Shown here one piece after another: positions 1 to 64,000 of a stretch of DNA of 64,000 bases (position 1 is the stretch's first letter; the number at the start of each line of letters is the position of its first letter). The DNA is from an uncultured Bacteroidia bacterium (GTDB lineage: Bacteria; Bacteroidota; Bacteroidia; Bacteroidales; UBA932). The notes beneath the pieces are model-generated. The model had not been told where the DNA came from and did no database searches. It worked only from the letters and a program-made list of their open reading frames with translations. The stretch lies in NCBI GenBank assembly GCA_902781705.1, contig CACZKE010000009.1, positions 1-64,000 on the forward strand. The letters run 5' to 3'. The translations under genes and the position numbers were made by a program.

Positions 1-492
1 AGGAGAAATACTACCCGCAGGTGTGGAGATTTCTCAGGAGGTGCACTTCACCCTTGCCGACTCCACGTGAAGGAAATACCTTTGCATCAAGAAATGGTCT
101 CAGTAACCGGTTCAGCCACATGGGACGGCCACAGTACCTCCGTCATCGGTATGTACACGAATCCAAGGCGACAGACGAGACGAACTACACGCGCTCCCGC
201 TACGAGGCGGAAAGAACCGCAAGAAGCGGTGAGACCGATGAATCAGTGCCGGAAAGCGGATGCCACTCCCCTCTCGGGCAGGCCGGTTAAAGGACGAATC
301 GCACGATACACCGACTGGTGTTGAAAGATGGCCAAACGCATCGGAGAAAGGATTGCATCAGGCGGAACTTCCAGCCGGGATGGGTTCTCCCTGTATGAAT
401 ACTAAGCCGTTCCGGACAATCTCCGGGTAAAAAGAAAAAGATCCCCGGCGTCCATCAAGACTGTCGGGGACTGTATCAAAAGTAAATCCGGC
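1..492. other. Gene-free left edge, accessory DNA
   Basis: I see no nameable gene here. Two overlapping plus-strand frames (21-290 and 67-324) are open, but their products are Arg/Ser/Thr-rich with no recognisable fold. A frame open from the edge to a stop at 68-70 could be the tail of a truncated gene, and a 25-codon frame at 328-405 ends in SLYEY. The purine tract GGTAAAAAGAAAAAG at 426-440 resembles 2937-2952, so this stretch and the one beside the tRNA may be related. Confidence 0.4.
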
Positions 493-1638
493 TCATTGGA
501 ACAATTCTCCGTTCCAAAGCATTTTCAAAAAGGTCCCGACGGGAAGTATCTCAATCCCGTTCAAAGTCCTCGGAGACCTATCGCGTGAAACGATAATCGG
601 CCTGGTCTGAGGGAAATCCTCCATGAATGCCTTCAAACCTTTCGTGTGCTTCGACTGCACCTCGTCGGTGCTCTTGATTTCTATCGCCACTTTGGCGTCT
701 CCCAGAACGACATCCACCTCATACCCGCCGTCCGTGCGCCAATAAGCCAGAGAGTCTTCGTAGTCGTGATAATCCAGATAGGCCTGGATTTCCTGGATAA
801 TCAGGTGCTCGAAAGCGTGGCCGAAGTCAGCCGAGCCTGGTTCGAGCGAAAAACGGTGAAGAAGATAGTTGACTATTCCCACGTCAAAATAATAGAACCG
901 GGGGGCAACCACGGCCCGACGTTTTTTCGATTTGGTAAAGGACGGGACCATATATCCGATTAGCGTTTGCTGGAGGATGTTGAAGTACTCCTTCACCGTT
1001 GTGGCGCTTACTCCGCAATCCGAAGCAATATTCGTGTAGTTGACGACCTCGCCGTCAGTCTGGGCTGCTATCTCGAGGAACCTGTTGAAAGATGAGAGTT
1101 GTCTAACGACAGCTTCGTCCTGGATTTCTTCCTTGAGGTAAGACCCGATATATGATTGAAGTCGCTTCTTGGGGTTTTGGATCATGTAATGCCTTGGGAT
1201 CATGCCGTTGTTCACGGCACGGATGAGGTCGAAATCCGGGATCTCGGCACTCACAAGAGGATGAAGGGTATATTTGAGGGCACGGCCACCAAGGAGATTC
1301 GTTCCGACTCGCTTGAGCTTGCGGGCACTGGATCCGCAAAGGATGAACCGGATGCCTCTGTTCTCCATGAGCCAGTGAACCTCGTCCAGAAGTGGTGGAA
1401 CCTTCTGGACTTCATCCACAATGACGACCGTCTCCGGGCCCTTCTTGTCCAGTTCTTCCCGAAGAAGAGCGGGACGCCTGGCCAGGCGCTCGAATTCATC
1501 GCTTTTGAGAAGGTCGTAAACTATCGCTTTCGGAAAGAGGGTCTTTACCAGGGTACTCTTTCCCACTTGACGCGCGCCCCAAAGGAACAAGCTGTCGCCG
1601 TCCGCATCATCAAAAGATAGAATTCGCTTGTATTCCAT
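493..1638 (-). CDS. AAA+ ATPase with DUF4143 C-terminal domain
   Basis: This is an ATP-binding protein of the widespread AAA/DUF4143 family; its cellular role is not established. From the ATG at 1638 (381 aa) it shows Walker A GARQVGKST at residues 21-29, Walker B VVIVDE at 71-76 and a sensor-like segment FILCGSSARK near 98-107. A winged-helix-like middle follows, then a C-terminal DUF4143 region with YEVDVVL and AIEIKS, which resembles a PD-(D/E)XK-type core. The frame extends to a TTG at 1653, but the ATG is preferred because a promoter -7 box lies at 1659-1666. Members of this family move between genomes, which fits the accessory setting beside RadC and DUF4313 genes. Confidence 0.88.
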   Translation of the reverse strand: MEYKRILSFDDADGDSLFLWGARQVGKSTLVKTLFPKAIVYDLLKSDEFERLARRPALLREELDKKGPETVVIVDEVQKVPPLLDEVHWLMENRGIRFILCGSSARKLKRVGTNLLGGRALKYTLHPLVSAEIPDFDLIRAVNNGMIPRHYMIQNPKKRLQSYIGSYLKEEIQDEAVVRQLSSFNRFLEIAAQTDGEVVNYTNIASDCGVSATTVKEYFNILQQTLIGYMVPSFTKSKKRRAVVAPRFYYFDVGIVNYLLHRFSLEPGSADFGHAFEHLIIQEIQAYLDYHDYEDSLAYWRTDGGYEVDVVLGDAKVAIEIKSTDEVQSKHTKGLKAFMEDFPQTRPIIVSRDRSPRTLNGIEILPVGTFLKMLWNGELFQ

Positions 1639-1658
1639 ACACTTACAATTCAAAAATC

Positions 1659-1666
1659 CAAAGTTA
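1659..1666 (-). promoter_or_regulatory. Promoter -7 box of the ATPase gene
   Basis: Read on the minus strand this is TAACTTTG, matching the Bacteroidota -7 consensus TAnnTTTG, about 20 bases upstream of the ATG at 1638. No -33 box at ideal spacing is evident; TTTG copies lie further upstream. Confidence 0.55.
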
Positions 1667-1803
1667 CACTTGCAAATTTAGACAAATTTAGAACCAAAAC
1701 AAAGGAGATTTAATAGTATTAGTACATTCTTGTGGTATTAGGCATTAAGAAGTATCTCCAAACCATCGCTGATTTGGAGAATCCGAAGAGCATTTTATGA
1801 ACT

Positions 1804-2094
1804 CTACTGCCTATTGAAGGAGTAGAGCTCGTAGAGGCAGAAGCCGCTACGCTGCTTGTAACCCATCGGGGTCGCAATCTTATTGCGCTTCAGCCAGGCA
1901 CCGATGCCCGGCAGGTTGTTCTCGTCGACGAACGCCAGACGGTCTGTCTGGAGCGGACAGCAGAGGTTGACGGTGATAACCGCATAGGGATCATCGTCCG
2001 GGACGGTGATCATCTCGACGGCAAGGGTGCCGTTGTTCCGGTAGCTCTCGAAGGAGAGTCTGACTTCAGTGTCATTGAACTTGTAGGTTTTCAT
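1804..2094 (-). CDS. DUF4313-like small protein
   Basis: A 96-residue soluble protein that I assign tentatively to DUF4313, a family seen on Bacteroidetes plasmids and integrative elements with no known function. It starts at the ATG at 2094, three bases after the stop of the upstream RadC gene; a TTG two codons earlier is possible. Its C-terminal half (IGAWLKRNKIATPMGYKQRSG, about residues 67-86) is the most family-like part. The tight spacing indicates cotranscription with the RadC gene, which supports a mobile-element origin. Confidence 0.7.
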   Translation of the reverse strand: MKTYKFNDTEVRLSFESYRNNGTLAVEMITVPDDDPYAVITVNLCCPLQTDRLAFVDENNLPGIGAWLKRNKIATPMGYKQRSGFCLYELYSFNRQ

Positions 2095-2096
2095 GG

Positions 2097-2507
2097 TCAA
2101 AACTGGTTTTGAGTTTCATCTGCGAAGGAGTAGTATGTCTTATCCGAAAGGATAATGTGATCGAGAAGCGTGATGTCGAAGATGTCGCATGCCTTCTTGA
2201 GCTTGTTCGTCTCGTTCATGTCGGAGGAACTCGGGACGGGATTCCCGCTCGGGTGATTGTGGAAGAGGATGAGCGCCGTGGCGTTGCAAAGAAGCGCCTC
2301 CTTGATGATGCGCCGGTGGTCGATCGGGGTCGACTTGATGGTGCCGACGGTAATCATCTTCTTGGCCAGCGGAAGCATGGCTGCATTGAGCAGGAGGATC
2401 CAGGACTCCTCATGGTCGAGGTCCCGGAAGTCTTCGCGCAGGTATCCTGCCGCCTGGGCGGATGCCTTGATCGGGGTGTCGGGTGTGTAGTGTGCTTGCT
2501 TCTTCAT
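2097..2507 (-). CDS. radC: RadC-like JAB-domain protein
   Basis: A 136-residue protein of the RadC (MPN/JAB metallopeptidase fold) family. The metal-binding signature HNHPSGNPVPSSSD is intact, with an upstream Glu in DHEESW. The N-terminal helix-hairpin-helix of chromosomal RadC is absent, as in the short versions carried by Bacteroidetes integrative elements and plasmids. Despite the name, a DNA-repair role is not established. The start is taken at MKKQAHYTPD (2507), where family-like sequence begins; the frame is open to 2693, but the extra residues look non-coding. It is followed closely by the DUF4313 gene. Confidence 0.85.
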   Translation of the reverse strand: MKKQAHYTPDTPIKASAQAAGYLREDFRDLDHEESWILLLNAAMLPLAKKMITVGTIKSTPIDHRRIIKEALLCNATALILFHNHPSGNPVPSSSDMNETNKLKKACDIFDITLLDHIILSDKTYYSFADETQNQF

Positions 2508-2936
2508 CGTGCTACGGTATGTTGGTGAAACATCTTTTTTACGCAGCATGGCATACGTCACCCCATAGGACATCGGCAAGGCAAGGTGGAGAGCGTCAGC
2601 GGACCTTGCCGGGATGTCCGGGTGACAGACCTTTGCGAAGTGAAAGGAGATGTCACCATACCGGAGTCGAAGACGCAGCACTACGGAGCACACTTCCCTT
2701 CTAAGGTCTTCGGCAGGAGGATGAGCGGGAGCCCCGGAAAGATCGGCATGCAGACATCTCAGGCAAGAAGACGGACAGCACCGTCAGGCACATCTTTACA
2801 AACGGGCAGAAGAACTCGAACACAATCAGAGAGAGGTGAGACAGACGAAGAACAAGCTCCGGAAGCTTTCCGAAGCAGACCCATGAAAACGGTGGAAATG
2901 ACACTGAAGAGATCTGTCGAAACAGATTCTCTTTCG

Positions 2937-3062
2937 GGTAAAAAGAAAGAGAAGGACAACACCGCAGAGACCAGTTTAGTTTAGTCCTTGTACTAGATAT
3001 ACTAAACTGATTAAACTGGTTTATTCCGAGATCTCGGTTTTGGTATCTTTTTTCTTTTTACC
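2937..3062. repeat. Nested long inverted repeat
   Basis: Outer arms are GGTAAAAAGAAAGAGA (2937-2952) and TCTTTTTTCTTTTTACC (3046-3062). Inner arms are ACCAGTTTAGTTTAGT (2970-2985) and ACTAAACTGATTAAACTGGT (3001-3020), which differ by a four-base insertion. This much nested symmetry suggests a protein-binding or recombination site, or a strong hairpin. Confidence 0.6.
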
Positions 3063-3179
3063 AGAAAAAATAAAAACAAAACCGCTTGAGAAAGAATACC
3101 CTTGTTCCGACTGAAAAACGACTGTTAAATACGATAAAAAAACTTCCGACCAGATAGCTTTCTGCGCTTCAAAATTGCG

Positions 3180-3226
3180 CTGGCACAAGAAAGGTGACGA
3201 CGTTTTTCTGGCACAATTCTGGCACA
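3180..3226. repeat. Three direct repeats CTGGCACA near tRNA-Cys
   Basis: CTGGCACA occurs at 3180-3187, 3208-3215 and 3219-3226, within 50 bases and just beyond the tRNA 3' end, which itself carries GGCACC. Clustered short repeats next to a tRNA 3' end are typical of arm-type integrase sites; that reading is inference. Confidence 0.4.
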
Positions 3227-3238
3227 TTTTTATATAAA

Positions 3239-3268
3239 AATGCCCCAGACACGCGTCTAGGGCATTTT
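3239..3268 (-). terminator. Bidirectional terminator after tRNA-Cys
   Basis: Read on the minus strand: TGCCCTAGAC, loop GCGT, GTCTGGGGCA. This ten-pair stem (one T-G pair) is followed by a T run and preceded by an A run. It lies directly 3' of the tRNA and would end its transcript. Confidence 0.8.
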
Positions 3269-3272
3269 TTTG

Positions 3273-3343
3273 AGGTGCCAAGCGGAATCGAACCGCTGTA
3301 GCAGGTTTTGCAGACCTGTGCCTAACCGCTCGGCCATAGCACC
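3273..3343 (-). tRNA. tRNA-Cys (anticodon GCA)
   Basis: A 71-base cloverleaf on the minus strand. Acceptor arms are GGTGCTA and TGGCACC (one T-G pair), the anticodon stem is CAGGT/ACCTG with loop CTGCAAA (anticodon GCA), and the T-arm contains GGTTCGATTCC. The discriminator base is U73, the cysteine identity element. CCA is not encoded. Confidence 0.97.
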
Positions 3344-3386
3344 GTTGGGAATGCAAATATAGGAAGTTTTTCCTTTAAATGCAAAA

Positions 3387-3466
3387 GATTTCTCGACAAG
3401 CTCGAAATGACAGAGGGCACAATCTCGAAATGACAATAGATTCCTTCGCTTCACTCGGAATGACAG
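3387..3466. repeat. Dispersed repeat copies, types A and B
   Basis: Type A (GATTTCTCGACAAGCTCG then AAATGACA) lies at 3387-3412, with a partial second copy at 3421-3436. Type B (GATTCCTTCGCTTCACTC then GGAATGACAG) lies at 3439-3466. Type A recurs inverted at 40713-40738; type B recurs at 21837-21864. They fill the gap between tRNA-Cys and rlmI. Confidence 0.8.
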
Positions 3467-3476
3467 GAGCACAGGC

Positions 3477-4670
3477 TCACTCCACGTACAGGAGGAGGCC
3501 CTTGAGGTACTCCCCTTCCGGGTGATAGATGTTCACGGCGTGGTCGGCGGGCTGGTTCAGGCGGTCCAGGATGCGGACGCTGCGACCGCATTGGGCGGCG
3601 GCGGAAAAGACCGCGAGGGCGAAGGCCTCCTTGTCCACGACCTGGGAGCAACTGAAGGTGAATACGAAACCGCCGGGGGCGACCTTGGAGATGGCGGCCG
3701 CATTCAGGCGCTGGTAGGCCCGGAGGGCATTCTTAAGGGCGCCGCGGTGCTTGGCGAAGGCCGGCGGGTCCACAATCATGAGGTCATACTTCCCTTCCGG
3801 GACGTCGCGGAGGAACTCGATGGCATCGGCACAATAGGAAGTGTGACGGTCCGGGGTGAATCCGTTCAGGGCGACATTCCGGTCCACCATGTCCATCGCC
3901 TTGCGGGAACTGTCCACGGAATCCACATGGACCGCCCCGGCCTGGAGCGCATAGATGGAAAAACCGCCCGTGTAGCAGAACAGGTTCAGGACCGTACGGC
4001 CCTTGGCGAGACGCCCTACATGGGCCCGGTTCTCCCGCTGGTCCAGGAAGAAGCCCGTCTTCTGGCCTTCGTTCCAATTGACACAGAAGCGGTTCCCGTT
4101 TTCCAGGACCACCTGCTCGTCGGCCGTGAAGCCCGGCGCCCGGTACAGATACCCGTCCACCAGATCCAGACCCGCCTTGAAGGGCGCTGTCCCGGAACTC
4201 TTGTCATAGACCGCCCGGAGGGAATCCCCGTAAACGGCCTGGAGCGCTTCGCAGATGGCCCCCTTGGCCTTGAACATTCCCACGGAATGGGCCTGCAGGA
4301 CGCAAACCCCGTCGTAATAGTCAATGATAAGCCCCGGCAAGCCGTCCCCTTCCCCATGCACCAGACGGTAGCAATTGGTGGTTTCAGAACCGTGCAGGCC
4401 GCATGCTACCCGCACCTGGAAAGCCCTCCGGACCATCTTTTCCCAGAAATCCGGGGCGAGCGGGTCCTCGTCGAAACTCAGGATCCGGACCGCAATGGAC
4501 CCGATCTGGTAATGACCCGTTGCAAGGTACCGGTCGTCGGAGGAATACACGGCGACCAGGTCTCCCTCGGCGGGAGTACCCACGATCCGGGCGATGGCAC
4601 CGGAAAAGACCCAGGGATGGAACCGCAGGATGGATTCCTCGCGGCGGGGACGCAGAATGACTTTATCCAT
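3477..4670 (-). CDS. rlmI: 23S rRNA m5C methyltransferase, RlmI family
   Basis: A 397-residue class I SAM-dependent RNA methyltransferase of the RlmI family, which modifies a cytosine in 23S rRNA. An N-terminal PUA domain (residues 1-75; FHPWVFSGAI and GDLVAVY) precedes an EEHEE-type linker and a Rossmann domain with NLFCYTGGFS (SAM motif I), VDPPAFAKHR (motif IV) and FTFSCSQ (motif VI, catalytic Cys). Length and domain order are normal for the family. The start at MDKVILRPRREE is well placed; the downstream exonuclease-family neighbour ends three bases upstream, suggesting cotranscription. The exact target base cannot be told from sequence. Confidence 0.93.
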   Translation of the reverse strand: MDKVILRPRREESILRFHPWVFSGAIARIVGTPAEGDLVAVYSSDDRYLATGHYQIGSIAVRILSFDEDPLAPDFWEKMVRRAFQVRVACGLHGSETTNCYRLVHGEGDGLPGLIIDYYDGVCVLQAHSVGMFKAKGAICEALQAVYGDSLRAVYDKSSGTAPFKAGLDLVDGYLYRAPGFTADEQVVLENGNRFCVNWNEGQKTGFFLDQRENRAHVGRLAKGRTVLNLFCYTGGFSIYALQAGAVHVDSVDSSRKAMDMVDRNVALNGFTPDRHTSYCADAIEFLRDVPEGKYDLMIVDPPAFAKHRGALKNALRAYQRLNAAAISKVAPGGFVFTFSCSQVVDKEAFALAVFSAAAQCGRSVRILDRLNQPADHAVNIYHPEGEYLKGLLLYVE

Positions 4671-4673
4671 GTC

Positions 4674-5312
4674 TTATGCTTGTTCGGGATAAAGCTCCGG
4701 ATGGAGCTGTTCGGGGGTGAGGGGCGCCTTCTCGGAATGCTGCAGCCGCAGGTACATCTCCCGGCATACCCAGGCGTCCGTCGCGGCATACTTCTGCTGC
4801 GATTCGGAGAGGTTCTCGGCCTCCCAGTTGGAGAGTTGCTGCGCCTTGGAAATCTTGAAACCCAGGATGATGGCCGTCATCTTCTTGACGGACTTGTCCC
4901 GGATGCCGTATTCCCAGACGATCTTCTGCAGGTCGATGAAATTCTGCGGCTGGAAACCGGCGAACTTCTGGAGCCCGCGCACGTCATCGTGGATGGCGGC
5001 ACCGACTTTGACGATGTTCGGATTGGCCATGATCGCACACAGTCGGCGCGGGATCGCGCCCATCTTCTTGATCCGGAACAGGTAGGCCTTTTCCGCCCCC
5101 GAGAGTTGCAGGAGGGCCGTTCCGTTGGACCGCTGGTCGGGCGAGAAAGTGGGGCGCGTCTCCGTGTCGAACCCGATGACTTTCTGACGCTTGAGGTAGG
5201 CAATCGCCTTGCCGAACTCCTCGTCCAGGGTATCGATCACATGGATCTCCCCGGGAAAGGAAGCCAGTTCCAGTTTCCCGATTTCGTCAGGACTAATCGT
5301 TATTTGGAACAT
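4674..5312 (-). CDS. DnaQ-fold 3'-5' exonuclease domain protein
   Basis: A 212-residue protein that is essentially a single RNase D-like 3'-5' exonuclease domain. It keeps the metal-binding motifs: FDTET (Exo I), VGAAIHDDVRGLQ (Exo II) and YAATDAW (Exo III, Y-x3-D). It lacks HRDC domains and so is shorter than true RNase D. The start at MFQITISPDEIG (5312) is chosen because the frame upstream is antisense shadow; this start overlaps the stop of the preceding lipoprotein gene by 20 bases. It precedes rlmI by three bases, so RNA processing or repair is plausible, but the substrate is unknown. Confidence 0.88.
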   Translation of the reverse strand: MFQITISPDEIGKLELASFPGEIHVIDTLDEEFGKAIAYLKRQKVIGFDTETRPTFSPDQRSNGTALLQLSGAEKAYLFRIKKMGAIPRRLCAIMANPNIVKVGAAIHDDVRGLQKFAGFQPQNFIDLQKIVWEYGIRDKSVKKMTAIILGFKISKAQQLSNWEAENLSESQQKYAATDAWVCREMYLRLQHSEKAPLTPEQLHPELYPEQA

Positions 5313-6420
5313 ACACGTAATCAGGGGCTTTGTCAGGAGTCTCCAGAATGCCGGAGCGGAGGTTCGCCAGATACTCGGAACCGATCTCGACCAGGACGAA
5401 ATCGCCGTCCATTCCCTCTTCCGTCTGATAGTAACGGACGGCGGGATAGGCAATGTCGTGCGTGAACAGATTCTTTTCGCGCAGCAGCCGGTAACAGGCC
5501 TCCGTCAGCGAGGACTTGGGCTCGATAAAATGGAATTTCGGGGCCAGGAGGCGGTCGAAAGCCATGTCCTCCTCGGTAATCTGCCGATGGATATGCTCCA
5601 CCTCGGCGTGCAGTTCTTCCAGGTCCATGGTGAAACTGTCCACGAGGACGGCGTCCAGGGCCGTATTCGGCTTCAGGGAACGGTATTGCCGCAGCAGGTC
5701 ACGGAAGGCCGACCGGACATCCGAACCGCCGACCGGGCTGATGACCGCACAGTCCAGTCCGGTCGCCGCCGCTTCGTAAGCCGGCTTCGCCGGGGCAGGA
5801 ACCCAGGCGGCGACATGCGCGAGCGAAGCACCTCGGACGGCATCCATCATGGCATCCACCGGATTCAGGATCAGCGGTTCACGGGATGCCATCTTAACCA
5901 GCGTGTCAATATCGAACTGACCGAATTCCGTCAGCATGGACGAAGCCAGGACGAAAACCTTCGCCTTTTTCTTGGAAAGGCGCGACTGCGGATCCAGCGC
6001 ATGGGCGTAACTCACCGTATCCAGGGACATCATGGCGCAGCGGACGGCCACTTCCCGGAGACTGTCCGGACTGGATTCCGCCATCCGCCGGTAAGGGGCG
6101 TTGTACGCGTCCATGATGACATCAAAGGACTCGCCGGCGAAATCGGGCAGGCGGTCGTTGCCGGGCTTTCCGTCGATGTTGTCACGGACATCGGCCTGCA
6201 GAAAGGCCTCGGAAAGCAACAGGGCCGCCTCCGGTTCGCCGACGACGGCGATGGAGCCGCGGGTTCCCTGCGAACGGTAGGCCCGGACCATGGAGAAGGC
6301 GGTGGAATCTTCCGCCAGTTGCTTTACATAGGGAATGGTGTCGCGCAGGGGCGCTGTCCTTTCCCGGCAGGAGACGGTAAGGAGCGCGAGAAACGCTATG
6401 AAGGGAATCAGTTTCTTCAT
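5293..6420 (-). CDS. Bacteroidales lipoprotein of unknown function
   Basis: A 375-residue lipoprotein: MKKLIPFIAFLALLTVSC is a signal peptide with lipobox and acylated Cys18. The mature part is mixed alpha/beta with no motif I recognise; segments such as VAVVGEPEAALLLSEAFLQ hint at a Rossmann-like or periplasmic-binding fold, but this is weak. The start is the MKKL ATG at 6420 rather than the longer frame at 6441. It is the first gene of a likely operon with the exonuclease and rlmI. Confidence 0.8.
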   Translation of the reverse strand: MKKLIPFIAFLALLTVSCRERTAPLRDTIPYVKQLAEDSTAFSMVRAYRSQGTRGSIAVVGEPEAALLLSEAFLQADVRDNIDGKPGNDRLPDFAGESFDVIMDAYNAPYRRMAESSPDSLREVAVRCAMMSLDTVSYAHALDPQSRLSKKKAKVFVLASSMLTEFGQFDIDTLVKMASREPLILNPVDAMMDAVRGASLAHVAAWVPAPAKPAYEAAATGLDCAVISPVGGSDVRSAFRDLLRQYRSLKPNTALDAVLVDSFTMDLEELHAEVEHIHRQITEEDMAFDRLLAPKFHFIEPKSSLTEACYRLLREKNLFTHDIAYPAVRYYQTEEGMDGDFVLVEIGSEYLANLRSGILETPDKAPDYVYVPNND

Positions 6421-6457
6421 ACGGAAGTTATCATCATGCAAAAATAGTCAAAACTCC

Positions 6458-7099
6458 TCAGATATGCAACGAGGCTTCGGGCATATCCAGGACCTTCCGA
6501 ATTTTGGGGACAAGCATCGAATAAACATATTCCTCCTCCATAAAATGCGTTCCCTCATAGATTTGATAAGTATCACCGAACATTTTCCTCCAAGTGGATA
6601 TCCGGACAATTCCCGATTTCCGGTAGTGATCGCGCGTACCGAAAAAAGCATAGTGGTAACCGCCCTCGGCCGCGGCCCGGCAGGCATCCTCCCAATGGGC
6701 CTTGTATTTGCGGAGGATTCCGTACTCGAACCGGAGCGGCTGGCGGTCCCCTTCCTTGACCCGCCAGATCCGGTGCAGGAGGGCCGGCCCGCCGGGAATC
6801 CGGCAAATCCACGCCAGGCGATACAGGAAGACGGGCGCGCCCAAGGACGGAGAAACGAACAGATGCGGGATTCCCCGCACCCGCAGTGCCTGGATGGCGC
6901 CGAGGGACTCGCCGATGACGAGGTCCGGACGAAGTTCTTCCACCCAGGAGAGGATCTGCGCACGGCCTGTCTCCGGGTCGAAATCATAAGTCCTTACGAC
7001 CACCCGGATTCCCTCCCCGGCGAGGTGCTCACCGAGCAGGCGCGGGATCCGGCTGTCGCCGCCGCCGCCCATCCCATGAATGTATAAAACGGTTTTCAT
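6458..7099 (-). CDS. Small alpha/beta hydrolase (YqiA/UPF0227-like)
   Basis: A 213-residue serine hydrolase resembling the YqiA/UPF0227 esterase group. It begins VLYIHGMGGGG (oxyanion-hole strand), has the nucleophile elbow GESLGA at about residues 63-68, and a late His in YEGTHFMEEE. The substrate is unknown. Its ATG (7097-7099) is divergent from the aminopeptidase gene, and the intergenic region carries that gene's promoter. Confidence 0.8.
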   Translation of the reverse strand: MKTVLYIHGMGGGGDSRIPRLLGEHLAGEGIRVVVRTYDFDPETGRAQILSWVEELRPDLVIGESLGAIQALRVRGIPHLFVSPSLGAPVFLYRLAWICRIPGGPALLHRIWRVKEGDRQPLRFEYGILRKYKAHWEDACRAAAEGGYHYAFFGTRDHYRKSGIVRISTWRKMFGDTYQIYEGTHFMEEEYVYSMLVPKIRKVLDMPEASLHI

Positions 7100-7100
7100 G

Positions 7101-7131
7101 TTGCAAAATTACGATTAATTCCATACTTTTG
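7101..7131 (+). promoter_or_regulatory. Promoter of aminopeptidase C gene
   Basis: A TTG at 7101-7103, a 20-base spacer, then TACTTTTG at 7124-7131 match the Bacteroidota -33/-7 consensus. It lies about 35 bases before the ATG at 7166. Confidence 0.8.
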
Positions 7132-7165
7132 TAAAGTTGTGATGACAGTTAACATGACACTGCAT

Positions 7166-8368
7166 ATGAAAAGAATGATTCTTACTCTCGCGCTGGCCGC
7201 CTTCGCGGCCGCGTCCCTGGGGGCCCAGGCCCCGAAGGTGAACCCTGCCGACTATCAGTTTACCACGGTCAAGGAGATTCCCGTCACCTCGATGAAGAAC
7301 CAGAACCGCAGCGGCACCTGCTGGTGCTTCTCCGCCCTCTCCTTCCTCGAGTCCGAGGTCATCAAGGCCAAGAATCTCAAGGCGGAAGCCTATCCGGATT
7401 TCTCCGAAATGTTCGTCGTCCGCCATTCCTACCATGACAGGGCCGTCAAGTTCGTCCGCCTGAACGGCTACCTGAACATGGCCGCCGGCAGCGGCTTCGG
7501 CGACGTCCTCGAGGTCATCCGCGACTACGGTCTGATGCCCCAGTCCGCCTACAGTGGCATGAACTATGGTTACGACCTTCCCGTCCAGGGCGAACTCGAC
7601 GCCGTCCTCAAGGGCTATGTGCAGGCCGTGGTGAAGAACCCCAACCGCAAACTCACCCCCGTCTGGCCCAAGGGCTTTGACGGCATCCTGGACGCCTACC
7701 TGGGCGAACTCCCGGAGACCTTCGTGGAAAACGGTGTCACTTACACCGCCGAGAGTTATCGCGACGCCATGGGCATCAACCCGGACGACTACGTGAACAT
7801 CTCCTCCTACACGCACCATCCGTTCTATTCCCAGTTCGCCATCGAGGTGGAGGACAACTGGCGCTGGGGCCTGTGCTACAACCTGCCGCTGGATGAGTTC
7901 ATGGCCATCATCGACAATGCCGTGGAGAACGGTTATACCGTGCTCTGGGGCGGAGACGTGAGCGAGCCCGGCTTCACCCGCGACGGTCTCGCCGTCCTGC
8001 TGGACACCGAGGCGAAGGCCACGACCGGCTCCGACCAGGAGCGCTGGGTGGGCAAGGCCGAGGACAAGCCGGCAGCCGCCGCCGAGAAGAAGGAACTCCC
8101 GAAGGAACTCCAGGTCACCCAGGAAATCCGTCAGCGGATGTATGACGAGAAGACTTCCACCGACGACCACGGCATGCACCTCTATGGCACCGCCAAGGAC
8201 CAGAACGGCACCAAGTACTATCTGATCAAGAACTCCTGGGGCGTGACCGGCGCCTATGACGGCACCTGGTACATGTCCGAGAACTTCGTGAAGGGCAAGA
8301 CCCTGAACTTCGTCGTGAACAAGAAGGCCCTCCCGAAGGACATCGCCAAGAAACTGGGCATCAAGTAA
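7166..8368 (+). CDS. pepC: Secreted aminopeptidase C (bleomycin hydrolase family)
   Basis: A 400-residue C1B-family cysteine peptidase. MKRMILTLALAAFAAASLGAQ is a signal peptide, so the enzyme is probably periplasmic, unlike classical cytoplasmic PepC. Catalytic features are visible: oxyanion Gln46 and Cys52 in NQNRSGTCWCF, His in DDHGMHLYG and Asn in IKNSWG. It would trim amino-terminal residues from peptides, consistent with a peptide-using anaerobe. The start is ATG 7166 because the signal peptide begins there. The stop abuts the pssA ATG, so they are cotranscribed. Confidence 0.93.
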   Translation: MKRMILTLALAAFAAASLGAQAPKVNPADYQFTTVKEIPVTSMKNQNRSGTCWCFSALSFLESEVIKAKNLKAEAYPDFSEMFVVRHSYHDRAVKFVRLNGYLNMAAGSGFGDVLEVIRDYGLMPQSAYSGMNYGYDLPVQGELDAVLKGYVQAVVKNPNRKLTPVWPKGFDGILDAYLGELPETFVENGVTYTAESYRDAMGINPDDYVNISSYTHHPFYSQFAIEVEDNWRWGLCYNLPLDEFMAIIDNAVENGYTVLWGGDVSEPGFTRDGLAVLLDTEAKATTGSDQERWVGKAEDKPAAAAEKKELPKELQVTQEIRQRMYDEKTSTDDHGMHLYGTAKDQNGTKYYLIKNSWGVTGAYDGTWYMSENFVKGKTLNFVVNKKALPKDIAKKLGIK

Positions 8369-9073
8369 ATGGCCCTGTACAAACACATTCCCAATACGAT
8401 CACTTCCATGAACCTGCTCTCAGGGATCATGGGAGTGATCTTCACATTGGAGGGGCACCTTGAATGGGCCCTTCCCCTGATGATCCTCGCCGCCGTCTTT
8501 GACTTCTGCGACGGACTGGCGGCACGGCTGCTGAATGCCTACTCCCCCATCGGCAAGGAACTGGATTCGCTGGCCGATCTCGTCAGTTTCGGCGTCCTCC
8601 CGGCCCTCATGCTTTACAAGGTCCAGCCGGAAGGGGCACCGGTCGTCCTGCGTTACCTGCCCCTGTTCGTCGGCATCATGTCCGCCCTGCGGCTCGCGAA
8701 GTTCAATGTGGACGAGCGGCAGACGCTGGATTTCATCGGCCTTCCCACGCCTTCCTGCGCGATGGTTTGCGGCTCGCTGGCCTACTTCCTGCACCGCAGC
8801 GGCGGCGTTCCCGAAGGCACCGGTCCCTGGCTTGTCGCCGGTATCGCCGTGGTCCTGGGGCTCCTCCTCGTGAGCGAGATTCCCATGTTCGGAATGAAGA
8901 TCAAAAAGGGCCACAAACTCCTGGACGGGAAGCGGATCACCTTCCTCATCCTCGCAGCAGCCTGCGTTCTGGCCGTGCTGATCCTTCACAAAAACTGGAG
9001 TCTCGCTATTTTAGGCGTCTTTTCCGCCTACATTATTGAAAACCTCATTATCGCGCTGATTCCCAGCAGATAA
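8369..9073 (+). CDS. pssA: CDP-diacylglycerol-serine O-phosphatidyltransferase
   Basis: A 234-residue integral membrane enzyme making phosphatidylserine, the precursor of phosphatidylethanolamine. The CDP-alcohol phosphotransferase signature is complete: D45xxD48G49xxA52R53, then G62, D66 and D70. About six to seven hydrophobic segments fit the family. The ATG follows the preceding TAA without a gap. Serine as acceptor is inferred from overall similarity to Bacteroidetes PssA. Confidence 0.93.
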   Translation: MALYKHIPNTITSMNLLSGIMGVIFTLEGHLEWALPLMILAAVFDFCDGLAARLLNAYSPIGKELDSLADLVSFGVLPALMLYKVQPEGAPVVLRYLPLFVGIMSALRLAKFNVDERQTLDFIGLPTPSCAMVCGSLAYFLHRSGGVPEGTGPWLVAGIAVVLGLLLVSEIPMFGMKIKKGHKLLDGKRITFLILAAACVLAVLILHKNWSLAILGVFSAYIIENLIIALIPSR

Positions 9074-9089
9074 AACTTTATTGTTTTAA

Positions 9090-9896
9090 GTGGTAACAAA
9101 AAAGTTAACCACCCGGAAAGTCCCTGTCAAGCGGAAAAAGAAGCCGCGCAAGGTACAAAAACACCGCCTCAGTCCCTGGTGGATTGCCGCTGCGGTCGTC
9201 CTGCTTGCCGGAGGCATTTTCTACCCCTATTTCCGGGCCGGTTACTTTGCCACGGAGGGCGCAGCCGTCCCGCTGAACGCCCGGAAATTCTGCGTGGACC
9301 TGTCCCACTACAACGAAGGGATCGTCTGGGATTCGCTGATGGTCCTCGTCAATTCCACCGGCCACACCAGCAAAGATCTCCTGGGAGCCCGGAAGGTCTA
9401 TCCCGTCTCCCGCGTCATCATGAAAGCGACGGAAGGCGAGAAGATGGTGGACCGCCGCTTCCGGGAATACTGGGATGCGGCCGCAGGACGGGACTGTGCC
9501 CGCGGGGCCTACCATTTCTTCCGCTCGTCGAAAGATCCCTCGAAACAGGCCCGACATTACGCCGCCACCGTCCGGCTTTCACACAAGGACCTTCCGCCTA
9601 TCCTGGATGTGGAGACGATGCACGAAGGATGCACGAAGGAACTGCTCAGCGAAAGGGTGCTCGTCTGGCTCCGCGAAACCGAGAAGACCTATGGGCGGAA
9701 GCCCATCGTCTATACCTCCGACTCCTACGCCTGTGACATCCTCTCCCCCGAAATCACGGAGAATTATCCGATGTGGATCGCCCGGTACAACGCCCTGCTA
9801 CCCCGCTTCCGGGACTGGACGATGTGGCAGTTCACGGACAAGGCGCTCGTCCACGGGATCGACGGGTATGTGGACCTGTCTGTCATCAAAGATTAA
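9090..9896 (+). CDS. GH25 lysozyme, membrane-anchored
   Basis: A 268-residue glycoside hydrolase family 25 muramidase. A Lys/Arg-rich cytoplasmic tail (1-28) and one transmembrane segment (about 30-48) anchor the domain outside the inner membrane. Family blocks are visible: CVDLSHYNEGIVW, VIMKATEG, GAYHFFR and LPPILDVETM, the acidic residues of the last forming part of the active site. It starts at GTG (9090); no suitable ATG precedes the anchor. Remodelling or degrading peptidoglycan is the likely role. It lies between pssA (16 bases upstream) and the S9 peptidase (10 bases downstream). Confidence 0.9.
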   Translation: MVTKKLTTRKVPVKRKKKPRKVQKHRLSPWWIAAAVVLLAGGIFYPYFRAGYFATEGAAVPLNARKFCVDLSHYNEGIVWDSLMVLVNSTGHTSKDLLGARKVYPVSRVIMKATEGEKMVDRRFREYWDAAAGRDCARGAYHFFRSSKDPSKQARHYAATVRLSHKDLPPILDVETMHEGCTKELLSERVLVWLRETEKTYGRKPIVYTSDSYACDILSPEITENYPMWIARYNALLPRFRDWTMWQFTDKALVHGIDGYVDLSVIKD

Positions 9897-9906
9897 CCGT
9901 TACGAT

Positions 9907-12636
9907 ATGAAAAGAATTGTTCCCCTTCTCCTGCTCGTTACCCTGGGTACGGGCGCATGGGCCCAGAAAAAGCCCCTGGATCACGACGCCTACGACGGAT
10001 GGCAGTCCGTCAGCGGCACCGTCCTGTCCCCTTCCGGGAAGGTCGTGTCCTACAGCGTGAATCCCCAGGAAGGCGACGGTACCCTGTATTTCCGCATCTC
10101 GGGGAAGAAAGGTGCCCATGTCATCTCCGTCCCCCGCGGATACCGGGCGCAGATCCTGGACAACGACGCCTACGCCGTGTGCCTTGTCAAGCCCGAATTC
10201 CAGAAGACCCGGCGCGCGAAGATCAAGAAACTCACCGGCGACAAGTTGCCGCAGGACTCCCTGGCCATCATCAACCTACAAAATGGAAGGATAACCAAGT
10301 ATCCGAATGTCAAGTCCTTCCAACTGGGACTTCACGCAGTGGATCAATTCGCCTTCGCAACCATCGACACATCATTCGTCAAGAAGGTCGAGAAGGAGAT
10401 GGGGACGCCCGTTGCCGTCTATCACTTTGCCGACGGCCATCTGGACACCCTGAAGAACGTGGACAAATACGGTTTCTCCAAGGACGGGAAAACGATGGCA
10501 TTCGTCCGCAAGACGGACAAAAAACACTCCGTCGTCGGATTCTACGCTGGCGGCGAATCCCGGACACTTCCGGACACGGCCACCTTCCATGCCCTCCCTA
10601 CTTTCAATGAGGACGGTTCCGAAGCCCTCTACCTCCAGTCCCTGGACACGGCCTCCACCGGCAGCAAGCACACGTCCCTGTGGCTGTACCATGTGGACCG
10701 GAACGAACCCTGGGAGATCGTCAAGGCCGACCAGCGCCGCAACATGCCCGAGAACTGGGGCCTGACCGAGAACAGTTCCTATTTCTTCAGCCGGGAGAAT
10801 GGGACCATCTTCGCCGGCATCCAGGAATATGTGCCCGTCAAGGACACGAACCTCGTCTCCTTCGAGACGCCAGGCCTGGACATCTGGAACTGGAATGCCG
10901 ATGAGATTCCGCCCCGCATGAAGGCCAATCTCGCCCGGGACAAGCGTCGCACATACCCCTGCATGTACCAGGACGAAGGGCTGATTCCCATCAGCACCCG
11001 GAAGGCGGACCGGCTGGTTTTCGGGGACCACTACGATGCTGATGTAGTTCTTAAGGTAACAACGGTCAATCCCGTTGAAACCCAATGGAATATCCAGAAC
11101 GAAACCGCCCTCTCCATTTTCTATCTGGGCTCCGGCCGGGAGGTGGAATTCGCCCGCGGGGCCGTGGACGGGGCGCAGCTTTCCCCGAGAGGCCGGTATG
11201 CCGTCTGGTGGGACCTGCAGCAGCGGAACTGGTTCGCTTACGACGTCTGGGACGAGAAGGTCATCGACCTGACCGGCGGTATCGACACCGTCTTCTGGAA
11301 CGAGAAGGACGACCACCCTGCCTGGCCGGACCCGTACGGGCTCGGTCCCTGGCTGAACGGTGAGAACGCCATCCTCCTGTATGACCGCTACGATATCTGG
11401 CAGGTGAACCTGGCCGATGGGAAGGCGACGAAACTCACGGACGGCCGCGCACAAAAGCGCACCTACCGCTACCTGCCCACCAAGGACAGCGAGGCCGATC
11501 CCACCATCGGCCCGGCTGAGACCATTTACCTGAGCGTCTTCGACGAAACGACCAAGGAAAACGGCCTGGCCTCCTACACCTTCGGAAAGAAGAGCATCCT
11601 GAAGACCCTGGAATTCGGCGGCTACACCTGGAGCGGGCTCCAGAAGGCGAAGAACGCTCCGGTCTTCACTTATACCAAGGGGAATTTCCAGAATCCGATG
11701 GACCTGTATGTCACGGACTTCGGAAAGTCCACTGAAAGGATCACTTCCATCAATCCCCAGCAGAAGGAGTACAACTGGGGCACCGTGGAACTGTATCACT
11801 GGCTCGCCTATGACGGGACCCCGCTGGACGGCCTGCTGTACAAGCCGGAGGACTTCGACGAAAACAAGAAGTACCCGGTCATGGTCTATTTCTACGAGAC
11901 CTATTCCGAGAACCTGTACAAGTACGTGATGCCGCAGCCCAGTTGGTCCACGGTCAATCTCGCCTTCTACACTTCGCGCGGCTATGTGGTCTTTGTCCCG
12001 GACATCGTCTATACGCCCGGCATGCCCGGCCAGTCGGCCTACAACTGCATCGTAAGCGGTGCGGAGTCCCTGACCCGGTATCCGTGGATCGACAAGGACA
12101 ACATGGCCATCCAGGGCCAGAGCTGGGGCGGTTACGAAGTGGCTTACCTCATTACCCGGACCGACATGTTCAAAGCGGCCGGCGCCGGCGCCCCCGTCGC
12201 CAACATGACATCGGCCTACGGCGGCATCCGTTGGGAATCCGGCATGAGCCGGCAGTTCCAGTACGAGCAGACGCAGAGCCGCATCGGCCGGGACCTCTGG
12301 AGCGGACTCGAACTCTACATGGAGAACTCTCCCCTCTTCCGGCTCCCGAACGTACACACGCCAGTCCTGATCATGCACAATGACAACGACGGCGCCGTTC
12401 CGTGGTACCAGGGCATCGAGATGTTCATGGGACTCAGGCGTCTCGGCAAACCGGCCTGGCTGCTCGAATACAACGACGAGGCGCACAACCTCCGCGAACG
12501 CCGCAACCGCAAGGACCTCACGATCCGCCTCCAGCAATTCTTCGACCACTACCTCAAGGGCGCCCCGGAACCCGCCTGGATGCGGGACGGCGTCCCCACC
12601 GCGAAGAAGAGCTACTACTTCGGCTACGAATACTAA
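9907..12636 (+). CDS. Secreted S9-family prolyl oligopeptidase-like peptidase
   Basis: A 909-residue serine peptidase. MKRIVPLLLLVTLGTGAWAQ is a signal peptide, which fixes the start at ATG 9907 although the frame is open from 9475. A long beta-propeller-type N-terminal region is followed by a C-terminal alpha/beta hydrolase domain with nucleophile Ser739 in GQSWGGY, probable Asp828 in NDNDGAV and His860 in DEAHNL. It would cleave peptides in the periplasm, complementing the secreted aminopeptidase C at the head of the run. A terminator follows immediately. Confidence 0.92.
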   Translation: MKRIVPLLLLVTLGTGAWAQKKPLDHDAYDGWQSVSGTVLSPSGKVVSYSVNPQEGDGTLYFRISGKKGAHVISVPRGYRAQILDNDAYAVCLVKPEFQKTRRAKIKKLTGDKLPQDSLAIINLQNGRITKYPNVKSFQLGLHAVDQFAFATIDTSFVKKVEKEMGTPVAVYHFADGHLDTLKNVDKYGFSKDGKTMAFVRKTDKKHSVVGFYAGGESRTLPDTATFHALPTFNEDGSEALYLQSLDTASTGSKHTSLWLYHVDRNEPWEIVKADQRRNMPENWGLTENSSYFFSRENGTIFAGIQEYVPVKDTNLVSFETPGLDIWNWNADEIPPRMKANLARDKRRTYPCMYQDEGLIPISTRKADRLVFGDHYDADVVLKVTTVNPVETQWNIQNETALSIFYLGSGREVEFARGAVDGAQLSPRGRYAVWWDLQQRNWFAYDVWDEKVIDLTGGIDTVFWNEKDDHPAWPDPYGLGPWLNGENAILLYDRYDIWQVNLADGKATKLTDGRAQKRTYRYLPTKDSEADPTIGPAETIYLSVFDETTKENGLASYTFGKKSILKTLEFGGYTWSGLQKAKNAPVFTYTKGNFQNPMDLYVTDFGKSTERITSINPQQKEYNWGTVELYHWLAYDGTPLDGLLYKPEDFDENKKYPVMVYFYETYSENLYKYVMPQPSWSTVNLAFYTSRGYVVFVPDIVYTPGMPGQSAYNCIVSGAESLTRYPWIDKDNMAIQGQSWGGYEVAYLITRTDMFKAAGAGAPVANMTSAYGGIRWESGMSRQFQYEQTQSRIGRDLWSGLELYMENSPLFRLPNVHTPVLIMHNDNDGAVPWYQGIEMFMGLRRLGKPAWLLEYNDEAHNLRERRNRKDLTIRLQQFFDHYLKGAPEPAWMRDGVPTAKKSYYFGYEY

Positions 12637-12641
12637 TTGAA

Positions 12642-12663
12642 AAGCCCGCGTTTCAGCGGGCTT
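12642..12663. terminator. Bidirectional terminator, S9 peptidase / sdaA
   Basis: AAGCCCGC, loop GTTTCA, GCGGGCTT lies between the convergent S9 peptidase and serine dehydratase genes and can serve both strands. T-tracts are short. Confidence 0.7.
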
Positions 12664-12666
12664 ATC

Positions 12667-13884
12667 TTATTTGTTCATGCGCTTGCCGTAGTTGAGGGCG
12701 AGGCCGCCGGCGGAGGTTTCCTTATACAGGGACGGGAGGTCCTTGCCGGTCTGCTTCATCACTTCCACGACATGGTCGAAGGAGATGCGGTGCTTACCAT
12801 CGGAGAAGGAGGCGTAGATATCGGCGTCCAGCGCACGGGTGGCGGCAAAGGCGTTACGCTCGATGCAAGGGATCTGGACGAGACCGCAGATGGGGTCGCA
12901 AGTCATGCCCAGGTGGTGTTCCAGGCCCATTTCGGCTGCATACTCGATCTGGGAAGGACTGCCGCCGAAGAGCATGCAGGCAGCGGCCGAGGCCATGGCG
13001 CAGGCCACGCCTACCTCACCCTGGCAGCCGACCTCGGCGCCGGAGATGGAGGCGTTCTGCTTGACGACATTGCCCACGATACCGGCCGTGGCCAGCGCGT
13101 GGCAGATCTTCTTGTCGCTGAAGGAGTGGCCTTTGGCCAGGTGGTACAGGACGCCCGGCATGACGCCGCAGGAACCGCAGGTCGGAGCCGTGACAATGGT
13201 GCCGCCGGAAGCGTTCTCCTCGGAAACGGCAAGGGCATAGGCGAATACGAGCCCGCGGGAACGGAGGTTGGGCTGGTAGCCCATGGCCTTGACATGATAG
13301 GTCGATGCCTTGCGCGCGAGGTTCAGCGGACCGGGCAGGCGCCCGTCCGTCTCCAGGCCGCGCTCGACGGAGGCCTTCATCGCCTCCCAGACTTCCTGGA
13401 GATAGTCCCAGATTTCCGGTCCCTCGTTCATATCGACATATTCCCAGAAACTCCGGCCGGAAGCGTCGCACCACTCGGTGATTTCCGTGAGGGTGTTCAT
13501 GCTGTACACATCCCCGGAAACCGACATCTCCCGGCCTGGCCCTTCGGACAGGGCGCCGCCGCCCACGCTGAATACGGTCCATTCGTCCATAACGTTCGCT
13601 TCCCCGTCGATGGCCTTGAACAGCATGCCGTTCGTGTGGTAATCGAGGACCGTTTCAGGCTTCCAGACCACCCGGACGGGCGCGACCGGCTGCAGCGCGT
13701 CGATAATGGCAACATCGGTCATATGCCCCTTGCCTGTCGCGGCCAGGGAGCCATAGAGGGTGACTTCGAAACCGTGGGCGTCCGGATGCTTTTCGGCAAA
13801 CATCGTGGCGGCCTTGTGCGGGCCCATGGTATGGGAAGAGGAGGGTCCCCTCCCGATCTTGTAGAGTTCTTTGAGCGATTTCAT
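12667..13884 (-). CDS. sdaA: L-serine ammonia-lyase, iron-sulfur type
   Basis: A 405-residue single-chain L-serine dehydratase converting serine to pyruvate and ammonia. Both beta-type (GRGPSSSHTMGP, near residue 11) and alpha-type regions are present. Cysteine ligands for the [4Fe-4S] cluster are seen in PTCGSCGVMPG, GCQGEVG and MTCDPICGLVQIPC. The start is MKSLKELYKIG (13884), with a -7 box just upstream, rather than the longer frame to 13911. It is 40 bases downstream of the radical SAM gene and may be both read through and separately promoted. Confidence 0.95.
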   Translation of the reverse strand: MKSLKELYKIGRGPSSSHTMGPHKAATMFAEKHPDAHGFEVTLYGSLAATGKGHMTDVAIIDALQPVAPVRVVWKPETVLDYHTNGMLFKAIDGEANVMDEWTVFSVGGGALSEGPGREMSVSGDVYSMNTLTEITEWCDASGRSFWEYVDMNEGPEIWDYLQEVWEAMKASVERGLETDGRLPGPLNLARKASTYHVKAMGYQPNLRSRGLVFAYALAVSEENASGGTIVTAPTCGSCGVMPGVLYHLAKGHSFSDKKICHALATAGIVGNVVKQNASISGAEVGCQGEVGVACAMASAAACMLFGGSPSQIEYAAEMGLEHHLGMTCDPICGLVQIPCIERNAFAATRALDADIYASFSDGKHRISFDHVVEVMKQTGKDLPSLYKETSAGGLALNYGKRMNK

Positions 13885-13908
13885 CCGCGGTCCTTTTATT
13901 GGGGGCCG

Positions 13909-13916
13909 CAAAGATA
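13909..13916 (-). promoter_or_regulatory. Promoter -7 box of sdaA
   Basis: TATCTTTG on the minus strand, 25 bases upstream of the sdaA start. The upstream box is not well conserved. Confidence 0.55.
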
Positions 13917-13924
13917 CGAAATAT

Positions 13925-14995
13925 TCAGGCCATTTTGTTCAGCAGGCACTGAATTAATTTTCCATTTTCGTCCCTGAGGTGCATTCCGTTGCCCTGACAG
14001 TACTTCCAGAACCGGCATCCGGCACACTCGTCCTTGTACATCCAGGAACGGTCACGGTACTGCTGGAAGCGGTTGTCCCAGACTTCCATGAAGTCGTCTT
14101 CGTAGATGTTCCCCTGGTGGTAATCCGCCCGGATGCTGGGACAGGCCGATATGCTGCCGTCGGCAAGGACTCCGCCCACATTGACACCGGCGTTGCAGAC
14201 GAAGAAATGGTCTCGCACCTCCCCTTCATAATTGCCCAGAAATCCTTCGCAGGCAAACTCGGCCTTGATCCGTCCCTCCTTCCGGGTGGCTTTGATAAAA
14301 TCCATCAGGCCGCGGATCTCTTCGCCGGAAAGCCGCAGTTCCGGATCATGCGCAGCACGCCCCACGGGAAAGACCGTAAACAGCCGCCATTCCTTGAGGC
14401 CCAGGCCGATGAGATACTCCTTGATTTCAGAAAGGTGCGGATAATTCCGCCGGTTCACACAGGTGACGACATCGAAGGCAATGGCCCGGGATTCGACCAC
14501 CATCCTGATGGCCGCCGACGCCCGCTTGAACGAACCGGGAACGCCCCGCATCCAGTCGTGGTCGGCCTCCAGGCCGTCCAGGCTGATGGTCATCGAGCGA
14601 AGGCCGCTCCTCAGAAGCCGCTGATAGCGCTCCGGAGAAAGTGCGAAGCCGTTGGAAACCATGCCCCAGGGGAATCCCTTCTCATACATCATCCGACCGC
14701 ACTCCTCCAGGTCTGGCCGCATCAGCGGTTCCCCGCCGGTGACGTTGATCATGACCTGGTGCGGATCCGTCGCGGCAGCCACATTGTCCAGAACGCGGGC
14801 AAAGTCCTCCAGGGGCATGTCGGGCTGGAGCGCCGTCTGCTTGCAGTCGCTGCCGCAATGCCGGCAATGGTGGTTGCAGCGCAGGGTACATTCCCAGAAC
14901 AACTGGCGGAGATGGTGAACCTCGACCACATCCTCCCGAAGCCTCCGGAAGATATCCAGTGCCAGACGCCTTCTCAGCGAAAGCCGTTCCGTCAT
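13925..14995 (-). CDS. Radical SAM/SPASM protein with partner lipoproteins
   Basis: A 356-residue radical SAM enzyme. The [4Fe-4S]/SAM motif is C40-x3-C44-x2-C47 (with extra C36 and C51), followed by NVTGGEP and SLDGLEADH, and a C-terminal SPASM-type region of seven cysteines (CNAG, ACPS, DECAGCRFWKYC, IQCLL) that would bind auxiliary clusters. It resembles the Bacteroidetes radical SAM group annotated beside a putative lipoprotein (I recall the TIGR04133/TIGR04134 pair). Its ATG overlaps the stop of the upstream lipoprotein gene by four bases. Peptide or lipoprotein modification is the natural inference; the chemistry is unknown. Confidence 0.9.
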   Translation of the reverse strand: MTERLSLRRRLALDIFRRLREDVVEVHHLRQLFWECTLRCNHHCRHCGSDCKQTALQPDMPLEDFARVLDNVAAATDPHQVMINVTGGEPLMRPDLEECGRMMYEKGFPWGMVSNGFALSPERYQRLLRSGLRSMTISLDGLEADHDWMRGVPGSFKRASAAIRMVVESRAIAFDVVTCVNRRNYPHLSEIKEYLIGLGLKEWRLFTVFPVGRAAHDPELRLSGEEIRGLMDFIKATRKEGRIKAEFACEGFLGNYEGEVRDHFFVCNAGVNVGGVLADGSISACPSIRADYHQGNIYEDDFMEVWDNRFQQYRDRSWMYKDECAGCRFWKYCQGNGMHLRDENGKLIQCLLNKMA

Positions 14996-15222
14996 GACTG
15001 ACCGAGGGTTTGATCGGATACCGGAAGTTGTGATTCCGGAGAACCCTGGTCCGGCTGCTGGAATTGGTATTGCCCGCTGGGGGCAGGCGGCCCGTACATA
15101 TAGACGGGAGGACCGTACATTGGACGATCGTCGGGATCATCCGGGTCGCAGGAAGAGAATCCCAGGACGGTCAGCAGGCCGCCCAGGATGAACTTGCGTG
15201 CTTTTTTCAGTTTGTCACTCAT
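14992..15222 (-). CDS. Small lipoprotein 1 beside radical SAM enzyme
   Basis: A 76-residue lipoprotein. The signal ends FILGGLLTVLGFSSC, giving acylated Cys25. The mature peptide is acidic at first (DPDDPDD) and then carries a tandem MYGPPVYMYGPP motif and a Gln/Pro/Ser-rich tail. It shares the rare GFSSC lipobox context and a YGxPP motif with the next upstream lipoprotein, so the pair are probably substrates or partners of the radical SAM enzyme. Its ends overlap both neighbours by four bases (ATGA), implying translational coupling. Confidence 0.85.
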   Translation of the reverse strand: MSDKLKKARKFILGGLLTVLGFSSCDPDDPDDRPMYGPPVYMYGPPAPSGQYQFQQPDQGSPESQLPVSDQTLGQS

Positions 15223-15476
15223 TTCGCATCGGGGTTTTCATCGACTTTCTTGAGCTCATGCCGGGCCGGCGGAACGCCGTACATGAGTTTGACAGGCGGG
15301 AATTTGTCCGGATCCGGATTCACACGGACCGTATCGGGTACGGAAGGGATCACACGGATCGTATCCGGGGTTACCTGAGGCTTGCGACGCAGCCGCAGTT
15401 TCGGGCTGCAGGACGAAAAACCAAGCAGGCACAGAAGCCCTGCGGCGAACATCCATCTGATACGGTCTTTTCTCAT
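15219..15476 (-). CDS. Small lipoprotein 2 beside radical SAM enzyme
   Basis: An 85-residue lipoprotein starting at MRKDRIRWMF (15476). The signal ends LLCLLGFSSC with Cys23. The mature part is basic (KLRLRRK), then Pro/Asp/Val-rich with repeats DTIRVIPSVP and DTVRVNPDP, and has an LMYGVPPA motif near the C-terminus matching the YGPP motifs of its neighbour. It lies 51 bases downstream of lpxB. TATCTTGT on the minus strand near 15520 could be a degenerate -7 box for this three-gene unit. Confidence 0.82.
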   Translation of the reverse strand: MRKDRIRWMFAAGLLCLLGFSSCSPKLRLRRKPQVTPDTIRVIPSVPDTVRVNPDPDKFPPVKLMYGVPPARHELKKVDENPDAK

Positions 15477-15527
15477 AAGTTGCCTTTTAAATCCCTGACG
15501 TGCAAAAACCTTGCACAAGATACGGAA

Positions 15528-16685
15528 TTATTTCCGAAGTTCCGCCACCATCGCCTCGGCAACGGCATCGGAGGCACCGGTACCGCCCAGTTTTTCACGG
15601 ATCTCGGCATAATCGGCCTGCATCCGGGTGCGGTAGTTTTCGTCCATAACCAGCCGCCGGACCTCCTGGACGAGGTTTTCCGCCGTGAAATAGTTCTGCA
15701 GGTACTCCTTGAAGGCGGCACGGTCGATGATGAGGTTCGCCAGGGAGATGAAACGGATCTTGATAATGCTCCGCATGATGAGGAAAGTCGTCTGCGCGGT
15801 CCGGTACCCGACCACTTGGGGCGTGCCAATAAGCGCGGCCTCCAAGGAAGCGGTGCCGGAATTGATGACGGCAGCCCGGGCATGGCGGAGGACGCCGTAG
15901 GTGTCACCGAAGACGACATGGACAAAGGCATCGTTCCCGGCCAGGTCGTAATCTTCCCGGGAGCGGGCCGGTGCCGCCGCGATGACAAACTGATAATCAG
16001 CGAATTCCGGCATGGCATGGAGCCGGGCGGCGAGGTCCATGTACACGGGCATCATCGTCTTGATCTCCCCATTGCGTGAGCCGGCGAGGAGGGCGATCAT
16101 GGGCCTGTCCGGGAGACCGTGGCGCTGCAGAAAGTCCGTTCGCGTTTCCTGCATGGCCGGGCTGCGGTCCACGGCATCCACCAGCGGATTCCCCTTGTAG
16201 ATGAAATCCACCCCTTTCCGGCGGAAATAGTCGATCTCGAACGGGAAGACGATGAAGAGTTTATCCACATAGGCCTTCAGTTTCCGGATCCGGCTTTCGC
16301 GGGAGGCCCAAACTTTCGGAGCGATGTAATAGAAGACCTTAAAGCCGGCCTTATGGGCGAATTCGGCAATGCGGAAATTGAACCCGGGATAGTCGATGAG
16401 AACGACGACATCGGGCTTCCAGGAAAGGATGTCTTCCTCGCAGGAGCGGACCTTTCCCAGCAACTGCCGGGCATGGACCAGGACCTCCCAGAAGCCGATG
16501 ATGGCCCCGTCCCGGTAATCGTTCACGAGGCCGCTGCCCGACTGATGTTCCCGGTACACGGCGTCCATGAGGCCGCCGCCCCAGAAGCGGATGTCCGCCT
16601 CCGGGTCCCGGGCGTAAAGTCCCCGCATCAGGTTGGAACCGTGCAGGTCTCCCGAGGCTTCACCGGCAATCAGGTAATACTTCAT
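15528..16685 (-). CDS. lpxB: Lipid-A-disaccharide synthase
   Basis: A 385-residue GT19 glycosyltransferase that joins UDP-diacylglucosamine and lipid X in lipid A synthesis at the inner membrane. The N-terminal AGEASGDLHGSNLM block, the GSRNGEIKTMMPV segment, and the C-terminal NSGTASLEAALIGTPQVVGYR sugar-nucleotide block are typical. Length is normal. The start overlaps the surE stop by four bases. Confidence 0.96.
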   Translation of the reverse strand: MKYYLIAGEASGDLHGSNLMRGLYARDPEADIRFWGGGLMDAVYREHQSGSGLVNDYRDGAIIGFWEVLVHARQLLGKVRSCEEDILSWKPDVVVLIDYPGFNFRIAEFAHKAGFKVFYYIAPKVWASRESRIRKLKAYVDKLFIVFPFEIDYFRRKGVDFIYKGNPLVDAVDRSPAMQETRTDFLQRHGLPDRPMIALLAGSRNGEIKTMMPVYMDLAARLHAMPEFADYQFVIAAAPARSREDYDLAGNDAFVHVVFGDTYGVLRHARAAVINSGTASLEAALIGTPQVVGYRTAQTTFLIMRSIIKIRFISLANLIIDRAAFKEYLQNYFTAENLVQEVRRLVMDENYRTRMQADYAEIREKLGGTGASDAVAEAMVAELRK

Positions 16686-17512
16686 CGGGTCAGGTCTTGC
16701 AGACGCTTCAATTCGGCGAAATCGGTCCGGTCGATGTTGTTGGGGGTGATGGTGATCCAGTTGGAATGGTTCAGGACGTGGTCCGCATCCATCGCGCCGT
16801 CTTCGTCATCGACGAAGTCCCCGATCATCATGTAGCCGGACTCCCCTTCCTCCAGCGGCGGAAGGCTGTCCTGCAGGTGGAATCCCGTCGCCTCATAGAC
16901 CGAGAGACGCTCCACGTCCCAGGGCTGGAACTCGCGGACCCAGTGGCCGCGGCCCTGCCGGGCGAAGCAGATGCCGGATACCCGGTCGGGGGAAACATCC
17001 GGGAAATTGATGTTGTAAAGAAGGCCGTATTTCCCCTCAGGCCAGTTGTCCAGGAGGAAACGGAGGATCTCCGGCAGATACCGTTCGACGGTGGCAAAAT
17101 CGGCGTCCGGGCGGAAATTGCACAAGGACACGCCGATGGCCTTGCAACCGTTCAGGGCACCTTCCTCCGCGGCGCCGAGGGTAGCGGAGTAATTCGCGGC
17201 CGTGGCGGCGTTGGACCCGTGGTTGATGCCGCAGATCACCAGGTCCGGATTCCGGTTCTCGTAGAAATATTCGAGGCCGAACTTCACGCAGGAAGCCGGC
17301 GTAGCGTCCAGGTAATGCCAATTCCCCGGTCCTTCCTCCGGAAGGGCCTTGTGCGCCAGGCGCTTCATGCCCAGGGAAACGGCCATCGAAGCGCCGCTCT
17401 GGTGGTACTTCGGAGCGACGACCGTCACCTCCCCGAACTGTGCCATGATCCGGGCCAGGGCATGGATTCCGCCCGCCTTGTATCCGTCATCGTTGCTGAC
17501 CAGTATCTTCAT
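16682..17512 (-). CDS. surE: 5'-nucleotidase SurE
   Basis: A 276-residue metal-dependent nucleoside monophosphate phosphatase. The start MKILVSNDDGYKAGG (17512) contains the metal-binding NDDG; HQSGASMAVS and GINHGSNAATAANYSATLGAA are the other family blocks. The frame extends to 17590, but those codons lie over the promoter. It heads the surE-lpxB pair; the lipoprotein/radical SAM genes follow. Confidence 0.96.
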   Translation of the reverse strand: MKILVSNDDGYKAGGIHALARIMAQFGEVTVVAPKYHQSGASMAVSLGMKRLAHKALPEEGPGNWHYLDATPASCVKFGLEYFYENRNPDLVICGINHGSNAATAANYSATLGAAEEGALNGCKAIGVSLCNFRPDADFATVERYLPEILRFLLDNWPEGKYGLLYNINFPDVSPDRVSGICFARQGRGHWVREFQPWDVERLSVYEATGFHLQDSLPPLEEGESGYMMIGDFVDDEDGAMDADHVLNHSNWITITPNNIDRTDFAELKRLQDLTR

Positions 17513-17549
17513 GGAAAATGAATTCTTAAAATCTTTGAAATTACTTTTG

Positions 17550-17557
17550 CAAAGATA
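17550..17557 (-). promoter_or_regulatory. Promoter -7 box of surE
   Basis: TATCTTTG on the minus strand, about 37 bases upstream of the surE ATG and divergent from the gapA promoter. Confidence 0.65.
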
Positions 17558-17579
17558 CGGAATAATCCCTTTTTTTTCG

Positions 17580-17587
17580 TAAATTTG
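17580..17587 (+). promoter_or_regulatory. Promoter -7 box of gapA
   Basis: TAAATTTG on the plus strand; a second candidate TACTTTTG lies at 17542-17549. The resulting leader to the ATG at 17653 is about 60 bases. Confidence 0.6.
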
Positions 17588-17652
17588 CACCGCCTTTGGA
17601 GGAAAACCGGAGGCCCTTATTGAGAAACATTTATTTTTTATTAAAATTCAGT

Positions 17653-18720
17653 ATGAATAGAATTGCTATCAACGGTTTTGGCCGTATCGGTCGTCTGGCT
17701 TTCCGTCAGATGTTCGAGGCTGATGGTTATGAGGTTGTCGCCATCAATGACCTCACCAGCCCCAAAATGCTTGCTCACCTTCTGAAGTACGACACCGCTC
17801 AGGGTGGCTTCGCCGGCAAGTTCGGTGAAGGAAAGCACACGGTGGATTACAAGGACGCCGTCCTCGCAGAAGACGGAAAGACGGTCGTCACCCCCGGTTC
17901 CATCATCGTGGACGGCAAGGAAATCACCATCTATGCGAAGCCCAATGCCGCTGAACTCCCTTGGGGCGAACTGAATGTGGACGTCGTCCTCGAGTGCACC
18001 GGTTTCTACACCTCCAAGGCGAAGGCCTCCGCTCACATCCAGGCCGGCGCGAAGAAGGTTGTCATTTCCGCTCCTGCGGGCAACGACCTCCCCACCATCG
18101 TTTACAACACCAACCACAAGACCCTGACCCCGGCCGACACCGTGATCAGCGCCGCTTCCTGCACCACCAACTGCCTCGCCCCGATGGCCGACGCCCTCAA
18201 CAAGTATGCCCCCATCCAGAGCGGTATCATGAGCACCATCCACGCCTACACCGGCGACCAGATGATCCTCGACGGCCCTCAGCGCAAGGGTGACCTCCGC
18301 CGCAGCCGTGCGGGTGCCTGCAACATCGTCCCGAACTCCACCGGTGCCGCCAAGGCCATCGGTCTCGTCATCCCCGAACTCAACGGCAAACTCATCGGCA
18401 GCGCCCAGCGTGTTCCCACCCCTACCGGTTCCACCACCATCCTGATCGCCGTCGTGAAGGGTAAGGACGTCACCGTCGAAGGCATCAACGCCGCGATGAA
18501 GGCCGCCTCCAACGAGTCCTTCGGCTACACCGAGGACCAGATCGTCAGCTCCGACATCATCGGCATGAAGTTCGGTTCCCTGTTCGATGCCACCCAGACC
18601 ATGGTCTCCAAGGTCGATGACGACACCTATCAGGTTCAGGTCGTCTCCTGGTACGACAACGAGAACTCCTACACTTCCCAGATGGTCCGTACCATCAAGT
18701 ACCTCGCCGAGCTCAAGTAA
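17653..18720 (+). CDS. gapA: Glyceraldehyde-3-phosphate dehydrogenase, type I
   Basis: A 355-residue glycolytic GAPDH oxidising glyceraldehyde-3-phosphate with NAD and phosphate. It shows the NAD-binding [10 protein letters not shown] at residues 4-13, catalytic Cys in [19 protein letters not shown], and [13 protein letters not shown] at the C-terminus. The start is the ATG at 17653. Codon use is strongly biased to C-ending codons, consistent with high expression, and a strong terminator follows. Confidence 0.98.
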
Positions 18721-18752
18721 GTCAAGCGAACTCCTTTCCGGAGTATGTTTTA

Positions 18753-18787
18753 AGACAGGTTCCCGCCGGAACCTGTCTATTTTTTTA
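18753..18787 (+). terminator. Intrinsic terminator of gapA
   Basis: An 11-pair perfect stem AGACAGGTTCC/GGAACCTGTCT with loop CGCC, followed by ATTTTTTTA. The T-run leads straight into the next gene's promoter. Confidence 0.92.
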
Positions 18788-18788
18788 T

Positions 18789-18796
18789 TATCTTTG
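18789..18796 (+). promoter_or_regulatory. Promoter -7 box of ompA-like gene
   Basis: TATCTTTG abutting the gapA terminator T-run, 30 bases before the ATG. No clear -33 box, because that position falls in the terminator stem. Confidence 0.6.
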
Positions 18797-18825
18797 TGGA
18801 TAGAAACAACTTTACTGATAGTAAT

Positions 18826-19917
18826 ATGAAAAAGTTAACCCTTGTTGCAGCCCTTCTCGCGGCATTTGCTTTCTCCGCGAAGGCGCAGGAATTCGAGCCG
18901 GGACTCTACCTCCAGCTTCAGGGCGGAGCCGCTTACGACCTCGGCGAGTCCACCATCTGCAAACTGATCTCCCCTGCCGCACAGGTCGGCATCGGATACC
19001 GGTTCAACGAAGTGTTCGGCGCCCGTCTGTCCGTGAACGGATGGCAGGCCCGCAACTACACCAGCGGTTCCGAAATCCTCTATAAGTACCGTTTCGTCGA
19101 ACCGGCCCTGGACCTGCAGTTCGATCTTGGCAACCTCTTCGCCGGATTCAACCCCAACCGGGTATTCAACACCTACTGGTTCATCGGCGCCGGCGCTCCG
19201 GTCGGATTTGACAATGCCGATGCCATCGACCTCGCCAAGGGCGGTGAAAAGCTTTCCCTCCTCTGGGAGCCCACGAAGGTGTTCTGGGGCGCCCGCACCG
19301 GTCTTGGTGCCGACATCCGGATCACTGACCACGTCGCTTTCAACCTCGAACTGAATGCCAACATGTACCCGGACACCTTCAACTCCAAGAAGGCCGTGGA
19401 CATCGCTCCGGGTCCGGACTGGCGCTTCAACGCCCTGGCCGGCTTCACCTTCCGCTTCGGTGGCAAGAAGGCTCCGAAGGCGGCTCCGGTCGTAGTCCCT
19501 GCCCCCCAGCGCCGGGAAGAAGCCAAGCCCGTCAGGGAAGAGCCTAAGAAGGAAGTCGTCTCCGAGCCCGAGAAGGAAGACATCGGTCCCGCCATCTACC
19601 AGGGTGCCGACGTGGACATCTTCTTCGACCTGAACAAGTCCAACATCCGCAACGACCAGGTCATGACGCTCAACCGCCTCGTGAGCTACCTCCGCAACAA
19701 CCCGGACATCAAGATCCAGCTCGACGGCTACGCCGACCGCGCCACCGGTACCCCGGAAATCAATCAGGAACTCTCCGAGCAGCGCGTCGCCGCCGTCCGC
19801 CAGTTCCTCGTGAGCCGCGGCATCGAGAACGCCCGCGTGAAGACCGCCGCCCACGGCGACACCGTCCAGCCCTTCTCCGGCGCGAAGAACCGCGTGGTTA
19901 CTTGCCGGGTGAGGTAA
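18826..19917 (+). CDS. OmpA-family outer membrane protein
   Basis: A 363-residue outer membrane protein. The signal peptide ends at FSAKAQ (residue 21). An N-terminal beta-barrel (about 22-220; repeated aromatic-rich strands ending AGFTFRFGGKK) is joined by a Pro/Glu/Lys-rich linker to a C-terminal OmpA/MotB peptidoglycan-binding domain (VDIFFDLNKSNIRNDQ, LDGYADRATGTPEIN, LSEQRVAAVRQFLVSRGI). It tethers the outer membrane to the wall. It has its own promoter after the gapA terminator and converges on the HAD lipoprotein gene with nine bases between stops. Confidence 0.93.
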   Translation: MKKLTLVAALLAAFAFSAKAQEFEPGLYLQLQGGAAYDLGESTICKLISPAAQVGIGYRFNEVFGARLSVNGWQARNYTSGSEILYKYRFVEPALDLQFDLGNLFAGFNPNRVFNTYWFIGAGAPVGFDNADAIDLAKGGEKLSLLWEPTKVFWGARTGLGADIRITDHVAFNLELNANMYPDTFNSKKAVDIAPGPDWRFNALAGFTFRFGGKKAPKAAPVVVPAPQRREEAKPVREEPKKEVVSEPEKEDIGPAIYQGADVDIFFDLNKSNIRNDQVMTLNRLVSYLRNNPDIKIQLDGYADRATGTPEINQELSEQRVAAVRQFLVSRGIENARVKTAAHGDTVQPFSGAKNRVVTCRVR

Positions 19918-19926
19918 GATTCAAGA

Positions 19927-21048
19927 TTAGATTCCCCCTCCCTGAACACTTTCAGGGACGGGAGCAAAGGCGGGCTGAACGAGGTTTCGGCCCGCTTTGT
20001 TTTGTGCTTTTGCTTCGGAGACGAGGCGGCCGATGGCTGATTCGGGGCTGCGGCCGACATCGATCAGGAGCCCATGGACGGTCTCCGGATATGCGGTGAG
20101 CATGGGAACATCGCCGTTGGAGTCTCCCCCGACGAGGACGGGGCCCATGCCGTCATGGGCAGGGGCCATCCACGCGTTGATACAGGCCACTTTACCGGCC
20201 TTGATGGGCTGGACATAGGTCGAGTCATAGACCGCTTCCAGATGCTCTCCGGGGGTCAGGCGAAGGCCGAATACATGGTCCGGGGAAAGTCCCGGTCCCA
20301 GGTCAGGATCGCAGGCCAACACTTCCACGACGAGTTCCAGGGAGGCGGAACAGACATACGCGTCAATCCCATTGCCGGAGAGGCAGCGATACAGGTCCTT
20401 CATTTCCGGAGAGACCCAGATACCGCGCTCCACGACGCCGCCCCAGCGGCCGTCCGGTGAATGCCATGATTCCGCAGCCAGTTTTTCCCGGCCATACTGA
20501 TCGTGAACCGCTTCACGCACAAGGGCTTGGGCCTCTTCCGGCGTAAATCCCGTCAATAGACCGGGCATCCAGAGATAGGAAACGGTCCCGCCGAAGGCCT
20601 CGTCCATCCCCGCAAGCAGGGAAAACATCCGGGCCCGGAAATCCAGATAATCGTCAGAAGCATGTACTTCCTCCAAGGTCGATCCGGCGTCCAGCATCTG
20701 CCTCATGGCCTCATATTCCGCCTTCAGGGTCGCCCCCATATCGGCAAAGGTAACTCCTTCCACCAGTTCCTTCGAAGGGTCCGGGACGCCGTCCAGGAAA
20801 CAGTGGGCCGGCGCATCGGCATAGCGCAGATGTTCGACCTGATAGACCCAGAGCGCCTGCGAAATGTCATGGACACTGGAGGTCTTGTCAAAATCGAACA
20901 CCGCATAGGCCCCTTCCCGGGCATTTTCCCGCATCAGGGTATTCAGGGACTTCCGGACGGAAGGGTCCCAGTTCCCGGGCTCCAGCCGCGCGGCCGGATG
21001 ACAGGCAACCAAACAACCGGCGCAAAAGACAAGCAGAAGTTTCTTCAT
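19927..21048 (-). CDS. HAD-superfamily phosphatase lipoprotein
   Basis: A 373-residue lipoprotein (MKKLLLVFCAGCLVAC, Cys16) with a haloacid dehalogenase phosphatase domain. Motif I is AVFDFDKTSS (nucleophile and acid Asp; usual DxDxT/S), a Ser in AYVCSASLE is motif II, Lys in QPIKAGKV motif III, and GGDSNGDVPML motif IV. A periplasmic phosphoserine-phosphatase-like enzyme is likely; the substrate is unknown. The gene is ten bases downstream of the yggS-like gene, and they probably share a transcript. Confidence 0.88.
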   Translation of the reverse strand: MKKLLLVFCAGCLVACHPAARLEPGNWDPSVRKSLNTLMRENAREGAYAVFDFDKTSSVHDISQALWVYQVEHLRYADAPAHCFLDGVPDPSKELVEGVTFADMGATLKAEYEAMRQMLDAGSTLEEVHASDDYLDFRARMFSLLAGMDEAFGGTVSYLWMPGLLTGFTPEEAQALVREAVHDQYGREKLAAESWHSPDGRWGGVVERGIWVSPEMKDLYRCLSGNGIDAYVCSASLELVVEVLACDPDLGPGLSPDHVFGLRLTPGEHLEAVYDSTYVQPIKAGKVACINAWMAPAHDGMGPVLVGGDSNGDVPMLTAYPETVHGLLIDVGRSPESAIGRLVSEAKAQNKAGRNLVQPAFAPVPESVQGGGI

Positions 21049-21058
21049 CGTTTTCAGG

Positions 21059-21832
21059 TCAATACTCCCTCGGTCCGAAAATATCCGTTCCGATCCGCAC
21101 CATCGTCGCCCCGTGCCGTACGGCGACGGGCCAGTCCTGCGACATGCCGATGGACAGCTCCGTGAAGGTTTCCCGAAGCTGAGGGAACTCCTCCCGGATC
21201 CGCCGGAACAGGCCTTCGATCCTCTTGAAATCCGCCTCGATCACGGCCTCATCCTCCGTATTCGTCGCCATGCCCATGAGGCCCCTTATTCGGTAGCAAT
21301 GAGCCGAAGTGGGTATTTGTCCGGAAACCGCCTCCGCTACGCTCCGGCCCCTCCCATCGCAAGCGATGGGCCCCTCCCTCTTATCTGGCCGAGGGTGGCC
21401 AGAGGTTTCCGGACAAACACCCACTCCGGCCTGTAAGATCGACCATAGTTCTTCCTCATCAAAACCCTGTTTGGTTTCTTCGGCGCCGAGGTGGAGTTCA
21501 AGGAGGACGTCGACAGTACGGCCGTTGTCTCTCCCCCACTTGTCGATGGCTTCCAGCAGGTGGAAGGAATCGACGGACTGGACGAGGGCGACGTACGGGA
21601 GGACGAGTTTGAGTTTGTTGGTCTGGAGATGGCCGATGAAATGCCACTCGATATCCGCGGGCATTTGCGGGACTTTGGCGGCAAGTTCCTGGGGACGGCT
21701 CTCGGCAAAGATGCGCTGGCCGGCATCGTAGGCCTCCATCAGGCGTTCGACCGGATGGAATTTGGAAACTGCCACCAGTTTCACGGCTGATGGCAGTTTC
21801 GTCAATAGATTTTGAAGATTCTCTTTGATCAT
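21059..21832 (-). CDS. yggS: YggS-family PLP homeostasis protein with insert
   Basis: A 257-residue pyridoxal-phosphate-binding protein (PLPBP/YggS family, vitamin B6 homeostasis). The PLP Lys24 is in VAVSKFHP; WHFIGHLQTNK, GLMGMATN, LSIGMSQDWPVAV and RIGTDIFG are all present. The family is usually about 220-230 residues. Here roughly residues 136-177 form an Arg/Gly/Pro-rich stretch with no counterpart, encoded by a palindromic DNA element inserted in frame (21303-21430) in the loop before YRIRGLMGMATN. The protein may still fold if the loop tolerates it. Confidence 0.92.
   Translation of the reverse strand: MIKENLQNLLTKLPSAVKLVAVSKFHPVERLMEAYDAGQRIFAESRPQELAAKVPQMPADIEWHFIGHLQTNKLKLVLPYVALVQSVDSFHLLEAIDKWGRDNGRTVDVLLELHLGAEETKQGFDEEELWSILQAGVGVCPETSGHPRPDKREGPIACDGRGRSVAEAVSGQIPTSAHCYRIRGLMGMATNTEDEAVIEADFKRIEGLFRRIREEFPQLRETFTELSIGMSQDWPVAVRHGATMVRIGTDIFGPREY
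21303..21430. repeat. Palindromic element inserted in frame in yggS
   Basis: Terminal inverted arms of 27 bases, GCCGRAGTGGGTRTTTGTCC then GGAAACC, lie at 21303-21329 and 21404-21430 and match at 25 of 27 positions. Inside are a perfect hairpin CCCATCGC/GCGATGGG (21353-21370) and a second, TCTGGCC with GGCCAGA. The frame stays open through the element. The box GGGCCCCTCCC plus hairpin resembles 49143-49178. Confidence 0.85.
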
Positions 21833-21836
21833 AAAA

Positions 21837-21864
21837 GATTCTTTCGCTTCGCTCAGAATGACAG
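21837..21864. repeat. Dispersed repeat type B copy
   Basis: GATTCTTTCGCTTCGCTC then AGAATGACAG matches 3439-3466 with few differences; a partial duplicate (GCTCAGAATGACAG) follows at 21871-21884. It sits between yidC and yggS. Confidence 0.8.
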
Positions 21865-21888
21865 ATAGGTGCTCAGAATGACAGAGGG

Positions 21889-23763
21889 TTAACGTCTCTT
21901 TTTCTGTTGCTGGGCCTGCTGCTTCTGCATTTCACGCTGCATCTTCTGGGCTTCTTCCAGGCGCTGCTGCCACTTGGACTTGGGCGCCGCCTTGCCCTCG
22001 GCCGCCTTCACCTTCGCCAGGATCTCTTCCGGGTGGACGAACCACTTCTTGATGATCCAGGTTTCCAGCATCGTGATGAGGTTGGAAAGGAGGTAGTAGT
22101 AACTCAGGCCGGAGGAAAGGTTGTTACAGATGAAGAACATCATGATCGGCATCATGTACAGGCTCATGAAACGCATCATCTGGGCGTTCGGGTCGTTTCC
22201 GGTACTCTGGTTCTGCATCGTGATCTTCGAGTAGAAGAACATCGACAGGGCCATCAGGAGGGCGAACAGGGAGATGTGGTCCATGCCCAGGACACTCGTG
22301 CCCCAGTGGATGACATCGTCATAGGCGGAGAGGTCCTCGGCCCACAGGAAGGGCTGCTGACGCAGTTGGATGGAAGCCGGGAAGAACCGGAACATCGCCC
22401 ACAGGATCGGCATCTGGAACAGCATCGGGAGACAGCCGCCCATCATGGACACGCCGGCCTTGTTGTACAGTTCCATCGTCGCCTGCTGCTTCTTCATCGC
22501 GTCTTCCTGCTTGGGATACTTCGCGTTGATCTTGTCCAGTTCGGGCTTCAGGGCCTGCATCTTCGCGGAGGAAGAGTAACTCTTGTAGGCGAACGGAAGG
22601 ACGACCAGTTTGATGAAGATCGTCATCAGGAGGATGATGATGCCGAAGCTCTTGATGAACTTGCTCAGCCAGTCGAACAGCGGGATGATCACGCCCTTGG
22701 TGAACCAGGAAATCCACGCACCGCCCATCGGAATCACCTTCTCATAGGCATGGTGGTATTCCCGGAGACCCTTGTAATCGTTGGGACCGAAGTAGAATTC
22801 GAAGGGGATGTCGATCCGCGGGGAGCCCGGCTGGATATCCGCCCGCATGGAGGCCGTGCAGGTCATCAGGTCATGCTCGGCATTGTCCTTCGGGAGATAG
22901 TCGATGGAGAATTCGCCGTAGGTGAAGTCCTTCGGGGCGCGCATGATGGCGGAGAAGAACTGCTGCTGGAAGGCGAACCACTCCAGTTTGTTGTCGAAAC
23001 GCTTGGAGCCGCTACGGCCGTTGCCAATGCTTTCCGGCTTCTTCTCGTCCGGGAAATAGTAGTTCAGGCGGGAGTACTGGCTCTCGTTCTTGAAGCCCTT
23101 CTCCATCCGCGGAATGACCGCATCGAAATCCACGTCGATGCTGCCCACATTGTGCGGGATCAGGTTTTCCATGCCCACGAAGGAGAGCGTCTGGTTCACC
23201 GAATAGGAATCCTTCACGAGCGTGTAGGTTTCCTCGATGTAACCGCCGTTCGAGAACGGCAGGCGCATCACCACGGTGGAATCCGTCGAGGCCTCGGGGA
23301 CATACTGGAAGTTGAACTTCCGGGTGTCCACGGCCGTCGGGGCATAGACCACGAATCCGAGCTGGCTCTTGCCGTCGCGGAGGATATACAGGTCCGTCTT
23401 GTCGTAGTTCTTGTACTCCTTGACCCGGACCGCATAGGGCTGGGCGCCCATCGTGGTGAAGGTGATCTCCAGTTTTTCGTTCTCGAGTTTCAAGAGGGTC
23501 CCCTCGCCCTGCGCCGCAGCGTTCAGGAGGGAATCGCTATAGACCGCAGTCTTCGCAGGAAGGGTGGCTACGACCGTATCCTCCGGATGCTCGGCCAGGT
23601 AAGCGGCGCGGATGCTGTCCTGACGGAAGGCCTCCACGGCGGCGATGGAATCCAGTTGTGCCTGGTATTCCATCTGCTTTTTGACCTGGCGGCTCTGGTA
23701 CCCGAAGAAGCCCATCATGATGAGGGCGATAAGGACGAAGCCGATGATTGAGTTTTTGTCCAT
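21889..23763 (-). CDS. yidC: Membrane protein insertase YidC
   Basis: A 624-residue insertase. An N-terminal membrane anchor ([18 protein letters not shown], about 5-22) leads into a long periplasmic beta-sandwich domain, then a C-terminal five-helix core (from about 370: [63 protein letters not shown]) and a Gln/Lys-rich tail that may touch ribosomes. Length and layout match Bacteroidetes YidC. It follows the DUF349 gene by three bases. Confidence 0.96.
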
Positions 23764-23766
23764 AGG

Positions 23767-25680
23767 CTACTCGCTCTGCTCCTCCTCCTGCTCCTTGGTC
23801 ACCAGTTCGCGGATCTTGGCCTCCAGTTCCTTGAGGTCGGCCTTGGCGGCGTCGATGCGCTCCTGCATCTGGGCCTTGAGTTGCTCGGCGCCCTTGGACA
23901 GGCCGAAGAAGCCGATGTTGTTCTCGTAGGTCTGGATGTCCTGCTGGAGCTGGTTGTACTTGAGGGTGAGCTTGTCCTTCTCGGTGAGCGGGGCATTGCT
24001 GCGGCGCTGCTCGCCGCGGACGGGACCGCGTCCGCCTTCCCGGCGTCCGCCCCGGTTGAAATCCGGGAACTTGGCCTGCATCGCGCTGCGATAGGCATCC
24101 TGGACGGCTTCCTTTTCCTTGAACGGAACGAAACCGATGGCATTCCAGCGCTCGGCAAAGCCGCGGGCGGCTTCGAGGTCGGCCTCCGCACCGGCGGAGA
24201 CATAGGCCTCGATTTCCTCGATGAGGGCGCGCTTGGCCCTGAGGTTGCCATAGTAGTCGTTCTCGGGACGGCCCTGCTTGTCACGCTCGTTGAAGAAGGC
24301 GTCGCAGGCGGCGCGGAAACGCTTCCAGAGCTGCTCGGACTTCTTGCGCGGCACGGCACCGATCTCCTTCCACTGCTTCTGGAGTTCGATCAGGGTATCG
24401 GAGGTCTTCTTCCAGTCGGTGCTGTCCTTGAGGGCCTCAGCCTGCTCGATGATGGCGAGTTTCTTGGACATGTTGTCGTTCATGTTGTCCTTGAACTCGT
24501 TGTAGTAATCGCGCTTGCGGCTGAAGAAGGCGTCGCAGGCGGCACGGAAGCGGTCATAGACCTTCTGGTTGTCCTTCCGGGTGGCGAAGCCGATCTTGCG
24601 CCACTCGCCCTGGAGGGCGACGATTTCCTTGGAGAGGGCGTTCCACTCGCTGGAGGACTTGATCTCCTGGGCGGCGATGGCCTCGACCTTCTCGCAAAGG
24701 GCCGTCTTGGCCTCGAGGTTCTGGACCTGCTGCTCCTTCAGGCCTTCGAAATGGGCCTGGTACTTCTTGTTGATGACGGCGGTGGCGGCACGGAAACGCT
24801 CCCAGATGGAGTCGCGGAATTCCTTGGCCACAGGGCCGAATTCCTTCCACTGCTCATGGAGTTTCTGGAGTTCCTTGAAAGCGCCCACGACATCTTCGTT
24901 CTCGGCGAGGGCTTCGGCCTGCTCACAGAATTCGGTCTTGGCCTCGAGGTTCTTGCGGAAGTCCAGGTCGCGGAGTTCGCGGTTGATCTGGACGAGGTCA
25001 TAGAACTTTTCCACGTAGAGCTGGTAGGTGTCGTTGACATCCCGGAAGTTCTGCTGCGGGACCGGACCGGTCTCCCGCCAGCGGTTCTGGATCTCCCGGA
25101 ACTTGGGGAAGGCGTCCTTCATGTCGCCCTGCTCCTCGACAAGGTTCTTGAGGTCCTCGATGATGGCCTGCTTGGTCGCGAGGTTCGCCTCGCGCTCGGC
25201 ATCGAGCTGGCGGTTGTACTCCGCACGCTCTTTCTTATAGACATTGTAAAGGTTCTTGAAACCGGCCTCGATGGCGGCGAAGGGGCTCACGGGAGCGCTC
25301 GTCAGCGGCTCGGTCGGGGCGACTTCCTCCACGGTATCGGCATCGGGCTCTTCGACCGTAGCGTCCTCGCCGGCTTCCGCCTTTTCGCGCGAAAGCAACT
25401 TGTAGAAAGCGGACTTGATGGCCTCGGCCTCCTTGGAACGCTTCATGCGGTCTTCACTTTCCGTCAGGCTCTGGAACAAGGCGGAGAGTTCGGCCAGGGT
25501 CTTGTCGGCATAGTTGACGACGGTCTCCTTGACTTCCTCCTCGGCATCCTTCACCTCCTCCATGACGGGCTGGGCTTCCTCGGCGGCGGGTGCCTGCACT
25601 TCCTGGGTCTGTTCCTGTGCTACATCTGCGGTCTCGACGACGGTCTGCTCGATGACCTCAGGCTTCATTTCTTCACTCAT
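23767..25680 (-). CDS. DUF349 repeat protein
   Basis: A 637-residue acidic protein with at least five DUF349 repeats, each with a W-(K/R)-x-x-G-x-V core and a following F-R-A-A-(C/T) helix: [40 protein letters not shown]. The first 120 residues are Glu/Val/Ala-rich and disordered, the whole is strongly helical, and the C-terminus is a predicted coiled coil ([20 protein letters not shown]). Function is not established. The start is the ATG at 25680; a TTG two codons earlier is less likely. It is followed by yidC three bases later. Confidence 0.9.
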
Positions 25681-25715
25681 GATCAATGGTGTTCAAAAAT
25701 TAAACATACAGACGA

Positions 25716-25723
25716 CAAAGATA
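25716..25723 (-). promoter_or_regulatory. Promoter -7 box of DUF349-yidC
   Basis: TATCTTTG on the minus strand about 36 bases upstream of the DUF349 ATG, divergent from the trmD promoter. Confidence 0.6.
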
Positions 25724-25753
25724 ACAAAATTTCCACAATTAAGCATAAAACGC

Positions 25754-25761
25754 TACATTTG
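25754..25761 (+). promoter_or_regulatory. Promoter -7 box of trmD
   Basis: TACATTTG on the plus strand, 22 bases before the trmD ATG. Confidence 0.6.
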
Positions 25762-25782
25762 CACTCAAGAAAGAGAAAACCC

Positions 25783-26457
25783 ATGCGCATCGATATCCTC
25801 ACCGTGGTTCCGGAGCTGCTCGAAAGCCCGCTGAGCCATTCCATTCCCGGCCGGGCCGTCAAGAAAGGCCTGGTGGAAATCCATGTCCACAACCTCCGCA
25901 AGTACGGCCTGGGGCCGCGCCTGACCGTGGACGACTACTGCTACGGCGGCGACGCCGGCATGGTCATGATGGTGGAACCGGTGTTCCGGATGATCGAGGA
26001 ACTGCGCTCCGAAAGGGAGTACGACGAGATCATCTACATGGCCCCCGATGGCGAGATCCTGGACCAGGGTATCGCCAACGAACTGTCCCTCAAGGAGAAC
26101 ATCATCATCCTGTGCGGCCATTACAAGGGAATCGACGAGCGCATCCGCGAACACCTCGTCACCCGGGAGATCTCCGTGGGCGATTTCGTCGTAAGCGGCG
26201 GCGAAATTCCCGCCGCCCTCCTCGCGGACAGCATCATCCGCCTCATCCCGGGCGTCCTGACCGACGAAACATCGGCCCTTTCCGACAGTTTCCAGGACGG
26301 TCTGGTCTCCCCACCTGTCTATACCCGTCCCGCCGAGTTCAACGGCTGGAAGGTCCCCGACGTCCTCCTCTCCGGCAATCCCAAACTCATCCAGGCCTGG
26401 CAGGACGAACAGGCCCTCGCCCGCACCCGCGAGCGCCGTCCCGGCCTGCTGGACTGA
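25783..26457 (+). CDS. trmD: tRNA (guanine-37-N1)-methyltransferase
   Basis: A 224-residue SPOUT-class enzyme that methylates G37 of tRNAs to prevent frameshifting. Trefoil-knot blocks are present: [40 protein letters not shown] and [19 protein letters not shown]. The frame is open far upstream (from 23881), but this is antisense shadow of the DUF349 gene; [13 protein letters not shown] at 25783 is the family start, with a promoter just before it. Confidence 0.97.
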
Positions 26458-26460
26458 TTC

Positions 26461-26592
26461 GAGGGGCTCTGCCCCCTTGGTACGACGTTGATACGAAGAA
26501 CCCAGGCCGTCATCAGACGGCCCGGCGGAGACCGTGTCCGTCAGGACTTATAGGTCGGGAGCCGCGGGGGTATTAGGGGGCAGAGCCCCCTC
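26461..26592. repeat. Palindrome-ended intergenic repeat element
   Basis: Arms GAGGGGCTCTGCCCCCT (26461-26477) and AGGGGGCAGAGCCCCCTC (26575-26592) are inverted copies, differing by one G. A perfect internal hairpin GGCCGTC/GACGGCC lies at 26505-26522. It starts three bases after the trmD stop and has no coding potential I can support; it looks like a dispersed non-autonomous element, but no second copy is in the window. Confidence 0.7.
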
Positions 26593-26597
26593 AAAAG

Positions 26598-26627
26598 AAT
26601 AAAGCTCGCATCCCTGCGAGCTTTATT
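26598..26627. terminator. Terminator hairpin, both strands
   Basis: AATAAAGCTCGCA, loop TCCC, TGCGAGCTTTATT: a 13-pair perfect stem. Downstream T-tracts are modest on both strands (CTTTT on minus). It can end trmD on plus and the putative small RNA on minus. Confidence 0.8.
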
Positions 26628-26751
26628 CTTGGTTAGTTAGTAGTGTATTCTTACTCAGAAGAAGGTTAATTGTGTTGGTTAGAAGAGTCGTATCTCAATT
26701 CCAGCAAAAAGGTTTTTAAATAATTTTATTAAACAATTCTTTTTCCTTTTG
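26598..26751 (-). ncRNA. Candidate small RNA, about 150 nt
   Basis: The promoter at 26758-26788 and the terminator at 26598-26627 bracket about 150 bases with no ATG-started frame on the minus strand. The body is A/T-rich and largely unstructured, with C/A-rich single-stranded segments such as CTAACCAACACAATTAACC. No known family is recognised. It is inferred from signals only. Confidence 0.5.
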
Positions 26752-26822
26752 CAAGAGCAAAGATAGGCAAAGTTTCTATACTTCCAAAATTTTATGCGAA
26801 AATCTTTACTAATTAAAATATT
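26628..26822. other. AT-rich gap between trmD and TonB receptor
   Basis: No gene is seen. It contains the body and promoter of the candidate minus-strand small RNA and the end of the TonB receptor transcript. Its AT content is far above that of neighbouring genes. Confidence 0.6.
26758..26788 (-). promoter_or_regulatory. Near-ideal promoter facing gene-free DNA
   Basis: On the minus strand TTTG (26785-26788), a 19-base spacer and TATCTTTG (26758-26765) match the Bacteroidota consensus exactly. It points left into the trmD-TonB gap. Confidence 0.75.
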
Positions 26823-29039
26823 TTAAAAAGAGAAAGCAATCTTGCCCATGTAATTCCGAGGTGCCTGCGGATACAGTCCCGCTTCCAGGTACATCGGGTC
26901 GGAACCGCCCTGCCAGGCCCGGTAAACCCAGGCATAGGCATAGTAGGAACGGTTCAGGAGGTTGTTCACATACAGGGAAAGTTCCAGGGAACCGCACGGA
27001 ATGTCGAATGTATGGCTCAGGGAAAGGTCCGCCACGAAGAAGGCCGGAATGCAGCGTTCAACCGACTGGGTGTTGTCCCAATACTGCTTGCCGACATACT
27101 TTCCGCTGAGCGTAAGCGTCAGGGGCTGCCATGCGCCACCGAAAGGAGTCAGCGCCACACGGCCCATCCCGACGACGGACGGCGAGAGCAGCATCGTCGT
27201 ATTATCATAGGTCTCTTCCTTATACCCGCCGTTCTCCCAGTCTTCCAGATAGGCCGTGAAAGAACGAAGTTTGTTCGTGGAGAGGGTCAGGTTACCATCG
27301 GCACGGATAATCCGGGAAGGAGTCCAGGCCGCGCTCAGTTCCACGCCCCGGCGCCAGCCACGGCCCACGTTTTCCTTGATGGCATAGCCCGAAGAACTGA
27401 GTTTTCCCGTCTCCAGCAGCATGTCGCGGTATTCCATCAGGTAGCCGTTCACCTCGGCGGAGAAACGGCTTCCGGCGTACCGGTAGCCAAGTTCGATGTC
27501 CAGCATCGACTCCGGCTTGATGGGGATCATCTCTCCCTTGATGTTTTCCTTGATGTCGCTGCGGCCGGGCTCCCGGTGGCCGACGGCGGCGGAAGCGAAG
27601 ATTTTATGGACACCGAAAACGGCCGTCAGGCCCGCCCGGGGATTGAAGAAGTTCCATTTCTCGTGATAGTCCATGGGCACGGAGCTGGCCTTGTCATCGG
27701 GGCCCACGAGGTCGTAGCCGATGTGGCGATACTGGAGGTCCGCATAGGCGGTGAGCCAGGAAAGCGGGCTGTACTCCGCCCGGAGGAAACCGTTCATTTC
27801 CTGTTTCCGGCCGGTATTGCGGTACCAGGTGAAGTTCCGGTTCATCGAATCGTAGTCATAACCGTCCCCCAGGAGGCGGGCCCAGAGCATCTCGCCCCAG
27901 TGGTCGCCACTATAGCGGGAGACATAGACGCCACCGTCCAGTTTCAGAGCCGAGCCCCGGTACCGGAGGGTGGTCTGGCCCACGTACAAGTCGTTCCCCA
28001 TCTTCTTCCGGTAGATCATGTCGCTCTTTTTCACGCCGTCCACGTCGGCAAAGGGATAGCCGAACTCGGCGAACTTGCGGCCGGTCTTGTAATACTCGTC
28101 ATAGCCGTCGCCCCGGGTATAATCCAGGGTGGTGGTCCAATGGAGCCGGTCCGTCAGGCTGCGGGTGTAGTTGAGCTGGAGATGATGCTGCGCATAGTTG
28201 TCCGTCTGGTTGGGATAGTAGCAGGTACGGCCCGCATCATCGACATACTCGCCCGCCCCGTTGTAGGTCCGGTCCACGAGGTACATCTCCGGGGTGATGC
28301 CGTCCCAGGTGATCCCGCTCTTCTGGTCACCCATCAAGTACGTCAGGCGCAAGGAGTTACGGCCTTTCAGCCAGCCAATTACGCCGAACAGGGAGGCGGA
28401 ATTCACCCCCGCGTTCCGGATATAGCCGTCCGTCCGGCCCACGGTCCAGGCCAGGTCGAAGTACAGGCCGGAAGGAAGCAGTCCCGACCGGGCCGAGAAG
28501 CCCGTCAGGAGCGTCCCGTAGGACCCGGCCGAAATCTCGCTACGGAAGGAAGGTTCCGGTGCGACGAAGGCCGTGTTCATGTTGATGCTCGCTCCGAAGG
28601 CACCGGCGCCATTCGCCGACGTACCCAGACCGCGCTGCACCTGGACGCCCGAAAGCAGGCTCGTGAGCGCAGGGATATTGACCCAGAAGACTTCCTGGGA
28701 CTCGGCGTCGTTCAGGGTGATGCCGTTCAGGGTGACATTGATCTGGGATCCCTTGGAGCCGCGGATGGTCATCGCGGAATTGCCCAGGCCGGTTCCGCCC
28801 TCGTTGTAGGTGACGACGGAGGGCAGCAGCCCCAGGGTCATGGGAAGGGAGTTCATGGGATTGGCGCTTTGGAGGGCGCTGCGGCCCACATCGACATGGG
28901 CGACAGGGGTTTCCGCTCCGGCGCGGGTGGAAGAGACGACGATACTGTCCAGACGTTCTTCCCACTGGGTGGTGCTGTTCTGCGCACCTGCGCAGAAACA
29001 CATGGCGGCGAAAGCCGCGGTCAACAGGCTTTTTTTCAT
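26823..29039 (-). CDS. TonB-dependent receptor under TPP riboswitch
   Basis: A 738-residue outer membrane receptor. MKKSLLTAAFAAMCFCAGAQ is a signal peptide; an N-terminal plug (about 30-160: VSSTRAGAETPVAHVD, LLPSVVTYNEGGTGLGNSAMTIRG, NVTLNGITLND) precedes the beta-barrel, which ends in the typical NYMGKIAFSF. A TPP riboswitch immediately upstream indicates that thiamin or a thiamin precursor is the cargo, as for the thiamin-regulated receptor known in Bacteroides. No pnuT-like permease or thiamin kinase is adjacent, so inner membrane uptake must be encoded elsewhere. The start lies in the riboswitch P1 stem. Confidence 0.93.
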   Translation of the reverse strand: MKKSLLTAAFAAMCFCAGAQNSTTQWEERLDSIVVSSTRAGAETPVAHVDVGRSALQSANPMNSLPMTLGLLPSVVTYNEGGTGLGNSAMTIRGSKGSQINVTLNGITLNDAESQEVFWVNIPALTSLLSGVQVQRGLGTSANGAGAFGASINMNTAFVAPEPSFRSEISAGSYGTLLTGFSARSGLLPSGLYFDLAWTVGRTDGYIRNAGVNSASLFGVIGWLKGRNSLRLTYLMGDQKSGITWDGITPEMYLVDRTYNGAGEYVDDAGRTCYYPNQTDNYAQHHLQLNYTRSLTDRLHWTTTLDYTRGDGYDEYYKTGRKFAEFGYPFADVDGVKKSDMIYRKKMGNDLYVGQTTLRYRGSALKLDGGVYVSRYSGDHWGEMLWARLLGDGYDYDSMNRNFTWYRNTGRKQEMNGFLRAEYSPLSWLTAYADLQYRHIGYDLVGPDDKASSVPMDYHEKWNFFNPRAGLTAVFGVHKIFASAAVGHREPGRSDIKENIKGEMIPIKPESMLDIELGYRYAGSRFSAEVNGYLMEYRDMLLETGKLSSSGYAIKENVGRGWRRGVELSAAWTPSRIIRADGNLTLSTNKLRSFTAYLEDWENGGYKEETYDNTTMLLSPSVVGMGRVALTPFGGAWQPLTLTLSGKYVGKQYWDNTQSVERCIPAFFVADLSLSHTFDIPCGSLELSLYVNNLLNRSYYAYAWVYRAWQGGSDPMYLEAGLYPQAPRNYMGKIAFSF

Positions 29040-29120
29040 ATACTTTCCTCCGGCGGTATGAACCGCATCAGGTTCAACGGGTCTGTTCTCAACCGGGCGG
29101 CCGCCCGATACCCCGATATG
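29037..29120 (-). promoter_or_regulatory. TPP (THI-box) riboswitch
   Basis: On the minus strand the conserved order is clear: CGGGGTATCGGGCGG, GTTGAGAACAGACCC, GTTGAACCTGATGCGG, TTCATACCG and GGAGGAAAG. P1 is closed by CATAT (29116-29120) pairing with ATATG (29037-29041), which contains the TonB receptor start codon. Ligand binding would therefore hide the start. It begins three bases after the cyclotransferase stop, and no TAnnTTTG box lies in that gap. Confidence 0.95.
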
Positions 29121-29123
29121 GCT

Positions 29124-29876
29124 TTATTTCTTTTTCGTCAGTTGAATTTCATACAACTTGGGCCAATACTTCCCTGTCAGGAAGATCCGCCCCTCCGCAT
29201 CCACGGCGATGCCGTTCAGGACATCCGTCTGCGGCGTCCGGTCCTTCGCGGGCAGCAGTCCCCGGCAATCCACCGTCGCCTCCACCTTCCCGTCCTCGGG
29301 ATTGATGATGACGATGGAGTCGGAGGTATAGACATTGGCCCAGACCTTCCCGTCGATCCACTCCAGTTCGTTCAGGTAGCGGACGGACTTCCCGTCCAGG
29401 GTCACCCGCACCCGGCGCAGCTCCTTGAGGTCCTTGTCCATGAAGAACAGGAAAGAGGAACCGTCGCTGGCGATGAGTTGCTTTCCGTCCGTAGTGATCC
29501 CCCATCCCTCGCGGGGATAGGCCACCGTGGACTTGTACTTGAGCGAATCCGCATCATAAATGAAGGCCAGTTTGTTGGTCCAGGTCAGGATGTACAGGTT
29601 GCCGTCCAGGATGCAGGAGCCTTCGATGAAGTACTTCCGGGAGAAGTCCTGGCGGCTCAGCGCCTCGCCGGTCTCGAGGTCCACGGTCCTCAGGGTACTC
29701 TCGCCCCACTGGCCGGTCGTCTCGATGAAGCGGCCGCCGTCGAAGAAGAGTCCCTGCGTATAGGAAGTGACGTCGTGCGGATACTCCTTCACCACCTGGG
29801 CCTTGTATTCCCTGACCTTGGCGCTCCCGCAGGACAGGGCGCACAGGGCAAGCAGTATGAATGCAACTTTTCTCAT
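29124..29876 (-). CDS. Glutaminyl-peptide cyclotransferase, lipoprotein
   Basis: A 250-residue protein of the plant/bacterial-type glutamine cyclotransferase family (five-bladed beta-propeller), which converts N-terminal Gln to pyroglutamate. Family blocks: YPHDVTSYTQGLFFDGGRFIETTG near residues 35-58, ILTWTNKLAFIYD, and ELEWIDGKVWANVYTSD. The signal MRKVAFILLALCALSC makes it a lipoprotein (Cys16). It is probably cotranscribed with the downstream TonB receptor, because the riboswitch starts three bases after its stop and no separate promoter is visible. Confidence 0.9.
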   Translation of the reverse strand: MRKVAFILLALCALSCGSAKVREYKAQVVKEYPHDVTSYTQGLFFDGGRFIETTGQWGESTLRTVDLETGEALSRQDFSRKYFIEGSCILDGNLYILTWTNKLAFIYDADSLKYKSTVAYPREGWGITTDGKQLIASDGSSFLFFMDKDLKELRRVRVTLDGKSVRYLNELEWIDGKVWANVYTSDSIVIINPEDGKVEATVDCRGLLPAKDRTPQTDVLNGIAVDAEGRIFLTGKYWPKLYEIQLTKKK

Positions 29877-29891
29877 TTCGCAAAAAGTCTA

Positions 29892-29922
29892 CAAATGTAA
29901 GGAAAAATCCGTACCTTTGCAA
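29892..29922 (-). promoter_or_regulatory. Promoter of cyclotransferase-TonB receptor unit
   Basis: On the minus strand TTG (29920-29922), a 20-base spacer and TACATTTG (29892-29899), 16 bases from the ATG. It overlaps the divergent rnpB promoter. Confidence 0.75.
29912..29919 (+). promoter_or_regulatory. Promoter -7 box of rnpB
   Basis: TACCTTTG on the plus strand, a few bases before the first P1 base of the RNase P RNA; interleaved with the -33 box of the divergent promoter. Confidence 0.7.
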
Positions 29923-30238
29923 CCACAAAGGCGGGACGATCTGCCGCGCCGGGAAACCGGTGAGGAAAGTCCGCACAGGGCAGGGCGCCTGACTGTGGAA
30001 AGCACAGAAGGGAGTAATCTTTTCCGTCCGTAACAGAAAATGACCGCCCGCAAGGGTAAGGGTGAAAACGCGGGGTAAGAGCCCACGACGGCGTGCGGTG
30101 ACGTACGCCGGGTACGGCGGCAGGCCTGCAAGACCAAATATACCGGCAGATGAGGGCGGCCCGTCCGATGCCGGGGGGTAGGTTGCGAAGATAAATGGCA
30201 GATTCAAAAACAGAAAGCGGCTTACTGCCCCGCCTTTT
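29923..30238 (+). ncRNA. rnpB: RNase P RNA, class A
   Basis: The catalytic RNA of RNase P. P1 pairs AAAGGCGGG (29927-29935) with CCCGCCTTT (30229-30237). The universal core is present: GAGGAAAGTCCGCAC near 29961, ACAGAAA near 30033, AAGGGTGAAAACGCGGGGTA near 30057, AGAGCCCAC, and the 3' core ACAGAAAGCGGCTTA at 30210-30224. Total length of about 315 bases is normal. Boundaries are set by P1 and the promoter and could shift a few bases. Confidence 0.94.
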
Positions 30239-30243
30239 ACCAT

Positions 30244-30275
30244 AAAGAGGACGATCCCGATGGACCGTCCTCTTT
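30244..30275. terminator. Terminator shared by rnpB and the ilv-leu operon
   Basis: AAAGAGGACG (30244-30253) and CGTCCTCTTT (30266-30275) form a 10-pair stem with T-runs on both strands, between rnpB and the convergent end of ilvE. Confidence 0.85.
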
Positions 30276-30277
30276 TC

Positions 30278-30304
30278 CGTCATTCCCGGCTCGACCGGGA
30301 ATCT
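30278..30304. repeat. Dispersed repeat type C at the ilvE end
   Basis: CGTCATTCCCGGCTCGAC then CGGGAATCT: a short palindromic unit (ATTCCCGG-CTCGA-CCGGGAAT) that overlaps the ilvE stop codon by two bases. It resembles the TCATT...AATGA repeats of types A and B in style. Confidence 0.55.
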
Positions 30305-31343
30305 ACACCTCCACGAAGCGGCACCAGCCGTGTTCGTCGAGGAACTGGCCGTCCTGGATGGCGCGGATGCGCTTGTACAGGGCGGTGGACTTGGGACCGA
30401 CCTCCCCGTCGGGGCAGAAGCGGAAGGTGCGGGACACTTCCGGGGCTTCCAGGACGGGTTTCATGTCGATGTGGGAGAGCGGGGTGATGACGACGGCCGT
30501 GCCGCAGCCACCCGCCTCCTCGAAGGTATCCAGTTCGTCCAGCGGGACCGGACGCTTCTCGACCTCCATGCCGATATCCCGCGCAACTTGCTGCAGGGTC
30601 TTGTTCGTGATGGACGGAAGGACGCTGTCGGACAGCGGGGTTATGTACTTGTTCCCCTTGATGCCGAAGAAGTTGGACGAGCCGAACTCGTCCACGAACT
30701 CCCGGGTGGAGGAATTCAGGTACAGGAGCTCCGCATAGCCCTGCTCGTGGGCGAACTTGTAGGGCTTGAAGGTATTGGCATAGTTTGCGCCGATCTTGTA
30801 ACTTCCGGAGCCCTTCGGGGCCGCCCGGTCGTAGTTTCCGGGAATGACGGCGGCGCAGGACTTGAGGTGGGCGCCGTAGTAAGAGCCCACGGGGGCGCAC
30901 ATGACGGCGAAAACGGCCTCCGGATAAGGTACCAGTTGCATCTGCGGATGCATGCCGATCAGGAGCGGGCGCAGGTACATCGAAGCGCCGAGCCCGTAAG
31001 GGGGCAGGAATTCGATATTCCCGCGGATGCAGTCCTCGCACATCTGGAGGAACATTTCCTCCGACGGGCAGGGCATGCCCAGGTAATCCGCCGTCCGGCG
31101 CAGCCGGGCCGCATTCTCGTCCGGACGGAACATCGCGATGCGGCCGTCCATCTGCCGGAAGGCCTTCAGGCCCTCGAAGCAGGAAATCGCATAGTGGAAG
31201 ACCTGCGCGAAGGGGTCGAAAGTGAAGGAAAAGGTTTCCGTGGATTGAGGAACGGACCACTGCCCGTCCTTGTAATGGGCCAGGACGACCGTCCGGGTCC
31301 GGTAGGCATCGAAGCCCAGGGATTTCCAGTCTATCTGATGCAT
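30303..31343 (-). CDS. ilvE: Branched-chain amino acid aminotransferase
   Basis: A 346-residue class IV PLP aminotransferase performing the last step of Val, Leu and Ile synthesis. The PLP Lys is in GSYKIGANYANTFKP; FHYAISCFEGLKAFR, YLRPLLIGM, and EAGGCGTAVVITPL are family blocks. It is the last gene of the ilv-leu operon, six bases after leuB, and ends at the terminator shared with rnpB. Confidence 0.96.
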   Translation of the reverse strand: MHQIDWKSLGFDAYRTRTVVLAHYKDGQWSVPQSTETFSFTFDPFAQVFHYAISCFEGLKAFRQMDGRIAMFRPDENAARLRRTADYLGMPCPSEEMFLQMCEDCIRGNIEFLPPYGLGASMYLRPLLIGMHPQMQLVPYPEAVFAVMCAPVGSYYGAHLKSCAAVIPGNYDRAAPKGSGSYKIGANYANTFKPYKFAHEQGYAELLYLNSSTREFVDEFGSSNFFGIKGNKYITPLSDSVLPSITNKTLQQVARDIGMEVEKRPVPLDELDTFEEAGGCGTAVVITPLSHIDMKPVLEAPEVSRTFRFCPDGEVGPKSTALYKRIRAIQDGQFLDEHGWCRFVEV

Positions 31344-31349
31344 AACGTC

Positions 31350-32399
31350 TTATATTTTAGATGCAATCCAGTCGCCGACTTCCGAGGTGGAGGCGCTGCC
31401 GCCGAGGTCCTCGGTCGTGACGCCGGCCTCCAGCGACGCCGCCACGGCTTCGCGGATGGCCTTTCCTTCCTCCATGAGCCCGAAGGCGTACTCGAACATC
31501 ATCGCCGCGGAGAGGATGGCCGCGACGGGGTTGGCGATATTCTTCCCGGCCGCCTGCGGGTAGGAGCCGTGGATGGGTTCGAACAGGGAGGTGTGCTCCC
31601 CCACCGAGGCCGATGCCAGCAGGCCCATGGACCCGCTGATGCAACTGGCTTCGTCCGTGAGGATGTCGCCGAAAGTGTTCTCCGTCACCAGGACGTCGAA
31701 GAACTTCGGGCAGCGGATGAGTTGCATGGCGGCGTTGTCCACGAACATGTAGTCCACCTGGATATCGGGATAGGACGGTTCCATCTCCCGGGCGACCTGG
31801 CGCCACAGGCGGGAGGACTCCAGCACGTTGGCCTTGTCCACGACCGTCAGGTGCTTCCTGCGGCGGCCGGCGTATTCGAAGGCCAGGCGCAGGATGCGCT
31901 CCACCTCGGCCCGGCTGTAGATGCAGGTGTCATAGGCCGTGTTTCCATCGTCCTTCCGGCCCTTTTCGCCGAAGTACATGCCGCCGGTGAGTTCCCGGAT
32001 GCACAGGAAATCGGCCCCATCCACGAGTTCGGTCTTGAGCGGGGACTTGTCCACGAGGGACTTGAAGGTCTCCACGGGACGGAGGTTCGCATACAGGCCC
32101 AACTGCTTCCGGATAGCCAGGAGGCCCTGCTCCGGACGGACCTTCGCCGTCGGGTCGTTGTCATACTTGGGGTCGCCCACGGCGCCGAAAAGCACGGCGT
32201 CGCTCTCCATGCACAGTTCGTGCGTTTCCTGCGGATAGGCGTTCCCGAACCGGTCGATGGCGCAGGCGCCCACGTACCCGTACGTGTAGGACACCTCATG
32301 GCCGAAACGGGCGCACACGGCGTCCACCGCCTTGACGGCCTGTTCCACGACCTCCGGGCCGATGCCGTCGCCGGGCAGTTTTGCAATCTTGAGTTTCAT
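31350..32399 (-). CDS. leuB: 3-isopropylmalate dehydrogenase
   Basis: A 349-residue NAD-dependent decarboxylating dehydrogenase of leucine synthesis. The start [17 protein letters not shown] (32399) is typical; substrate and metal residues are in [31 protein letters not shown] and [27 protein letters not shown] is the cofactor region. Its ATG overlaps the stop of the preceding synthase gene by four bases. The frame open to 32510 is discarded because it overlaps that gene. Confidence 0.97.
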
Positions 32400-33919
32400 A
32401 TCAGGTTGTTTTCGATTAAGTTCAGCATTTTCACCGTGGCCTTGATGGCGGCCTCGGCCTGGTCGGAATCCACGCCCCGGGTCTTGAAGGCCGTTCCGTC
32501 CAGGTCCCACGAAATCGTGGTCTCCACGAGAGCGTCCGTCTTTCCGCCGGGCGGGATCTTCACCACATAGTCCGTCAGTCTCGGATGCCTCCGCCCCAGC
32601 CGGTCATAGATGATCCACAGGGCCTTCATGAAGGCATCGTACTGGCCGTCGCCGGCCGATGCTTCCTCGTAGCAGGTTCCGTCGATATCGATCCGGATGT
32701 TCGCGATGGGGCGCATGCCCCGGGCGAGTTGGAGACTGTAATTGATGATGTGGATCCGGTCCGGGGCCGAAGAGACGTCGCCCTTGAGGACTTCCGCCAC
32801 GATGAACGGAAGGTCCTCCGGGCTCAGGCTTTCCTTCTTGTCGCCCAGTTCCACCACCCGTTCCGTCACCCGCTTCATCTGTTCGGGTGTCAGGGTGATT
32901 CCCAGGGCCTCCAGGTTCTTCATGACATTGGCCTTGCCGCTGGTCTTTCCCAGCGCATAGTGCCGATGCCGGCCGAAGCGTTCCGGAAGGAGGGCATTCT
33001 GGTACAGGCCGCCCTTGCGGTCGCCGTCGGCATGGACCCCGCTGGTCTGGGTGAAGGCAAACTCCCCCACCAGCGGCTTGTTGGAAGGGATCCGGATGCC
33101 GGAAATGGTTTCCACATAGCGGGATACATGCATCAACGCGCTCTCGTCCAGACTGTTGGGCACTTTCAAATGATCGTTCAGGATGCCGATGGCACTCGAC
33201 ACCGGCAGATTGCCGGTCCGCTCCCCCAGCCCGTTCACCGTCGTATGCAGGCCCTTCACGCCGGCCTTCACGGCCTCGAACGCATTGGCCGCCGCAAAAT
33301 CATAGTCGTTGTGCGGATGGAAGTCGAAATGGACCGACGGATAGCGCTCCACCATCGTCCGGCAGTAGGTACGCGCGCTTTCCGGATCCAGGATGCCCAG
33401 CGTATCGGGCAGCATGATCCGGCGGACCGGCGCATCCTTCAGCGCATCCACGAGGAAGAACACATAGTCCGGGGAATCCTTCATCCCATTGGACCAATCC
33501 TCCAGGTACACGTTGACAGTCAGTCCCTTGGACACGGCGAGGCCAACGTTCCGGAGAATGTCGGACAGATGCTCTTCCGGGGTTTTCCGAAGTTGTCCCG
33601 TCACATGGCGGAGCGACCCCTTCGTCAGGAGGTTCATAACCTTGCCGCCCGAGGAGGCGATCCAGTCCACGGAGACACCGTCGTCCACGAATCCCAGGGC
33701 CTCTACGGCATCGAGCCGGCCACAGGAAGCGGCCCAGGCGCAGATTTTGGCGAAGGCCTCCTGCTCGCCCCGGGAAACCCGGGCCGAGGCCACCTCGATC
33801 CGATTCACCTTGAGTTCCTCCAGCAGCAGGCGCGCGATCGCAAGTTTCTCGTCCGGATTGAACGAGACACCGGCGGTCTGCTCCCCGTCGCGGAGGGTGG
33901 TGTCCATTATTTCGAGCAT
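32396..33919 (-). CDS. cimA: Isopropylmalate/citramalate synthase-family protein
   Basis: A 507-residue DRE-TIM metallolyase-type condensing enzyme: [10 protein letters not shown] near residue 5, [17 protein letters not shown] (metal His pair), [11 protein letters not shown], and a C-terminal LeuA-type allosteric domain with [14 protein letters not shown]. It is distinct from the leuA in the same operon and more divergent. (R)-citramalate synthase, feeding a threonine-independent route to isoleucine, is one reading; a second isopropylmalate synthase is the other. The start is placed at MLEIMDTT (33919); ATG 33907 in a TAATG overlap with the leuD stop is an alternative. The symbol is tentative. 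Confidence 0.82.
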
Positions 33920-34506
33920 CCGGCTTCCCACGCTTCGATCTTGTCTTTCTGGAGCATCAGGAAGTCGATGTCGTCCAGGGCATTCATCAGGCAGTACTTC
34001 TTGTAGGGATTCAGTTCGAACGCTTCGCTCCGTCCCGTGGACAGGTTCGTCACGGTCTGGTTCGGGACGTCCACGCGGACTTTCGCCTTCGGGTCCGCGG
34101 CAATGGTCGCGAACAGTTCGGCGAGGAAATCCGGGGTCACCACCACCGGAAGGACGAAATTGTTCAGTTCATTGTTCTTGTGGATATCCGCAAAGAAACT
34201 GGAAATCACCACTTTGAACCCATAACCGGCAATGGCCCAGGCGGCGTGTTCCCGGCTGGAGCCGGAGCCGAAATTGCGGCCGGCCACGAGGATTTCGCCG
34301 CCGTAGCGCGGATCGTTCAGGACGAAATCCCGCTTGGGCGTCCCGTCCGGGTCGTAGCGCCAGTCCCGGAAAAGGTTCTCCCCGAAGAAACTTTCCTCCC
34401 GGGTGGTCGCCTTCAGGAAACGGGCGGGGATGATCTGGTCCGTGTCCACGTTCTCCAGCGGAAGCGGAACGCAGGTGCTTTCTATGATGTCGAATTTCTG
34501 TTTCAT
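33907..34506 (-). CDS. leuD: 3-isopropylmalate dehydratase small subunit
   Basis: A 199-residue swivel-domain subunit of isopropylmalate isomerase. [31 protein letters not shown] and the C-terminal [17 protein letters not shown] are typical of LeuD. It works with LeuC, whose stop its start overlaps by four bases. Confidence 0.96.
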
Positions 34507-35900
34507 ACGAGGAAGTCTCTAGGGTCGGTGATGACGCCGGTGACAGCCGCAGCGGCGGCCGTGAGGGGGCTGGCGAGGAGAGTGCGGGAACCGGGGCCCT
34601 GGCGGCCCTCGAAATTCCGGTTGCTCGTGGAAACGCAGTATTTGCCGACAGGAACCTTGTCCGGATTCATCGCAAGACAGGCCGAACAGCCCGGCTGGCG
34701 GATCTCGAAACCGGCCTTCCGAAGGACCTTGTCCAGTCCTTCGGCCTGAATCTGGCGGAGGACCGCCTGCGATCCGGGGACCAGCCAGGCCACGACGCCC
34801 GGCGCCTTTTTCCGGCCTTGCACGACGGAGGCGAAAGCCCGGAAATCCTCGATGCGGCCGTTTGTGCAGGCCCCGAGGAAGACATAGTCCACCGGTTTGC
34901 CGACGAGGGCGTCACCCGGTTGGAAATCCATATATTTCAAGGCCTTGCAGAAGGAAGGCTGCCCTTCGGCGGGAATCTCGTCCAGCGTGGGGACATGTCC
35001 GTTCACGGCCGTGCCCATGCCGGGATTCGTCCCGTAGGTAATCATCGGCGGAATCTCGGCCGCGTCATAGACGACCTCCCGGTCGAAGACGGCGTCGTCG
35101 TCGCTCCGAAGTTCTTTCCAGCGCTCGACCGCCTCTTCCCACGCCTCCCCCTTCGGAGCATATTCACGCTCCTTCAGGTAGGCGAAGGTCGTCTCATCCG
35201 GGGCGATGAAACCGCCGCGGGCACCCATCTCGATGGAGAGGTTGCACAGAGTGAGGCGACCTTCCATGGACAGGGAACGGACGGCGGAACCGGCGTACTC
35301 GACGAAGTAGCCCGTGGCACCGCTGGTCGTCAGCCTGCTCATCAGGAACAGGGCCATGTCCTTGGCCGTCACGCCCTTCCCGAGTTCGCCCTCGATGCGG
35401 ATCCGCATGGACCTCGGCTTCTGCTGGAGGATGCACTGCGACGCCAGCACCATTTCCACCTCGCTGGTGCCGATGCCGAAGGCAACTGCCCCCACGGCGC
35501 CATGGGTGGAAGTATGGGAATCGCCGCAGACGATGGTCATTCCCGGAAGCGAAAGCGCCTTCTCCGGCCCTACGACATGGATGATGCCGTTGTCCGGTTC
35601 ATTCATCCCGTAATGCGTCAGGCCGAATTCGGCCGCATTTGCGGCGAGGGCGTCCACTTGCTTTTTGGAGACCGGATCCTCGATGGGGCGGTCCTGGTGC
35701 TCCGTAGGCGTATTGTGGTCCGGCATGCAGAAGATTTTCTCCGGCCGCAGGCAGCGGAGACCGCGGGCCCGCAGGCCGTCAAAGGCCTGGGGGCTCGTCA
35801 CTTCGTGGCAGTACAGCCGGTCGATATACAACTGGTCCGGGCCGCCGTCCACATGCTGGACGACGTGCGCATCCCAGATCTTGTCAAACAGGGTGTTCAT
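34503..35900 (-). CDS. leuC: 3-isopropylmalate dehydratase large subunit
   Basis: A 465-residue aconitase-family subunit. Substrate and cluster features include [23 protein letters not shown], the cluster Cys in FLGACTNGR and in [11 protein letters not shown]. Length is normal. It is five bases downstream of leuA. Confidence 0.97.
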
Positions 35901-35905
35901 CCGTT

Positions 35906-37396
35906 TCAGATTTTGTTGATACAGTCCACATAGGCCTCGATCGAGGCGGTCACGATATCCGTAGAGGCGCCGAACCCGTAATACACGCGTCCCTCATTCT
36001 CCACCTGCATATGCACCTTGCAGCAGTCGTCGGAGCCCTTGGTGACGCCCTGGATGGTGAATTCGTTGATGGTCACCTGGCGGCGGACGATCTGGCGGAG
36101 GGCGTTGATCGCGGCATCCACCGGACCGTTTCCGGTCGCGGCGGCCTCGAACTTCTCCCCGGCGATGTCCAGGCCGATGGAAGCCACCGGCTTCATCCCG
36201 ATGCCGCTGGTCGCCTGGAGCCAGTCCACCTTGATGTGGCGGCCGGCAGCCCGGTCGGCCCCGGCGAGCATCAGGATGTCGTCGTCGTGGATTTCCTTCT
36301 TGCTGTCCGCGAGGCGGAGGAACTGCTCGTACACCTCGTCCAGTTTCTCTTCGTCCAGCTTCACGCCGTTCACCTCCAGGCGGTACTTGAGCGCCGCCCG
36401 GCCGCTCCGGGCCGTCAGGACGATGGAATTCGTATCCACGCCTACATCCTTCGGGTCGATGATCTCGTAGGTCTCCGCCCGCTTCAGGACGCCGTCCTGG
36501 TGGATGCCGGAGGAATGGGCGAAAGCGTTCTTCCCGACGATGGCCTTGTTGGGCTGGACCGGCATGTTCATCAGGGTGGATACGAGCCGGGAGGTGGGAT
36601 AGATCTTCTGCGTGTTGATGTTCGTCTCCAGCGGAATGCCCTTGTGGGCCTTCAGGATCATCGCGATCTCCTCCAGGGCGGTGTTCCCCGCCCTTTCGCC
36701 GATGCCGTTGATCGTGACCTCGCACTGACGGGCGCCGTTCAGCAGGCCCGACATCGTGTTGGCCGTGGCCATCCCGAGGTCGTTGTGGCAGTGCGTGGAG
36801 ATGACGGCCTTGTGGATACCGTCCACATGCTCCATCAGGTACTTGATCTTGGCGCCGAATTCCTCCGGCAGGCAGTAGCCCGTGGTGTCGGGGATATTGA
36901 CGACGGTCGCCCCCGCCTTGATGACGGCCTCGACCACCTTCGCGAGGAACTCATTGTCCGTACGGCCGGCATCCTCGGCATAGAACTCCACGTCCTCCAC
37001 GTACTTCTTCGCGTACTTGACGGCGCGGACGGCCCGTTCCAGGACCTCCTCCCGCGTGGAATTGAACTTGTAGCGGATGTGGGAATCGGAAGTGCCGATG
37101 CCGGTATGGATCCGGCCCCGCTTGGCGTACCTGAGCGCTTCCGCGGCCATGTCGATGTCCTTCTCCACGGCCCGCGACAGGGCGCATACCGTGGGCCAGG
37201 TCACCGCCTTGGAGATCTCCACCACCGAGTTGAAATCCCCGGGGCTGGAGATCGGGAAGCCGGCCTCGATGACATCCACGCCCAGGAGTTCCAGGGCCTT
37301 GGCCACCTGGATCTTCTCCACGGTGTTCAGCTGGCATCCGGGCACCTGTTCCCCGTCGCGGAGCGTGGTGTCGAATATGTACACCCGGTCGCTCAT
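35906..37396 (-). CDS. leuA: 2-isopropylmalate synthase
   Basis: A 496-residue enzyme condensing acetyl-CoA with 2-oxoisovalerate, the first leucine-specific step. [15 protein letters not shown] at the start, [14 protein letters not shown] (metal His), NGIGERAGN and the C-terminal regulatory domain ([15 protein letters not shown]) define it as the long, feedback-regulated LeuA. Its start overlaps ilvC by four bases. Confidence 0.96.
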
Positions 37397-38442
37397 CGGT
37401 CGATCTCTTCGGGACGGAGTTTACGGACGGCGGCGCCGGTGCGCCAGAGTTCGCTCTCGCGGAGCGCCTTCAGTTCCTTCTCGAGACCCACGCGGTAGTC
37501 CGGCTTGGAGTTCGCGTCGATGGAGACCTGGGCCTCCTCGCCGCTGGCCACCCGCTCATAGAGTTTCTCGAAAACCGGCTTCGTGGCATCGTGGAACGGG
37601 CCCATCCAGTCCAGGGCACCGCGCTGGGCGGTGGTGGAGCAGTTGGCATACATCCAGTCCATGCCCTTCTCGGCAAAGAGCGGCATCAGCGACTGGGTAA
37701 GTTCCTCGACGGTCTCGTTGAAGGCCTCGGACGGGCTGTGTCCATGCTCGCGGAGCACCTCGTACTGGGCCAGCAGGATACCCTGGATGGCGCCCATCAG
37801 CGTGCCGCGCTCACCGGTGAGGTCGGAATAGACCTCGCGCTTGAAATCGGTCTCGAACAGGTAGCCGGAGCCTACGCCGATACCCAGGGCGAGGGTGCGC
37901 TCGAGGGCGCGGCCGGTCGCATCCTGGTACACCGCATAGGAGGAATTCACGCCGCGGCCCTGCAGGAACAGACGGCGGAGGGAGGTGCCGGAGCCCTTCG
38001 GGGCCACCATGATCACGTCCACGTCGGCCGGCGGGATGATGCCGGTGCGCTCCTTGTAGGTGATGCCGAAGCCGTGGGAGAAATACAGGGCCTTGCCGGG
38101 GGTGAGATGCTTCTTCACCGTGGGCCAGACCTCGATCTGGGCCGCGTCGGAAATCAGGTACTGGATGATGGTTCCCTTCTCGCAGGCCTCCTCGATCTCG
38201 AAGAGGGTCTTGCCGGGCACCCAGCCGTCGGCGACGGCCTTGTCATAGGTCTTGCCCTTGCGCTGGCCCACGATCACGTTGAACCCGTTGTCCTTGAGGT
38301 TCAGCGCCTGTCCGGGACCCTGGACGCCGTAGCCGATGACGGCGATGACCTCGTCCTTCAGGACCTCGCGTGCCTTTTCCAGGGTGAATTCCTCGCGGGT
38401 CACGACGTTCTCGTCGACACCGCCAAAATTGATCTTTGCCAT
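37393..38442 (-). CDS. ilvC: Ketol-acid reductoisomerase
   Basis: A 349-residue NAD(P)H-dependent, Mg-dependent enzyme of Ile/Val synthesis. [17 protein letters not shown] is the Rossmann loop, [13 protein letters not shown] the substrate-side block, and the metal-binding acids lie in the C-terminal helical domain ([23 protein letters not shown]). It is a Bacteroidetes-type class I enzyme. It is six bases downstream of ilvN and overlaps leuA. Confidence 0.96.
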
Positions 38443-38448
38443 AGTATG

Positions 38449-39006
38449 TTATTGATTTAATAATTGTTTCCTTTCCTTTTCCCGCTTGCGGAGGAACTTG
38501 AACACGGGTTCCTGCTCCGCCCGGGAGACTGCGATCCGGCCCGACCGGACGAACTGGAGGACGCCCACGGGCTTGAGGTCGTCATGCAGGGCGGCCGTTT
38601 CCTCCGAGAGGCCGGTCTTCTGGATGACCGTGAATATCTTGTTCATTTCCACGATGCGTGCGTGGTATTTGCTCAGCAGGTGCTCGATGTCGCCGTTCTC
38701 CAGGAGGGCGGGCGTCGAGACCTTGTACAGGCACAGTTCGCGGTACACGATCTTGTCGGCCGTGTAGAAGAAGGCCTTGATCACGTCCACGCGCTTTTCG
38801 ATCTGCTGGACGCTCTCCTTCACCTTTTTCTCCACGCCGGAAGTGACGATCGTGATGTTGTGGATCCCTTCCATCGACGTGGCGCCGGCGGAGAGACTCC
38901 AGATGCTCAGGCCGTGGCGCGTGAACACGTTCGTGATCTGCGCCAGGAGGCCGATCTGGTTCTCGGTGTAGATGGTCACCGTATATTCCTTCACCTGATT
39001 GTCCAT
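38449..39006 (-). CDS. ilvN: Acetolactate synthase regulatory subunit
   Basis: A 185-residue regulatory subunit with an N-terminal ACT domain (YTVTIYTENQIGLLAQITNVFTRHGL) and the C-terminal ALS-associated domain. It confers valine feedback on IlvB. The start is taken at MDNQVKEYT (39006), just past the ilvB stop; an in-frame ATG at 39021 would overlap ilvB. Confidence 0.92.
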   Translation of the reverse strand: MDNQVKEYTVTIYTENQIGLLAQITNVFTRHGLSIWSLSAGATSMEGIHNITIVTSGVEKKVKESVQQIEKRVDVIKAFFYTADKIVYRELCLYKVSTPALLENGDIEHLLSKYHARIVEMNKIFTVIQKTGLSEETAALHDDLKPVGVLQFVRSGRIAVSRAEQEPVFKFLRKREKERKQLLNQ

Positions 39007-39008
39007 CG

Positions 39009-40718
39009 CTAACTGTACCATTCGGATTCTGTGATCATGATCTCATGGATGCCCTTTCCCGGAGGAACCATGGGCATCACCATTCCCTCTTCCTGCACAT
39101 GAACGTCCAGGAGGAAGGGGTCGTCGTCCTTCCACATCTCCCGGAGGGCGGATTCCAGGTCTTCCCGCTTCTCCACCGAGACGGTCCGGATCCCGTAGGC
39201 CCGGGCGATGAGCGCGTAGTCGGGATTGAGCATCCGCGTCTGCGAGTAGCGGCGGCCGAAGAAGAGTTCCTGCCACTGGCGGACATTGCCCAGCCAGTTG
39301 TTGTTCAGGAGGACGACCTTGACGCCGATCCCCTCCTGCATGATGGTCCCGAACTCCTGTATGGTCATCTGGATGCCGCCATCCCCGACGAAAAGGCATA
39401 CCGGACGCTCCGGGGCGGCGACTTTCGCGCCGATGGCAGCCGGAAGGCCGAAACCCATCGTACCCAGGCCCCCGGAGGAGATGAAACTCCGGGTCTCCCG
39501 GAAACGGGAATAGCGGGCGCCCATCATCTGGTTCTGGCCCACGTCCGTCACGACGACCGCCTTGCCGTCCGCCGCCCGGACCACCCGGTCCACGACCTCG
39601 CCCATCTTGAGCAGGCCGTCCCCGGGATGCACTTCCGGGTCGATGACTTTTTCCTTCTCCACGGCATCGCAGCGGTCGAAGGCGGCATTCCATGCGGGAT
39701 GCTTCCGCTCCTGCATCCGTTCGGTCAGGAGGGTGAGGACCTTGGCGGCATCGCCCCGGAGAGGCACATCGACCGGAATGATTTTGCCGATCTCGGAGAT
39801 GTCAATGTCGATATGGATGACCTTCGCCTGGCGCGCATAGGTGGACACCGTACCGGTCACGCGGTCGTCGAACCGCATGCCCACGGCGACGAGTACGTCG
39901 CAGGAATTGGTCATCTGGTTGGGCGCAATGTTCCCGTGCATCCCGATCATGCCGCGGTACAGCGGGAAATCGGACGGGAGGGCGCTGAGGCCGAGCAGGG
40001 TGGATCCAGCGGGGATGTCACCCTTCTCCAGGAAGGAGCGGAGTTGCTGCTCGGCATGGCCCAGGATGACGCCCTGGCCGAAGACGACGAAAGGTCTCTC
40101 GGCCGCGTCAATCAGTTCGACCGCCTTATTCACAGCCTGTTCCGAGATCTTCGGATCCGGCACGTAACTGCGGATGAAGCGGCATTTCTCGTATTTGAAA
40201 TCCGTCAGGCCCACCTGCGCGTCCTTCGTAAAGTCCAGGACAACGGGACCGGGACGGCCGGAACCCGCGATATAGAAGGCCCTGGCCACGGCCCAGGCCA
40301 CCTCGTCCGCGCTGCGGATCTGGTAATTCCATTTGCTGATCGGCCCCGTAAGACCGATGACATCGGCCTCCTGGAACGCATCCGTTCCCAGGGCCGCCGA
40401 AGAGACCTGGCCGGTGATGACCACGACGGGCGTGGAATCGGTCATCGCATCATGCACGCCGGTAATGACGTTCGTCGCTCCCGGACCGGAAGTCACGATC
40501 ACGACGCCGGGCGTCCCTTTGATGCGGGCATAGCCCTGCGCCGCATGGATGGCGCCCTGTTCGTGGCGAACCAGGATGTGGCGCACATCATCCTTATAAT
40601 CCTCCAAACTGTCGTACACGGGCATGATCTGCCCGCCGGGATACCCGAAAACGGTATCCACCCCCTCCGCGATGAGGGCCTTCCAGAGCGCTTCGGAACC
40701 TGTAATCATCTTTGTCAT
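39009..40718 (-). CDS. ilvB: Acetolactate synthase catalytic subunit
   Basis: A 569-residue thiamin-diphosphate enzyme making acetolactate or acetohydroxybutyrate. [28 protein letters not shown], the central FAD/TPP domain and the GDGGIQ...NNNW ThDP motif are all present. The ATG at 40718 lies in dispersed repeat A and overlaps the ilvD stop (ATGA); an ATG three codons on (MITGSEALW, 40709) is nearer the usual family start, so the repeat may have added MTK. Confidence 0.96.
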
Positions 40719-40738
40719 TTCGAGCTTGTCGAGAAATC
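40713..40738. repeat. Dispersed repeat type A forming ilvD/ilvB junction
   Basis: An inverted 26-base copy of 3387-3412. On the minus strand it encodes the last residues DFSTSSK of IlvD, the IlvD stop and the first bases of ilvB. Confidence 0.85.
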
Positions 40739-42559
40739 TCTGACGGCCCCCTTGTCGGCCGAAGTCACCATCCGGGCATACGCCTGCAGGCTCCGGGAAA
40801 CCTCCCGCTGCCGTACGGGCGGCGTGAAGGCCTTGTTCCCGCGAGCCTCCTCTTCCGCCCGACGTCTGCCGAGTTCCTCATCGGAGAGGCAGACACGGAT
40901 GGAACGTGCCGGGATGTCGATTTCCAGGATGTCTCCGTCCCGGACCAGGGCGATGTTCCCACCCGCGGCCGCTTCCGGAGAGATGTGGCCGATGGAAAGG
41001 CCCGAGGTGCCGCCGCTGAAGCGGCCGTCGGTCAGGAGGGCGCATTCCTTCCCCAGATGGACCGATTTGAGATAGGAGGTGGGATACAGCATTTCCTGCA
41101 TGCCCGGGCCGCCTTTGGGTCCTTCGTAGGTGATGACGACGACATCCCCGCTTTTCACTTTCCCGCCCAGGATGCCGTCGCAGGCCGCTTCCTGGGAGTC
41201 GAAGACCTTCGCCGGGCCGGTGAACTTCCAGATGGAGGCATCCACGCCGGCCGTCTTCACGACGCACCCGTCCTGCGCAATATTGCCGAAGAGGACGGCC
41301 AGGCCGCCATCGGCCGTGTAGGCATGGGCCACCGAACGGATGCAGCCCTTTTCCCGGTCCGTGTCCGCTTCGGGGTAATAGGTCTCCTGGGAGCCCATCC
41401 GGGTGCTGAAACGGCCGGCGGGCGCGCTGAGGAACAGTTTCTTCGCCTCGTCCGTCACATGCGGGGAAAGGAGGGCGTAGCGGTCGATCTCCTCTCCGAG
41501 GGTCATCCCGTCCACCCGGTAAAGGGTGGTGTCCACGAGGCCGCATTCGGCCAGTTCGCGCAGGATGGAGACCACGCCGCCCGCCCGGTTCACGTCCTGG
41601 ACATGATAGACGGGGGTATTGGGAGCCACTTTACAGATACAGGGGACTTTGCGGGAAAGCGCGTCGATATCGGCCATCGTGAAATCCACGCCCGCTTCCC
41701 GGGCGACGGCCAGCAGGTGCAGGACCGTATTGGTGGATCCGCCCATGGCAATATCCAGCGCCATCGCATTCAGGAAGGCGGGACGGGTGGCAATCGAACG
41801 CGGAAGGACCCGCTCGTCGCCGTCCCGGTAGTATTTCCAGGCATTCTCCACGACGAGAGCCGCGGCTTTGCGGAAGAGTTCCGTCCGGTTCACATGCGTC
41901 GCGACCACGGTGCCGTTACCGGGCAGGGCCAGGCCGATGGCCTCGGTCAGGCAATTCATCGAATTGGCCGTGAACATGCCGGAGCAGCAGCCGCAGCCGG
42001 GACAGGCACGCTCCTCCACCTGCGCCACCTCGTCATCGGACAGGGAGGCGTCCGCGGACTGGACCATCGCATCGATGAGGTCCAGTTTCCGGTTTCCCAG
42101 TACGCCCGCTTCCATCGGACCGCCGGAGACGAAGACCGTGGGGATATTCAGCCGCATCGCAGCCATGAGCATGCCGGGGGTGATCTTGTCGCAGTTGCTG
42201 ATGCACACCATGGCATCGGCCTTGTGGGCATTCACCATATATTCGACGGAATCGGCGATGATTTCGCGGGAAGGAAGGGAATAGAGCATGCCGTCATGGC
42301 CCATGGCGATGCCGTCGTCCACGGCGATGGTGTCGAATTCGGCGGCGAAACAGCCCAGTTTCTCGATTTCCGCCTTCACCAGTTGGCCGGCTTCATGCAG
42401 ATGCGTGTGCCCGGGGACGAACTGCGTGAAGGAATTCACGACGGCAACGACCGGTTTTCCAACCTGGTCCGCCTGCATGCCGGCCGCCCGCCAAAGGGCG
42501 CGGGCGCCTGCCATCCTGCGTCCCTCGAAGGTGACGCTGCTCCTCAGTGGATGTTTCAT
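40715..42559 (-). CDS. ilvD: Dihydroxy-acid dehydratase
   Basis: A 614-residue Fe-S dehydratase of Ile/Val synthesis. Cluster cysteines are in [10 protein letters not shown] and [19 protein letters not shown], and a late MLYPTSYL...DGRFSGG block is typical. It is the first structural gene of the operon, 26 bases downstream of the attenuator terminator. Its C-terminal DFSTSSK is encoded by a dispersed repeat and is probably an acquired tail. Confidence 0.97.
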
Positions 42560-42584
42560 ATCAAAACTACACTACTATATAAAA

Positions 42585-42618
42585 AACCTCCTTCCCGTCG
42601 CGGACTGAGAAGGAGGTT
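42585..42618 (-). terminator. Attenuator terminator of the ilv-leu operon
   Basis: On the minus strand AACCTCCTT and AAGGAGGTT form a nine-pair stem around a 16-base loop, followed by TTTTTATAT. It lies between the leader peptide and ilvD, so it ends transcription before the structural genes. Confidence 0.9.
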
Positions 42619-42655
42619 GGTTTTTGGTATTCACCGTCACGCCTTTCAGTCCGCG
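42594..42655 (-). promoter_or_regulatory. Antiterminator pairing of the ilv-leu leader
   Basis: CGCGGACTGAAAGG (minus strand, 42642-42655), overlapping the leader peptide stop codon, pairs with CCTTCTCAGTCCGCG (42599-42613) over 14 pairs with one bulged C. The second strand includes part of the terminator 5' arm, so the two hairpins exclude each other. Confidence 0.82.
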
Positions 42656-42711
42656 CCTATCTTAAGGACGAGGATAATCAGAGAAAGGACAAGGACGAGA
42701 ATGCTGTTCAT
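42646..42711 (-). CDS. ilvL: ilv operon leader peptide (attenuation)
   Basis: A 21-codon open frame. Thirteen of 21 residues are Ile, Leu or Val: residues 4-9 are ILVLVL and 11-16 LIILVL, with Ile again at 18. The stop codon lies inside the antiterminator strand. A ribosome stalled at these codons for lack of charged tRNA would leave that strand free to pair; a ribosome reaching the stop would mask it and allow termination. It is too short for routine gene calling. Confidence 0.9.
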   Translation of the reverse strand: MNSILVLVLSLIILVLKIGAD

Positions 42712-42735
42712 CGGCTTATAAATCGTAACCGATGA

Positions 42736-42766
42736 CAAATATCGCAAAAGAGTTTTTAAAAAACAA
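42736..42766 (-). promoter_or_regulatory. Promoter of the ilv-leu operon
   Basis: On the minus strand TTG (42764-42766), a 20-base spacer and GATATTTG (42736-42743; seven of eight consensus positions), about 25 bases upstream of the leader peptide ATG. Confidence 0.7.
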
Positions 42767-42782
42767 GAAAAACTTAGGAAAA

Positions 42783-43553
42783 TTATTGACAATCAGCATC
42801 CAGCAGCGCCGGGAAAGAAGCCCGCACGTTATCCAAAAGCGCCTTTTTGATTTCGAATTCGATGATGTCAATCCGATTTTCCTTACAAATTGAAAGTTGT
42901 TCCCCGCGCGGACCGTACAATCCGGTATGTCCGGAGTACAGGTTCCCGGGGTCCTTCCCCACCCGGTTCACACCGGCGACAAAGCACACGTTCTCAATGG
43001 CCCGGGCCTTCAGGAGGGCATCCCAGGCATCCACCCGCTGCTGCGGCCAACTGGCTACGTAGAGTATCAGATCGTAATCCGGCTTCCCGTCCACCATCCG
43101 GTTGCGGGCAAAGACCGGGAAACGGAGGTCGTAGCAGACTTGCAGCAGGATGCGGAAACCGGCATGTTCCACGATGACACGCTCCTGCCCCGCCGTGTAA
43201 TGCTCATGCTCCCCCGCATACGTAAAGAGATGATGCTTGTCGTAATACACATAATGCCCGTCCGGATACACGAAATAGAAGCGGTTCCGGTAGGTACCGT
43301 CCGAGGCATGCACCGAGACGCTGCCCGCTACGGCGCAATCCTTGGCCTGCGCATAGGCCTGCATCCAGCGGAGGGCATCCCCCTCTTCGCTTTCAGCCAC
43401 CCCTTCCGGCTGCGTCACGAAGCCGGTGGAAAACATCTCGGGAAGGACCACCAGGTCCGTCTTCTGGGTGCCCATGAGCATCCGCCGGGCATCCTCCCGG
43501 CTCTGCTCGGGCGCCGCCCAGGTGGGCGCAGTCTGCAACAGTGTAATTCTCAT
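42783..43553 (-). CDS. Omega-amidase (nitrilase superfamily, YafV-like)
   Basis: A 256-residue C-N hydrolase with the intact catalytic triad: Glu39 in LVVLPEMFSTGF, Lys in YYDKHHLFTYAGEHEHY and Cys in LLQVCYDLRFPVF. The signature matches omega-amidases that hydrolyse alpha-keto acid amides (ketoglutaramate, ketosuccinamate) in methionine salvage or glutamine transamination; substrate assignment is inference. It stands alone, upstream of and codirectional with the ilv operon. Confidence 0.9.
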   Translation of the reverse strand: MRITLLQTAPTWAAPEQSREDARRMLMGTQKTDLVVLPEMFSTGFVTQPEGVAESEEGDALRWMQAYAQAKDCAVAGSVSVHASDGTYRNRFYFVYPDGHYVYYDKHHLFTYAGEHEHYTAGQERVIVEHAGFRILLQVCYDLRFPVFARNRMVDGKPDYDLILYVASWPQQRVDAWDALLKARAIENVCFVAGVNRVGKDPGNLYSGHTGLYGPRGEQLSICKENRIDIIEFEIKKALLDNVRASFPALLDADCQ

Positions 43554-43607
43554 ACGTTTCGGGCTTTGTCACAAAAATAAGAAAAACTCCCCGTTATTCC
43601 CAACAAA

Positions 43608-43638
43608 AAAGCGGCATCTCCTGTCGGGATGCCGCTTT
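43608..43638 (-). terminator. Terminator of the DUF4332 gene
   Basis: AAAGCGGCATC and GATGCCGCTTT form an 11-pair stem with a T-run on the minus strand, 18 bases after the stop. Confidence 0.88.
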
Positions 43639-43656
43639 CACTGGTCAGGAGACCGA

Positions 43657-44064
43657 TTAATGCGTCACTTTCGGCTCGAGTTCCTTGGCGAGGTCGATGA
43701 ACTTCTGGATTTCCTTCTCCACCGGGGTGCGGCGGGTGAGGTGCTTCTCCTCATTCACTTCGGCCATCTTGGCGGCGAGGTTCGCGGCATTGCGGTTGCG
43801 GAGCTCCTTCACGGTGTCCACGCCGGCAGCCTCGAGCAGTTCGGCGAACTGCGGGCCGACGCCCTTGACCCGGAACAGGTCCGCGTGATTCACCCACGTG
43901 AGAACGAGGTCGTGACGGATGCCGGTAGCCTCTTCGATGGCCTGGCGGCCTTTCGCGTCGGCGCCCTTCTCAAGGAGCTGGTCCACAGTCTCGATGCCGA
44001 TAGCGGTGAGCTTCTCAGCATACACAGGGCCGATACCCTGGATGTCGATAATCTTGTAAGTCAT
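43657..44064 (-). CDS. DUF4332 helix-hairpin-helix protein
   Basis: A 135-residue protein of the DUF4332 family. Two helix-hairpin-helix repeats are visible: IDIQGIGPVYAEKLTAIGIETVDQLL and FRVKGVGPQFAELLEAAGVDTVKEL, which suggest DNA or RNA binding. The C-terminus is a charged helix. Monocistronic, with its own promoter and terminator; the cellular role is unknown. Confidence 0.9.
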   Translation of the reverse strand: MTYKIIDIQGIGPVYAEKLTAIGIETVDQLLEKGADAKGRQAIEEATGIRHDLVLTWVNHADLFRVKGVGPQFAELLEAAGVDTVKELRNRNAANLAAKMAEVNEEKHLTRRTPVEKEIQKFIDLAKELEPKVTH

Positions 44065-44108
44065 ATCAAATTTGTGTTTAGTGGTTGTTGTTTTCGCGTT
44101 TAATCCCT

Positions 44109-44141
44109 CAAATATACAATTTTATCGTGGAAATGTCCAAA
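44109..44141 (-). promoter_or_regulatory. Promoter of the DUF4332 gene
   Basis: On the minus strand TTTG (44138-44141), a 21-base spacer and TATATTTG (44109-44116). Confidence 0.7.
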
Positions 44142-44149
44142 TTTTTTCA

Positions 44150-44157
44150 TATATTTG
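44150..44157 (+). promoter_or_regulatory. Promoter -7 box of the 44177-47938 operon
   Basis: TATATTTG on the plus strand, 19 bases before the ATG of the first gene; divergent from the DUF4332 promoter. Confidence 0.65.
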
Positions 44158-44176
44158 CAGGTGAAAACTATTTTTG

Positions 44177-44638
44177 ATGGAAACCTTCCCGCTTGACCCT
44201 GAAAAAACCTACTATTCGCAAGATTTCCTGACCTTGGACTGTGAAAACGGTTCCCAGACCTTGAAGATTGGAGAATGGCTGAATGTGGATCCCGTCCGGA
44301 TCCATCGCATGGTTGTGAAGGAAAAAGCGCTGAAGGTGGACCAGATGGAGGTGTTCGCTCCCCTGGTATCCAAGCTCCGCCGGGCGGACTACGAGTATTA
44401 CAAGCGCATCACCGGCCTCAAGATGCTCATCGACTTCCCCGGATACACCTCCGAAATCGAAGCCAAGATCCCCTACGACACGGACCCCATCGCATTCTAC
44501 AAATGGTGGCGGAAAGGCAAGCATGAGAATGTCGTGTATCTCTCCCCCGCCTACCAGTTCAAGCTGTTCCAGAAGGTCTCCGTGATGGAGCCCAAGATCA
44601 TGCTCAAGAAAGACATCGACTTCGTCAAGAACTTCTGA
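44177..44638 (+). CDS. Conserved protein of unknown function
   Basis: A 153-residue soluble protein I do not recognise. It begins METFPLDPEKTYYS and is rich in aromatic and basic residues (YEYYKRITGL, FYKWWRKGKHENVVYL). There is no signal peptide, membrane segment or catalytic motif. The start is ATG 44177 (a TTG precedes it). It leads a coupled plus-strand operon with an LRR protein, pseudouridine synthase, hydrolase and TcdA, the next ATG starting one base after its stop. Confidence 0.75.
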   Translation: METFPLDPEKTYYSQDFLTLDCENGSQTLKIGEWLNVDPVRIHRMVVKEKALKVDQMEVFAPLVSKLRRADYEYYKRITGLKMLIDFPGYTSEIEAKIPYDTDPIAFYKWWRKGKHENVVYLSPAYQFKLFQKVSVMEPKIMLKKDIDFVKNF

Positions 44639-44639
44639 T

Positions 44640-45263
44640 ATGACCCTCGAAGAAATCCTCGGCGTCCCCACGGTTCCTTCCCCTGAAGAACTTGGGGGCG
44701 ATATTTGGGACGACGAAAACCGCTGCTCCTACTCCCCTGACGGGAGCAAACTCCTCGACGCGGAGAACTTCCCTTCCACCGTCACGGTCCGGGAAGGATG
44801 CCGGATCCTGTGCGACGGCGTCTTCGCCTTCCAGGACTACATGGCCGAGGACCGGAAAATCGGCGAAGAGATCCCGCTGGACGAACGGAACTCCTTCCTG
44901 GAGAAGATCCACCTGCCCTCCACCCTCACGCACATCGGCAGCGCCGCTTTCAACGAATGCGGCTACCTTGAATCCATCAAGCTCCCGAAGAGTCTCCTGT
45001 ACATCGGCGAGGATGCCTTCTGCGACTGCTGGAACCTGGAGAAGGTCACCATTCCGGCCGCCACGCGCTACATCGGCCCCCGGGCCTTCCAGGGCTGCAT
45101 CAACCTGTACCAGATCCGGCTCGGAAAGAGTGTCGAAGCGATCGGCGAGGACGCCTTCGACGACTGCGAATCCCTCGAAACCATCCTCGTCCCGCACGGG
45201 ATGCTGGAGCATTTCCTCGCCCTCATCCCCAAATCCTACCACGAAATCATCGAAGAGATATGA
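44640..45263 (+). CDS. Leucine-rich repeat protein, BspA type
   Basis: A 207-residue protein with four to five LRR_5 (BspA/TpLRR) repeats between residues 85 and 190, each with the pattern L-x-x-I-x-L-P-x-S-(L/V)-x-x-I-G-x-x-A-F-x-x-C. There is no signal peptide, so unlike surface BspA proteins it should be cytoplasmic. It probably mediates protein contacts. It overlaps the pseudouridine synthase gene by four bases. Confidence 0.87.
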   Translation: MTLEEILGVPTVPSPEELGGDIWDDENRCSYSPDGSKLLDAENFPSTVTVREGCRILCDGVFAFQDYMAEDRKIGEEIPLDERNSFLEKIHLPSTLTHIGSAAFNECGYLESIKLPKSLLYIGEDAFCDCWNLEKVTIPAATRYIGPRAFQGCINLYQIRLGKSVEAIGEDAFDDCESLETILVPHGMLEHFLALIPKSYHEIIEEI

Positions 45264-46255
45264 ACGGACCCGCCGGACAGAAATTCACTGTCGCCCATGA
45301 CAGTCCCCTCCTGAAATACCTGTATGAGATTTTCCCCACCCAGTCCAAGACCGGCGTGAAGAACATGCTGTCCAAGGGACAGGTCCTCGTGAACGGCGAA
45401 TCCCGGACCGCCTTCGACCATCCCCTCTTCGCCGGGGACCGGCTCCTGGTGCTGCCCAAGGTCGTTTCCATGGCCCGGGAGAACGTGTCCGACGCCCGTG
45501 ACGCCGTGGTGAAAGCCGGTATCAGGATCGTCTTCGAGGATGCCGACTATCTCGTCGTGGACAAGCCCGCCGGTCTGCTGACCGTCTCCACGGCCAAGGG
45601 TTCCCAGAGCAAGTCCGGCCACAAGGAATCCACCCTGTACGCCATCCTGAACGCTTACGTGAAGGTCCAGGCCCGTTCCCGCCGCAAGGAGGACCTCGCG
45701 AACGGAATCGCCCCCGACCGGTCCACGGCGAAGGTCTGGATCGTCCACCGCCTGGACAAGGGAACCTCGGGCCTGGTGGTCTTCGCCAAGAACGAACGGG
45801 CGAAGGACATCCTCCAGAGCAAATGGAAGGAACTCGTGATGGAACGCCGCTACATCGCCTTCCTGGAGCACAAGGTGGAGAAGGAGTCCGGCGCCATCCA
45901 AAGTTGGCTCGTGGAGAATCCCAAGTCCCTGAAGGTCTATTCCTACCCGGAAGAGGTCAAGGGCGGCCAACTCGCCATCACCCACTACCGGGTCCTCGGC
46001 TATGTCTACAAGGGCGGCGGCTACTACACCAAGACGGAGTTCTCCCTCGAGAGCGGCCGCAAGAACCAGATCCGTGTCCATTCCGCCGACATCGGCCATC
46101 CCGTGGCCGGTGACGAGAAATACGGCGCCGAGACGGACCCGATCCGCCGGCTCGCCCTCCACGCGGCTACCCTCGTGTTCCGGAATCCGATGTCCGGCGA
46201 GGTGATCCGCTGCAACTCCCCTCTTCCCGAAGCCTTCTCCAAACTGGACCGATAG
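45260..46255 (+). CDS. RluA-family pseudouridine synthase
   Basis: A 331-residue enzyme with an N-terminal S4 RNA-binding domain (SKTGVKNMLSKGQVLVNGE, about residues 30-50) and a catalytic domain containing the Asp signature HRLDKGTSGLVVFAKN and GRKNQIRVHSADIGHPVAGDEKYG. It isomerises uridine to pseudouridine in rRNA or tRNA; the target site is not deducible. The Lys/Gly-rich loop before the catalytic motif (AKGSQSKSGHKE) is longer than usual. Confidence 0.93.
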   Translation: MNGPAGQKFTVAHDSPLLKYLYEIFPTQSKTGVKNMLSKGQVLVNGESRTAFDHPLFAGDRLLVLPKVVSMARENVSDARDAVVKAGIRIVFEDADYLVVDKPAGLLTVSTAKGSQSKSGHKESTLYAILNAYVKVQARSRRKEDLANGIAPDRSTAKVWIVHRLDKGTSGLVVFAKNERAKDILQSKWKELVMERRYIAFLEHKVEKESGAIQSWLVENPKSLKVYSYPEEVKGGQLAITHYRVLGYVYKGGGYYTKTEFSLESGRKNQIRVHSADIGHPVAGDEKYGAETDPIRRLALHAATLVFRNPMSGEVIRCNSPLPEAFSKLDR

Positions 46256-46256
46256 C

Positions 46257-47177
46257 ATGGAAAAGTTCACCATCCCCGGCGCTTCCGACAACGTGCAGCT
46301 GAACACGCTGGTCATCGCCCCCGAATCCCCCAAGGCCGTTTTCCAGCTCGTCCACGGCATGGCCGAGCACAAGGAGCGCTACATCCCTCTCATGAATTAC
46401 CTCAGCGAGAAGGGCTACGCCTGCGTCATCAACGACCTCCGCGGCCATGGGGAGAGCGTAGCCTCCCAGGAGGACCTGGGCTACATGGGCAAAGGCGGCA
46501 TGCGCGGCCTGGTGGACGATGTCCATAACGTAACCAACTGGGCGAAAGAACAGTACCCCGGTCTACCGGTTTTCCTGCTGGGCCACAGCATGGGCTCCAT
46601 GATCGTCCGTAGCTATATCAAGCGGTACGACAGGGACATTGACGGACTCATCGTCTGCGGCAGTCCCAGCAACAACCCGGCGGCGGGCCTGGGGAATTTC
46701 CTCGCCTGGTGCATCGGCCTGTTCAAGGGACAGCGCCACCGGTCGGAATTCCTCGCGAACCTGAGCACGGGAAGCTATGACAAGCGCTTCAAGGCCGACG
46801 GGCTCAAGAACGCGTGGCTCTCTACGAACCGGGCCAATGTCCAGGCCTACAACAACGACCCGCTCTGCGGCTTCACCTTCACGGTCAACGGCTACCGGAA
46901 CGGCCTGTTCCGCCTGATGCAGGACATCTACTCCCCGAAGGGATGGACGGTCTCCCATCCGGAGCTTCCGGTCCATTTCATCGCCGGCTCCGACGATCCC
47001 TGCATCGTCTCCATCCGCAAGTTCTCCGAGGCGGTGAGTTTCATCCGCGCCCGCGGCTACCGGGAAGTGACCAGCCAGGTCTATCCCGGCCTGCGCCACG
47101 AAATCCTGAACGAAACCGGCCGGGAGGATGTCTTCCGCGATATCCTTGCGCGCCTGGAGAGCTGGCTTTCCCGATGA
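46257..47177 (+). CDS. Alpha/beta hydrolase, monoglyceride lipase-like
   Basis: A 306-residue hydrolase of the Hydrolase_4/lysophospholipase group. VFQLVHGMAEHKERY forms the oxyanion region, GHSMGSMI is the nucleophile elbow (about residues 106-113), the acid is probably Asp in GSDDPC and the base His in LRHEILNE. There is no signal peptide. A lipid monoester substrate is plausible but unproven. The stop overlaps the tcdA start (ATGA). Confidence 0.88.
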   Translation: MEKFTIPGASDNVQLNTLVIAPESPKAVFQLVHGMAEHKERYIPLMNYLSEKGYACVINDLRGHGESVASQEDLGYMGKGGMRGLVDDVHNVTNWAKEQYPGLPVFLLGHSMGSMIVRSYIKRYDRDIDGLIVCGSPSNNPAAGLGNFLAWCIGLFKGQRHRSEFLANLSTGSYDKRFKADGLKNAWLSTNRANVQAYNNDPLCGFTFTVNGYRNGLFRLMQDIYSPKGWTVSHPELPVHFIAGSDDPCIVSIRKFSEAVSFIRARGYREVTSQVYPGLRHEILNETGREDVFRDILARLESWLSR

Positions 47178-47938
47178 CACCCTCTCCGAAGGAAGTTTTC
47201 AACCGAGCTGAGCTCCTGCTTGGGGCCGACGGGATGGAGCGCCTCGCCTCCGTCCGCGTCATCCTTTTCGGCGTGGGCGGCGTGGGCAGCTGGTGCGCCG
47301 AAGGCCTTATCCGAAGCGGGGTCACGCACCTGACCCTGGTCGATGCGGACCGTGTCGCCCCCTCCAACATCAACCGCCAGCGGATGGCCACGGTCCATAC
47401 CGTCGGCCGCTCCAAAGTGGAGGTTCTCCGGGAAATGCTGCTGGAAATCAATCCCTCCGCTGAAATCACGGCGGTTGAGGCCCGTTTTACCGATGCTACG
47501 GCCGAATCCTTTGCACTGGGGAACTACGACTATATCATCGACGCGATCGACGCCCTGAAGGACAAGGCCGCCCTGATCCTGCACGCCACGGCCACCCCGG
47601 CCACCTTCTTCTCCTCGATGGGCGCCGCCTGCAAGATCGACCCGACCAAGATCCGCGTGGCCTCTTTCTGGGAAGTCCGCGGCTGCCCCCTCGGCGCCAT
47701 GCTCCGCAAGAAACTCCGCAAGGCCGGCACCCTGCCCGCAAAGGACTTCCTCTGCGTCTATGACGAAGAACTCTTGGAGAATCGCGGCGCCGACACCGCC
47801 CTCCCCGAAGAACTGAAATTCGAGAAAAAGGCCCACAACGGCTCCCTCGTCACCGTCACCGCCCCCTTCGGCTTCACCCTGGCCTCGCTGGTGATTCAGG
47901 ACTGCCTGCAGTCGGGGCAGATGCCCTTGACCAGGTAA
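47174..47938 (+). CDS. tcdA: tRNA threonylcarbamoyladenosine dehydratase
   Basis: A 254-residue E1-like (ThiF/MoeB fold) enzyme that cyclises t6A37 of tRNA to ct6A. ATP binding is by GVGGVGSWCAEGLIRSG; DADRVAPSNINRQ, DAIDALKDKAAL and the C-terminal FEKKAHNGSLVTVTAPFGFTLASL are TcdA features. The frame is open from 46814, but the family start is ATG 47174. Its last 43 bases overlap, tail to tail, the fur-family gene. Confidence 0.93.
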   Translation: MTPSPKEVFNRAELLLGADGMERLASVRVILFGVGGVGSWCAEGLIRSGVTHLTLVDADRVAPSNINRQRMATVHTVGRSKVEVLREMLLEINPSAEITAVEARFTDATAESFALGNYDYIIDAIDALKDKAALILHATATPATFFSSMGAACKIDPTKIRVASFWEVRGCPLGAMLRKKLRKAGTLPAKDFLCVYDEELLENRGADTALPEELKFEKKAHNGSLVTVTAPFGFTLASLVIQDCLQSGQMPLTR

Positions 47939-48315
47939 TTGACCGTCCGGGCGGCAAAACCCTCCGGAACGGAAACCGGCGGGATGGGCGTACCTTCCAG
48001 GCAGAAGGTCCGGTGGCACTTTTCACAGTAGAAATGGACATGGAGGTCATCGTCCTCGTCGTCATGATGGCTGTGGCAGAGTTCGTAGCGCACCCCGTCG
48101 CCGGTATCCTCGAGGACATGGACCAGATGCGCTTCCCGGAAGGCCTGCAACGACCTGAAAACGTTGGACTTGTCGATGGTTTCCAGGACTCCCTCGAGTT
48201 CGGTCATGGACATGGGGCGCCCGGCCTCCGACAGCGCCCGCGCAATCAGGATCCGGTTCGCCGTGGGTTTCACCCCATGGTGCTCCATCAGTTCGACCAG
48301 ATGATTCTCTTCCAT
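47896..48315 (-). CDS. Fur-family transcriptional regulator
   Basis: A 139-residue metalloregulator: winged helix (KPTANRILIARAL, STVF-like NVFRSLQAFREAHLV), then a dimerisation domain with HSHHDDEDDDLHVHFYCEKC and CPDC, giving two CxxC pairs for structural zinc. The His/Asp-rich linker is longer than usual and would add metal ligands. Zinc (Zur-like) or iron sensing cannot be separated by sequence. The start is ATG 48315, just after its promoter; the longer frame is discarded. Confidence 0.92.
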   Translation of the reverse strand: MEENHLVELMEHHGVKPTANRILIARALSEAGRPMSMTELEGVLETIDKSNVFRSLQAFREAHLVHVLEDTGDGVRYELCHSHHDDEDDDLHVHFYCEKCHRTFCLEGTPIPPVSVPEGFAARTVNYLVKGICPDCRQS

Positions 48316-48323
48316 ATCAGGAG

Positions 48324-48354
48324 CAAAGATAGCACAGTTCCCCCGCAAAAGCAA
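48324..48354 (-). promoter_or_regulatory. Promoter of the Fur-family gene
   Basis: On the minus strand TTG (48352-48354), 20-base spacer, TATCTTTG (48324-48331). The -7 box is only nine bases from the ATG, so the mRNA should be nearly leaderless. Confidence 0.75.
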
Positions 48355-48436
48355 TCCCCATTTATAGGGATATGCGGTGCGGGGACCGGTCCTGCTCCTC
48401 CACGGCTCCGAGGCCGTCGCTTTTTTCCGCCGTCTC

Positions 48437-48467
48437 TTGCACAATCCGGCGGATTGACGTACATTTG
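48437..48467 (+). promoter_or_regulatory. Promoter of leader RNA and 48616 gene
   Basis: TTG (48437-48439), 20-base spacer, TACATTTG (48460-48467). It gives a leader of about 140 bases before the ATG at 48616. Confidence 0.8.
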
Positions 48468-48504
48468 CACCGCCAAAGCATTTTTCATGCGTACCTGATT
48501 TTCA

Positions 48505-48615
48505 GCGACAACAGTATTTCTTCCATCCGGGCGAAGGCCTAAACCTTCGGACAGGGCGTATTGTACCCTGACGGGCCGGGGACCCGGAAATCGTTCATTC
48601 AAATACTGTTATCGC
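48505..48615 (+). ncRNA. Structured leader RNA ending at a start codon
   Basis: Arms GCGACAACAGTATTT (48505-48519) and AAATACTGTTATCGC (48601-48615) form a 15-position stem with one mismatch, its last base touching the ATG at 48616. Inside are TCCGGG/CCCGGA (48526-48531/48583-48588), CGAAGG/CCTTCG (48532-48537/48544-48549) and CAGGG/CCCTG (48552-48556/48566-48570), a multi-branch architecture. It is a cis-regulator candidate for the downstream gene; I do not recognise a known riboswitch family. Confidence 0.6.
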
Positions 48616-49131
48616 ATGTCAAGCAAAAAGTACACGCTTGTCGCCTGGACCGAGAACGGAGAGGTCCGGATGGTCCCTTCCCTGATCCATGTCGCTTCGA
48701 AGCCCTACCGCGACCGGATCGAACGGGTTGAATCCCGGTGGGAGGAGGTAAACGACGAAATCGGCTGGCTCCTTGCGCAAAGCCGCGCCCATGAGGACTT
48801 CGCCCGGTTCCTCCTGCGGGTTGGCCATCCCCGCAAAGCCTATGTCGAGTTCGAGAACGCCGCCCGTGTCTGCACCTGGTGCTCGGACACCCTGTGGCTC
48901 CAGGGAGAGAGTTGCGACTTCCCCGCCCTGCCCCTCCTGTACCGCTTCCTCGCCATGCACCGCGAATGCGTCCGTCTTGCCGCCAAAGACCGGTTTCTTA
49001 CCCTCGCCTACGAAGGCAGCGAACTGGAGTCCGACTACCTCTTCTTCACCCGGGACGACCGGGAAACCGAGAGGATCTTCGACGCCTGTTTCGAAAGCAG
49101 GAAAGCCTGGCGGTTCGGGAAAGGCAACTGA
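48616..49131 (+). CDS. Protein of unknown function behind structured leader
   Basis: A 171-residue protein I do not recognise. There is no signal peptide. A helical, TPR-like segment (AHEDFARFLLRVGHPRKAYVEFENAARVCTW) suggests protein binding, and the C-terminal part is acidic and aromatic-rich. It has its own promoter and a 140-base leader whose long stem ends at its ATG, so its translation is probably regulated. Confidence 0.72.
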   Translation: MSSKKYTLVAWTENGEVRMVPSLIHVASKPYRDRIERVESRWEEVNDEIGWLLAQSRAHEDFARFLLRVGHPRKAYVEFENAARVCTWCSDTLWLQGESCDFPALPLLYRFLAMHRECVRLAAKDRFLTLAYEGSELESDYLFFTRDDRETERIFDACFESRKAWRFGKGN

Positions 49132-49444
49132 CCCGGGCCGTCGGGCCCCTCCCCCTGCCCGTGTCCGGGGGTGGACACGCCTCCGGGAGGGTATCTTCCT
49201 TCCTCAATCAACGGTTTCATCGAACCTTCGGCACGGCGCAGGGAACAATAATATGGGTTTTTGTGTCCGGGCACGTGCTACTGCATGTAAGAGGGCACAT
49301 TTGGGGGTAAAAACGTGTCCTCTGACGTGCCGTTCCTGAACAAAAGCATTCATGAAACAACGCCCTTCATTGACAAATTGAGACGAATTGATTAGTTTTG
49401 CTGCCGCCGGCGACTCCGCAAAGATACGGAATAAGTCGCGGGAA
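49132..49444. other. Gene-free gap with hairpins and an orphan promoter
   Basis: No gene is supported. It holds GGGCCCCTCCC (49143-49153) followed by the hairpin GTGTCC-GGGGGT-GGACAC, which resembles the interior of the yggS element. Inverted and direct copies of GGCACGT/GTGTCC sequences lie around 49265-49335. A near-ideal minus-strand promoter at 49419-49449 faces this DNA, so a non-coding transcript is possible. Confidence 0.5.
49143..49178. repeat. Repeat box and hairpin related to the yggS element
   Basis: GGGCCCCTCCCCCTGCCC is followed by GTGTCC, loop GGGGGT, GGACAC. The yggS element has GGGCCCCTCCCTCTTATC followed by TGGCC, GAGGGT, GGCCA. The shared box, order and loop suggest one family with compensated stem changes. 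Confidence 0.5.
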
Positions 49445-49449
49445 TCAAA
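49419..49449 (-). promoter_or_regulatory. Near-ideal promoter at the thrA stop, no gene downstream
   Basis: On the minus strand TTTG (49446-49449), 19-base spacer, TATCTTTG (49419-49426). The TTTG overlaps the thrA stop codon. It points away from thrA into gene-free DNA. Confidence 0.75.
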
Positions 49450-51808
49450 TGGACAGCATGATATCGTTCAGGAGGCCGCCGGCGGTCTGGCGGGTACCGG
49501 CACCGGCGCCCTGGATGAGCATCGGCGAAGGATAGTCGCCTGTCGTGATCATAATGGCGTTGTCGGTGCCCCGGAGGGCATAGAGCGGACTGTCGGGTCC
49601 CACTTCCTGGAGGCCCACGGTCGCGTGTCCTTCGGCGTCCACGGAGGCGACATAGCGGAGCTTCAGCCCCTTGGCGGCCGCCGCGGCATAGCGCTCGGCG
49701 ATGTCGGCGGGAACGGGCTCCAGCTTCACCTGGGACTCTTCCAGCGGAATACCGGTCTGGCGGCTCAGGATGAGGATCTTCCGGAGGACGTCCTTCCCGC
49801 TGAGGTCGATGTTCGGGTCAGGCTCCGTATAGCCCTTGATCCGCGCCTCTTCCACCAATTCTTCAAATCCAACGCCTTTATAGTTGTCCATCAAGTAGTT
49901 GAGCGTTCCTGAAAGTACGGCATCCATCCGCACGAGCGTATCGCCGCTCTGGACCACGCGGTCCAGCGTCACCAAGACCGGAAGGGCGGCGCCGGCCGTC
50001 GTCTCATACCGGAGAGACACCCCGGCCTTGTGCGCCTGCTCCTGGAGCGCCTTGAACTGCGCATAGGTACCGGAAAAGGGAATCTTGTTGCAGGCCACGA
50101 CGCTGTAGCCGCTCCGGAACAGGGCGGGATACCGGAAACCGATTTCCCCGCTGGCGGTGCAGTCCACGAAGAGGGAATTCTCCAGCGAAAGTTCGGCGAG
50201 CGCATCGACATACCCGTTCCCGGGTGTCCCGGCGTCCAGCCGCTCCTGCGCATGCTGCAGGTCGATCCCTTCCGTGTCGATGACATACCGCCGGCTGTTG
50301 GCAAGGCCACATACCCGAAGTTCCTTCCCGGAGCGCTTGGCGATAGAGGCGGCATTCTCGGAAAGCATTTCGACCAACGCTTTACCTACACGCCCATAAC
50401 CGGCTATAAACAAATTGATTACCTTATTACTCCACTTATCGAAGAACTCCCGATGGATAGCCCGGATGGCGACCTCTGCCCGGACTGAGGGAACGATGAC
50501 GGAAATATTGCGTTCGGAGGACCCCTGCGCCGTGGCGCGCACCGGGATGCTATGCGCCCCGAGGGCGGCTAGCATCCGGCCCGTCGCTCCGCTATGGCCC
50601 AGGATGTCATCCCCGATCAGGCACACGATCGAGAATCCGGTCTCCACCTTCAGGGGGTTCAGTTTTCCGAGGGAAATCTCGTAGGCGAAGCAGGCGTCGG
50701 CCGCTTCCCGGGCCTTTTCGGCATCTTCCTCGGCAATGGCGATGCACATCGAATGGACCGAGGAGGCCTGGGTAATGAGGATGATGTTGATCCCCTTGCG
50801 GCTCAGCGCATCGAAAAGCCGGGAGGAGAATCCGGGGACACCCACCATCCCGCTTCCCTCCAGGGAAATGAGGGCGATGTGGTCCGAATGGGCGATGCCG
50901 ATCACCCCGTCCCGCACGCGCGGCGGGTTCCGCTCCACGAGCGTACCCGGTTCGTCCGGGTGGAACGTATCCTTCACATAGATGGGAATTCCCTCTTCCA
51001 CAACGGGTTGGATGGTCGGCGGGTAGATGACCTTGGCTCCGAAATGGGACAGTTCCTGCGCCGCCCGGTAGGAGATGTTCGGGATGGGACGGGCCGTCGG
51101 GACCACCTTGGGGTTGGCGGTCATGATGCCCGGCACGTCGGTCCAGATCTCCACACGGCGGGCGTGGATGCCCACGGCGAAAAGCGAAGCCGTATAATCG
51201 GATCCGCCCCGGCCCAGGGTAGCGACCCGGCCGTTGGCGTCCTTGCCGATGAAGCCCGGCACGACGAAAAGTTCCACGTGCGGGTTCGAGTTTACGGCCT
51301 TGGAAACGCGTGCATAGGTTTCCGGCTCGTCCACGACGCCGCCGGACACCTGCACCAACTCCCTGGCATCCAACCACTCGCAGGTGATGCCCAGGGAACG
51401 GAACTTGTCCGTCAGGATGGTCGTAGAGAACAGTTCGCCGAAACTTTCGATGGCATCCTGCGACGCCGGGCTCAGTTCGCCCAGCAGGAAAACCCCGTAG
51501 GCGATCCCTTCCAGCGAATCGAAGAGCGCATCGACCGAGGCGGCGGTCTGCTGCTGGTATCCGTCCGGAAGCAGTTCCCGGATGATGGTATGATGGCGCT
51601 CGCGGAGATCGGCGATAAGCCCCTTGTAGGACTCGTCCTTCCGGGCGGCCCGGCAGCCGGTCTCGATCAGGGCGTCGGTACATCCGCTGACGGCGGAGGA
51701 GACCACGATGGTCCGGTCCGCCTCCAGGGATTTCCGGACGATGTCGATTACCCGGAGCATCGCTTCCGATGAGGCGACGGAAGTGCCGCCGAATTTGAGT
51801 ACTTGCAT
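49445..51808 (-). CDS. thrA: Bifunctional aspartate kinase/homoserine dehydrogenase
   Basis: A 787-residue fusion enzyme catalysing the first and third steps towards threonine and methionine. The N-terminal kinase (MQVLKFGGTSVA; GRGGSDYTAS) is followed by two ACT domains (ISLEGSGMVGVPGFSSRLF; IVCLIGDDILGHSGATGRML) and a C-terminal homoserine dehydrogenase (INLFIAGYGRVGKALVEML; GTLNYLMDNY). Feedback regulation by threonine is usual. It is six bases downstream of metX. Confidence 0.97.
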   Translation of the reverse strand: MQVLKFGGTSVASSEAMLRVIDIVRKSLEADRTIVVSSAVSGCTDALIETGCRAARKDESYKGLIADLRERHHTIIRELLPDGYQQQTAASVDALFDSLEGIAYGVFLLGELSPASQDAIESFGELFSTTILTDKFRSLGITCEWLDARELVQVSGGVVDEPETYARVSKAVNSNPHVELFVVPGFIGKDANGRVATLGRGGSDYTASLFAVGIHARRVEIWTDVPGIMTANPKVVPTARPIPNISYRAAQELSHFGAKVIYPPTIQPVVEEGIPIYVKDTFHPDEPGTLVERNPPRVRDGVIGIAHSDHIALISLEGSGMVGVPGFSSRLFDALSRKGINIILITQASSVHSMCIAIAEEDAEKAREAADACFAYEISLGKLNPLKVETGFSIVCLIGDDILGHSGATGRMLAALGAHSIPVRATAQGSSERNISVIVPSVRAEVAIRAIHREFFDKWSNKVINLFIAGYGRVGKALVEMLSENAASIAKRSGKELRVCGLANSRRYVIDTEGIDLQHAQERLDAGTPGNGYVDALAELSLENSLFVDCTASGEIGFRYPALFRSGYSVVACNKIPFSGTYAQFKALQEQAHKAGVSLRYETTAGAALPVLVTLDRVVQSGDTLVRMDAVLSGTLNYLMDNYKGVGFEELVEEARIKGYTEPDPNIDLSGKDVLRKILILSRQTGIPLEESQVKLEPVPADIAERYAAAAAKGLKLRYVASVDAEGHATVGLQEVGPDSPLYALRGTDNAIMITTGDYPSPMLIQGAGAGTRQTAGGLLNDIMLSI

Positions 51809-51814
51809 AGTTCG

Positions 51815-52819
51815 TTATTTCATGATAATAGCCGTCAGCCGGGCTGTTTCCAGGAGGAAACCGTCGTGGCCGAAGCGGGATGAGATTTCAATGTAGTCCG
51901 CCCCGGGGATCCAGCGTGCCCAGACGGATGATTCCTGCGGCGGGAACAGGGCGTCCGTGTCGATGGACACGACCGTCGTCCGGGCCTTGATCCGGCCCAG
52001 GGCGGCCTCGACGCCCCCGCGTCCCCGGCCCACATTGTGGCTGTCCAGGGCATCGCACAGGGTATGGTAGGAATAGGCGTCGAACTGGCGCCGGACGAGT
52101 TTTTCGCCCTGGTACCGTTCGTAGGAAGCGGCCCGGCCGGCGAAGAGCGTGTCGGGATCGGCCTCGAACTGGGTCAGGCCATAGCCGTCGAAGCAGCGGT
52201 AAGTGATGAGGGCCTGGGCGCGGGCGCACTTGAGGCCGGCCGCACCGCCGCTGAGGTCCCTGGCTTCACGGAAAGTGGGATCGGCCTCCAGGGCCATCCG
52301 CTGCGCTTCCACGGTCGCGGACAGGTACGGGGATACGCGAGGGGCCGTGGCGATGAAGACGCAGCGCTTGAACACCGCCGGCTCCGTCACCGCCCACTCG
52401 ATGGCCTGGAAACCGCCGATGGAACTTCCGATCAGAAGGTCCACCCGATTGATTCCCAGCGATTTTCTCACCGCAACTGTGGCGGCGACCATATCCCGGA
52501 CCGTCACCTTCGGGAAGTCCAGGAGCCAGGGCTTCCCGGTGGCGGGATTCTCCCGGGCAGGCCCCTCGGAACCATAGGCGGACCCAAGCATGTTCACGCA
52601 GGCGACGAAGTTCTTCTCCGTGTCGATGGCCTTGCCCGGTCCCACCATCTCCGGCCACCAGTCCTCGGGATCGCTGTTTGCGGTCAGGGCGTGGCAAACC
52701 CAGATGACGGGACGCTTTCCGTCCCAGGCATCCTGGGAGGTATGATAGACGACCCGGGCCGGGGAAAGCACTCCCCCGGCCTCGAGTTCCAGTGTAACGG
52801 TCAGTTCTTTCCTAAGCAT
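51815..52819 (-). CDS. metX: Homoserine O-acetyltransferase (MetX family)
   Basis: A 334-residue alpha/beta hydrolase-fold acyltransferase that activates homoserine for sulfhydrylation. CHALTANSDPEDWWPEMVGPGKAIDT, the nucleophile elbow GSSIGGFQAIEW, and late Asp/His in SIDTDALFPP and SSRFGHDGFLLE are visible. The NMLGSAYGSEGP and GSSIGGF blocks differ from the common GGC-GSTGP and GGSMGGMQ forms, so the acyl donor is not certain. The ATG at 52819 overlaps the metY end; 52831 is an alternative start. Confidence 0.9.
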   Translation of the reverse strand: MLRKELTVTLELEAGGVLSPARVVYHTSQDAWDGKRPVIWVCHALTANSDPEDWWPEMVGPGKAIDTEKNFVACVNMLGSAYGSEGPARENPATGKPWLLDFPKVTVRDMVAATVAVRKSLGINRVDLLIGSSIGGFQAIEWAVTEPAVFKRCVFIATAPRVSPYLSATVEAQRMALEADPTFREARDLSGGAAGLKCARAQALITYRCFDGYGLTQFEADPDTLFAGRAASYERYQGEKLVRRQFDAYSYHTLCDALDSHNVGRGRGGVEAALGRIKARTTVVSIDTDALFPPQESSVWARWIPGADYIEISSRFGHDGFLLETARLTAIIMK

Positions 52820-54095
52820 GGGCAGCGGCATCCAGAGCGTTCGACAGGTCGGCGATGATGTCGTCGGGATCTTCCAGGCCGATGGACAGGCGCATCAGGT
52901 CCGGCGCCACGCCGGCGGCGCGCAATTGCTCGTCCGTGAGTTGGCGATGCGTATGGGAGGCCGGATGCAGGATGCAGGTATGGCAGTCCGCGACATGCGT
53001 TTCGATGGTGACGAGTTTCAGGGCATCCATGAAGCGGTTGTCGAATGCGCGGCCGCCCTTGAGGCCCAGGCACATGACGCCACAGGAGCCCTCCGGCAGG
53101 TATTTGAGTTGCTTCCCATGCTCGGGATCGCCGGGAAGGTCCGGGAAACGGACCCAGGCCACGGCGGGATGGGCCTGGAGGAACTGCGCCACCTTCAGGG
53201 CGCTTTCCGTATGGCGGCGGATCCTCAGGTGGAGCGTCTGGAGTCCCAGGTTCAGATAGAAGGCGTTCTGGGGGCTCTGGATGGCCCCCAGGTCCCGCAT
53301 CAAGTGCGTGACCGCCTTCGTGATGAAGGCCGCCTTGCCGAACTTCTTCGTGTAGGTAAGCCCATGGTAGGACGCATCGGGCGTCGTGAGGCCGGGGAAC
53401 TTCTCCGCATGGGCGTCCCAGTCGAAGTTCCCGCTGTCCACGATGCAGCCGCCCACGGTCACGCCGTGACCGTCGATGTACTTGGTCGTGGAATGGGTGA
53501 CGATGTCGGCGCCCCATTCGAAGGGACGGCAATGGATCGGAGTCGCAAAGGTATTGTCCACCACCAGCGGCACACCGTGGTCATGGGCGATCTTCGCAAA
53601 GCGCTCGATATCCAGCACTTCCACACCGGGATTGGAGAGCGTTTCCCCGAAAAGGAGTTTCGTCCCGGGACGGAAGCAGGCGTTCACCTCTTCGTCCGTG
53701 GCCTTGTGGTCCACGAACGTCACCTCGATTCCCATCTGCTTCAGGGTGACGCCCAGCAGGTTGAAGGTTCCGCCGTAGATGTTGTTCAGACTCACGATGT
53801 GGTCCCCCGCCTTGCAGATGTTCAGGCAGGCGAACAGGTTCGCCGCCTGGCCGGAGGAGGTCAGGACTGCGCCCACGCCGCCTTCCAGCGCGGCAATGCG
53901 GGCTGCAACGGCATCGTTGGTGGGATTTTGGAGACGGGTGTAGAAGTAACCGCTGTCTTCCAGGTCGAAGAGCCGGCCCATCTGGTCGGAGGTCTCGTAT
54001 TTGAAGGTCGTGCTCTGCACGATGGGCATCTGCCGGGGTTCGCCGCGTCCGGGCGTGTAGCCCGCATGGACGCAAAGGGTGTCGATCTTGCTCAT
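52812..54095 (-). CDS. metY: O-acetylhomoserine aminocarboxypropyltransferase
   Basis: A 427-residue Cys/Met-metabolism PLP enzyme making homocysteine directly from O-acetylhomoserine and sulfide. TRLQNPTNDAVAARIAALEGG, SSGQAANLFA, the PLP Lys in HSTTKYIDGHG, and LHPASHTHRQL are typical of MetY. The start is MSKIDTLCVHAGY (54095); the frame upstream overlaps the promoter. It leads the metY-metX-thrA operon, divergent from an Lrp-family gene. Confidence 0.96.
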   Translation of the reverse strand: MSKIDTLCVHAGYTPGRGEPRQMPIVQSTTFKYETSDQMGRLFDLEDSGYFYTRLQNPTNDAVAARIAALEGGVGAVLTSSGQAANLFACLNICKAGDHIVSLNNIYGGTFNLLGVTLKQMGIEVTFVDHKATDEEVNACFRPGTKLLFGETLSNPGVEVLDIERFAKIAHDHGVPLVVDNTFATPIHCRPFEWGADIVTHSTTKYIDGHGVTVGGCIVDSGNFDWDAHAEKFPGLTTPDASYHGLTYTKKFGKAAFITKAVTHLMRDLGAIQSPQNAFYLNLGLQTLHLRIRRHTESALKVAQFLQAHPAVAWVRFPDLPGDPEHGKQLKYLPEGSCGVMCLGLKGGRAFDNRFMDALKLVTIETHVADCHTCILHPASHTHRQLTDEQLRAAGVAPDLMRLSIGLEDPDDIIADLSNALDAAAHA

Positions 54096-54114
54096 TTTCT
54101 TTCCATTTTCCGGA

Positions 54115-54145
54115 CAAAGGTACAATCTCCGGAACAATCTTCCAA
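54115..54145 (-). promoter_or_regulatory. Promoter of metY-metX-thrA
   Basis: On the minus strand TTG (54143-54145), 20-base spacer, TACCTTTG (54115-54122). The leader is about 15 bases, leaving no room for a SAM riboswitch. Confidence 0.78.
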
Positions 54146-54173
54146 AATTCTTCATTAAATCAGAAAATAATTC

Positions 54174-54181
54174 TATATTTG
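54174..54181 (+). promoter_or_regulatory. Promoter -7 box of the Lrp-family gene
   Basis: TATATTTG on the plus strand, about 70 bases before the ATG; the AT-rich divergent region to metY is a natural site for Lrp binding. Confidence 0.6.
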
Positions 54182-54249
54182 CCAAACAACAAGCCTTATT
54201 TGGAAAAAATGCATAGATTTTAAGCAAACCATGGAAAAATATTCTGGCC

Positions 54250-54717
54250 ATGAATGATATCCTCCTCGACTCCACCGACCTGGACATCCTCCGCGCCCTG
54301 CAGGAGAATGCCCGCCTGACCACCAAGGAACTCGCCGCCCGCGTGAACCTCTCCACCACCCCCGTCTTCGAACGGCTCAAGCGCCTGGAACGCAGCGGCT
54401 TCATCCAAAAGTACGTCGCCGTCCTGGACGCGGAGAAACTGCATCTGGGCTTCGTCGTGTTCTGCTCGGTCAAACTCAAGCAGATGAGCCGGGAAACGGC
54501 GCAGGCCTTCGTTTCCGTGGTCAAGGACATTCCGCAGGTCGCCGAGTGCTACAACATCTCCGGCGAGTACGATTATCTCCTGAAAATCCACGCTCCGGAC
54601 ATGAAATACTACAACGAGTTCATCATCAACGTCCTCGGCACCATCGACTCCATCGGCAGCATCCTTTCCTCCTTCGTGATGAACGAAATAAAAAACACGC
54701 ACGCGCTGTATCTGTAA
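54250..54717 (+). CDS. Lrp/AsnC-family transcriptional regulator
   Basis: A 155-residue regulator: helix-turn-helix DLDILRALQENARLTTKELAARVNLSTTPVFERLKRLE (about 9-46), then a RAM/ACT ligand domain (SVKLKQMSRETAQAFVS, QVAECYNISGEYDYLLKIHA). Lrp-family proteins sense amino acids; the divergent metY operon is the obvious candidate target, by position only. Confidence 0.94.
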   Translation: MNDILLDSTDLDILRALQENARLTTKELAARVNLSTTPVFERLKRLERSGFIQKYVAVLDAEKLHLGFVVFCSVKLKQMSRETAQAFVSVVKDIPQVAECYNISGEYDYLLKIHAPDMKYYNEFIINVLGTIDSIGSILSSFVMNEIKNTHALYL

Positions 54718-54728
54718 GGCTTTTTTGC

Positions 54729-54736
54729 TATCTTTG
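54729..54736 (+). promoter_or_regulatory. Promoter -7 box of the gltD-like/que/glp operon
   Basis: TATCTTTG on the plus strand, 31 bases before the first ATG of a seven-gene run with no later promoter visible. Confidence 0.65.
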
Positions 54737-54767
54737 TATATTATACAACAACCGCATCTTCTTTTTT

Positions 54768-56006
54768 ATGAAAAACAACGAAGCGCTCCGCTGCCTCCTG
54801 TGCAAGAAGCCCAAATGCTCCTTGCAGGGATGTCCTGTCCATACGCCCATTCCCGAGTGCATGCAACTCTACCGGGAAGACAAGTTGGACGAAGCGGGCA
54901 AGATCCTTTTCGACAACAATCCCCTGTCCGCCATCACCTCCCGCGTGTGCGACTGGCGGCAGTTCTGCTTTGGAAACTGTATCCTGAACGTCAAGAAAAT
55001 CCCTGTCCGCTGGTACGAGATCGAGCAGGAGATTTCCGACGCTTACCTGTTCAGCGTCACGCTCAAACGGGAGTCGGACCTCCTCTCCGGCAAGCGCGTC
55101 GCCCTCGTCGGGGCCGGTCCCGTGGGCATCGTCGCCGCCATCTGGCTGTACCGCCTGGGTGCCGAGATAAGCATCGCCGACGCGAATCCCCGCATCGGCG
55201 GCGTCCTCCGCTACGGTATCCCCGGTTTCCGCCTGGACAAGAAATATGTCAACGCCTACGAGCGCCTGCTCCTCGGAGCCGGGATCGAGTTCCAGGGCGG
55301 CATCGAGATAGGCCGGGACATCGAACTGGCCCGCGTGGCAGCCCGCTATGACGCGGTCCTGCTGGGCACCGGCGCCGAGAAAGCGGCCCTGCTGAACATT
55401 CCCGGCGAAGGGAAGGGGCTCCAGGCGCTTCCGTTCCTGAAGAACCCGTCGGCCTTCGACCTGGGCCGCAAAGTCATCGTCATCGGCGGTGGCAACGTCG
55501 CCATGGACGCGAGCCGCACCGCCGTCCGGCACGGTGCCGAGACCTGGATCTACTACCGCAAGGACTACGGCAACATGCCGGCGAACCCCATCGAGGTGGA
55601 GGAAGCCATGCGTGACGGGGTCCATTTCCGCGTCTTCCAGGCCCCCGTGGAGGTCCGTACCGGCAGCGTCGTTTTCTGCGACTGCGAGAACGTGACGGAT
55701 CCCGCGACCGGAAAGGTCCGCACCCGCATTATCGAGGGCACCGAGCACGAGGTCGAATGCGACACCCTCCTTTCCGCCATCAGCGAGAAGCCGGACTTCT
55801 CCGTTTTCAACGGCTGCGAACCCGTCCTGGACGAAAAGGGTGACCTGGTCGTGGACGAAAACGGCCTCGCCTCCATCCAGGGCATCGACAACGTCTATGT
55901 CGCCGGCGACTTCCTCTTCGGTCCCAAGACCGTCGTCGAGGCCGTCGCCTCCGCCCGCAAGGCCGTGGATGCCATCGTCGCCCGTTTCAGCGCTGCCAAG
56001 ATATGA
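54768..56006 (+). CDS. GltD-like NAD(P)-dependent FAD oxidoreductase
   Basis: A 412-residue flavoprotein of the glutamate synthase small-subunit family. N-terminal cysteines for Fe-S clusters are in CLLCKKPKCSLQGCPVHTPIP and CDWRQFCFGNC; VALVGAGPVGIVAAIWL binds FAD, the GVLRYGIPGFRL motif is diagnostic, and VIVIGGGNVAMDASRTAVRHG binds NAD(P). It lacks a glutamate synthase large subunit beside it, so it may serve another electron-transfer partner. The frame is open from 54546; ATG 54768 is chosen for its family-like start after the promoter. Confidence 0.88.
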   Translation: MKNNEALRCLLCKKPKCSLQGCPVHTPIPECMQLYREDKLDEAGKILFDNNPLSAITSRVCDWRQFCFGNCILNVKKIPVRWYEIEQEISDAYLFSVTLKRESDLLSGKRVALVGAGPVGIVAAIWLYRLGAEISIADANPRIGGVLRYGIPGFRLDKKYVNAYERLLLGAGIEFQGGIEIGRDIELARVAARYDAVLLGTGAEKAALLNIPGEGKGLQALPFLKNPSAFDLGRKVIVIGGGNVAMDASRTAVRHGAETWIYYRKDYGNMPANPIEVEEAMRDGVHFRVFQAPVEVRTGSVVFCDCENVTDPATGKVRTRIIEGTEHEVECDTLLSAISEKPDFSVFNGCEPVLDEKGDLVVDENGLASIQGIDNVYVAGDFLFGPKTVVEAVASARKAVDAIVARFSAAKI

Positions 56007-56644
56007 AAGCCATCCTGGTATATTCCGGCGGACTGGACAGTACGACGATGCTGTACGAATACAGGGACAGCATCGCGCTGGCCGTGTCCTTCGACTACGG
56101 TTCCAAGCACAACGCGAAGGAACTCGCATTTGCGGCGGAGCACTGTGAAAAACTGGGAATCCCCCACCGGGTCATCCCGCTGGATTTCATCGGCAAATAT
56201 TTCCGGAGCGACCTGCTCCTTTCCGGCGGCGACATCCCGGAGGGAAGTTATGCCGACGACAACATGAAATCCACCGTGGTCCCGTTCCGAAATGGCATCA
56301 TGCTCGCCGTGGCGGCGGGCCTTGCCGAAAGCATGGACCTGGACACGGTCCTGCTGGCGAACCACGGCGGGGACCACGCCATCTACCCGGACTGCAGGCC
56401 GGAATTCATCGAGGCCTTCGACCGGGCGGCCGAGGCCGGCACCTACAACGGCGTCCGCATCGTCTCCCCTTACTGCAACCTGACCAAGCGGGACATCGCC
56501 CTGCGCGGGAAGGAACTCGGCATCGACTACAGCCGCACCTGGTCCTGCTACAAGGGCGGGGAGAAACACTGCGGCCGCTGCGGCACCTGCACAGAACGGA
56601 AAGAGGCCCTGGAGGGCTTCGACCCCACTGAATACGAAGAATAA
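56003..56644 (+). CDS. queC: 7-cyano-7-deazaguanine synthase
   Basis: A 213-residue ATP-pyrophosphatase-fold enzyme making preQ0 for queuosine. YSGGLDSTTMLYEY is the PP-loop, and four cysteines in CYKGGEKHCGRCGTC bind zinc. Length is normal. Its start overlaps the flavoprotein stop by four bases. Confidence 0.96.
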   Translation: MKAILVYSGGLDSTTMLYEYRDSIALAVSFDYGSKHNAKELAFAAEHCEKLGIPHRVIPLDFIGKYFRSDLLLSGGDIPEGSYADDNMKSTVVPFRNGIMLAVAAGLAESMDLDTVLLANHGGDHAIYPDCRPEFIEAFDRAAEAGTYNGVRIVSPYCNLTKRDIALRGKELGIDYSRTWSCYKGGEKHCGRCGTCTERKEALEGFDPTEYEE

Positions 56645-56650
56645 ACGCCT

Positions 56651-56983
56651 ATGTACTACGTTTGCAAAAGACTGGAAATCTCCGCGGCCCACTCCCTGAT
56701 GCTTTCCTACGAGAGCAAGTGCGAGGACCTGCACGGCCACAACTGGATCGTCAAGATCTACTGCAAGTCGGAGACCCTGAACCAGGACGGCATGGTCACG
56801 GACTTCACCCTCATCAAGCGGGACATCGAGAAAGCCCTGGACCACAAGAACCTGAACGACGTCCTGCCCATGAATCCCACGGCCGAGAACATTGCCCGCT
56901 GGATCTGCGACAACACCCCCAACGCCTACAAGGTGGAGGTCTGGGAGTCCGAGATGAACATGGCCGCCTACGAGCGCGACTAG
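56651..56983 (+). CDS. queD: 6-carboxytetrahydropterin synthase
   Basis: A 110-residue PTPS-family enzyme of the queuosine route. Zinc His residues lie in SAAHSLML and LHGHNW, the catalytic Cys in SKCEDLHGHN, and Glu in YKVEVWESEMNMAAY near the end. Its stop shares a base with the queE start. Confidence 0.94.
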   Translation: MYYVCKRLEISAAHSLMLSYESKCEDLHGHNWIVKIYCKSETLNQDGMVTDFTLIKRDIEKALDHKNLNDVLPMNPTAENIARWICDNTPNAYKVEVWESEMNMAAYERD

Positions 56984-57555
56984 TGTACCGGATCAACGAA
57001 ATATTCTACAGCCTGCAAGGCGAAGGATACTGGACAGGGACGCCGATGGTGTTCCTGCGGATGTCCGGCTGCAACCTGCAGTGCCCGTTCTGCGATACGG
57101 ACCACCAGGCCTGCACCGAAATGACGGCGGAGCAGATCGTGGAAGCCATTTCGGCGGTTGCCGGGGAGTGCCGCCGCGTCTGCGTGACCGGCGGCGAGCC
57201 GTCCCTGCAACTGGACCGTCCGCTGGTGGAGGCCCTGCATGGAGCCGGGTACCGGATCCATGTGGAAACGAACGGGACCCGTCCCCTGCCGGAAGGCGTG
57301 GACTGGGTCACGGTAAGTCCCAAGGCCGATGTCCCCGGTCTCAAAGGCGACGGAACGGTGGCATTGACCAAGGCCGATGAAGTAAAAGTCGTTTTCCTCG
57401 GGAACGACGTAGAGAAGTGGGCGGAATTCCCGGCCGCGTGGCATTTCCTCCAGCCGTGCTCCTGCGCCAATACGGCGGAGACTGTCGATTATATCCAGCG
57501 GCATCCGCGGTGGCGGCTGTCGCTGCAGACCCATAAATACTTGAACATCAGATGA
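56983..57555 (+). CDS. queE: 7-carboxy-7-deazaguanine synthase
   Basis: A 190-residue radical SAM enzyme forming the deazaguanine ring. INEIFYSLQGEGYWTGTPM is the family start, CNLQCPFC the CX3CX2C cluster motif, and CVTGGEPSLQ the SAM-binding GGE. It starts at GTG (56983), whose G is the last base of the queD TAG stop; the longer frame from 56662 is antisense-free shadow of queD in another frame. The stop overlaps glpA by four bases. Confidence 0.93.
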   Translation: MYRINEIFYSLQGEGYWTGTPMVFLRMSGCNLQCPFCDTDHQACTEMTAEQIVEAISAVAGECRRVCVTGGEPSLQLDRPLVEALHGAGYRIHVETNGTRPLPEGVDWVTVSPKADVPGLKGDGTVALTKADEVKVVFLGNDVEKWAEFPAAWHFLQPCSCANTAETVDYIQRHPRWRLSLQTHKYLNIR

Positions 57556-59147
57556 AACGGAACGAGTATGACGTCATCATCGTAGGCGGTGGCATCACCG
57601 GGGCCGGCACGGCCCGGGACTGCGCGATGCGGGGACTGAAGGTCCTTCTCATCGAGCGGCACGACATCGCCACCGGAGCGACGGGCCGGAACCACGGCCT
57701 CCTGCATTCCGGGGCGCGCTACGCCGTCACCGACCAGGAATCGGCCAACGAGTGCATCCGCGAGAACATGATCCTCCGCCGGATCGCCTCCCACTGCGTG
57801 GACGAGACCGACGGCTTCTTCATCACCCTCCCGGAGGACGACCTCAACTACCAGGCGAAGTTCGTGGAGTCCTGCCTCGCCGCCGGCATCCCGGCCGAGA
57901 TCGTGGACCCGAAGGACGCCCTGCGGATGGAACCGTCCCTGAATCCGGAACTGATCGGCGCGGTGAAGGTGCCCGACGGCAGCGTGGATCCGTTCCGCCT
58001 GTGCGCCGCCAATATGGTGGACGCGAAATTACATGGAGCGCAGGTGCTTCTGTATACGGAGGTTACCGGATTCATCAAGAACGGCGACCGGATCGTGGGC
58101 GTGAAGACCTACAACCACCAGACACATAAGAGCGGCGAGTATTACGCGCACATCACCGTCAATGCCGCCGGCATCTGGGGCCAGCACATCGCGGACCTCG
58201 CCGGGGTGAAGATCGGCATGTTCCCGGCCAAGGGAGCCCTCCTCATCTTCGCGCACCGGGTCAACGGCATCGTCATCAACCGCTGCCGCAAGCCCGCCAA
58301 CGCGGATATCCTCGTACCGGGCGATACGGTATGCATCATCGGCACCACCTCCACCAAGATTCCGTTCGAGGAATGCGACGGAGTGCGGGTGACACCGGAA
58401 GAAGTGAACCTCCTCGTGGAGGAAGGTGCCAAACTGGCTCCGGCCCTCGCCAGCACCCGGATCCTCCGGGCCTATGCCGGCGTCCGTCCGCTCGTCTCCG
58501 CCGACAATGACCCGTCCGGCCGCAACATCAGCCGCGGCATCGTTTGCCTGGACCACGAGCAGCGGGACGGGCTGAAGGGGTTCATCACCATTACCGGCGG
58601 CAAACTCATGACCTACCGCCTGATGGCGGAGATGGCCACCGACATGGTGTGCAGGAAACTCTCCATCGACAAAGCCTGCGAAACGGCGGAGATTCCCCTG
58701 CCGGGAGCCGGGGTCCAGTCCTTCCGTGAGGTCGCGGAAAAGATCTGGGAGAACCCGACGACAGTCCAGAAGGCCGTCGCGGGGCGCCTGGGCACCGGCG
58801 CCGCCCGCGTGCAGGCGGCCGATTCGCTGGACCAGTCCCTCATCTGCGAATGCGAGGAAGTATCCGTGGGCGAGATCAATTCCGCCATCGAACGGCTGGA
58901 CGTGAGCGGCCTGACGGACCTGCGCCGGCGCACGCGCGTGGGCATGGGCACCTGCCAGGGCGAACTCTGCGGCTGTCGCGCCGCCGGCCTGCTGGCCAAG
59001 GCTCACGGATGCACGGACCGCGCCCGGGAAGACCTGAAAGAATTCATGACCGAACGCTGGAAAGGAATGTATCCCATCGGCTGGGGTGATGCGCTCCGCG
59101 AGGCGGAATACACACAGTGGGTCTATAAACACGTACTGGGCGTATGA
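57552..59147 (+). CDS. glpA: Anaerobic glycerol-3-phosphate dehydrogenase subunit A
   Basis: A 531-residue flavoprotein oxidising glycerol-3-phosphate to dihydroxyacetone phosphate. DVIIVGGGITGAGTARDCAMRGLKVLLIER binds FAD, and a C-terminal BFD-like domain with CECEEVS and GTCQGELCGC holds an Fe-S cluster. It acts with GlpB and GlpC at the inner membrane, passing electrons to menaquinone. Coupled by four-base overlaps at both ends. Confidence 0.96.
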   Translation: MKRNEYDVIIVGGGITGAGTARDCAMRGLKVLLIERHDIATGATGRNHGLLHSGARYAVTDQESANECIRENMILRRIASHCVDETDGFFITLPEDDLNYQAKFVESCLAAGIPAEIVDPKDALRMEPSLNPELIGAVKVPDGSVDPFRLCAANMVDAKLHGAQVLLYTEVTGFIKNGDRIVGVKTYNHQTHKSGEYYAHITVNAAGIWGQHIADLAGVKIGMFPAKGALLIFAHRVNGIVINRCRKPANADILVPGDTVCIIGTTSTKIPFEECDGVRVTPEEVNLLVEEGAKLAPALASTRILRAYAGVRPLVSADNDPSGRNISRGIVCLDHEQRDGLKGFITITGGKLMTYRLMAEMATDMVCRKLSIDKACETAEIPLPGAGVQSFREVAEKIWENPTTVQKAVAGRLGTGAARVQAADSLDQSLICECEEVSVGEINSAIERLDVSGLTDLRRRTRVGMGTCQGELCGCRAAGLLAKAHGCTDRAREDLKEFMTERWKGMYPIGWGDALREAEYTQWVYKHVLGV

Positions 59148-60277
59148 GATTCGATACGGTGATCATCGGTGGCGGCCTTTCGGGCCTCACCGCCGGCATC
59201 AGCCTCCAGGAGGCGGGCCGGAAAGTCTTGATCGTGAGCGCCGGACAGAACGCGATGCATTTCTTCTCCGGCAATTTCGAGGACATCGGCCCCGCCCGGG
59301 ACCGGGTGTCCGCCCTCTTTGCGGCGGCCGGCGTCCGGACCAACGCCATGGACGGTTTTCAACTGATGCCCATGGGCTCCTTCCGCCCTGCATCCCTTAC
59401 TTTGGAGGACGTCACGGTATTCCCGGACGAACACGCGGCGGAGAAAGCCCTCATCGTCAATTTCACGGGCTTCCACGACTTCTACGGCACCTTCATCGCC
59501 GAGGCGCTGGAAAAGGCCGGGGCCACCTGCCGCATCCGCTTCGTGCGCCTGCCCGAGATGGAGCATCTGCGGCTGAGTCCCAGCGAGATGCGCTCGGTCA
59601 ACATCGCCCGTGCCATGGACGAGTACTGGGAGAAGGTCGTCGGGGACATCCGCGTCCTGCATAAGGACGAGGATCTCATTATCCTGCCCCAGGTATTCGG
59701 CCTCAAGGACACGGCCGTGCTGGACAAGATCCGCACTGCCCTGCCCGCCCGCGTCGCCTTCGTGGGCACGATGCCTCCATCGGTCCCCGGCATCCGCACC
59801 CAGATGCTGCTGAAACGGCGTTTCGAGGTACTGGGAGGCACTTTCCTGATGGGCGACGAAGTCACTTCCGCCGCCCTGCACGAAGGGGTCGTGAGCAGCA
59901 TCACCACCCGGAACCTGGATACGGCCCGGATCTTCGCGGACCATTTCATCCTCGCTTCCGGCGGCTATTTCTCCAAGGGACTCGTCACCACGCCCACACA
60001 GGTCACCGAACCCCTGTTCGGCCTGGACATCGCCTATCCGGAGAACCGGAGCGACTGGTACGATGCCGATTTCTTCGCTCACCAGCCCTACATGGACTTC
60101 GGCGTCAAGACCGACGCGGAACTGCATGCCATCAAGGACGGGGAACCTGTGCAGAACCTGTTCGCCATCGGCTCCGTCCTGGGGAACACCCGGAAGGAAG
60201 ACTTCGGAACGGCGGCCGGCATGGCCATCCGGACGGCCTTCGCGGCCGTGGACACCATCAAAGGAGGTAACGTATGA
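59144..60277 (+). CDS. glpB: Anaerobic glycerol-3-phosphate dehydrogenase subunit B
   Basis: A 377-residue subunit with an N-terminal dinucleotide-binding VIIGGGLSGLTAGISLQEAG and GlpB-type blocks (PPSVPGIRTQMLLKRRFE, GGYFSKGLV). It probably mediates electron transfer between GlpA and GlpC. Four-base overlap with glpA and glpC. Confidence 0.94.
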   Translation: MRFDTVIIGGGLSGLTAGISLQEAGRKVLIVSAGQNAMHFFSGNFEDIGPARDRVSALFAAAGVRTNAMDGFQLMPMGSFRPASLTLEDVTVFPDEHAAEKALIVNFTGFHDFYGTFIAEALEKAGATCRIRFVRLPEMEHLRLSPSEMRSVNIARAMDEYWEKVVGDIRVLHKDEDLIILPQVFGLKDTAVLDKIRTALPARVAFVGTMPPSVPGIRTQMLLKRRFEVLGGTFLMGDEVTSAALHEGVVSSITTRNLDTARIFADHFILASGGYFSKGLVTTPTQVTEPLFGLDIAYPENRSDWYDADFFAHQPYMDFGVKTDAELHAIKDGEPVQNLFAIGSVLGNTRKEDFGTAAGMAIRTAFAAVDTIKGGNV

Positions 60278-61491
60278 AACTGCAGGAATATACCGCCAGC
60301 GCCCATAATTTCGAGGAGTGCATGAAATGCACCATCTGCACGGCTTACTGTCCGGTCGTGCCGGTGAATCCGCGCTATCCCGGCCCCAAGCAGGCCGGTC
60401 CGGACGGCGAACGCCTCCGCCTGAAGGATCCGTATTTCTTCAACCAGGCGCTCAAGTACTGCCTGAACTGCAAGCGGTGCGAAGTCGTGTGCCCTTCCGG
60501 CGTGAAGGTGGCCGACATCATCCAGTCCGCCCGGATGAAATACGGAAACGAACAGCCCCGCCTGCGCGACCGGATGCTCGCCAGCACCGATTTCATGGGC
60601 AGCGTGGCCCGTCCGTTCGCTCCCCTGGTGAACGGAGTCACCGGCTTGGGCATCACCAAGACCGTCCTGGATGCGACTTTCGCCATCGACCGGCACCGCA
60701 CCTTCCCGAAATACAGCGGACGCAGTTTCGAGCGCTGGCTCAAGCGCCGCTCCAAGGAGCAGGCCAAGTTCGACAAGCAGGTGGCCTATTTCCACGGCTG
60801 CTACGTGAACTACAACTACCCCCAGTTGGGTAAGGACTTCGTGAAGGTGATGAACGCCCTCGGCATCGGCGTACAACTCCTGGAGAAGGAAAAATGCTGC
60901 GGAGTGGCCCTCATTGCCAACGGGATGTACAAGAAGGCAACCAAGAACGCCGAGCACAACGTCGTGGCGCTGCAGAAAGCCGTGGATGCCGGACTCACCG
61001 TCCTGACCACCTCCTCCACCTGCACGATGACCATGCGCGAAGAATACCCGGAACTCCTGAAGGTCGATAACGCCGGCGTCCGGGACTCCATCCTCCTCGC
61101 CACCCGCTACATCTGGCAGCTCCTGGAATCCGGTGCGGCCACGCTCAAGTTCAAGGAGAACTACCGGGCCCGCATCGCCTACCACACGCCCTGCCACCTG
61201 GAACGGCTGGGCTGGGGCATCTTCTCCACCGAACTCCTGAAGATGATTCCGGGTGTGGAGTTCACCATGCTGGACTCCAACTGCTGCGGCATCTCGGGCA
61301 CCTACGGCTTCAAGAAGGAGAACTACGAGGCCTCCCAGGCCATCGGCAAACCGTTGTTCGACCAGATCAAGTCCGTGAACCCGGACTTCGTTGCCTGCGA
61401 CTGCGAAACCTGCAAGTGGCAGCTCGAAATGTCCACCGGCTACACGGTCAAGCACCCCATCTCCATCCTCGCCGAAGCGATAGAAGACTAG
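60274..61491 (+). CDS. glpC: Anaerobic glycerol-3-phosphate dehydrogenase subunit C
   Basis: A 405-residue membrane-anchor/electron-transfer subunit. Two [4Fe-4S] motifs lie in CMKCTICTAYCPVVP and CLNCKRCEVVCPSG near the N-terminus, and two CCG domains follow (LLEKEKCCGVAL; TPCHLE...NCCGISGTYGF). It completes the GlpABC complex and is the last gene before the AT-rich island. Confidence 0.96.
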   Translation: MKLQEYTASAHNFEECMKCTICTAYCPVVPVNPRYPGPKQAGPDGERLRLKDPYFFNQALKYCLNCKRCEVVCPSGVKVADIIQSARMKYGNEQPRLRDRMLASTDFMGSVARPFAPLVNGVTGLGITKTVLDATFAIDRHRTFPKYSGRSFERWLKRRSKEQAKFDKQVAYFHGCYVNYNYPQLGKDFVKVMNALGIGVQLLEKEKCCGVALIANGMYKKATKNAEHNVVALQKAVDAGLTVLTTSSTCTMTMREEYPELLKVDNAGVRDSILLATRYIWQLLESGAATLKFKENYRARIAYHTPCHLERLGWGIFSTELLKMIPGVEFTMLDSNCCGISGTYGFKKENYEASQAIGKPLFDQIKSVNPDFVACDCETCKWQLEMSTGYTVKHPISILAEAIED

Positions 61492-61698
61492 GAAATAACA
61501 GATTTAACCAGATATAACTATCAGTTCACACTTTAATTGTTTTATTTATGGATGGAGAATCCTCTCGAAACTGACCCCCTCTTGGTCCAACTTGGACAAG
61601 TTGCCTCCAACTTGAAATCAAACGTTCAAGACGTCTTTAATCGGATGCTTACTTAAAAACGATATTACTCATTTGAGTTTCAATTCGAGTATGCGATC
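61492..61698. other. AT-rich boundary after glpC
   Basis: Base composition falls sharply at the glpC stop. The stretch has a palindrome CAACTTG-GA-CAAGTTG (within 61595-61616) and repeated CCAACTTG. It marks the junction between GC-rich backbone and an acquired island. Confidence 0.5.
61552..61656 (+). CDS. Possible 34-residue peptide or gene remnant
   Basis: An ATG-started frame of 34 codons giving MENPLETDPLLVQLG and an amphipathic C-terminal half ending VFNRMLT. It lies at the island boundary. It may be a remnant N-terminus of a gene broken by island insertion, a real small peptide or chance; no family is recognised. Confidence 0.25.
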   Translation: MENPLETDPLLVQLGQVASNLKSNVQDVFNRMLT

Positions 61699-62538
61699 TT
61701 AAAATAAAGTAGGATTATTTGGTTGTCCATAGCGGGGATACTTGTGCACCTTTCTAATAAAATGCTTGACGCTTGGAGTAGACCCTTCTTTTGTTGTAAT
61801 CTGTGTTTCTAAATCGGCAACGATAGTATCTCCTTTACCAAATGCTATTTTTTCTTCATTCATTAATGCCAGAAAAGACTCGTCAGTCATTCTCGCAGAA
61901 AATTTTTTGTCTCCAATTCGGATTTTCCAACTTGCTGGTTCACTTTCAAGGACAGGCGCAACTATTACCATGGTAACATTGTGCACCCAACTAGATTCCA
62001 TGTTGGACAAGTCCTCTTCATCAACTATAATTCCACTAAGCTCATTTCGGGTAATGTCTACTTTTTCTCGCTTACCATCCTCTCTTTCCAGTTCAATAGC
62101 AATCCCATCAACTTCTTGGTCATCATTTGCTGTTCTAGCAAGCTTGCTTCTTTGAACTACAACTCTTCTATCCGTATTTATATCAGAAACATTAACAACA
62201 ACATTTTCGCCATTGATGTTAAGAGTAATAGGCGTTGGATCATTTGTAAGAATCTTCGTAAGGAAAATGCCAAATAAGATTTCTAATGTCTTTACAGAGA
62301 ACTTCTTAATCTTAGATTTAATCTCAAAACTCCCTTCTTTCAGTCCTTCAATGTCAACTTGTACCATATCATAACCAATACAGTACTTGGCATTTAGCAC
62401 ATAATTAATAGACTTCAATAGCTGCTCATAATTAGACAGGTACTTTATCAAGTCAGTTGTAGAAACCTTACTCTGACGAGCATTAATAATCAGAGAGACA
62501 TCCTCTGTATTTACTACTAAATCTAATGCTCTGGCCAT
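61699..62538 (-). CDS. Unknown protein paired with DNA methyltransferase
   Basis: A 279-residue protein from MARALDLVVNTEDVS (62538), or 308 residues if started at 62625, which would overlap the methyltransferase gene by 35 bases. It is helical at the start, with a hydrophobic segment (VKTLEILFGIFLTKIL, about 100-115) and a beta-rich C-terminal half ending HKYPRYGQPNNPTLF. I do not recognise a family or a nuclease motif. Codons are AT-rich, unlike the backbone. Adjacency suggests a restriction or defence partner. Confidence 0.7.
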   Translation of the reverse strand: MARALDLVVNTEDVSLIINARQSKVSTTDLIKYLSNYEQLLKSINYVLNAKYCIGYDMVQVDIEGLKEGSFEIKSKIKKFSVKTLEILFGIFLTKILTNDPTPITLNINGENVVVNVSDINTDRRVVVQRSKLARTANDDQEVDGIAIELEREDGKREKVDITRNELSGIIVDEEDLSNMESSWVHNVTMVIVAPVLESEPASWKIRIGDKKFSARMTDESFLALMNEEKIAFGKGDTIVADLETQITTKEGSTPSVKHFIRKVHKYPRYGQPNNPTLF

Positions 62539-62590
62539 ATGATGAATCGCGTTTTTATCCTGTGAAAAAGTATAGTACAAACAATACTGC

Positions 62591-64000
62591 TTAATCAAAT
62601 AAGGATAACTGATAACCCGAAGCATGCGGAATTAATAATGAAGCAATGCCATTAACCGGAGTATTCATCAATTCCTTCGGTTCTATTTTCCTCAAACCAC
62701 CGCCATAAAAACGGCCATTTCGGGAAAGGGTTTCTGCAGGGATAGCGTTTAACTCACGCCATACATCCAATAGTACACTTTCATCTCTCATACATTGAAC
62801 ATATTGCGGTTTGGGATATAGCAAAAGATATACATTAGTCGTGATCGCCGAAGAAGAATTAAGAATGAAACGGAACATCTGGTTATTCGTCTCAGACCGC
62901 CCCATATAAGGCATAATAATGGAGGCAGGCTCTCTTTCTTCACAGGAATACCATGGAGATCGACGGCTACAAATATAACCGCTTTGAACACCTCGCTCAT
63001 AGCCTACGCAGATATACTCCCACACCTTCGGATACTCCCTTCGCAGAATATCCTCTGGAAGACTACAACAAAAAAGGAAGAGTTGCCGATCGACAACGGG
63101 TAAACCATTTTCGCTATCTATTCGATTACCCTTAATATAACGAGGACTGGGTATAAGAGGGCGAAGGAATTTCGCCGGGATACTGTATTTGGTAATTGTT
63201 TCTTTATCCAATATAAAAAAGTCATTATCACCAGTTGCAACGCCCCGCTTAACTGTAAAAAAATCACCTAATATGGCTCCGGAAACATCAGAAACGACAT
63301 CATTCCCAAAGAGACTGGTCCATTTTGTTTTAGATGATAGCTGGTTCCGATCTAATAATTTGCATGTTTCCGGATTGTTGATACTCCCACCCAAGGAAAA
63401 CCGGATTGGATGGCCATCAGATGGTTTATGGTTACGAAATACAACGACGCAAGAACTTACCAAAGCATCGCTAAACTGCAAGTCATTAAGACCAAATCGG
63501 TGAATATGAATCAGTTCTACATTTTGAAGAAGAAACTGTTTAACAGCCACGCCATAATTAACATCCATAAATTCACTAGGGACAAGCCAACAAGAAACTC
63601 CACCATCTTTTAGCCACTTTGAGGACAATATCATAAAGTAGCAATACAACCCTGCCAATCCAGAAATCTTCAATCCTGACTCTCGAAAGACTTCTCCTTT
63701 TAAACGCTGTTTAACTGTACTCTCAATATGGTGATGGCGCACATACGGAGGATTAGCGACTAGCATGTCAAATTTTCTATCTGGCTGTTGGGATAGGAAA
63801 TCTGCACACCTAATCTCCAAATTCGTCCCATTCCAGAATTGCTGAGCCGGTTTAAAGTAATACGGGTCTATCTCAAATCCAAGGACTCGCTCCTTACTAT
63901 CTACAAACAAATCCCTATACGCTGAATAGAAAACCCCGGTTCCGATAGAGGGTTCAATTAGCGAAATATCATCCCGCCCCATCAATCGACGCAAATAAAG
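62591..64000 (-). CDS. N6-adenine DNA methyltransferase, TaqI/Eco57I-like (partial)
   Basis: At least 469 codons, open through the right edge, so the N-terminus is missing. The visible part starts near SAM motif I (IEPSIGTGVFYSA), with motif IV NPPYVRHHH, the N6-adenine signature, and a C-terminal target-recognition region (FFTVKRGVATGDNDFFIL, KFLRPLIPSPRYIKG) like M.TaqI/Eco57I-type enzymes, ending YQLSLFD. It methylates adenine, either as protection in a restriction-modification system or as an orphan. AT-rich composition and position after the drop in GC mark it as acquired. Confidence 0.9.
   Translation of the reverse strand, partial: LYLRRLMGRDDISLIEPSIGTGVFYSAYRDLFVDSKERVLGFEIDPYYFKPAQQFWNGTNLEIRCADFLSQQPDRKFDMLVANPPYVRHHHIESTVKQRLKGEVFRESGLKISGLAGLYCYFMILSSKWLKDGGVSCWLVPSEFMDVNYGVAVKQFLLQNVELIHIHRFGLNDLQFSDALVSSCVVVFRNHKPSDGHPIRFSLGGSINNPETCKLLDRNQLSSKTKWTSLFGNDVVSDVSGAILGDFFTVKRGVATGDNDFFILDKETITKYSIPAKFLRPLIPSPRYIKGNRIDSENGLPVVDRQLFLFCCSLPEDILRREYPKVWEYICVGYERGVQSGYICSRRSPWYSCEEREPASIIMPYMGRSETNNQMFRFILNSSSAITTNVYLLLYPKPQYVQCMRDESVLLDVWRELNAIPAETLSRNGRFYGGGLRKIEPKELMNTPVNGIASLLIPHASGYQLSLFD

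Follow-up and report, generated by a model that had tools for sequence, protein, structure and literature searches.

The closest described systems are the leader-peptide attenuators of the enteric ilvGMEDA, ilvBN, leu, and trp operons, among which trp supplies the paradigm of the 1:2 helix. Attenuation of amino acid operons has also been approached by comparative genomics, reportedly by Vitreschak et al. in 2004, in a study whose abstract is said to mention Bacteroidetes/Chlorobi. Another leader of this phylum is the Bacteroid-trp RNA motif (RF01692), which we take to be a Trp leader attenuator. Weinberg (2010; PMC2864571) lists it as a cis-regulatory motif of Bacteroidetes. Two leader ORFs within one leader, sensing ATP and proline, are described for the tandem attenuators of Salmonella mgtCBR (PMC3641672). 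In the B. thetaiotaomicron transcriptome, leader-like short ORFs are reported in 5' UTRs, and ilv is absent from the available part of the main text (PMC7366714). The titles and abstracts that we searched name no ilvD leader in Bacteroidota, which is no proof of novelty because subscription papers were mostly absent from that search.

Here we describe a leader upstream of ilvD in a stretch of 64,000 nucleotides from an uncultured Bacteroidia bacterium; this whole stretch is called the window. The leader is very probably a ribosome-mediated attenuator of transcription, responsive to charged tRNA for Ile, Leu, and Val (together, ILV). No family in Rfam 15 matches it: the 12 matches at 42540..42800 (E up to 10) were all below gathering score, the best having an E of 0.59, and there was likewise no match in nine further loci, including the ilvD leaders L034 and L090. 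A T-box or riboswitch was accordingly rejected, as no Rfam match at the locus exceeded its gathering score.

Leader, Terminator, and Operon in the Window

Coordinates of the features are given in Table 1. The leader peptide, MNSILVLVLSLIILVLKIGAD, consists of 21 residues, 13 of which are Ile, Leu, or Val, in runs at codons 4–9 and 11–16. At the ILV frequency of the operon proteins (0.219), the binomial probability of at least 13 such residues among 20 is about 4e-5, a value that holds for a single ORF of this kind and is uncorrected for the number of short ORFs. CTT makes up three of the six Leu codons listed in the window leader, compared to 8% in the operon.

Between the leader ORF and the first gene lies an intrinsic terminator, a hairpin (AACCTCCTTCTC...GGGAAGGAGGTT) followed by a T-tract, 25 nt before ilvD. 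It was detected by a ViennaRNA-based scan; simple pattern scans for terminators did not list it. Part of its 5' arm and loop is arm 3, whose duplex with arm 2 has a predicted energy of −24.5 kcal/mol (z −4.5) that none of 100 shuffles equaled.

Table 1. Features of the ilvD leader and the ilv-leu operon in the window, with the evidence for each.
Feature	Position	Strand	Details and basis
Nitrilase/amidohydrolase-like gene upstream of leader	42783..43553	minus	Best NCBIfam match below its cut-off
Putative Bacteroidota-type promoter, degenerate	42736..42767	minus	CTTG-N20-GATATTTG; 8/10 consensus positions
Leader peptide ORF	42646..42711	minus	ATG at 42711, stop TGA 42648..42646; peptide MNSILVLVLSLIILVLKIGAD
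Arm 1 of candidate anti-antiterminator, codons 3–12	42678..42703	minus	Minimum-energy fold; duplex with 42654..42628
Arm 2, antiterminator 5' strand	42642..42655	minus	CGCGGACTGAAAGG; contains stop codon; pairs with arm 3; covariation
Arm 3, common to antiterminator and terminator	42599..42613	minus	CCTTCTCAGTCCGCG
Intrinsic terminator, hairpin 42618..42585 plus T-tract	42581..42618	minus	−20.5 kcal/mol; covariation
ilvD, dihydroxy-acid dehydratase, first gene	40715..42559	minus	NF009103, TIGR00110 above cut-off
ilvB, acetolactate synthase large subunit	39009..40718	minus	TIGR00118 above cut-off
ilvN, acetolactate synthase small subunit	38449..39021	minus	TIGR00119 above cut-off
ilvC, ketol-acid reductoisomerase	37393..38442	minus	TIGR00465 above cut-off
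leuA, 2-isopropylmalate synthase	35906..37396	minus	TIGR00973 above cut-off
leuC, 3-isopropylmalate dehydratase large subunit	34503..35900	minus	TIGR00170 above cut-off
leuD, 3-isopropylmalate dehydratase small subunit	33907..34506	minus	TIGR00171 above cut-off
Probable cimA, (R)-citramalate synthase, start uncertain	32396..33931	minus	Best match NF042433, 632.8 bits, cut-off 950
leuB, 3-isopropylmalate dehydrogenase	31350..32510	minus	TIGR00169 above cut-off, match from residue 41
ilvE, branched-chain aminotransferase, last gene	30303..31343	minus	TIGR01123, NF009897 above cut-off

Ten genes in the order ilvD-ilvB-ilvN-ilvC-leuA-leuC-leuD-cimA-leuB-ilvE follow the leader on the minus strand from 42559 to 30303 (12.3 kb), with gaps of at most 6 nt and overlaps of 4–25 nt between the listed ORFs. 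The listed GTG ORF of leuB overlaps cimA by 115 nt, and its true start is probably downstream of that GTG. Strand and spacing suggest that the ten genes form one transcript. The cimA assignment is inferred, because its best match falls below the curated cut-off; each of the other nine genes scores above cut-off with one or more models that bear the name of its enzyme. Together they cover the pathways to valine, leucine, and, via citramalate made from pyruvate, isoleucine; the operon thus makes the amino acids encoded in its leader. Just past the operon end are a TPP riboswitch (29027..29125, minus strand) and a bacterial RNase P RNA (29928..30240, plus strand). On the other side, the nitrilase/amidohydrolase-like gene lies on the same strand as the leader and ends 71 nt before its ATG.

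In coordinates and description, the initial annotation was correct as to leader ORF, arms, and terminator. Direct reading of the sequence bore out its 21-codon peptide with 13 Ile/Leu/Val residues in two runs, the stop codon does lie within a strand complementary to part of the terminator 5' arm, an intrinsic terminator does stand just upstream of ilvD, and the 12-kb ilv-leu operon that it placed behind the leader is present, with cimA named by inference. The promoter was its weak part (see below).

Occurrence of ILV-Rich Leaders Upstream of ilvD

A search for IlvD in 61 genomes, including that of the window, gave matches in 26, with 27 loci; a search of a genome collection gave at least 597 matches, the best 80 of which were used, for a total of 107 loci with some upstream DNA. 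We scored as ILV-rich any ATG-initiated ORF of 8–45 codons with eight or more ILV residues in its best 12 residues. Such an ORF lies upstream of ilvD in 55 of the 107 loci, vs. 52 of 2140 shuffles and three of 107 reverse strands; in the window too, the codons of the short ORF are largely those of the operon's end products. All carriers are among the 85 Bacteroidota loci (55/85), with none among the 22 others (0/22), the latter assigned by kinship for the 27 loci from genomes and by record title for the 80 from the collection. Named carriers include Bacteroides, Phocaeicola, Heminiphilus, Odoribacter, and Labilibaculum, as well as metagenome-assembled genomes labelled Alistipes and Paludibacter. 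Of the 14 loci from the window's genus in which an ilvD start is present, 11 have the leader; the exceptions are L006, L008, and L009.

For the 54 distinct leaders, including the window's, peptide length ranges from 15 to 33. Ile, Leu, and Val make up 80.4% of the ILV-densest 12 residues, a value biased upward because the stretch was picked for these residues, and Ala, Phe, Gly, and Met together make up 3.9%; Ser, Asn, and His are the next commonest.

The initial annotation was to stand or fall by homologous leaders lacking both this frame and the complementarity described below, and it stands, though 30 of the 85 Bacteroidota loci fail the ILV rule. Three of these loci look by eye as if they had leaders that the rule missed: L052 has a GTG start, L055 is cut by a contig end, and L097 has a score of 7. 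Among the loci titled Prevotella or Prevotellaceae, eight of 10 are leaderless by the rule, the two with a leader being L036 and L041. By inspection, several of these eight have a TAnnTTTG-like element close before ilvD.

Two loci (L025 and L090) carry two consecutive modules of ILV leader ORF plus terminator, in tandem, upstream of ilvD. Such a pair may act as an AND gate or make the switch for a single signal tighter. A second, less ILV-rich module was seen by inspection in L104. In L044, the second module, which ends ~480 nt upstream of the first module's start, was judged to be a chance ORF.

A survey of the phylum gave IlvD matches in 46 of 61 genomes, from which 29 new loci were taken. 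Nine of these have an ILV score of at least 8 when any start codon is allowed, and a terminator was called in only two, L123 and L139. In one family (f38; L126–L129 and several of L147–L166), an ILV-rich leader ending like LLGIIILSLLGILLVG lies upstream of ilvD; the ORF is followed by a hairpin of the GTCAATCCC...GGGATTGACC type without a U-tract, and GGGATT also occurs within the leader codons. Five such loci had no Rfam match. From their sequences, these would seem to be a different, unexplained leader type. In another family (f39; L114, L117, and L123), ILV-rich ORFs upstream of ilvD are followed by a common CCCAAGTCCAT motif.

No IlvD match was found in 35 of the first 61 genomes, including 15 of the 33 with completeness of 90% or more and contamination of 5% or less. 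Loss of branched-chain amino acid synthesis in some relatives may be the reason; incomplete genomes are common in this set.

Covariation and Position of the Stop Codon

We aligned the 54 distinct leaders from arm 2 to the T-tract (alignment A1), with the consensus GUGAGAAAGGU ... AAGCCUUUCUCA ... UGAGAAAGGCUUUUUU. For the antiterminator, 81.1% of cells in A1 pair, 10 of 10 pairs have changes on both sides, and 43 cells have such changes; none of 500 shuffles, a comparison inflated by the relatedness of the leaders, reached any of these measures, and all slid registers, which keep that relatedness, were lower. Because A1 was cut at an arm 2 found by complementarity, and so leans towards pairing, we made a second alignment (A2) cut 33 nt before each ORF end, irrespective of arm 2. 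In A2, 80.5% of cells pair, 42 cells have changes on both sides, and the covariation score is 0.269, each unmatched in 500 shuffles; nine of 10 pairs have both-side changes (3/500 shuffles), and there are 25 further pair types (6/500). Slid versions of A2 were lower on all measures, save that a slide of −2 also gave nine both-side pairs. The terminator in A1 has 87.8% of cells paired, 11 of 11 pairs with both-side changes, and 75 such cells (0/500 shuffles). The consensus fold given by RNAalifold is the terminator, not the antiterminator.

Some changes involve all three strands, arm 4 being the partner of arm 3 in the terminator. The bases of arms 3/2/4 at core position 3 are T/A/A in 21 leaders, C/G/G in 10, A/T/T in four, and G/C/C in one, so that both partners fit in 36 of 54 leaders and not in 18, a count for which arm 2 had been chosen as the strand most complementary to arm 3; on A1, 24 of 54 leaders have no pair between arms 2 and 3 at this position. 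The antiterminator is mutually exclusive with the terminator, given the arm 3 that they have in common, the covariation between arms 2 and 3, and this triple covariation.

In an ungapped 8-base search, 41 of 54 leaders pair at seven or eight positions between arms 2 and 3. A thermodynamic test of the antiterminator duplex placed 33 of 49 leaders ahead of at least 99 of 100 shuffles and the other 16 below that mark. At most two of 48 foreign leaders pair as well in only 19 of 49; elsewhere foreign pairing is often equal, which is what conserved arms would give.

In the duplex test, 35 of 49 leaders have a stop codon that falls within or adjoins the antiterminator strand. Relative to the end of the stop codon, the 8-base core starts two bases upstream in 19 of 54 leaders and at some point from −25 to +11 nt in 51; it overlaps the stop in 26. 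With the core so placed, a ribosome at the stop would cover arm 2, a geometry that fits the suggestion in the initial annotation that a ribosome parked there might block the antiterminator.

Promoter and Upstream Gene

The literature on Bacteroides promoters gives the consensus TTTG/TAnnTTTG. In the window, the match of the putative element is equaled by 55 of 100 shuffles and is thus, alone, no better than chance; a sigma-70 promoter scan of 42500..42900 found none. Across leaders with enough upstream DNA, 42 of 52 (a count that includes the identical pair L015 and L047) have at least nine of 10 matches to TTTG-N17-23-TAnnTTTG in much the same place, the good elements of relatives ending 16–47 nt before the leader ATG. 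The promoter initially annotated thus finds backing in its position, where most leaders have a good one, but not in the window element itself.

These data bear on whether the terminator merely ends the upstream nitrilase/amidohydrolase-like gene (42783..43553), with the ORF there by chance. Such a role would suit a same-strand gene that stops so close to the leader ATG, and yet it is scarcely credible: the combination of leader, antiterminator, and terminator is present before ilvD, and covaries, in 53 further distinct loci, and a good promoter match stands just before the ORF in most loci.

Folding Models and Proposed Mechanism

For an attenuator at this locus, we propose the following scheme, in which transcription and translation would be coupled. 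Transcription would begin a short way ahead of the leader ORF. When Ile, Leu, and Val abound, the leading ribosome would reach the stop codon and cover arm 2, whereupon arm 3 would pair with arm 4, the terminator would form, and RNA polymerase would stop just before ilvD. With any of the three charged tRNAs short, the ribosome would stall on the ILV codons and arm 2 would be free to pair with arm 3; no terminator would form, and the operon would be transcribed. If the leader were left untranslated, termination might be restored by pairing of arm 2 with arm 1, which consists of the ILV codons.

The initial annotation had seen no evident anti-antiterminator stem. On this point it needs revision, as there is a candidate with moderate comparative support, between codons 3–12 and the antiterminator region. 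In the minimum-energy fold of the window leader, the ILV codons (~42703..42678) pair with 42654..42628, overlapping arm 2; the duplex has an energy of −19.7 kcal/mol, with 14 of 100 shuffles and 6% of synonymous recodings as good. The z of the whole-leader fold is −1.5. Across 49 leaders, this 1:2 helix beats at least 99 of 100 shuffles in 12 and at least 95 in 19, and compared with synonymous recodings it is at 5% or better in 15 and at 1% in four. Probably some leaders have a real helix here, with a weak one or none in the rest.

We modeled the effect of ribosome position with partition functions, assuming an E. coli-like downstream ribosome footprint of 13 nt. At equilibrium, the probability of the terminator in the window is 0.97 without a ribosome, 0.57 with the ribosome at codon 4, 0.00–0.10 at codons 5–11, 0.51–0.75 at codons 12–15, and 0.97 from codon 16 to the stop. 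The switch exceeds 0.5 in 22 of the 54 leaders and not in 32, which in this model would need kinetic trapping. Because equilibrium folding alone fails to switch those 32, we also modeled the transcript cut before arm 4. In that state, the best ILV stall gives an antiterminator probability of at least 0.5 in all 54 leaders, with medians of 0.84 when stalled and 0.18 with the ribosome at the stop; in the latter position the value is at most 0.2 in 31 leaders and not in 23. Without a ribosome, the antiterminator is favored (0.72 in the window, median of 0.75 for the 54 leaders).

That the antiterminator still forms before arm 4 when no ribosome is present argues that the 1:2 helix is not the main switch. 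A variant of the attenuator with just two states, driven by the ribosome at the stop and with no working 1:2 helix, is possible, if rather unlikely in our judgment. The ribosome-free median before arm 4 speaks for it, as do the reach of a ribosome at the stop to arm 2 in 51 of 54 leaders and the lesser support for the 1:2 helix than for the other helices; it fits poorly with the enrichment of 1:2 pairing over shuffles (12/49 at 99/100) and synonymous recodings (15/49 at 5%), and with the high probability of the terminator in the window at equilibrium without a ribosome.

In either form, attenuation of a branched-chain amino acid operon is supported by the conserved ILV frame, the covariation of both exclusive helices, the anatomy of the leader, the operon content, and the promoter placement in relatives. 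The initial annotation's reading of the locus as a leader-peptide attenuator is strongly supported on these grounds, and its comparison with the trp/ilv attenuation logic of enterics is apt as to mechanism.

Other Amino Acid Leaders in the Same Genome

Two further candidate leaders were found in the window's own genome. A His leader, MRQNANILHHHHRIS, with an intrinsic terminator lies directly upstream of hisG (L140, G000:C15 near 53.7 kb), and a Phe/Tyr leader, MRFYGFGFTKYYYQDR, with a terminator lies before a prephenate dehydratase gene (L146, G000:C13 near 21.1 kb, minus strand). Each has an TACCTTTG element before its ATG, and in L146 the bases after the leader stop (CCGGAC) match GTCCGG of the terminator. 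A scan for terminators plus short ORFs, run on the window and on five loci, gave dozens of weak modules, many of them within genes, and the case for the His and Phe/Tyr leaders is for that reason based on codon content and place. One TrpE model had no match in this genome. The Bacteroid-trp model had none above gathering score in the window and none in the genome.

These leaders also help to judge an alternative in which the ilvD leader ORF has a role of its own as the gene of a small, hydrophobic membrane peptide and the hairpin is a separate terminator. Judged from its sequence, the peptide is hydrophobic enough for a single membrane helix. Other hydrophobic residues are scarce, however (Ala, Phe, Gly, and Met at 3.9%, with Ser, Asn, and His next), the peptides range in length from 15 to 33, the stop codon of 35 of 49 leaders lies in or abuts the antiterminator strand, and hisG and the prephenate dehydratase gene have leaders that match their own amino acids. 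On this evidence we consider a membrane peptide highly improbable.

Comparison With Known Systems

Leader-peptide attenuation itself is long known and a textbook matter; the window leader is a further example, one without a family in Rfam 15. For many Bacteroidales, it offers a well-supported model of how the branched-chain amino acid pathway is regulated. Because the mechanism needs ribosome and RNA polymerase in step, such leaders could report on transcription-translation coupling in Bacteroidota. Initiation in this phylum is largely without Shine-Dalgarno pairing. We advance only tentatively the wider proposal that Bacteroidota use leader-peptide attenuation as a general control of amino acid synthesis despite this unusual initiation, that the antiterminator often contains the stop codon, which would make a ribosome at that codon the switch itself, that some lineages have tandem attenuators for the same signal, and that another family (f38) uses an ILV leader and a conserved hairpin that lacks a U-tract. 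If so, this last type would amount to another form of ILV leader control, one that works without an intrinsic terminator.

Like the attenuators of enteric ilvGMEDA, ilvBN, leu, and trp, the window leader combines a run of regulatory codons, an alternative antiterminator and intrinsic terminator, and a biosynthetic operon directly downstream, and with ilvGMEDA it shares multivalent control by Ile, Leu, and Val. It differs from them in phylum and in its operon, which starts with ilvD and runs to about ten genes, leu and a probable cimA among them. The stop codon in or touching the antiterminator strand (35/49) also sets the Bacteroidota leaders apart from the enteric ones, and the 1:2 helix is only moderately supported here; the likeness drawn here is one of mechanism. 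The attenuators said to be covered by Vitreschak et al. in 2004 share the mechanism and possibly the phylum. The Bacteroid-trp RNA is, as here, a structured cis-regulatory leader in Bacteroidota, with a model that the window does not match. In Salmonella mgtCBR (PMC3641672), two leader ORFs lie in one leader as in L025 and L090; the signals differ there, whereas both ORFs are ILV-rich here.
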